DNA of 35,286 nt from Mediterranea sp. (in: CFB group bacteria) (lineage in GTDB: Bacteria; Bacteroidota; Bacteroidia; Bacteroidales; Bacteroidaceae): positions 1 through 35,286 of the forward strand of contig JAIRNG010000083.1 in assembly GCA_031258135.1 (NCBI GenBank). Reading direction: 5' to 3'. The position numbers were made by a program, and so were the translations under genes. Under the pieces are notes generated by a model. That model was given only the letters and a program-made list of their open reading frames with translations, had not been told where the DNA came from and did not search any database. Positions 1 to 35,286 of the stretch are shown here, piece by piece (the stretch's first letter is position 1; each line of letters begins with the position of its first letter).

Positions 1-50
1 GCGCTCAGGATCATTGTGCTTAAAAGCGCCGGTAGTATCACTTTTCTCAT
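1..50 (-). CDS. 5' end of a truncated CDS with signal-peptide-like N-terminus (MRKVILPALLSTMILSA...)
   Basis: Reverse complement of 1-50 starts ATGAGAAAAGTG and encodes a charged then hydrophobic leader; gene continues out of the window. Confidence 0.4.
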   Translation of the reverse strand, partial: MRKVILPALLSTMILS

Positions 51-211
51 GCGTATATCGTTTAAAAGTTATTTTATGCGACGAAGATACGGTATATTTG
101 GATAAAGACTATCATTTAATGGCCATTTTTCCATAGCTGTTTTTTTTCACTCATCTTTTGCAAGTTTTATACGGAATTTCTATAATAGTCGCGTAAATCC
201 ACATTTTAAAA

Positions 212-505
212 ATAAAAAATAAGTCAATACAAACAGATTATAGCTTTATCATAGATAAAAATGAGACAATACAAATAGATTATAGCTTTATCATAGATAA
301 AAATGAGACAATATAAATAGATTATATCTTTCTCATAGATAAAAATAAGATAATACAAATAGATTATATCTTTCTCATAGATAAAAATGAGACAATATAA
401 ACGGATTATATCTTTCTCATAGATAAAAATAAGATAATACAAATGGATTATATCTTTCTCATAGATAAAAATGGAATAATACAAACGGATTGGAAATTTC
501 TCATA
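212..505. repeat. AT-rich tandem repeat array, 42-bp period, 7 units
   Basis: Units beginning gataaaaat(g/a)a... at 254, 296, 338, 380, 422, 464, plus a diverged unit at 212; exact 42-nt spacing read directly. Confidence 0.95.
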
Positions 506-609
506 AATAAAAACATCATATAAAAATAGTTTTCCCGATTTTTTTAATAAATTTGTGATCATAAAGATCAGTTCTGCTTTTTTCTATACGACATTCATAT
601 AAAAAACCG

Positions 610-1356
610 ATGTATAAGAATTCTATCAAAGCATTTGCCTTTCGTTGCCTGACACTTCCTCCGTTTTTCGAGCTGGCGGACATCCTCGTGAATAAGGCGT
701 TGCCCGCCGACGTTGCGGACGAATTGGGACTCGGCGTGTCTTACCACAACGCGAAGCAATCGTTTGAGAAGCTGAAAGGCATCTTTCAGTATAATCCGGC
801 GATGCGACAAACGAAAGATGTGGTGGAAACCGTTACAAAAATCCGCCGGAAAATGATGCTGTTCAAAAGAATACTCCGCGAAATGGTGCTCGACACGGCA
901 GCGGGCGAACGGCTTGAAAACATTCGTCACATCAGATACATTGCGCATCCCTGTCTGGGAGAGATACAACACGGCGCGATGGCCGGCGTTGTAGCGAAAG
1001 CCCGGAAAATGGCCGATGCGCTGCGCACAACGGAGACCCTGCCGAAACTGACCGGGCTCGGACTGACCGCAATCGTGAACGACATTGCAACGTTGGCGGC
1101 CCAGGCCGACAACCTGCTGTTTCTGCGCGGCGAGGAAACGGCGTTCAAAAGAGCCCGGGGAACGGCCTGCAAGGTGCGCAAGACGCTGGAAAAGCAGCTC
1201 AGGTTCCTGTTTTACATCTACATCCCCGCCCATTATGTGGATGCCGCCGGACCGTTGGCCGCGAAATATGAACGGACCATCCTCGAAATCAACGGCACGC
1301 TCGACATCTACCGCCACCTCACCAAAGGCGGCAGCAGAAAAGGGTTTGAAAATTGA
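610..1356 (+). CDS. Hypothetical protein, resembles the Bacteroidales DUF6261-type family
   Basis: 248-aa ORF with coherent amphipathic protein composition; family assignment from memory of similar proteins, not searched. Confidence 0.6.
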   Translation: MYKNSIKAFAFRCLTLPPFFELADILVNKALPADVADELGLGVSYHNAKQSFEKLKGIFQYNPAMRQTKDVVETVTKIRRKMMLFKRILREMVLDTAAGERLENIRHIRYIAHPCLGEIQHGAMAGVVAKARKMADALRTTETLPKLTGLGLTAIVNDIATLAAQADNLLFLRGEETAFKRARGTACKVRKTLEKQLRFLFYIYIPAHYVDAAGPLAAKYERTILEINGTLDIYRHLTKGGSRKGFEN

Positions 1357-1701
1357 AAATTACGCTAAACTATAGAGACATGGAGGAAAAAGAGATAATA
1401 AAGAGGTAATAGAGGAAGTAGACACGGATTACACGGATTTTAAACACGGATAATAAATTATAAGGATGAATACGGATTTTCTGTGTTTAAAAAGATAAAA
1501 GCACTGCATTTAATCTGCGTAAATCCGCGTTAATCTGCGTTTCAAAAATCTTCATGAAATTGAAAAATCCGTGTAATCCGTGTAATCCGTGTCCCTTTCT
1601 TTTTATAAAGCGGATCAAGAGCGAAGCCTCTGTGCATCTCTCGTCTTCTTCATTAAAATTAAACCTGTGTCTCTGTGTTTAGCGTAATTTTCAATTTTCA
1701 A
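1345..1701. repeat. Long inverted-repeat (hairpin/MITE-like) element 1 with nested arms
   Basis: Outer arms 1345-1380 (TTTGAAAATTGAAAATTACGCTAAACTATAGAGACA) and 1668-1701 (TGTCTCTGTGTTTAGCGTAATTTTCAATTTTCAA); inner arms gacacggattacacggatttt (about 1421-1441) and aaaaatccgtgtaatccgtgtaatccgtgtcc (about 1563-1594). Confidence 0.85.
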
Positions 1702-1716
1702 CTTTCAATTTATTAC

Positions 1717-1724
1717 TATCTTTG
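1717..1724 (+). promoter_or_regulatory. Bacteroidetes-type -7 element TATCTTTG upstream of cbiA
   Basis: Matches TAnnTTTG; 16 nt upstream of the cbiA ATG at 1741; -33 would fall at the edge of element 1. Confidence 0.5.
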
Positions 1725-1740
1725 CCGGAAACCGAAAAAG

Positions 1741-3072
1741 ATGGATTCAATCACACGTCCGCAATTTCTGATTGCCGCACCCGCTTCGGGAGCGGGGAAG
1801 ACCTCCCTGAGCATGGGGCTGATGAAACTGCTGGCCCGTAAGGGAAAGAAAGTCCAGCCCTTCAAATGCGGGCCGGACTACATCGACCCCTATTTTCACG
1901 AACTCGCCGCAGGACGTCCGTCCGTCAATCTGGACACCTTTATGGCTACCGAAAGTCATGTACGGCAATTGTACCGCCGGTATTCGGAGGCGGCGGACAT
2001 CTGCATCGCAGAAGGCATGATGGGGCTGTTCGACGGATACGACGGCCGGAAAGGATCGGCTGCGGACATCGCCCTGTTGCTGGGTCTCCCCATCGTCCTG
2101 GTGATAGACGCAAGCTCAACGTCATATTCGGTTGCCGCACAGATCTACGGTTTCAGGAACTTCGACCCCCGGTTGCAAATGGCCGGAGTGATCTTCAACC
2201 GCGTAGGGTCGGAGCGGCACGAGGCGATGCTGCGAAACGCTTGTGGAGATGTGGGCGTGGCTTGTCTGGGGTGTGTCCGCCGCAATGAAGAACTTCAGCT
2301 GAAATCCCGTTACCTGGGACTCGACATCAGTCCTAACGAAAACGGGCAAACCATCGACGCATGGGCCGGATTTCTGGAAGAACAGATTGATCCGGATTTA
2401 CTGTTGGAACAGACCATGCGGCCGCTTCCCGCATGCGATGCGCCCGCAACGGAGCCGCAAAACGGCAGGTTGCGCATAGCCGTGGCAAGAAACCGGGAGT
2501 CATTCGCCTTTATCTATGAGGAAACGCTGACCCGCCTGCGGGAATTGGGAAAAATCATCTTTTTCGACCCGGAAACCACCGAAAGGCTACCGCGCGACAT
2601 TGATTTGCTCTATCTGCCGGGCGGATACCCGGAGAAAAGAGCAAGCCGGCTTACCGCCGGCGGCATGCACGGGGATATCCGGCAATACATCGGGAATGGC
2701 GGCCGTACCCTGGCCGAATGTGGCGGAATGATATACCTGAGCCGGGGAATCACGGACGAAAAGACATTCAGTCCCATGGTTGGCGTATTCCCTTTCACCA
2801 TCGCAACGGGAAAGAACCGGAGACGCCTCACCCTGGGGTACAGGCAGTTCGAGTATAACGGGCAACAGCTCCGCGGCCACGAATTTCACTACACGCAGTT
2901 CGGGGACGACCAGCTGTCCATACCCTCTGCGGCACAGGTGTACGATGCCATGGGACAGCCCGTCGATACGCCGGTCTTCCGGTACAAAAACGTCATCGCA
3001 AGCTACACGCACCTGTACCTCGGCGAGGTTGACATCCTGAAATTATGGAACGACAATCATAACCCCCGATAA
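1741..3072 (+). CDS. cbiA: Cobyrinic acid a,c-diamide synthase
   Basis: FLIAAPASGAGKTSLSMGLMKLLARKGKKVQPFKCGPDYIDPYFH P-loop and C-terminal GATase (LAECGGMIYLS). Start moved from the ORF-track 1675 to MDSITRPQF because of the promoter position. Confidence 0.93.
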   Translation: MDSITRPQFLIAAPASGAGKTSLSMGLMKLLARKGKKVQPFKCGPDYIDPYFHELAAGRPSVNLDTFMATESHVRQLYRRYSEAADICIAEGMMGLFDGYDGRKGSAADIALLLGLPIVLVIDASSTSYSVAAQIYGFRNFDPRLQMAGVIFNRVGSERHEAMLRNACGDVGVACLGCVRRNEELQLKSRYLGLDISPNENGQTIDAWAGFLEEQIDPDLLLEQTMRPLPACDAPATEPQNGRLRIAVARNRESFAFIYEETLTRLRELGKIIFFDPETTERLPRDIDLLYLPGGYPEKRASRLTAGGMHGDIRQYIGNGGRTLAECGGMIYLSRGITDEKTFSPMVGVFPFTIATGKNRRRLTLGYRQFEYNGQQLRGHEFHYTQFGDDQLSIPSAAQVYDAMGQPVDTPVFRYKNVIASYTHLYLGEVDILKLWNDNHNPR

Positions 3073-3075
3073 CCC

Positions 3076-3657
3076 ATGAAACGGATATACACCCGGACGG
3101 GCGACCGCGGAACTACAGGCATCCACGGCGGCCAACGCGTAGATAAAGACGATATACGCATCGAAGCCAACGGATGCCTGGATGAACTGAATGCCGTGAT
3201 CGGCATCATCCGTTCGCTTCTTCCGGCGGAACATGCCTGGCAGGAAATGCTCCACCGGATACAACACGAAACAATGATCGTGATGAGCCACGTGGCCACC
3301 CCGTCGGCCATCCGGGAGAAGAACCCGAATGTGCTTCCGGAGAACCTCACGGCCTATTGTGAACAACAGATGGACGGGATGACCGCTCAACTGGAAGACA
3401 ACGGCTACTTCATCCTCCCCGGAGGCGCTCCCGTATCGGCGCAATGCCAATTCGCACGCACCGTAGCCCGGAGGGCGGAACGCCGGCTATGGACACTGAA
3501 CCGGAAAGACCCTGTCCCCCATGAGATACTGACCTTCATCAACCGGCTTTCCGACCTGCTCTTTGTGATGGCGCGTTTCGACATGCAACAACAAAACCTG
3601 CCGGAGGAACGGTGGCAGTCATTCGCATACAAGAAAAAACGATCACAACATGACTAA
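3076..3657 (+). CDS. Cob(I)alamin adenosyltransferase, PduO/ATR type
   Basis: MKRIYTRTGDRGTTGIHGGQRVDKDDIRIEANGCLDELNAVIG and QCQFARTVARRAER motifs of PduO-type ATRs. Confidence 0.93.
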   Translation: MKRIYTRTGDRGTTGIHGGQRVDKDDIRIEANGCLDELNAVIGIIRSLLPAEHAWQEMLHRIQHETMIVMSHVATPSAIREKNPNVLPENLTAYCEQQMDGMTAQLEDNGYFILPGGAPVSAQCQFARTVARRAERRLWTLNRKDPVPHEILTFINRLSDLLFVMARFDMQQQNLPEERWQSFAYKKKRSQHD

Positions 3658-5143
3658 GCAACGATTACATCCCATCATGTTTGCAGGTACGGGCAGCGAC
3701 GTAGGCAAGAGCGTCATTGCCACGGGATTCTGCCGGATATTCAAACAGGACGGTTATACTCCCGCTCCGTTCAAGGCGCAAAACATGGCGCTGAATTCCT
3801 ACGCTACCCCGGAAGGACTTGAGATAGGGCGCGCACAAGCCGTTCAGGCCGAAGCGGCAGGCATACCCTGCCATACGGATATGAACCCGCTACTGCTCAA
3901 ACCGTCGTCCGACCACACATCACAGGTGGTGCTGAACGGCAAACCGGCCGGCAATCGCAACGCTTACGATTATTTCCGCAAGGAAGGACGGGAAGAACTC
4001 CGCAGGGCCGTTCACGACGCTTTCGACCGGTTGGAGAAACGCTACAATCCGGTGGTCATGGAAGGAGCGGGAAGCATATCGGAGATCAATCTCCGCGAAA
4101 GCGACCTGGTCAACCTGCCGATGGCCATCCATGCGGGAGCGGACGTCATACTCGTCGCAGACATTGACCGGGGCGGCGTCTTTGCCGCTGTATACGGCTC
4201 AATCATGCTGCTCAATGACGAAGAGCGGCGCCACATCAAAGGCATACTTATCAATAAATTCAGAGGAGACATCCGGTTGTTCGAACCGGGAGTGAAAATG
4301 CTGGAAGAACTGTGCAAAGCGCCCGTCGTGGGAGTCGTACCGTATTACAGGGATATATACATTGAAGAAGAAGACTCCGTGGCGCTCCGGACGAAACAGA
4401 CGCAGGCGGAATATGGAAAAATAAACATTGCCGTGATTCTGCTCCGCCATCTGTCGAACTTCACGGATTTCAATACATTGGAACGCGACCCGCGCGTTCA
4501 TCTGTTCTACACAAACAATACGGAAGAGATCATGAAAGCGGATATTGTCCTGCTCCCGGGAAGCAAAAGTACGCTGTCCGACCTTTACGAACTGCGCCGT
4601 AACGGAGCGGCGCAGGCCATTGTCCGCGCACACCGGGAAGGAGCCACAGTCATGGGAATCTGCGGCGGCTATCAACTGATGGGACAAGAGGTCTGCGATC
4701 CCGACCGGATGGAAGGAGAAATCGAACGGCTGCCCGGACTGGGATTATTGCCCGTAACCACCCGCATACAGGGAGAAAAGATCACCCGGCGGGTGAAATT
4801 CCGTTTCCACGGCTCGGAAGACAGTTGTGAAGGATACGAAATACATACGGGCGTCACCACACCTGTGGAAGAAGGAAAGGAATCCCCCCTGACTTTCATT
4901 TCCGGCGAATCGCGGACAGACGGATACTTCAAAGATCATACGTGCATGGGAACATACATACACGGTATACTGGACAATCCGTCATTCATCGGCTACCTGC
5001 TGAAACCATTCGCAAACAAGCCGGAGAAAATGATGTTCGATTATAAGACATTCAAGGAAGAGCAATACGACAAACTGGCCGGCCACATACGCAACCACGT
5101 TGACCTTCCGTTAATTTACAACATCTTATCGGGACATGATTAA
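3650..5143 (+). CDS. cobQ: Cobyric acid synthase
   Basis: MFAGTGSDVGKSVIATGFCRIFKQDGYTPAPFKAQNMALNSY and GICGGYQLMG; overlaps ATR by 8 nt. Confidence 0.95.
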   Translation: MTKQRLHPIMFAGTGSDVGKSVIATGFCRIFKQDGYTPAPFKAQNMALNSYATPEGLEIGRAQAVQAEAAGIPCHTDMNPLLLKPSSDHTSQVVLNGKPAGNRNAYDYFRKEGREELRRAVHDAFDRLEKRYNPVVMEGAGSISEINLRESDLVNLPMAIHAGADVILVADIDRGGVFAAVYGSIMLLNDEERRHIKGILINKFRGDIRLFEPGVKMLEELCKAPVVGVVPYYRDIYIEEEDSVALRTKQTQAEYGKINIAVILLRHLSNFTDFNTLERDPRVHLFYTNNTEEIMKADIVLLPGSKSTLSDLYELRRNGAAQAIVRAHREGATVMGICGGYQLMGQEVCDPDRMEGEIERLPGLGLLPVTTRIQGEKITRRVKFRFHGSEDSCEGYEIHTGVTTPVEEGKESPLTFISGESRTDGYFKDHTCMGTYIHGILDNPSFIGYLLKPFANKPEKMMFDYKTFKEEQYDKLAGHIRNHVDLPLIYNILSGHD

Positions 5144-6149
5144 AGGACACGGAGATGATATTCATGCGTACAACCGGCCCATTCTGAGCAATTTCAGCTC
5201 CAACGTATACCATGGAGCCGACCTGTCGGGGCTGAACGCGCACCTGTGCAGCCGGATTCCGTCGATAACGAATTATCCGGAACCGGAACCTTATACCCTG
5301 GAAAAGAAACTGGAAGAGGTCCATCATCTACCGCCCGGATCGGTTTGTGTGACGAATGGCGCAACGGAAGCGATCTACCTGATAGCCCAGACCTTCAGGG
5401 GAACACATTCGGCGATCTTTGTTCCGACATTCGGCGAATATGCCGACGCATGCCGCATACACGGACACCGGGTCACGTCAGTCCATACACCGGAACGCAT
5501 ACCCAAACAAGCGGGAATGGTGTGGATATGCAACCCCGGTAATCCTACCGGAACGGTGTGGGACAAAACGCAACTCACCGAACTTGTTCAATCCCATCCG
5601 AAAGCCTGCTTTGTCATTGACCAGGCGTATGAGCATTTCACCGCAAAGGAGATATTCTCTGCCGGAGAAGCCCGGCATTTTGCCAATGTGATACAACTGC
5701 ACTCCATGACCAAACGATACGCCATACCCGGATTACGGTTGGGATACATCACCGCCTCCGCCGGATGGATACGGCGCTTGCGGACAAACCGCATGCCATG
5801 GTCTGTGAACCGGCTGGCCATTGAAGCCGGTTTATATCTGACAACGCATCCTGTCGCATACAGCATGGACATACAGGCCTACCTGGCGGAAGCCAACAGA
5901 CTGAAAGAAGCGCTGGAAGCCACAGGAGCGATTGATGTCCGGCCGACGGATACGCACTACATGCTTGCCCGTCTGCGTTTCGGCAGAGCGAAAGCGCTGA
6001 AAGACTTTTTAGCCGGCGAATATGGCTTTCTTATTCGTGACGCCTCAAACTTTGAAGGACTGAGTGAAGCATTTTTCCGCGTCACGACGCAATCACCCGG
6101 AGAAAACAGGATATTGGTAGATCACATAAACGAATGGCTTGCCCTGTGA
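5136..6149 (+). CDS. cobD: Threonine-phosphate decarboxylase-like PLP enzyme
   Basis: GHGDDIHAYNRPILSNFSSNVY, NPGNPTGTVW, SMTKRYAIPGLRLGY; class I aminotransferase fold within a cobalamin operon. Confidence 0.88.
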   Translation: MIKGHGDDIHAYNRPILSNFSSNVYHGADLSGLNAHLCSRIPSITNYPEPEPYTLEKKLEEVHHLPPGSVCVTNGATEAIYLIAQTFRGTHSAIFVPTFGEYADACRIHGHRVTSVHTPERIPKQAGMVWICNPGNPTGTVWDKTQLTELVQSHPKACFVIDQAYEHFTAKEIFSAGEARHFANVIQLHSMTKRYAIPGLRLGYITASAGWIRRLRTNRMPWSVNRLAIEAGLYLTTHPVAYSMDIQAYLAEANRLKEALEATGAIDVRPTDTHYMLARLRFGRAKALKDFLAGEYGFLIRDASNFEGLSEAFFRVTTQSPGENRILVDHINEWLAL

Positions 6150-7093
6150 TGACGGTCATTGCATATTTCACGCTTCCTTTACTCATCGGATGGACAGGAG
6201 ATAAAATTCTGGGAGACCCCGCCCGGCTCCCTCACCCTGTCGTGGGTTTCGGTAAACTCATAGCGTGGGGTGAGCGCCGGTTCAATAAAGGCGCCCATAA
6301 AGCGCTTAAGGGAGGAGCATGGTCTATCTTCTTGATTCTCCTGGCCTTTACTGTCTCCGGCCTCTTTCTATATGGCGCCGCTCAGCTGTCCATCCGGCTT
6401 TATATGATAATCGGCTCCGTATCCGTGTTCTACTGTCTGGCCGGAACGACACTGATCCGTGAAGTCCGCATGGTCTTTCGGGCGGTCGGCCGTTCTCTTG
6501 ACGAAGGCAGGCGACAGGTCGGACGTATCGTTGGCCGGGACACATCCGGATTGTCTGCACAGGAAGTACGCACCGCAGCGCTGGAAACATTGGCCGAGAA
6601 CCTGAGTGACGGCGTGATCGCTCCCCTGTTCTGGTACTTCATAGCGGGCGTGCCCGGCATGTTCGCCTACAAAATGATCAACACGCTGGATTCCATGATC
6701 GGATACAGGAATGAGCGGTATCTACAGTTCGGACGGATAGCTGCGCATATAGATGATGTTGCAAACTACATCCCGGCCCGCCTGACGGCAGGATTGATGG
6801 TCATAGTCAGCGGGCAATGGTCGCTTACGGGATTTGTCCGCAACTACGGCAACCAACATGCAAGCCCGAACTCAGGCTACCCGGAAGCTGCACTGGCCGG
6901 AATACTGGATTGCCGCTTTGGCGGTCCGCATGATTACTTTGGAGAACCGGTCTGCAAACCATATATCGGCCATAATGAACGGGAACTGACAGACAGTGAT
7001 ATGAAGAAAGCCATCCGTATCAATCAACGGACAGAAATTGCAATGATAACAGGGATCGTTATCATTCAATCAGCTATTATTTATGCTGTATAA
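6149..7093 (+). CDS. cbiB: Adenosylcobinamide-phosphate synthase
   Basis: GDPARLPHPVVGFGKLIAWGERRFN and ETLAENLSDGVIAPLFWYFIAGVPG. ATG at 6149 overlaps the cobD TGA (TGATG); ORF track starts at 6134. Confidence 0.92.
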   Translation: MTVIAYFTLPLLIGWTGDKILGDPARLPHPVVGFGKLIAWGERRFNKGAHKALKGGAWSIFLILLAFTVSGLFLYGAAQLSIRLYMIIGSVSVFYCLAGTTLIREVRMVFRAVGRSLDEGRRQVGRIVGRDTSGLSAQEVRTAALETLAENLSDGVIAPLFWYFIAGVPGMFAYKMINTLDSMIGYRNERYLQFGRIAAHIDDVANYIPARLTAGLMVIVSGQWSLTGFVRNYGNQHASPNSGYPEAALAGILDCRFGGPHDYFGEPVCKPYIGHNERELTDSDMKKAIRINQRTEIAMITGIVIIQSAIIYAV

Positions 7094-7129
7094 AGGGGGG
7101 ATTAAGCATTGGAAGATATTGAACTCTTT

Positions 7130-7915
7130 TTATAAAATTACAGTCGCATCTTCGTATAGATTTGGAAAACAATTTCGTCTTAATCTGAACTTCGTTCCAT
7201 GATTATGTCTTGTTCTTGCATCAAAATCAACTAAAATATTGCCGCTTTCGAGTTCTTTCAAAAATCCTTCAAATGAAAACTTTTGCAGCATTGTAACTTT
7301 TGAATATTTATAGTATTCTTTACCGTTTTCTTTTTTGACTTCAGCTTGTACATAGAAACAATTCAAAAGTTTTGTCCCTGCCTTGTTTGCTAAATCGTCA
7401 AATCCCCAATATGGTTGAGGATTTAATTCAGTCAACCCAATTTTCTTTTCAACCGATTTAAGCCAATCTTTATGAATATCAGCTACTTTAGTGAAATCAA
7501 ACGAAATTAGAACTTTGCGATTTTCTCTGTCTATTTTTACCATAAACCCTCTGTCGCTTGTAGAGTTTCCATGAATCGTTTGGCGAAAACTCATTTCTTC
7601 ATCGGGAAACGAAAAACCCGCCTTTTGGTGCTTCCAACCATAATTCAACAGCAACATTTGTGGAACAAATTTGACTGCACGAGGTGAAGGCTCTGTATGA
7701 AACAAAGTCGTTAAGGATGAAGAGTTGAGTCGTTGGGTTTTCAATTCCCATTCGGCAGCATTTGGAATCGGCAGATTGTTTTCTTTAATACCTAATAATT
7801 TTTCAAGTGTATTGCCAATTCCGCCGACATTGCCTTCTCGAACATTTTCAATCCAACCCTGTTGGGCAATTTCCTTAAACTCGTTTATAAGAGTTTCTTT
7901 TGTGTATAATTTCAT
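7130..7915 (-). CDS. MvaI/BcnI-family type II restriction endonuclease
   Basis: GGIGNTLEKLLGIKENNLPIPNAAEWELKTQRLNSSSLTTLFHTEPSPRAVKFVPQMLLLNYGW. Start set at MKLYTKETL, one nt past the upstream methyltransferase stop. Confidence 0.82.
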   Translation of the reverse strand: MKLYTKETLINEFKEIAQQGWIENVREGNVGGIGNTLEKLLGIKENNLPIPNAAEWELKTQRLNSSSLTTLFHTEPSPRAVKFVPQMLLLNYGWKHQKAGFSFPDEEMSFRQTIHGNSTSDRGFMVKIDRENRKVLISFDFTKVADIHKDWLKSVEKKIGLTELNPQPYWGFDDLANKAGTKLLNCFYVQAEVKKENGKEYYKYSKVTMLQKFSFEGFLKELESGNILVDFDARTRHNHGTKFRLRRNCFPNLYEDATVIL

Positions 7916-7916
7916 T

Positions 7917-8693
7917 TTAGTCAAATAATTTAGGCGTATGAAATTTTGAGATTTCACTTTGTTTCTTGTTTTTAGCGATTCTTTTTTCTGCCATTTCACA
8001 ATAATCAGGCGATAATTCAATGCCAATATAATTTCGTTTCAGCCCCATTGCAACAATAGCTGTTGTACCGCTCCCCATAAACGGGTCTAAAATAACTTGT
8101 GCATTTGTAGAGCCGATAATTCTATCTATTAAAGCGACAGGGAAAGGTGCAGGATGTCCATTTTTCATTTCTTGCGTAAATTCCCAAACATCGCCTACGC
8201 CATTTGATTTGGGTACAAGTTTAAAATCAGGTTTGGCTATTAAATAAATCACTTCATAAGTTGGCAAAAAATAACCGGGGTTAAAGTTTATTCCGCCTTT
8301 TCGCCGCCAAATTATTATTTGCCTAACTGGAAAACCACTTACAATATCCTGTCTGTCTTGCAATAAACCGTCTTGTACCCGCCATTTATGATTGTAAAAA
8401 ACTGCACCGTCATTCTTTATCAAACGAAACATTTCAGTTAAACAATCGCGCTGCCACTGTGTATATTCTTCGTGTGGCATATTGTCATCATAATGGCTAT
8501 AACCATTTTGCAAAGCCGCATTTGCCCATTTTCCGCTTGTAGTACAAGGTTTCATTCCGTTGCCTGTGGAATTTTTGAGATTGTACGGTGGTGAAGTTAC
8601 GACCAAATCAATTGAATTGCTTGGCATTTCTTTCATTATTGGTAAGCAATCGCCGCAAATGATTTTATTTAATATTTCGGTTATATCTCGCAT
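7917..8693 (-). CDS. DNA methyltransferase, beta-class arrangement, probably N4-cytosine
   Basis: Motif IV TSPPYNL near the N-terminus and motif I DPFMGSGTT near the C-terminus. ORF track starts at 8714; MRDITEI at 8693 preferred given the promoter. Confidence 0.85.
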   Translation of the reverse strand: MRDITEILNKIICGDCLPIMKEMPSNSIDLVVTSPPYNLKNSTGNGMKPCTTSGKWANAALQNGYSHYDDNMPHEEYTQWQRDCLTEMFRLIKNDGAVFYNHKWRVQDGLLQDRQDIVSGFPVRQIIIWRRKGGINFNPGYFLPTYEVIYLIAKPDFKLVPKSNGVGDVWEFTQEMKNGHPAPFPVALIDRIIGSTNAQVILDPFMGSGTTAIVAMGLKRNYIGIELSPDYCEMAEKRIAKNKKQSEISKFHTPKLFD

Positions 8694-8719
8694 ATTTTTA
8701 CTTTTTAAATCCATATTGG

Positions 8720-8727
8720 CAAAGGTA
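8720..8727 (-). promoter_or_regulatory. -7 element TACCTTTG for the RM operon
   Basis: Reverse complement of caaaggta; matches TAnnTTTG just upstream of the methyltransferase. Confidence 0.45.
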
Positions 8728-8748
8728 CAATTTTTTTCAAACTTAGCT

Positions 8749-9276
8749 TTAAATTTCTATCTGCACAACTGCGCCGTAAGGCGGGATCAGGCTGAAAGCC
8801 TCTTCCGGTTTCAATAGCCCTGCATAGACCTGAGCACAGGCAAGCACTCCGCCATGCGCAAAAACAGCAATATGCTGATGGCCTTGCTGCTTCATTTCGT
8901 CCAAGAAAGCAGAGACCCGTTGGAATTGCATCATAAACGATTCGCCTCCGGTAGCCGGCACATTCAGGAAATCATCGAACCATTCCTGCATCCGGGGATC
9001 GGCGATCCGGTCAAACCGTTGCATCTCCCATTCTCCGAAATCCAGTTCCTTCAGGCGATCGTCGCGGATAGCATCCGGATAACCGCAATAATCCGCAAGT
9101 TTCGTGCAACGGGATAGCGGACTTGTGAATACCCTGTCAAAATCATCTGTGGCAATGTGCTTGTGAGTAGCGGAAGCCTCTTGGGGAAACGTATCCTTTA
9201 ACGGTACATCCGTCTGCCCATAACAGATACCTTGGGGAACATCGACCGAAGTATGCCGTATCAGTTTAACTTTCAT
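8749..9276 (-). CDS. cobC: Alpha-ribazole phosphatase, histidine phosphatase family
   Basis: MKVKLIRHTSVDVPQGICYGQTDVPL and VFTSPLSRCTKLADYCG; adjacent to cobS. Confidence 0.9.
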   Translation of the reverse strand: MKVKLIRHTSVDVPQGICYGQTDVPLKDTFPQEASATHKHIATDDFDRVFTSPLSRCTKLADYCGYPDAIRDDRLKELDFGEWEMQRFDRIADPRMQEWFDDFLNVPATGGESFMMQFQRVSAFLDEMKQQGHQHIAVFAHGGVLACAQVYAGLLKPEEAFSLIPPYGAVVQIEI

Positions 9277-9287
9277 TGGTTTACGAA

Positions 9288-10043
9288 TTAAAAGGGATGA
9301 TTATGGATCAAAAGAACAATGCCGAGATAGAACGAAAGTTCACATAACAGGGCGGTTGCTCCGCAACAGTCGCCCGTATATCCCTGCAAGCGTCTTTTCA
9401 TGAGCAGATAGAGCAGATAGAGAACCGGCAAAGGCAGCAGGGCGGCCAACCACAAACCCGCCGGCAACACAACTAATAAAGGAACAATTCCACAGAGCAG
9501 GGCAAACACAAATGCACCGGCGCTCATCCGGTCATAAACCGTTTTGATCTTGCTCTCTTCCTCCTTACGGGCATAGGGAAGCAGATGGATCAACTGACCG
9601 GCGACAAATTTGCTCCAGGCATCTCCGGCGATAACCACCCAACAAACCAATGGTACGGAAATCGCACCGAGCAACGTCCACAAAAGAAGAAAATAAAGGA
9701 TCAGGCCAATGACCCCATAACTCCCGGTATGTGAATCTTTCATGATAGCCAATGTACGTTCTTTGGTGGTTGCACTGCCGAAAGCATCAAAGAAATCGGC
9801 CAGCCCGTCTTCATGCAACGCTCCCGTCAGACACAGGCGGCCGGTCATGGCCAATAACACGGCTATGCCCGCGGGTAAAACCATTGAAGAAGCCCACAAC
9901 ACGGCAGCGGTAAACCCTCCTGTCAGCCATCCGGCCAATGGCCAGTAGTCCACCACATGCTTAAAGTTTTCCGCGGGCGCCTCTTTTATTCTCCAGAAAG
10001 GCAACCGGGTAAAGAAGATAAAAGCTGCCAGTACTTTCATCAC
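9288..10043 (-). CDS. cobS: Adenosylcobinamide-GDP ribazoletransferase
   Basis: FFTRLPFW, GALHEDGLADFFDAFG, TGDCCGATALL motifs. Confidence 0.95.
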   Translation of the reverse strand: MMKVLAAFIFFTRLPFWRIKEAPAENFKHVVDYWPLAGWLTGGFTAAVLWASSMVLPAGIAVLLAMTGRLCLTGALHEDGLADFFDAFGSATTKERTLAIMKDSHTGSYGVIGLILYFLLLWTLLGAISVPLVCWVVIAGDAWSKFVAGQLIHLLPYARKEEESKIKTVYDRMSAGAFVFALLCGIVPLLVVLPAGLWLAALLPLPVLYLLYLLMKRRLQGYTGDCCGATALLCELSFYLGIVLLIHNHPF

Positions 10044-11080
10044 TAAAAATATTTGGTCACATTGGTTTCCTGAAAACTGTCCATCTCATTGATCATCCGC
10101 ACAGCCGAGTCCACAACCGGATAAGCGCATATTGCGCCCGTACCTTCGCCCAACCGTAATCCTAAGCTCAACAGCGGCTTAACGTTCATGTATTCCAATA
10201 GCTGTCTGTGCCCGGCTTCATCTCCCTGATGGGCGAATATGGCATAATCCAAAACCTGCGGATACAGCATGGATGCAACAAGGATACAATTGGTCATGAT
10301 AAAACCATCGACGAGAATGACCATTTTCAGTTCGGCGGCTTCCAACATGCCACCGATCGCCATGACCATCTCAAAACCGCCGAAATAAGAGACAATATCG
10401 AGCAGGGAGCGGTCTCCGGAATAGTTCTTCATGGCTTTTTTCAGAATGGAATATTTACGGCGAACGCCTTCACTGTCCAGGCCGCTGCCGGCTCCCACAC
10501 AATTCTCAAGGGGAATACCGGTGAAATAACTCATCCAGACGGAAGAGGGTGATGTATTCCCGATACCCATCTCACCGAAACTGATGATATTGCATCCTTC
10601 GTTGAAGCTGTCACGCACCACAGCCGCACCGTGTTCTATACACTGTTTCAATTCGGCTCTGGTCATCGCAGGCCCATAGCGGAAATTTGCGGTTCCCTTA
10701 CGTACTTTACGGTCAATGATCCCGCTACCGGCGGGAAAATCATAATCCACTCCGGCATCCACCACTTTCAATGTGAATCCATGCTGCCGGCAGAGGAAAT
10801 TCACGCCCCCCCCTCCTTTGAGGAAATGAAGGGTCTGTTGCCAGGTCACTTCTTTAGGCGACAGGCTGACGCCCTCATCGGCAATGCCATGATCGGCAGC
10901 AAAAATAATATTATGCGGATTCCTTAAAACCGGACTTGTCGTCTGCCGGATCATGGCCACCTGCAATGCGATCTCTTCCAGTCTTCCCAATGCGCCTTTC
11001 GGCTTGGTCAGGTTATCTATTTTACGGATGATCTTCCCGCGGATAGCGTCATCCGGTTTCGTTATATTGAATATCTTCAT
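10043..11080 (-). CDS. cobT: Nicotinate-nucleotide--dimethylbenzimidazole phosphoribosyltransferase
   Basis: [54 protein letters not shown]. Confidence 0.96.
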
Positions 11081-11083
11081 AAA

Positions 11084-11593
11084 CTATTTAATTTTCACAG
11101 GGATCCCCGATACCATAAGAACAACCTGACCGGCTTTCTGTGCGATGTACTGATTTACCCATCCCTGCAGGTCGGTGAATTTACGTTGCACCTCATTTTC
11201 AGCTACTCCTCCCATCCCGATCTCATTGGTGACAAAAATGAATGTGGCGTCCTGTGCCGTAAACTTATCAAATTCGGCCTTTATAGCATCGAGGGATTCG
11301 TCTATATCGGAATCGGAATCAAAAAAGAAATTGGTACTCCACAACGTTACGCAGTCAATCAAAACCACACGGCCTTCCAGTTGATGGCGGCTCAGCTGCT
11401 TTTCTTCTTCGATAGTGGTCCACTCTTTCCCCCGCCGGGATTGATGACGGACCACCCGCCGGCGAAACTCGTCATCCCATATCCGGGAGGTAGCCATATA
11501 GACCGGAGCCGCCGAAAGGGAAAGCGCCAGCTTCTCGGCATAACTGCTCTTCCCCGAACGGGAACCACCGGTAATAAGGATGATCTGTTTCAT
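11084..11593 (-). CDS. cobU: Adenosylcobinamide kinase / adenosylcobinamide-phosphate guanylyltransferase
   Basis: ILITGGSRSGKSSYAEKLA, DCVTLWSTN, FVTNEIGMGGVAEN. Confidence 0.95.
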   Translation of the reverse strand: MKQIILITGGSRSGKSSYAEKLALSLSAAPVYMATSRIWDDEFRRRVVRHQSRRGKEWTTIEEEKQLSRHQLEGRVVLIDCVTLWSTNFFFDSDSDIDESLDAIKAEFDKFTAQDATFIFVTNEIGMGGVAENEVQRKFTDLQGWVNQYIAQKAGQVVLMVSGIPVKIK

Positions 11594-11619
11594 GTGGATT
11601 TAAGATAGATGAATGAACC

Positions 11620-11627
11620 GCAAAGAT
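11620..11627 (-). promoter_or_regulatory. -7 element TATCTTTG upstream of cobU
   Basis: caaagata on +; TAnnTTTG match 27 nt upstream of the cobU start. Confidence 0.45.
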
Positions 11628-11701
11628 ACTGTTTTTCAAAAAACAACGGAAGATTATTTACGGATATAGTGTAGCGCCTTATACGGGATTAGAAATTCCG
11701 G

Positions 11702-13801
11702 TTATTTCATGAACAGTTCCGACTCCGATACATTCGTATGATTATCTATATTCAGCCGGAATTGCTTCAGCCTTTTCAGATCGTGTATGGGAGGTTCTAC
11801 CCCGTAGGGTATCGGCCGGCCGGAGAGTTCCTGAAAGTAGAGCAAACAGGCGTCTCTCCACCAAACGGCATCGCGTATCTGTATTTTCAGTTTGTTCCGT
11901 ATGTGGACGAAACGTTCGGCATCCACATACTTCTCCAGCCTGCCCCAGGCCGTCCGGAAAGAGTTTACGCGCACCACTCCGCGACCGTAAGCATGGCAAA
12001 GTTCTTCCCATAGCGTATTTCCGCTTTTCATCCTGTGATCCCAGGGAACATGGTGGAACCAGAGAATCAATTCTTCGGGGCAAGTAGCCGGGTTGTCAAA
12101 CCGTTCAGCCAAACGGGCATGATACTGTGCCGTGGCATTGCTTCCCGTACGGCTGCGGTCGAATCCGATGCCTTCTGCATCCGCCTTGTGGTAGTAGCCG
12201 GGCATCCAGTCGGGACGGGCGCCGGGAATGTCGCACCAGGGTTCAGGCCCGTAATGGTGACCCCAGGCAAAAAGGTGATGCAATCCGAGAGGCATCATAT
12301 ATTCCACAACCGCTTCGCGGGATTCGAGCATCATACGGCTCAACTCTCCTTTAAAGAAGGAGAAATCCGCCGCTGTCCGATCAGTCGCATCCTTAAATGT
12401 CAACGTGATCCACTCGTCGGCAATTTCCTTTGAGGATAACTGATGATTCCAGGCCAGACGCCCAAAGGCATACCAGTTGGCCTGCGCCAGATGATGTCCG
12501 CACCAGTTCACATCCGTACCGGTATTCGCTACACCGGCTATGGCCTTTATCTTTTGCGGATAGATGCTGCCATCCGTTACGCGAGCCACAGTAGAGCCTT
12601 CTCCTTGCTGATAGGTATCGCTATCCAGACATTCCTTCCACATCGGAGCCAGATAAGCCAGATGATTGGAGAAGCCCAGATATTCCTGTGTGATCTGAAA
12701 TTCGGCCATTACGGGTGTCTTTTTCATTGCACCGAACAGCGGACTGAACGGCTCACGGGGCTGGAAATCCACCGGCCCGTTCTTTACCTGGACGATCACG
12801 TTATCACGGAACCGCCCATCGAAAGGCATAAATTCCCGGTAGGCCTGCTTCGCACGGTCTTCATCTCCGGGATTATAGACAAACGCACGCCACATCACGA
12901 TTCCTTTGTGGGGTTTCAGCGCATCGGCAATCATATTGGCGCCATCTGCGTGGGTACGTCCGAAGTCCTGCGGGCCGGGAAGCCCTTCGGAATTGGCTTT
13001 CACCAGGAAGCCGCCAAAGTCGGGAATGAGTTCATAGATTTCACCGGCTTTATCTTTCCACCAGCGCCGGACGGCTTTATCCGACGGATCGGAGGTTGGA
13101 AGACCTCCCAACTCCGTCGGCGAAGAGAAGTTGATGGACAAATAGACCCTGATGCCATAGGGACGGAATATATCCGCCAGCGCCTTCACTTTCGCAAGAT
13201 AAGCGGCAGAGAGTATCTGCGGACTCGCATTTACATTATTCAATACCGTTGCGTTGATACCGACAGAAGCATTGGCGCGGGCGTAGGCTTCATACCGGGG
13301 TGAGACGGTTGCGGGCAACTCCTCCCAGTTCCAAAGGGAAATTCCGGCATAGCCGCGTTCCACACTCCGGTCCGGGTTATCCCAGTGATTGAGGATACGG
13401 ATATCATAACGGGGGGATTCGACAACCTGAAGCTGTCCGTCGGCTTGCCCCATTTCCTGTAAACGCAACAAGTGATAAGCGCCATAAAGCAACCCTTGCT
13501 CCGTGGCCGACTCTATCGTCACGACATCATCCACCCCCCGGCAACGGATGGAATAACTATCCGGCGACAACCTGCCGCCGCCGGACTTACCCGCAGGTTG
13601 AATCTTTAACAGAACAGGCGTTCCGCCTCTCCACTGAGTACGGATCTCTTTCAATGCAATATCCGTAGTTGGCGATTGCTTATTACAGCTAACCTCTGCA
13701 TGAGCGGTAGCCGGCGCCCGAAGCCACAATCGGCTGCCATCTTCGGCCTGTATCTGTCCTGCGCAGATAATCAGGGAGATGATTGAAATTAATTTCTTCA
13801 T
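11702..13801 (-). CDS. GH67 alpha-glucuronidase with signal peptide
   Basis: GINATVLNNVNASPQIL, GFLVKANSEGLPGPQDFGRTHADGANMIADALKPHKGIVMWRAFVY, DVNWCGHHLAQANWYAFGRLAW. Confidence 0.93.
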   Translation of the reverse strand: MKKLISIISLIICAGQIQAEDGSRLWLRAPATAHAEVSCNKQSPTTDIALKEIRTQWRGGTPVLLKIQPAGKSGGGRLSPDSYSIRCRGVDDVVTIESATEQGLLYGAYHLLRLQEMGQADGQLQVVESPRYDIRILNHWDNPDRSVERGYAGISLWNWEELPATVSPRYEAYARANASVGINATVLNNVNASPQILSAAYLAKVKALADIFRPYGIRVYLSINFSSPTELGGLPTSDPSDKAVRRWWKDKAGEIYELIPDFGGFLVKANSEGLPGPQDFGRTHADGANMIADALKPHKGIVMWRAFVYNPGDEDRAKQAYREFMPFDGRFRDNVIVQVKNGPVDFQPREPFSPLFGAMKKTPVMAEFQITQEYLGFSNHLAYLAPMWKECLDSDTYQQGEGSTVARVTDGSIYPQKIKAIAGVANTGTDVNWCGHHLAQANWYAFGRLAWNHQLSSKEIADEWITLTFKDATDRTAADFSFFKGELSRMMLESREAVVEYMMPLGLHHLFAWGHHYGPEPWCDIPGARPDWMPGYYHKADAEGIGFDRSRTGSNATAQYHARLAERFDNPATCPEELILWFHHVPWDHRMKSGNTLWEELCHAYGRGVVRVNSFRTAWGRLEKYVDAERFVHIRNKLKIQIRDAVWWRDACLLYFQELSGRPIPYGVEPPIHDLKRLKQFRLNIDNHTNVSESELFMK

Positions 13802-13827
13802 AAATACATATTACTTCAGTACTCAAT

Positions 13828-15324
13828 CTATAATTTTATCTTCTTTGAAACAGGGCGTGATTCATTCTGCAACCGGTCTAACGCCGTTACGACATAGTGA
13901 CATTTCGTCTTTCCCTCAGTATAAGGCAGCTTATAGTACGTATTCCTTGTTATGCTCACGATACGTGACGGATCATCGAGATTCACTTTTTCTTTATGGC
14001 CGAACCGGTAGATAACATAATGAGTGGCGCGATTCATCTCATCTTTTACTTCCGGCGCTTCCCAGAAGAGCATATAGCCATCTTCCGTCCAGGCCTTCTT
14101 CAGCCTGCCGACCCTGCCGGGAGCTTCATTGTCCATAAATTCAAACACGGGCTGAAGCGCCGGATATTTATGATACTCCTGCATCAACGCATCGCGATAA
14201 CATCCTTCGTTGTTCACGACCGAACCGGCCGGCCACTGGCAACTGCCGCCAATCGTCCGGTATGAACGCTGGATACTCATCTTACGGGGCAACTGATTGA
14301 TATTCATGTTCTCCGGGTCGGCGTTCATTATCGTATTCGGAACAGACTGACCGATAAACAACGGACGGTTTTCCGCGTTGCACGCCCACCAGTCTACCAA
14401 TTTCCGATAATCGGCCAGCGGATGTCCTACGTGCCAGTAAATCTGAGGAATATTGTAATCTATCCAGCCTTCGCGAACCCATAAAAGCACATCGGCATAC
14501 AGATCGTCATAGTTCTGCAACGCTTTGGTATCGCTGCCCGACGGATCATTGCTCTGATTACGATATACGCCGAAAGGACTGACGCCAAACTTCACCCAGG
14601 GCTTCAATGCACGGACGGTTTCATGTATCTCCCTGATCAGCAGATTCACGTTGTTGCGCCTCCAGTCTCCCCTGTCGGTAAAATCACCCCCATAGACCGC
14701 GAAACTCCCGTCATCCGGATAATCCGTTCCGCCGTCCGGATACGGATAAAAATAATCATCCATGTGGATACCGTCGACATCATAACGGTTCACAATATCC
14801 GTAATCACTTTACATATATGTATGCGATTCTCCGTGAAAGCCGGATCGAAGAACAATTTATTGTCATATACGACAAACCGCTCAGGATACATATTATATA
14901 TATGTGTGGAGGCCAGCTCATGAGTTATATTCGTCTTTGCACGATACGGATTGATCCAGGCATGAAGTTCCATATTACGCCTGTGACATTCTTCCACCAT
15001 AAATTCCAACGGATCCCAATAGGGTTCCGGAGCCATACCCTGCACTCCCGTCAGGAAGCGGCTCCAAGGCTCGTAAGCCGAATTGTACAACGCATCCGCT
15101 TCCGGACGGACCTGGAACATAATCACATTCATACCTGCCGCCTGCAAGGCATCCAACTGACCGGTCAAGGCTGCCTTTACCGTTCCGGAAGGAAGACCGC
15201 AGAACTGCCCGTTCACCGTTTGTATCCAGGCGCCGCGGAATTCACGTTTAGGATAGATTGCCTGTGCATGTAACGGCAAACATGCGGAAAGTAATACAAA
15301 GAAAGGTAAGTACATCCTGGTCAT
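13828..15324 (-). CDS. GH10-like glycosyl hydrolase (GHL10/DUF187 family) with signal peptide
   Basis: EFRGAWIQTVNGQF, NVIMFQVRPEADALYNSAYEPWS, ELHAWINPYRA, DVDGIHMDDYFYPYP, VKFGVSPFGVYRN. Confidence 0.92.
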   Translation of the reverse strand: MTRMYLPFFVLLSACLPLHAQAIYPKREFRGAWIQTVNGQFCGLPSGTVKAALTGQLDALQAAGMNVIMFQVRPEADALYNSAYEPWSRFLTGVQGMAPEPYWDPLEFMVEECHRRNMELHAWINPYRAKTNITHELASTHIYNMYPERFVVYDNKLFFDPAFTENRIHICKVITDIVNRYDVDGIHMDDYFYPYPDGGTDYPDDGSFAVYGGDFTDRGDWRRNNVNLLIREIHETVRALKPWVKFGVSPFGVYRNQSNDPSGSDTKALQNYDDLYADVLLWVREGWIDYNIPQIYWHVGHPLADYRKLVDWWACNAENRPLFIGQSVPNTIMNADPENMNINQLPRKMSIQRSYRTIGGSCQWPAGSVVNNEGCYRDALMQEYHKYPALQPVFEFMDNEAPGRVGRLKKAWTEDGYMLFWEAPEVKDEMNRATHYVIYRFGHKEKVNLDDPSRIVSITRNTYYKLPYTEGKTKCHYVVTALDRLQNESRPVSKKIKL

Positions 15325-15353
15325 AATATTCCTGTTTCTTATTTACCGGAAGG

Positions 15354-15361
15354 CAAAGATA
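15354..15361 (-). promoter_or_regulatory. -7 element TATCTTTG for the GHL10 / GH67 unit
   Basis: caaagata on +, 30 nt upstream of the GHL10 start. Confidence 0.4.
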
Positions 15362-15406
15362 AAGTTTATTTAGGATTGGCAACTACTCATTTCACTAAAT
15401 TAATAG

Positions 15407-15414
15407 TAACTTTG
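15407..15414 (+). promoter_or_regulatory. -7 element TAACTTTG for uvrA
   Basis: TAnnTTTG match 29 nt upstream of the uvrA ATG at 15444. Confidence 0.45.
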
Positions 15415-15443
15415 GCGACCTGAAAACTTCTAACTTCTTCAAC

Positions 15444-18257
15444 ATGTCCGACAGTAAATATATAAGCATCAAGGGAGCGCGGGTGAATAACCTGAAAAAT
15501 ATCGATGTGAACATCCCACGCAATAAATTGGTCGTGATCACAGGACTTTCCGGTTCGGGCAAGTCATCCCTGGCTTTTGACACACTGTACGCCGAAGGAC
15601 AACGGCGTTACGTGGAAAGCCTGTCATCTTACGCCCGTCAATTCCTTGGACGTATGAGCAAGCCGGAATGTGATTTCATCAAAGGCATACCTCCCGCAAT
15701 CGCCATCGAGCAGAAAGTAAGCAGCCGGAACCCGCGTTCGACTGTGGGTACAAGCACCGAGATATATGAATATCTGCGCTTGCTCTTTGCCCGTATCGGA
15801 AAGACATTCAGTCCGGTGAGCGGACAAGAGGTCAGGAAGCATAACATAGAGGACATCGTGAACTGTATGCTATCTTATCCGGAAGGAACAAGATACGCCA
15901 TACTTACAACTTTCCGTTTACCCGGAGGCCGGACGCTGCAACAGCAACTGGAGATCGACCTGAAACAAGGTTTTAACCGTATCGAGGTCAATGGAGAAAC
16001 GGAGCGTATCGAGGACTATATTCCCCGGGACGGCGACACGGTCTACCTGTTGGTAGACCGCATGGCTGTGGACAGTACCAAAGACGCCATCAGCCGCCTG
16101 ACCGATTCCGCCGAGACAGCCATGTATGAAGGAGGCGGGATTTGCATGTTACGTTTCTATCTACCCGATGGGAGCAGCAAGCTGCACACATTCAGCACTA
16201 CATTCGAAGCCGACGGAATAACTTTTGAGGAGCCCAACGATCAGATGTTCTCCTTTAACTCTCCGGCAGGCGCTTGCCCGGAATGTGAGGGATTCGGAAC
16301 AGTCATCGGGATAGACGAACACCTGGTGGTTCCCAACCGGGCCTTATCCGTTTACGACGGGGCTGTTGTGTGCTGGCGCGGCGAAAAGATGGGCGAATGG
16401 AAAGACGAGTTGATATATAATGCCGATAAATTCAGCTTCCCCATATTCACCCCATACTACGAACTGACCCATGAACAACGCCGGACGCTTTGGGAGGGCA
16501 ACCGGTTTTTCCATGGCATAAATGATTTCTTCCACATGCTGGAAGAGAACCAGTATAAGATTCAGTATCGTGTCATACTGGCCCGTTACCGCGGCAAGAC
16601 CCTTTGTCCCGCATGTCACGGCACGCGCCTGAAGCCGGAAGCCGGTTATGTACGCGTAGGCGGCAGGCGTATCAGCGAACTGGTTGACCTGCCTGTCACC
16701 GAACTGAAACAATTCTTCGATACGCTGACGTTGGACAATCATGATAAAGCTGTTTCAACGCGTATATTGACGGAAATAAACAGCCGGATCAGTTTCCTTA
16801 TCAATGTCGGATTAGGATACCTGACCCTCAACCGGCTCAGCAATTCGCTCTCCGGCGGTGAAAGCCAGCGCATCAACCTGGCGACCTCATTGGGCAGCAG
16901 CTTGGTGGGTAGCCTGTATATCCTTGACGAACCGAGCATCGGGTTACACAGCCGCGACACGGACCGGCTCATAGCGGTGCTCCGGCAGTTACAGGAGTTG
17001 GGCAACACGGTGATCGTTGTAGAACATGATGAAGAGATCATCCGTGCCGCCGATTACATAATCGACATAGGCCCGAAGGCCGGCCGGCTGGGAGGTGAGA
17101 TCGTTTACGAAGGCGGGATGAACGACCTGAAAAAGGATAGCAACAGTTACACCGTACACTACCTGCTGGGAGAAGAGACGATACCCGTTCCCCCATCCCG
17201 CCGCCCGTGGAACAATTATATCAGGATTAAAGGCGCCCGCGAGAACAACCTGAAAGGCATCGACGTTAAGTTCCCGTTGAACGTGATGACGGTAGTGACC
17301 GGCGTGTCCGGTTCCGGAAAGAGCACATTGGTGCGCGACATCTTCTACAGGGCTCTGAGGCGGGAACTGGATGAGGGCAGCGACCGTCCCGGAGAATTTA
17401 CCGGCATTGAGGGCGACATCAGACATTTACACCATATCGAATTTGTCGATCAGAACCCGATAGGAAAATCCAGCCGCAGCAACCCTGCCACCTATCTTAG
17501 GGTTTACGATGAAATCCGTAAGCTATGGGCCGACCAGCCCCTGTCCAAACAGATGGGGTATTCCGCCGGGTATTTCAGTTTCAACAGTGAAGGTGGACGT
17601 TGCGAGGAATGTAAAGGTGAGGGTACGATAACGGTGGAGATGCAGTTCATGGCCGACCTGGTATTGGAATGTGAATCGTGCCACGGCAAACGTTTCAAGA
17701 CCGACACGCTGGACGTCCGGTTCCATGGGATGAACATCTGTGACGTACTCGACATGACAATCAACCAGGCCGTCGAGTTCTTCACGCAGCATGGGCAAAA
17801 AAAGATCGTCAGGAAGCTGCTCCCCTTACAGGACGTCGGGCTCGGATATATCAAGCTGGGACAAACCTCCTCGACACTGTCGGGCGGTGAGAATCAACGT
17901 GTAAAACTGGCCTATTACCTCAGTCAGGAAAAGGCGTGCCCCACCCTGTTTATCTTTGACGAACCCACGACAGGACTTCACTTCCATGACATCCGTAAAC
18001 TGCTGGAAGCTTTCGACGCGTTGATTCGCCGGGGTCATACTATTGTCATCATCGAGCACAATATGGACGTAATAAAATGTGCGGACCATGTTATCGACCT
18101 TGGCCCGGAAGGAGGAGACAAAGGCGGGAACCTGGTAGCGGCCGGCGCTCCGGAAGAAGTTGCCGCCTGTGCCGCCAGCTATACCGGACGGTTCCTGAAA
18201 GAGAAATTAAAGCACTCCTCCCCCCCCTTTTATCCACAACCTCACGGTCAGAAGTAA
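15444..18257 (+). CDS. uvrA: Excinuclease ABC subunit A
   Basis: [60 protein letters not shown]; two ABC signatures ([16 protein letters not shown]); CxxC zinc motifs. Confidence 0.98.
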
Positions 18258-18733
18258 AGCCCGAACCCCACTTTCAATCCGAATTTGGAATAGGCGCTGT
18301 CTTTGAAACTAAGATCGTAATAAACGGCCGGCTCCAATGTAATGGTTTTGGTAATGAAGAAGGCATACCCGGCCTCGGCAAAAGCGCCCAGGTCTGTTAC
18401 GGAACCGCTTGACTCCGGTTTCCAATACTCCATCTTAACTCCCGCACCGAGATAAACGCCTGTTGTCTGGAAGTAATAACGTCCGCTGACACTGGTGCGA
18501 TACGAATCGACGGGTCTCGTCCAGTTGCCTCCCACACCGACCATCAGCGCGGCATTATCTATCAGGAAAGCTCCCGCCTGTGTGTTTATACCGAAGCTGG
18601 TGCCCTCGTAGCTGCTCTGCGAATAGCTTAATCCTGTAACAGAAGGATTTACGACCCATTTCCCCTGCTCAAACTGCGCCTTGGCTGCAATTGACATACC
18701 CAACAGGCAAAGGCTAAAAACTACTTTTCTCAT
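18248..18733 (-). CDS. Outer-membrane beta-barrel protein (about 160 aa)
   Basis: Signal peptide MRKVVFSLCLLGMSIAAKAQ; alternating beta-strand pattern; terminal aromatic (GFGLYF). Confidence 0.85.
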   Translation of the reverse strand: MRKVVFSLCLLGMSIAAKAQFEQGKWVVNPSVTGLSYSQSSYEGTSFGINTQAGAFLIDNAALMVGVGGNWTRPVDSYRTSVSGRYYFQTTGVYLGAGVKMEYWKPESSGSVTDLGAFAEAGYAFFITKTITLEPAVYYDLSFKDSAYSKFGLKVGFGLYF

Positions 18734-18965
18734 TCTTGTTTGTTTTTTTGTTCATTATATCTTCCTTGCGGCGCTCCCGCATTTCCTCCTTCTTCCTCAG
18801 GACAAACCAGAGAGCAAGAACAATAACGTAAGAAACGCCCAGGATTACATACTTTTCCGTACTCCCAATCTCCGTGTTACGCGGCAGAAAATAAACAGCC
18901 ATTGCGGTCACGTAGATAAATAATGCCAGAGTCAGCCAAACCGGCTTCTTTACTTTCCCTCTCAT
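18714..18965 (-). CDS. Small two-TM membrane protein (83 aa), translationally coupled to cstA
   Basis: AGGAG-N6-ATGA: start ATG overlaps the cstA TGA. Sequence MRGKVKKPVWLTLALFIYVTAMAVYFLP...YVILGVSYVIVLALWFVLRKKEE. Shorter than the ORF-track 18714..19184. Confidence 0.75.
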   Translation of the reverse strand: MRGKVKKPVWLTLALFIYVTAMAVYFLPRNTEIGSTEKYVILGVSYVIVLALWFVLRKKEEMRERRKEDIMNKKTNKNEKSSF

Positions 18966-20401
18966 ATACATCTCCTGTTGAATCTCTTTCTCCATACCCT
19001 GTACCACACGGCGCTCACCGCCACACATACGCCTCCCGCAACATAAGAGTGCGTTTCGGAAAGGCCTAATCCCTCCGGTGCGACACAGATGTATGTTACA
19101 CAGACCGCAGTCATAAGCAATGCCGGAATAAGGGTGACCAAAAAAGGTTTCCCCGCCCGCGTAAGATAGACGGTCAACGCCCATAAGGTAAACACGGAAA
19201 GCGCCTGATTGGACCAGGCGAAATAACGCCAGATAACGTTAAAACCCTCCTTGTCCCTGAGGCTGAAGAGCAAAACGGCCATCGTTACTAAAAGTATCGG
19301 CACACAGACGATCAGGCGCTTCGACAAAGACCGCTGCCCGACCTTGAACATATCCGCCACCAGAAGGCGGGCGGACCGCAATGCCGTATCACCGGTAGAG
19401 ATGGGAGCCGCAATGATTCCCAGAATAGCCAGCAACCCGCCGAACGCGCCCAACCATCCGTTGGATATGCCGGAAGCCACATCGGCGCCGGTATAAAGCG
19501 TCTCTTTTCCGTCCAGCATATAGCTGACGCCGTTTTCCTTAAAGAAAGAAGTAGCCGCCGCCGCCCAGATCAAAGCAACGATGCCCTCGGCAACCATCGC
19601 CCCGTAGAAAACAGGGCGCCCTTGCCGCTCGCCGGTCATGCACCGGGCCATCAACGGCGATTGCGTGGCATGAAAACCGGAAATCGCTCCACAGGCAATG
19701 GAGACAAACATCATGGGGAAGACGGACAATCCCGTATAGTTCTCTCCCAGCCCCTCCGTAATCTCGGGCAATTGCGGATGACGCCAGAACAACATGAACA
19801 GAATGCCGAGAGCCATAAATAGCAAGACCACGGCGAAAACAGGATAGATCTTACCTATAACCTTATCTATCGGAAGCAACGTAGCCAGGACATAATAGAT
19901 AAAGATAACGATGATCCAGAACGTCGCGTCCAGGTGGGCAGGCGTCATGTTGGCCAGCAATCCGGCAGGGCCGGACACAAAGACAGCGCCGACAAGCACC
20001 AGCAGCACAACCGTGAAAACACGCATCACCCGCTTCGCGCCCAATCCCAGATAACGCCCGACCGTATCAGGCAATGACTCGCCGTTGTTGCGCAACGAAA
20101 GCATACCCGCCAGGTAATCGTGCGTAGCCCCCGCAAAAATAGTACCGGCCACAATCCAGATATAAGACGCCGTACCGAACTGCGCTCCCATGATCGCCCC
20201 GAAGACAGGCCCCAGGCCGGCGATATTCAGAAACTGTATCATGAAGAGCTTCCAGCCGGGCATAGGTATATAGTCAACCCCGTCGGGATGCAGAAGCGCC
20301 GGAGTAGGCTTGGCCGTCGGCCGGACAATACGCTCTATGATTTTACCGTATACGAAATATCCGCCGATAAGCAATAAGAGGCTGGCTGTAAATGTAATCA
20401 T
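18962..20401 (-). CDS. cstA: Carbon starvation protein A (CstA) family peptide transporter
   Basis: GPVFGAIMGAQFGTASYIWIVAGTIFAGATHDYLAGMLSLRNNGESLPDTVGRYLG; ISTGDTALRSARL; start moved to MITFTASLL. Confidence 0.93.
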   Translation of the reverse strand: MITFTASLLLLIGGYFVYGKIIERIVRPTAKPTPALLHPDGVDYIPMPGWKLFMIQFLNIAGLGPVFGAIMGAQFGTASYIWIVAGTIFAGATHDYLAGMLSLRNNGESLPDTVGRYLGLGAKRVMRVFTVVLLVLVGAVFVSGPAGLLANMTPAHLDATFWIIVIFIYYVLATLLPIDKVIGKIYPVFAVVLLFMALGILFMLFWRHPQLPEITEGLGENYTGLSVFPMMFVSIACGAISGFHATQSPLMARCMTGERQGRPVFYGAMVAEGIVALIWAAAATSFFKENGVSYMLDGKETLYTGADVASGISNGWLGAFGGLLAILGIIAAPISTGDTALRSARLLVADMFKVGQRSLSKRLIVCVPILLVTMAVLLFSLRDKEGFNVIWRYFAWSNQALSVFTLWALTVYLTRAGKPFLVTLIPALLMTAVCVTYICVAPEGLGLSETHSYVAGGVCVAVSAVWYRVWRKRFNRRCI

Positions 20402-20430
20402 AATGGTTCTCCCCCCCGTTTTACGAAAGG

Positions 20431-20438
20431 CAAAAATA
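20431..20438 (-). promoter_or_regulatory. -7 element TATTTTTG for cstA, with a TTG about 20 nt upstream
   Basis: caaaaata on + at 20431-20438; caa at 20459-20461. Confidence 0.4.
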
Positions 20439-20526
20439 GTAATTCGGACGAAATAACACAAGAATACAAGCCGTTTTGCTATACTTTACCCAAAAAACAA
20501 AGACACGACTCCTACGCTGTATCTGT

Positions 20527-20770
20527 CAAAGAGTATAGGTCTGACTGCCAAAGAGTCTATGTCTGACTGCCAAAGAGTATAAGTCTGTATTATCAACATG
20601 CACATGTTAGTATGACTTACATGCACATGTTAGTATTACCTACATGCACATGTTGGTATGACCTACATGCGCATGTTGGTATGACTTACATGCGCATGTA
20701 GGTAATGCAAACTTATACTCTTTGGCAGTCAGACTTATACTCTTTGGCAGTCAGACCTATACTCTCCGGG
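20527..20770. repeat. Composite inverted-repeat / tandem palindrome element
   Basis: Left: three 22-bp units (caaagagtataggtctgactgc etc.) from 20527. Centre: five 23-bp-spaced acatgyrcatgt palindromes from 20596, 20619, 20642, 20665, 20688. Right: inverted 22-bp units from 20712 and 20734 plus a partial at 20756. Arms 20530-20589 and 20706-20765 pair at 56/60. Confidence 0.97.
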
Positions 20771-20867
20771 AATCCCCGGAAGTCCTTCGCCACATGCTGC
20801 GCTCCGGCATACCCTGCCGGAAACAACACAAACCACACGAAAAAATAGCTAATTCTGCTATCTCCGG

Positions 20868-20898
20868 TTTGCAATCTCTAAAAAAAGGATTATATTTG
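20868..20898 (+). promoter_or_regulatory. Bacteroidetes-type promoter TTTG-N19-TATATTTG
   Basis: TTTG at 20868-20871 and TATATTTG at 20891-20898; consensus -33/-7 with 19-nt spacing. Confidence 0.75.
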
Positions 20899-20920
20899 CG
20901 TGCCAAAAAAGAACAGCGAT

Positions 20921-22099
20921 ATGGAAGCATTCTACCGTACACACGCTTATCTCGTTGAACACACCAACGCCCCCGTACGCCGCGACCTTATGGACGAGAT
21001 CGACTGGAACGACCGTCTGATCGGCATTAAAGGCACGCGGGGCGTAGGCAAGACGACTTTCCTCCTGCAATACGCCAGGGAGAAATTCGGCGCAGACCGC
21101 TCCTGCCTCTTCATCAATATGAATAACCTCTATTTCTCCGCCAACTCCATCGTTGACTTTGCCGGAGCGTTCCGGAAGAGAGGCGGCAGGGTGCTGCTCA
21201 TCGACCAGGTTTTCAAGTATCCCGGCTGGAGCATGGAGCTGCGCAGATGCCACGACCTGTATCCGGAGCTGAAGATCGTGTTCACCGGCTCTTCCGTCAT
21301 GCGGTTGAAAGAAGAGAACGTCGAGCTGAGGGACATCGTAAAAAGCTATAACCTGCGCGGGTTCTCCTTCCGCGAGTTCCTGAACCTGCAGACCGGAATG
21401 AGGTTTCACGCCTACACGCTGGATGAGATACTGAACAACCACGAGCGGATAGCCCGTGGAATACTTTCAAAAGTACGGCCGTTGAACTACTTCCAGGACT
21501 ACCTGCACCACGGATTTTACCCGTTCTTCCTGGAGAAGCGCAATTTCTCGGAGAACCTGCTGAAGACCATGAACATGATGATCGAGGTAGACATCCTTCT
21601 GCTGAAGCAGATCGAACTCAAATACCTGTCCAAGATCAAGAAGCTGCTCTACCTGCTTGCCGTAGAGGGGCCGAAAGCGCCGAACATAAGCCGGTTGGCC
21701 GCAGAGATACAAACCTCGCGGGCTACGGTAATGAATTATATAAAATACCTGACGGACGCCCGCCTGATCAACATGGTCTATCCCTGGGGAGAAGAGTTCC
21801 CGAAGAAACCGGCCAAGATCATCATGCACAACACCAACCTGATGTATTCCATCTATCCGGTGACCGTGGAGGAACAGGACGTGCTGGATACATTTTTCCT
21901 CAACACCATGTATAAGGATCATAAGTTATACAAAGGAGAGAAAAACACATCTTTCCTGGTGGACGGAACCACACCGTTCAGGATCTGTTGCGAAGGACAA
22001 AAGATAAAGAATGATCCGGATACCATCCATGCGTTACACAAGATGGAAATAGGAAGGGGCAATCAAATCCCGCTATGGATATTCGGATTTTTGTATTAG
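20921..22099 (+). CDS. AAA_14 / DUF4143-type ATP-binding protein, possibly hydrolysis-deficient
   Basis: Walker A GIKGTRGVGKTTFLLQYA; VLLIDQVFKYPGW at the Walker B position; IVFTGSSVMRL; C-terminal KPAKIIMHNTNLMYSIYP. Start set at ATG 20921, downstream of the promoter, rather than GTG 20900. Confidence 0.85.
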   Translation: MEAFYRTHAYLVEHTNAPVRRDLMDEIDWNDRLIGIKGTRGVGKTTFLLQYAREKFGADRSCLFINMNNLYFSANSIVDFAGAFRKRGGRVLLIDQVFKYPGWSMELRRCHDLYPELKIVFTGSSVMRLKEENVELRDIVKSYNLRGFSFREFLNLQTGMRFHAYTLDEILNNHERIARGILSKVRPLNYFQDYLHHGFYPFFLEKRNFSENLLKTMNMMIEVDILLLKQIELKYLSKIKKLLYLLAVEGPKAPNISRLAAEIQTSRATVMNYIKYLTDARLINMVYPWGEEFPKKPAKIIMHNTNLMYSIYPVTVEEQDVLDTFFLNTMYKDHKLYKGEKNTSFLVDGTTPFRICCEGQKIKNDPDTIHALHKMEIGRGNQIPLWIFGFLY

Positions 22100-22145
22100 G
22101 ATACCCGGATAAGTGAATACGATAAATAAAATAAATAACAGTAGT

Positions 22146-22185
22146 AACCCGCTTAGCTCCGGCCTCCGGGAAGGCCGGGGCGAGG
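22146..22185. repeat. Degenerate hairpin repeat (ctccggcctccgggaaggccggggcgaggctttt)
   Basis: Hairpin followed by CGGGGCGAGGCTT, parallel to the fmt-region repeats (hairpin then CGGGGTGAGGCTT). Confidence 0.55.
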
Positions 22186-22201
22186 CTTTTATCATTCAAT
22201 T

Positions 22202-25200
22202 ATGACTAAACGGAAGAAATTCATCACCTGTGATGGCAACCAGGCGGCGGCGCATATCTCGTATATGTTCTCCGAAGTGGCCGCAATCTACCCCATCACT
22301 CCTTCATCGACTATGGCAGAGTACGTAGACGAATGGGCGGCGAAAGGCCGCAAGAACATTTTCGGCGAAACGGTACTGGTACAGGAAATGCAGTCCGAAG
22401 GCGGCGCGGCAGGCGCTGTCCACGGTTCGCTTCAGGCCGGCGCACTGACCACTACCTACACCGCATCCCAGGGGCTTCTCCTGATGATACCCAACATGTA
22501 CAAGATTGCAGGCGAACTGCTTCCGTGCGTGTTCCATGTATCCGCACGCGCATTGGCCTCGCACGCGCTTTCCATCTTCGGCGACCACCAGGACGTAATG
22601 GCAGCCCGCCAGACAGGTTTCGCCATGCTTGCCGAAGGCTCCGTGCAGGAAGTCATGGACCTCTCCGCCGTTGCGCACCTGGCCACGCTGAAAAGCCGCG
22701 TTCCTTTCGTGAACTTCTTCGACGGCTTCCGCACATCGCATGAGATTCAGAAGATCGAATCGCTGGAGAATGAAGACCTGGCCCACCTGATCGACGCGGA
22801 AGCCCTGGCCGGATTCCGCAGCAGGGCGCTGAACCCGGACGCTCCCGTGGCCCGCGGCATGGCCGAAAACCCGGATGTCTACTTCCAGCACAGGGAAGCA
22901 TGCAACCCTTACTATGCTGCCGTTCCGGCCATCGTGGAAGAATATATGAACGAACTCTCGGCCATCACCGGCCGTAAATACGGTCTGTTTGACTACTACG
23001 GGGCCGGAGATGCAGAGCGCGTGGTGATCGCCATGGGCTCTGTGACCGAAGCGGCCCGTGAAGCCATTGACCACCTGACGGCCCAGGGTGAAAAAACAGG
23101 TATGGTTGCCGTACACCTGTACCGCCCGTTCTCTGCGAAACACTTCCTCGCCGCCGTTCCCAAGACGGCGAAACGCATTGCGGTGCTCGACAGGACGAAA
23201 GAACCGGGCGCCAACGGCGAACCCTTGTACCTGGACGTAAAAGACTGTTTCTATGGAAAAGCGGATGCTCCGGTAATCGTAGGCGGACGTTATGGCCTCT
23301 CCTCCAAAGACACCACTCCCGCCCAGGTGCTCTCCGTCTTTGAAAACCTGGCGCTGCCGGAACCCAGGAACCACTTTACGATCGGTATCGTAGACGACGT
23401 TACGTTCACTTCACTCCCCATGAAAGAGGAGATCGCCCTGGGCGGCGAAAGCCTGTACGAAGCCAAATTCTACGGCCTGGGCGCAGACGGCACCGTAGGC
23501 GCCAACAAGAACTCCATCAAGATCATCGGTGACAACACCGACAAATACTGCCAGGCCTATTTCTCTTACGACTCCAAGAAGTCGGGAGGGTTCACCTGCT
23601 CCCACCTCCGTTTCGGCGACGATCCGATCCGTTCCACCTATCTGGTAAACACGCCTAACTTCGTGGCATGCCACGTACAGGCTTACCTGAGGATGTACGA
23701 CGTGACCCGCGGCTTGCGCAAAAACGGAACATTCCTGCTGAACACCATCTGGAACGACGAAGAACTGGCTAAACACTTGCCGGACAAAGTGAAACGTTAC
23801 TTCGCAAGGAAAAACATCTCGGTCTACTGCATCAACGCTACCCAAATCGCCATGGAGATCGGTCTGGGCAACCGTACCAACACCATCCTTCAGTCGGCGT
23901 TCTTCCGCATCACGCAGGTCATCCCCGTCGACCAGGCAATCGAACAGATGAAGAAATTCATTGTCAAGTCGTATGGCAACAAAGGGGAAGACATCGTTAA
24001 CAAGAACTACGCGGCCGTCGACCGCGGCAGCGAGTACAGGCGGCTGGCCGTCGACCCGGCCTGGGCCAACCTTCCGGATGATGAAGCCGCTCCAAACAAC
24101 GACCCTGCGTTCATCAACGACGTCGTCCGTCCCATCAATGCACAGGATGGCGACCTGTTGCCGGTATCTGCGTTCAAAGGCCGCGAAGACGGTACATGGG
24201 ATCAGGGAACCGCCCAATACGAAAAGCGCGGCGTGGCGGCGTTCGTTCCTGAGTGGAATCCTGAAACCTGCATCCAATGCAACAAGTGCGCTTATGTTTG
24301 TCCTCACGCGGCTATCCGTCCGTTCGTGTTGGATGAAACGGAGCAGACCGGTGCAAACTTCGCTTCACTGAAAGCCACCGGTAAACAATTCGACGGCATG
24401 ACATTCCGTATGCAGGTTGACGTACTTGACTGTATGGGATGCGGCAACTGCGCCGACATCTGTCCGGGTAATCCCAGGAAAGGCGGCAAGGCGTTGACGA
24501 TGAAGACGCTCGAGTCCCAACTTGCCGAAGCTCCCAACTGGGAATATTGCTCAACCAAAGTAACCGGCAAACAACATCTGGTCGACATCAAAGCCAACGT
24601 GAAGAACTCCCAGTTCGCCACTCCGCTGTTCGAGTTCTCCGGCGCCTGTTCGGGTTGCGGCGAAACGCCTTATGTGAAACTGATCACGCAGTTGTTCGGA
24701 GACCGTCAGATGGTTGCCAACGCTACCGGATGTTCTTCCATTTACTCCGGCTCGGTTCCGTCGACGCCCTATACTACGAACGACAAAGGCCAGGGACCGG
24801 CATGGGCGAACTCCCTGTTTGAAGACTTCTGCGAATTTGGCCTGGGCATGGAACTGGCCAACGAGAAGATACGCGCACGCATAGTCGAGAAGACCAAAGC
24901 GCTGATAGCGATCGGATGGACGCAACAGCGTGTCAAAGACGCTGCGCAGGCGTGGCTCGACAACATGAACGACGGCGGCGAGGCAGGCAGGAAAGCAGCC
25001 GGCGACTACGCCGCCGCTCTCGGATGGGGCGTCGCTTCCATCGATGAAACAATCGCTTATCTTGAAAGCGCAGGCGCAGAACACGCCGAACAGCTCGCGC
25101 AAATGAAAACGCTGAAAGCAGCCGGCGCTACCACTTGCCCCTGCCCCGCCTGTACCCTGTGCAAGGAACTTCTGGAACTGAAGCATTACTTCGTGAAACG

Positions 25201-25873
25201 TTCGCAATGGATCATCGGTGGCGACGGAGCTTCCTATGACATCGGCTACGGCGGCCTCGACCACGTCATCGCCTCAGGAAAAGACGTAAACATCCTTGTC
25301 CTTGATACGGAGGTTTACTCCAACACCGGCGGACAGTCATCCAAAGCGACTCCTGTGGGAGCTATCGCCAAGTTCGCCGCGTCAGGCAAGAGGGTCCGTA
25401 AGAAAGACCTGGGTCTGATGGCCACCACCTACGGCTATGTATATGTCGCCCAGATCGCCATGGGCGCCGACCAGGCCCAGACACTGAAAGCAATCCGCGA
25501 AGCGGAAGCCTATCCGGGGCCATCATTGATCATTGCATACGCGCCATGTATCAACCACGGTCTGAGATCGGGCATGGGTAAATCACAGGAAGAAGAAGAA
25601 AAAGCCGTTAAGTGCGGCTACTGGCACCTGTGGCGCTACAACCCCGCATTGGAAGCCGAAGGAAAGAATCCGTTCTCCCTCGATTCCAAAGAACCCGAAT
25701 GGGCGGAGTTCCGGAACTTCCTGGAAGGTGAAGTGCGTTACACGTCACTGCTGAAACAATATCCTGCCGAAGCCGCTGAACTGTTCCAAGCCGCCGAAGA
25801 TAATGCGAAATGGAGATATAACAATTACAGGCGTCTGGCCCAACAGGCGTGGGGAGACGAAAGTGCCGGATAA
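22202..25873 (+). CDS. nifJ: Pyruvate:ferredoxin (flavodoxin) oxidoreductase
   Basis: YPITPSSTMAEYVDEWAAKGRKNIFGETVLVQEMQSEGGAAGAVHG; two 4Fe-4S motifs (CIQCNKCAYVCPHAAI, CMGCGNCADICPG); TPP domain ATGCSSIYSGSVPSTPY. Confidence 0.98.
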   Translation: MTKRKKFITCDGNQAAAHISYMFSEVAAIYPITPSSTMAEYVDEWAAKGRKNIFGETVLVQEMQSEGGAAGAVHGSLQAGALTTTYTASQGLLLMIPNMYKIAGELLPCVFHVSARALASHALSIFGDHQDVMAARQTGFAMLAEGSVQEVMDLSAVAHLATLKSRVPFVNFFDGFRTSHEIQKIESLENEDLAHLIDAEALAGFRSRALNPDAPVARGMAENPDVYFQHREACNPYYAAVPAIVEEYMNELSAITGRKYGLFDYYGAGDAERVVIAMGSVTEAAREAIDHLTAQGEKTGMVAVHLYRPFSAKHFLAAVPKTAKRIAVLDRTKEPGANGEPLYLDVKDCFYGKADAPVIVGGRYGLSSKDTTPAQVLSVFENLALPEPRNHFTIGIVDDVTFTSLPMKEEIALGGESLYEAKFYGLGADGTVGANKNSIKIIGDNTDKYCQAYFSYDSKKSGGFTCSHLRFGDDPIRSTYLVNTPNFVACHVQAYLRMYDVTRGLRKNGTFLLNTIWNDEELAKHLPDKVKRYFARKNISVYCINATQIAMEIGLGNRTNTILQSAFFRITQVIPVDQAIEQMKKFIVKSYGNKGEDIVNKNYAAVDRGSEYRRLAVDPAWANLPDDEAAPNNDPAFINDVVRPINAQDGDLLPVSAFKGREDGTWDQGTAQYEKRGVAAFVPEWNPETCIQCNKCAYVCPHAAIRPFVLDETEQTGANFASLKATGKQFDGMTFRMQVDVLDCMGCGNCADICPGNPRKGGKALTMKTLESQLAEAPNWEYCSTKVTGKQHLVDIKANVKNSQFATPLFEFSGACSGCGETPYVKLITQLFGDRQMVANATGCSSIYSGSVPSTPYTTNDKGQGPAWANSLFEDFCEFGLGMELANEKIRARIVEKTKALIAIGWTQQRVKDAAQAWLDNMNDGGEAGRKAAGDYAAALGWGVASIDETIAYLESAGAEHAEQLAQMKTLKAAGATTCPCPACTLCKELLELKHYFVKRSQWIIGGDGASYDIGYGGLDHVIASGKDVNILVLDTEVYSNTGGQSSKATPVGAIAKFAASGKRVRKKDLGLMATTYGYVYVAQIAMGADQAQTLKAIREAEAYPGPSLIIAYAPCINHGLRSGMGKSQEEEEKAVKCGYWHLWRYNPALEAEGKNPFSLDSKEPEWAEFRNFLEGEVRYTSLLKQYPAEAAELFQAAEDNAKWRYNNYRRLAQQAWGDESAG

Positions 25874-25880
25874 TTATTTC

Positions 25881-25914
25881 GGGAGTGAACCGATAGGGGT
25901 ATCGGTTCACTCCC
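25881..25914. terminator. Perfect 15-bp hairpin between convergent nifJ and the EamA gene
   Basis: GGGAGTGAACCGATA-gggg-TATCGGTTCACTCCC, just past the nifJ stop; no clear T-tract. Confidence 0.65.
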
Positions 25915-25950
25915 ATTGATGCAGGTCGGGTAAAGGCCGTGGAAGAACTT

Positions 25951-26859
25951 TTACCCGGACTGTTTTGTACCGAAATACAGGAAGATCATGCCAATAAGGA
26001 CCAGGAGCAGGTCGATAGCTTTGCTCTTCAGGTTCTTTTCATGAAATACGATTGCGCCGAACAGGAAAGAAACGATCACGCTACTGCGCCGCACCATGGA
26101 CACAATGGAGACCATGGAATCTTCATGGCTTAAGGCGTAAAAGTAGACAAAATCGGCTGCGGACAGGAATACGGAGATCAGGATGATCATGCGGTCCCAC
26201 CGGAACGGCGTGGTGGTTTTACGTTTGGGAAGCCACAACAATAAAATGACGGGGCACATGATGAATGCCTGATAAACGTTGTACCACGACTGTACCAGCA
26301 TGGGGTTTAACCGGGTCATCAGGTATTTATCGTACAGTCCGCTGATGGCTCCCATGACAGAGGCCGCGATTACGAAGAATATCCATTTGTCATGTTTAAA
26401 ATCAATCCCTTCCTTCTTACCGGAACGGCTCAGCATGAAAAAGGAGAGGATAGCCAGCGTCACCCCAATCCATTGATACAGGTTCAACCGCTCGCCAAAC
26501 ACCAGCAAGGCGCCCATAAGCACCATCACCGGACGGGTGGCGTTGACCGGGCCGACAATGGTCAACGGCAAATGCTTCATCCCGAAGTAACCGAATATCC
26601 ACGAGGAGAGGACGATGAAGGATTTGACGATGATATACTTATGCTCCTCCCACCCTGCCACGGGTACGTTGAAGATCGTATCTTCCGGCACGCCCGGAAC
26701 GAAAGCCGAAACGAGGATAAACGGCAGGAAGATCAGGCTGGAGAAGATCGTGTTCAGGAACAGTACGGGAAGAACGGCATTGTCTTTCAGGGATTGCTTT
26801 TTGAACACGTCATAAAAGCCCAGCAATACGGCCGACAGGAAGGCGAGGAATAACCACAT
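25951..26859 (-). CDS. EamA/DMT-family transporter
   Basis: About ten TM helices with duplicated EamA pattern (GPVNATRPVMVLMGALLVFGERLNLYQWIGVTLAILSFF; MVRRSSVIVSFLFGAIVFHEKNLKSKAIDLLLVLIGMIFLYFG). Confidence 0.88.
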   Translation of the reverse strand: MWLFLAFLSAVLLGFYDVFKKQSLKDNAVLPVLFLNTIFSSLIFLPFILVSAFVPGVPEDTIFNVPVAGWEEHKYIIVKSFIVLSSWIFGYFGMKHLPLTIVGPVNATRPVMVLMGALLVFGERLNLYQWIGVTLAILSFFMLSRSGKKEGIDFKHDKWIFFVIAASVMGAISGLYDKYLMTRLNPMLVQSWYNVYQAFIMCPVILLLWLPKRKTTTPFRWDRMIILISVFLSAADFVYFYALSHEDSMVSIVSMVRRSSVIVSFLFGAIVFHEKNLKSKAIDLLLVLIGMIFLYFGTKQSG

Positions 26860-26895
26860 GTTATTTACGATTGGACGATTTGTTTTACTACATGT

Positions 26896-27675
26896 TTATT
26901 TGTGGCCGGAGGGAAACGGCTCTTCGTCGAAGATGTCTGCGGGATATTCTATGCCGGTCAGGAACAGCGCCTGTCCGGGAACAGAAGTCCCGGCTTTTCC
27001 CCGGTCTTTTTGCTCTATCACCCGGCGGAAACCGTCGACGGTCATCTTTCCGCATCCCACCTCAAGCAGCGTCCCCACAATGGCGCGTACCATGTTGCGC
27101 AGGAAACGGTCGGCGCGTATCGTGAAGACCCAAGTGGCTTCATCCTTCTGCGTCCACTCGGCATGGGTGATCTTGCAGTTATTGGTTTTGACGTCGGTGT
27201 GCAGTTTACTGAAGCTGGTGAAATCCGAATACCCGGGCAGGATTGCGGCGGCTTCGTTCATCAACCCGACATTCAATTCGCCCCGGACATGGTAACGGTA
27301 CTGACGATTGAAGGGACATTTACGGGTAGTCACGTAATAGTTGTACGTACGCGCCGTGGCATCAAAACGGGCATGGGCGCCGGGTTTGACTTTACGAATC
27401 CGGTAAACGGTAATATCCCGCGGCAGCATACGGTTCAGCTTGTCGGCAACCAGCACGGGGTCGAGCGGCCCGCCGTCGTGATCGAAATGCGCAACCATCA
27501 GTGAAGCATGCACTCCGGCATCGGTACGTCCGGCGCCCACGACTTCAATCTCTTCCCGCAAAAAGGCGGACAATGCCTCCATCAGACATTCCTGCACACT
27601 GATCCCGTTGGGCTGTATCTGCCAACCGTGATAGTTCGTCCCATCGTAAGCCAGATATATGAAATAGCGTTGCAC
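26896..27675 (-). CDS. truA: tRNA pseudouridine(38-40) synthase
   Basis: [53 protein letters not shown]. Confidence 0.96.
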
Positions 27676-27678
27676 GTC

Positions 27679-28755
27679 TTACGGCTTTGGTTTCCGGATA
27701 CAAAAGTACGACTCCCCGCCTATCCTGAAGCCACGGAGCAATTCTCCGACCGCCAGCCGCTTCTTGCCTGAGACCTGCAACGATTTAACGGACAGGAAGC
27801 CATCGGCGGCGGCTACATTCAGATAACTCTTTCCGTCGGTAACGATGGTTCCGGGAGTCAGGTCATGTTCTTCCAACAGTTTCCCGCTCTCATAGATCTT
27901 CACGGCGGTGCGTTTACCGTCCGGCGTTTCCAGCTCCGTCCAGGCGGCGGGATAAGGAGAAAGCCCACGGATAAAGTCATAAACGCGTTTGGTCGACTGC
28001 GTCCAGTCGATCCGGCAAGTCTCTTTAAAAATCTTCGGAGCGGGACGAAGCTCGCCAACGACGGTCATTTCTTCCTGCGGAACGGACCTCGCCGCGCCAT
28101 TCAGTATGGCATCGACCGTCTCAACGACCAACGCTCCGCCAAGCGCCATCAGCCTGTCGTGAACCATACCCGCATTGTCGGTATCGGCTATCGGAACGCT
28201 CACCTGCCGGATCACCCCGCCCGTATCGATCTCATGGGTCAGAAAGAACGTGGTAACACCCGTCCGGGTATCGCCATTGATCACCGCCCAATGGATGGGA
28301 GCCGCGCCACGGTACTGCGGAAGCAGCGAAGCATGGAGGTTGAACGTGCCGAACCGGGGCATATCCCACACCACCTCCGGCAACATGCGGAAAGCGACAA
28401 CGATCTGCAGATCGGCTTTCCAGGCCCGCAAAGCATCGAGGAACTCCCCGTCCTTCAATTTCTCCGGTTGCAACAAAGGCAGGCCATGAGCCACGGCATA
28501 CTGTTTCACGGGCGAAGCCTGCAACTCATTGTGATGACGGCCGGCCGGCTTGTCGGGCATCGTAACCACACCCACTACATGGTATCCGCCCTCGACAAGT
28601 CTACGGAGAGGCTCCACCGCAAACTCCGGCGTACCCATATATACGATTCGTAAAGCTGAAGCCTCACCGAAAGCCTCAAAAGCCTCACCCCGACCCTCTC
28701 CAAAGGAGAGGGAGGAGGAAGATACTTCCTTTTGCTTTCCTATTTGTTTATCCAT
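27679..28755 (-). CDS. fmt: Methionyl-tRNA formyltransferase with repeat-encoded N-terminal extension
   Basis: LRIVYMGTPEFAVEPLRRL, LHASLLPQYRGAAPIHWAVINGDTRTGVTTFFLTHEIDTG; preceded by MDKQIGKQKEVSSSSLSFGEGRGEAFEAFGEAS from an intergenic repeat. Confidence 0.94.
   Translation of the reverse strand: MDKQIGKQKEVSSSSLSFGEGRGEAFEAFGEASALRIVYMGTPEFAVEPLRRLVEGGYHVVGVVTMPDKPAGRHHNELQASPVKQYAVAHGLPLLQPEKLKDGEFLDALRAWKADLQIVVAFRMLPEVVWDMPRFGTFNLHASLLPQYRGAAPIHWAVINGDTRTGVTTFFLTHEIDTGGVIRQVSVPIADTDNAGMVHDRLMALGGALVVETVDAILNGAARSVPQEEMTVVGELRPAPKIFKETCRIDWTQSTKRVYDFIRGLSPYPAAWTELETPDGKRTAVKIYESGKLLEEHDLTPGTIVTDGKSYLNVAAADGFLSVKSLQVSGKKRLAVGELLRGFRIGGESYFCIRKPKP
28660..28724 (-). repeat. Copy A (inverted) of a ctccctctcctttggagaggg...gaggcttt repeat, inside the fmt 5' coding region
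   Basis: Near-complete reverse complement of 28792-28857. Confidence 0.92.
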
Positions 28756-28791
28756 TTTATATCTTATATTCTCTAATCATTATTTCCAAGC

Positions 28792-28857
28792 TATCTTCCT
28801 TCTCCCTCTCCTTTGGAGAGGGTCGGGGTGAGGCTTTGAGGCTTTCGGGGTGAGGCT
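28792..28857 (+). repeat. Copy B of the same repeat
   Basis: tatcttccttctccctctcctttggagagggtcggggtgaggctttgaggctttcggggtgaggct. Confidence 0.92.
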
Positions 28858-28860
28858 GTT

Positions 28861-28906
28861 CTCCCTCTCCTTTGGAGAGGACCGGGGTGAGGCTTTGAGG
28901 CTTTCA
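28861..28906 (+). repeat. Copy C of the same repeat, abutting the ClC stop codon
   Basis: ctccctctcctttggagaggaccggggtgaggctttgaggctttca; the final tca is the ClC TGA stop on -. Confidence 0.92.
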
Positions 28907-30694
28907 GTCTTCCGAAAACTGCACCAGTACGTCACGGTAAGCATTGAATATCTTCGATTTGGACACCATGCCCAGGTATTTCCCTTCCACGTTCACTACC
29001 GGAAGATTCCATGCCCCGGTTTCATCAAACGTGCGCATCACCTGCTCCATACTGTCCGTATCATAGAGCCGGACCGGTACAGCGGTCATCAGCTTGCGTA
29101 CCGTGAACCGGTGGTAAAGCTCCTGGCGGAACATGATGTTGCGTATATCGTCGAGCAGGACGAAGCCCAGCAACACCCCATCCTTATCGAGCGCCGGAAA
29201 GACGTTACGGCTTGAAGTGGAAATGGCCTTTACCAGTTCACCCAGATCCATGTCCGGACTGACGGTGGTAAAATTCCGCTCCACCACATGCTCCATCTTC
29301 ATCAACGTCAATACGGCTTTATCTTTATGGTGAGTCAGCAGTTCGCCCTTCTTTGCCAGACGCATGGAATAAATACTGTGCGGTTCAAAAATAATAATAG
29401 TAAGATAAGAGCTTACCGCCACCATCATCAACGGGAGGAACAGGTCATATCCTCCGGTAAGCTCGGCAATCAGGAACACACCCGTCAGCGGTGCATGCAT
29501 CACCCCGCTCATGACCCCGGCCATACCCATCAACGCAAAATTCTTCTCGGGCAGATCGGGTGTAAACTCAAAACGGTTGCTGAAATGGGAAAATACAAAA
29601 CCGGTGATACAACCCAGGAACAGTGAAGGTGCGAAAATACCGCCGCAACCGCCGCCGCCATTCGTAGCGCTCGAAGCGAACACCTTGAAGAGCACGACCA
29701 GGATCAGATAAAAAAGCAGGATACTCCCGGACCCATAGAACAGGGAGTTATTCATCACCGTGTCCCACTCCGTACTGTTCGTTCCGTTGAGCAACAACTC
29801 TATCGTGTCATAACCTTCGCCATAGAGCGACGGGAAAAGGAAGATCAGAACGCTTAGCATCAGTCCGCCGAGCGCCAGCCTGCGATATGGGCCTTTACAC
29901 CTGGCATAGAGGCTCTCGGTATAGTTCATCGCACGGGTAAAGTAAAGCGAGACCAATCCGCAAAAGATGCCCAGCAGAATAACATAAGGAATACGCCCGA
30001 ACTCGAAAGGCTGGTCCTGGCTGAACCTGAACATCGCCTCGGCGCCGGTAAGGATATAGGACATCGTCGCCGCCGTCACAGACGAGATGAGCAAAGGCAG
30101 TAACGAGGTCATGGTCAGATCGAGCATCAGCACCTCGACCGTAAACACCAGTCCGGCGATAGGTGCCTTAAAGATACCGGCGACGGCTCCGGCCGCTCCA
30201 CAGCCCACCAATAGCATGAGGGTACGCTGATCCATCCTGAACATACTTCCCAGGTTGGAACCGATGGCCGAACCCGTCAATACGATAGGAGCTTCCGCCC
30301 CCACCGATCCCCCGAAGCCGATCGTAATGGAACTGGCAATCAATGACGACCAGGCATTGTGCCGCTTGATACGCCCCTGACGGCGCGATATGGCATACAG
30401 TATCTTCGTCACTCCATGGCCGATATCGTCTTTAACGACATAACGCACAAACAGACCGGCCAGGAAAATACCCGCAACCGGATAAACCAGATAAAGGTAG
30501 TTGGCGCCCGTCGCACTGAAGTTATCCGTCAGGAAATCCTGTACCAGATGGATCATCTGTTTCAGCAATATAGCCGCCAATGCCGTGAGTATCCCCACCA
30601 CAAAGCTAAGCATCAGGACAAATTTCTTCCCCGCAACGTGCTTCTCCCGCCACACAAGCAGGCGTTGCATCAAACCGGTCTTTTCCTTTTTCAT
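28904..30694 (-). CDS. ClC-family chloride channel/transporter with C-terminal CBS domains
   Basis: GFGGSVGAEAPIVLTGSAIGSNLG, GCGAAGAVAGIFKAPIAGLVFTVEVL, GGGGCGGIFAPSLFLG, followed by a CBS pair. Confidence 0.94.
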   Translation of the reverse strand: MKKEKTGLMQRLLVWREKHVAGKKFVLMLSFVVGILTALAAILLKQMIHLVQDFLTDNFSATGANYLYLVYPVAGIFLAGLFVRYVVKDDIGHGVTKILYAISRRQGRIKRHNAWSSLIASSITIGFGGSVGAEAPIVLTGSAIGSNLGSMFRMDQRTLMLLVGCGAAGAVAGIFKAPIAGLVFTVEVLMLDLTMTSLLPLLISSVTAATMSYILTGAEAMFRFSQDQPFEFGRIPYVILLGIFCGLVSLYFTRAMNYTESLYARCKGPYRRLALGGLMLSVLIFLFPSLYGEGYDTIELLLNGTNSTEWDTVMNNSLFYGSGSILLFYLILVVLFKVFASSATNGGGGCGGIFAPSLFLGCITGFVFSHFSNRFEFTPDLPEKNFALMGMAGVMSGVMHAPLTGVFLIAELTGGYDLFLPLMMVAVSSYLTIIIFEPHSIYSMRLAKKGELLTHHKDKAVLTLMKMEHVVERNFTTVSPDMDLGELVKAISTSSRNVFPALDKDGVLLGFVLLDDIRNIMFRQELYHRFTVRKLMTAVPVRLYDTDSMEQVMRTFDETGAWNLPVVNVEGKYLGMVSKSKIFNAYRDVLVQFSED

Positions 30695-30724
30695 CAGAGA
30701 CGTTCCCTCCTTTATCTTTCCGTT

Positions 30725-31288
30725 TTATTTCCTTATTATATCGATCACCCCGCCTTTGCCCAGCCTGATGATATCCGAAGGCGCCGGACGGCTCATATCG
30801 TCCTGCCGGTACGCCACCACATAGTCCGCCAACGATCTGATCTCTTCGCTGATCTCACCGAAATTCGCCGGCGAGGGCTGCCCGCTCCTGTTGGCCGACG
30901 TAGACACAATCGCCTTACGGAAACGCCGGCATAACTGATGGGAGAATCTCTCGCGGGTGACGCGGATGCCTACGCTGCCGTCTTCCGCCAGAAGATTGGG
31001 GGCCAGGTTCCTGGCGCCCGGATAGATAATGGTCAACGGCTTATCGGCCAGCTCAATCAAATCCCAGGCCACAGAGGGGACATCATCCACATAGAAGTCA
31101 ACCTTCACGGAAGAATCCACCAACACCAGCATCGCCTTGCTATCGGCCCGTTGTTTGATTTCGTACACCCGCCGCACCGCCACGGGGTCCGTCGCATCAC
31201 AACCCAACCCCCACACCGTATCCGTAGGGTAAAGGATTACCCCGCCCCCGGCCATCACCTCACAAGCTTTCCTTATATCTTCTACCAT
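30725..31288 (-). CDS. L-threonylcarbamoyladenylate synthase (Sua5/YciO/YrdC family)
   Basis: GGVILYPTDTVWGLGCDATDPVAVRRVYEIKQR, STSANRSGQPSPANF. Confidence 0.93.
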   Translation of the reverse strand: MVEDIRKACEVMAGGGVILYPTDTVWGLGCDATDPVAVRRVYEIKQRADSKAMLVLVDSSVKVDFYVDDVPSVAWDLIELADKPLTIIYPGARNLAPNLLAEDGSVGIRVTRERFSHQLCRRFRKAIVSTSANRSGQPSPANFGEISEEIRSLADYVVAYRQDDMSRPAPSDIIRLGKGGVIDIIRK

Positions 31289-31316
31289 AAACCGGTAAAC
31301 TAATACATACGAATCG

Positions 31317-31324
31317 CAAAAGTA
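31317..31324 (-). promoter_or_regulatory. -7 element TACTTTTG for the tsaC-like gene
   Basis: caaaagta on +, TAnnTTTG match 29 nt upstream of the start, next to the left edge of element 2. Confidence 0.4.
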
Positions 31325-31339
31325 CGCAAAAGAAACGGT

Positions 31340-31560
31340 AAATTGAGAATTGAAAATTGAAAATTACGATGCCGCATGGGAATAGGGTTAAGGACACGGA
31401 TTACACGGATGAACGCGGATTTAAAGCCCCGTAGGGGGCGGTGGTGCAGATGGATTTTGATACAGTATCCTTAGAAAAGCTGCCTGCAAATCGGAAAGCA
31501 AAGCGGTGACCCACGCAAAACACCGACTCCAATGCGGCATCGTAACTTTCAATTTAATAA
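31340..31560. repeat. Long inverted-repeat element 2, related to element 1
   Basis: Arms 31355-31377 (aattgaaaattacgatgccgcat) and 31532-31554 (atgcggcatcgtaactttcaatt), 22/23 complementary; internal gacacggattacacggat shared with element 1. Confidence 0.8.
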
Positions 31561-31593
31561 GTACGTTTTGTGCTTTTGAACGTCTATTTGTAA

Positions 31594-34908
<3,315 letters not shown>

Positions 34909-34973
34909 CGCATAAAAAAACAGGGGACGGAAATTGACTTCTCCTGCGTTCGCTCACATTAGGGAACAGGCCT

Positions 34974-35096
34974 TTCTTCCCGACATCGTCGACGAGCCGC
35001 CACATACATGTTTTTTCTTCCCGACGGCGTCGGCGAGCCGCCACATACATGTTTTTTCTTCCCGACGCCGTCGGCGGGCCGCCACATTTATATAAT
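34974..35096. repeat. Three tandem 41-bp repeats with internal hairpins
   Basis: ttcttcccgacnncgtcgrcgrgccgccacatacatgtttt starting at 34974, 35015 and 35056. Confidence 0.93.
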
Positions 35097-35208
35097 TTAA
35101 CTGTTTTTTTTTGGAAAAAAAGAACCGGATATGAGAAAAGAGTCGTATCTTTATAGCATAAAACAATGCATTAGTCTTTGAATATTAATTTTTTAAACTC
35201 TACAAATC

Positions 35209-35286
35209 ATGTTAAAAGCCTTAGTCCGTGCATTTAAATTTGAAATGTTAGACATTTCCGCACTGCTGAAACTCTCATCGCTCCTG
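35209..35286 (+). CDS. 5' end of a truncated CDS (MLKALVRAFKFEMLDISALLKLSSLL...)
   Basis: Open frame from ATG 35209 to the window end; start context plausible but family not recognised. Confidence 0.4.
   Translation, partial: MLKALVRAFKFEMLDISALLKLSSLL

Follow-up and report, generated by a model that had tools for sequence, protein, structure and literature searches.

A mirror-symmetric composite of 22- and 23-bp repeat arrays in a Mediterranea genome, a probable multi-site binding array for HU-HIG proteins

Proteins of the HU family are commonly seen as general nucleoid proteins. Phased repeats that follow a promoter and are bound by small dimers are found in multi-operator autorepressor and partition arrays (ParR-parC, IHF sites). 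The HU-HIG family was reportedly defined by Burroughs et al. in 2017, and its expansion is said to have been proposed there to relate to mobile-element recognition. Among the papers searched, none described an array or a sequence preference of HU-HIG proteins. The general view of HU is that it binds without regard to sequence (PMC5683647). In Porphyromonas gingivalis, the HU-family gene PG0121 lies beside a long inverted repeat (77 bp) at the capsule locus (PMC3969353). PG0121 is described there as similar to the HU of E. coli, binding varied DNA substrates without discrimination, and its mutation affects transcription; the capsule-locus feature, unlike the arrays described below, is a single inverted repeat and not a periodic array of palindromes (PMC3969353).

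The closest known element is the BrickBuilt MITE of P. gingivalis, a family of 23-nt tandem repeats present in 19 copies that are always intergenic (Klein et al. 2015, PMC4596501). Some copies have TIRs and target-site duplications, BrickBuilt segments have bidirectional promoter activity, and the family is treated in its paper as a MITE or mobile promoter (PMC4596501). BrickBuilt_14, which is 84 nt long and has neither leader nor tail, is flanked by PGN_0871 (minus strand) and PGN_0872 (plus strand), and PGN_0872 is a PF00216 HU-family DNA-binding protein (PMC4596501). This is the arrangement of the HU-HIG leader arrays reported here. The terms histone, palindrome and Bacteroides were not found in that paper by term search, and a literature search on repeat sequences and on 22/23-bp intergenic repeats in Bacteroides returned nothing relevant. 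The new part is the link to HU-HIG genes.

The window analysed here is a stretch of 35,286 nucleotides from Mediterranea sp., whose genome (G000) is a MAG of 2.43 Mb and 82% complete. The composite element occupies positions 20523-20773. Its left arm (20523-20588, plus strand) is a type-A array of three 22-bp units (CTGCCAAAGAGTATAAGTCTGA) with the core AAGAGTATAAGT; its centre (20596-20710, no strand) is a type-B array of five ACATGYRCATGT palindromes at exact 23-bp spacing, with cores at 20596, 20619, 20642, 20665 and 20688 (together 20596-20699) and a lag-23 identity of 92% across 20596-20704; and its right arm (20708-20773, minus strand) is a type-A array of three 22-bp units in inverted orientation. 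Here type B denotes the HU-HIG paralogue with a 23-bp array and type A the paralogue with a 22-bp array. Repeat tools and the sequence itself bear out this layout as given in the original prediction, and the pairing reported there between the 60-nt arms (20530-20589 and 20706-20765) was reproduced exactly at 56/60. Arms of 117 nt still pair, at 98/117, which makes the entire element a single imperfect inverted repeat. Elsewhere in the window, the highest-scoring ungapped inverted repeat of 60 nt reaches 50/60 (near 28665), and the best one independent of it reaches 38/60. Inverted duplication is the probable origin of the mirror layout. One correction to the original prediction is that the 23-bp cores are individually palindromic, whereas palindromy of the 22-bp unit is not clear (an array of the same type at L083 has a palindrome z of -0.4).

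As a kind, arrays of this sort resemble BrickBuilt in their tandem units of 23 nt, strictly intergenic setting, several to ~20 copies per genome, variable number of units, long stem-loop potential and MITE-like flanks in many copies. The window element is intergenic, and its five-unit centre is a spacer-less 23-nt tandem repeat as BrickBuilt is; the arms have a 22-bp period, and the window element differs from BrickBuilt in being a 22+23+22 composite. With up to one mismatch, the BrickBuilt consensus AGAYCATARTATCCTCTCRTRTG is absent from G000 and from 393 other genomes of the order, a set of 394 in which a check for P. gingivalis found no genome with the consensus. A search of the window for the BrickBuilt TIRs GAGACCTTTGCA and the leader and tail segments, with up to two mismatches allowed, gave 0 matches. 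That no standard feature type explains the element, as had been claimed, is true only in part, since the 23-nt BrickBuilt minisatellite/MITE is of the same sort (PMC4596501).

The assembled 82% of G000 contains the 23-bp array at two sites (C64 and C6) and the composite once; as an array, the 22-mer was found there in the window only. The second 23-bp array (C6:21484-21590) lies in the 5' leader of a type-B HU-HIG gene, between a TATCTTTG box and the gene for a 155-aa HU-family protein, and is ~80% identical to the window centre over 108 bp. This leader is the best match of the window centre (score 64, next 50), while no resident cognate was found for the arms. Only one type-A HU-HIG gene was found in the 82%-complete genome. 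It lies on C57, and its leader array (CTTATATATAGTATAAG) has AGTATAAG in common with the arms but is clearly diverged, which leaves the arms without a clear cognate in G000. The tie between the 22-bp arms and any protein of G000 is weak; the assembly may lack their cognate, or they may be relics.

Among 160 genomes of the genus, 23-bp ACATGNNCATGT arrays were identified in 11 and 22-bp ACTTATACTCTT arrays in 9, several of them beside HU-HIG genes, and the 12-bp core AAGAGTATAAGT recurs at 22-bp spacing in 8 genomes besides the host. The 23-bp type directly adjoins HU-HIG genes in G064, G071, G091 (twice) and G118, and the 22-bp type lies in leaders of a different HU-HIG paralogue in G079, G087 and G141. 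Four genomes (G146, G147, G149 and G171) have ACATGNNCATGT arrays and no close type-B protein. Further arrays with a period of 22 or 23 bp and other sequences (e.g. CTCCCGCGTGTAGCTGGAATTA, ACCGGGCATAGTAACGCCAGCA) were seen at L085:7384-7529, L089:1682-1757, L090:6359-6421 and L191:8981-9109; these are probably other array types.

All array-linked genes tested pass the Pfam cut-off for HU-HIG (PF18291), and most, not all, pass the NCBIfam cut-off (TIGR01201 HU_rel). The HU fold of the C6 protein was identified by Pfam, NCBIfam, PDB profile search and Foldseek. Its AlphaFold2 model, built from a nine-sequence alignment, has a moderate mean pLDDT of 72; Foldseek matched this model to HU/IHF structures (best E 1.7e-4), with Bacteroides vulgatus 4fmr lower in the list. 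Some HU-HIG proteins of ~200 aa have a C-terminal AbiEi/DIP2311-like winged-helix domain. One gene with such an AbiEi antitoxin/DIP2311-like C-terminus (L152:5224-5823) adjoins a ACTATAGT array.

Most of the Bacteroides genomes examined have 7 to 41 HU-HIG copies, and a few have 2-5. With genes called by simple longest-ORF choice and repeats scored against dinucleotide shuffles, 42 of 81 distinct HU-family upstream regions exhibited a repeat at lag 22 or 23 with z >= 4, and other lags were near background. After removal of the loci that had been found through their arrays, lag-22/23 repeats were present in 35/74 HU-HIG upstream regions as compared to 3/82 control genes drawn from the same loci (Fisher p 5e-11). 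About half of the tested HU-family genes, including ordinary ~90-aa HU genes of other families, had no detectable array. Palindromy of the unit exceeds that of column shuffles in 35 of the 42 arrays, and the palindromes are diverse (ACTATAGT, TTTAGACCCGGGTCTAAA, TTTGATATACATCAAA and CGTCCYACTGCAGTAGGACG among others). Half of the arrays (21/42) start 9-17 bp past a TAnnTTTG box, and the median distance from array end to start codon is 66 nt; judged by these positions, the arrays appear to fall in the first ~hundred nucleotides of the presumed leader, where HU-HIG genes commonly have ~4-5 units at 22 or 23 bp. The HU-HIG arrays resemble ParR-parC and IHF-type arrays in having phased repeats just past a promoter, with presumed cooperative assembly of dimers, and differ from them in the HU/IHF fold of the protein, the lack of a partition ATPase and the diversification of the arrays between orthologues.

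Type-B HU-HIG loci chosen by protein similarity alone had a leader array in every case (20/20 distinct loci, from sets of ten and twelve with two in common), with 3-5 units at 22 or 23 bp. Their palindromes change between species (ACATGYRCATGT, AGATGAGCATCT, CCAAGTTGCATAACTTGG, GACATCCGGGTGTC, ACGAGTTGCACAACTGGT, AAAAGATGCCATCTTTT and GACACCCGGGTGTC), and the palindrome differs both among paralogues and among orthologues of different species. The sequence thus turns over from locus to locus, but the arrays retain their position, period and unit number, a pattern not expected of a neutral satellite. Three type-A-like HU-HIG genes (L260, L262 and L263) had no array. Motif and protein covary (Mantel r 0.36, 0/5000), but non-array flanks correlate equally (r 0.39), so that shared ancestry explains the covariation as well and we do not count it as support. 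Beyond the genus, the link is based on a few loci of G047, which belongs to a different family of the order, and on the table published for P. gingivalis; array-like repeats were seen in at most two or three of the eight HU-HIG genes of G047, and breadth beyond Bacteroides is therefore not established.

These patterns point to the window element as a composite multi-site binding array for HU-HIG proteins, members of the HU/IHF-fold family, a reading to which we give a probability of roughly three in four. The multimeric protein-binding centre that had been foreseen, with units of ~2 helical turns, is thereby supported at the level of sequence, with HU-HIG as the candidate family. Each unit of an array would bind one HU-HIG dimer, and the dimers would assemble side by side along it. 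A leader array may repress its own gene by a block of early elongation just past the start, and dispersed arrays, the one in the window included, may be bound in trans, so that the DNA around them is folded or silenced. In the window, an array for the type-B HU-HIG protein (G000:C6) would be framed by mirror-image arrays of a type-A paralogue.

Dispersed copies were found at further intergenic sites in 7/7 tested genomes with a GACACCCGGGTGTC-type HU-HIG leader. No GACACCCGGGTGTC arrays were found in G003, in which the search identified no close type-B protein, and a backwards-pattern control gave zero. By core count, 16 of the 20 dispersed GACACCCGGGTGTC-array sites that were read have exactly four units or nearly so. 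Dispersed type-B arrays best match the leader of their own genome in 18/18 cases (4/4 genomes, window included), and type-A arrays do so in 1/3 genomes. Such concordance fits recognition by a resident protein and also fits recent copying of arrays. A CCCGGG-type array and its near flank are identical at G080:C1 1193503, 3513432 and 5315142 and at G021:C1 2207476, which suggests recent movement. The original prediction took scatter over sites with no conserved neighbour as the mark of a neutral satellite. On this test the outcome is mixed; the dispersed copies do lack a conserved neighbour, but the leader copies lie very consistently by an HU-HIG gene.

The alternative that survives best, which we consider unlikely on balance and still worth weighing, is that the arrays are minisatellites carried on BrickBuilt-like MITEs and spread by a transposase in trans, that they reached HU-HIG leaders by chance and that the window copy has no function. 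Many dispersed copies in G091 indeed lie within a ~320-bp repeat family with inverted flanks (TTGTTTT...AAAACAA), the CCCGGG-type sites (n = 20) have like flanks and occur in every gene orientation (6 convergent, 11 tandem and 3 divergent), and the TIRs and target-site duplications of BrickBuilt are in keeping with such a route. Chance arrival leaves unexplained, however, why all 20 type-B leaders have a like-positioned array whose palindrome varies, why the period is always 22/23 and why units are palindromic, and the window itself has no BrickBuilt TIR. The binding-array reading includes this kind of movement, in that the window copy probably arrived by MITE-like dispersal and inverted duplication, and not as an operator of cstA.

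We regard as improbable an action of the array as RNA, in which it would be an attenuator or protein-binding leader in HU-HIG mRNAs and, in the window, a long hairpin transcript. Leader arrays start just past the promoter box and therefore should be transcribed, BrickBuilt segments have promoter activity (PMC4596501), and the folding that the original prediction called for gave the window element -155.9 kcal/mol with a z of -19. The strength of this fold is a trivial consequence of the inverted repeat, though, and Rfam returned matches to microRNA and snoRNA models only, all far below gathering thresholds. Binding to DNA is preferred over a role in RNA because the units are directly repeated palindromes without a loop, as is typical of sites for DNA-binding dimers, and because dispersed copies occur in either orientation to genes.

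The element lies between divergent neighbours, as originally described. On one side is cstA (18962-20401, minus strand, ATG at 20401), a carbon starvation protein gene (PF02554, E 9e-57), and on the other a gene for an AAA_14/DUF4143-type ATPase (20921-22099, plus strand, ATG at 20921; PF13173, E 9e-24). The ATPase also has similarity to candidate defence models of PADLOC (PDC-S01; best E 3e-23). No HU-HIG gene lies beside the window copy. Bacteroides-type TAnnTTTG (-7-like) boxes, placed by sequence pattern alone, precede both genes, that of cstA at 20431-20438 (minus strand) with the array ~85 bp upstream and that of the ATPase at 20891-20898 (plus strand) with the array end ~118 bp upstream. 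These positions put the window arrays upstream of both presumed promoters and outside any leader. Joint regulation of cstA and the ATPase by a local operator between the two divergent boxes would suit this geometry, yet it is very doubtful: the array is in the leader of neither gene, and none of the relatives examined, within and outside the genus, has an array upstream of cstA. In G014 and G035, ATPase orthologues of 82% identity are preceded by a promoter region similar to that in the window, and the match there covers the promoter and not the array. The location in the window is thus lineage-specific and gives no argument for control of cstA; the placement between these two genes, which the original prediction stressed, is not conserved, cstA is not supported as the regulated target, and cstA-specific regulation was rejected because relatives have no array there.

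Also highly improbable are iterons of the plasmid type, a site that forms a cruciform and an artefact of assembly, even though the tandem 22-bp units have an iteron-like length and the whole is palindromic. Phage and plasmid collections gave no match to the window element, and viral contigs gave no exact match to the two array patterns searched. No replication gene was seen beside any array examined, which leaves the suggested iteron function unsupported; the window neighbours are cstA and the AAA ATPase. Arrays of the same types recur in independent closed or isolate genomes, although at this exact site, known from one MAG, an artefact is possible.

A broader proposal, which we put forward tentatively and at somewhat below even odds, is that the HU-HIG proteins of Bacteroides form many mutually orthogonal, sequence-specific DNA-address systems. 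Each paralogue would have its own 22/23-bp array for self-control along with dispersed copies borne by MITEs, protein and array would change together as in genetic conflict, and the window element would be two such systems fused into a mirror-symmetric nucleoprotein centre. If this is true, HU-HIG paralogues have individual DNA targets and their regulons can be predicted from sequence, and the BrickBuilt elements of P. gingivalis have a possible explanation. The arrays suggest that each specialised HU-type protein has its own DNA address, which is not generally expected of HU.

Three other repeats were observed in the window. A 42-bp direct repeat (AAAAATGAGACAATACAAATAGATTATATCTTTCTCATAGAT) is present seven times at 215-513, with 89% matches and without indels, and overlaps a 112-aa ORF on the minus strand. 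Near the contig end, at 34973-35087, a 41-bp repeat that contains a GC-rich palindrome (CCGACGCCGTCGGCGAGC) is present three times. The second-strongest 60-nt inverted repeat of the window, that pairing at 50/60, is formed by AAGCCTCACC repeats and TGAGGCTT pairs at 28659-28904.
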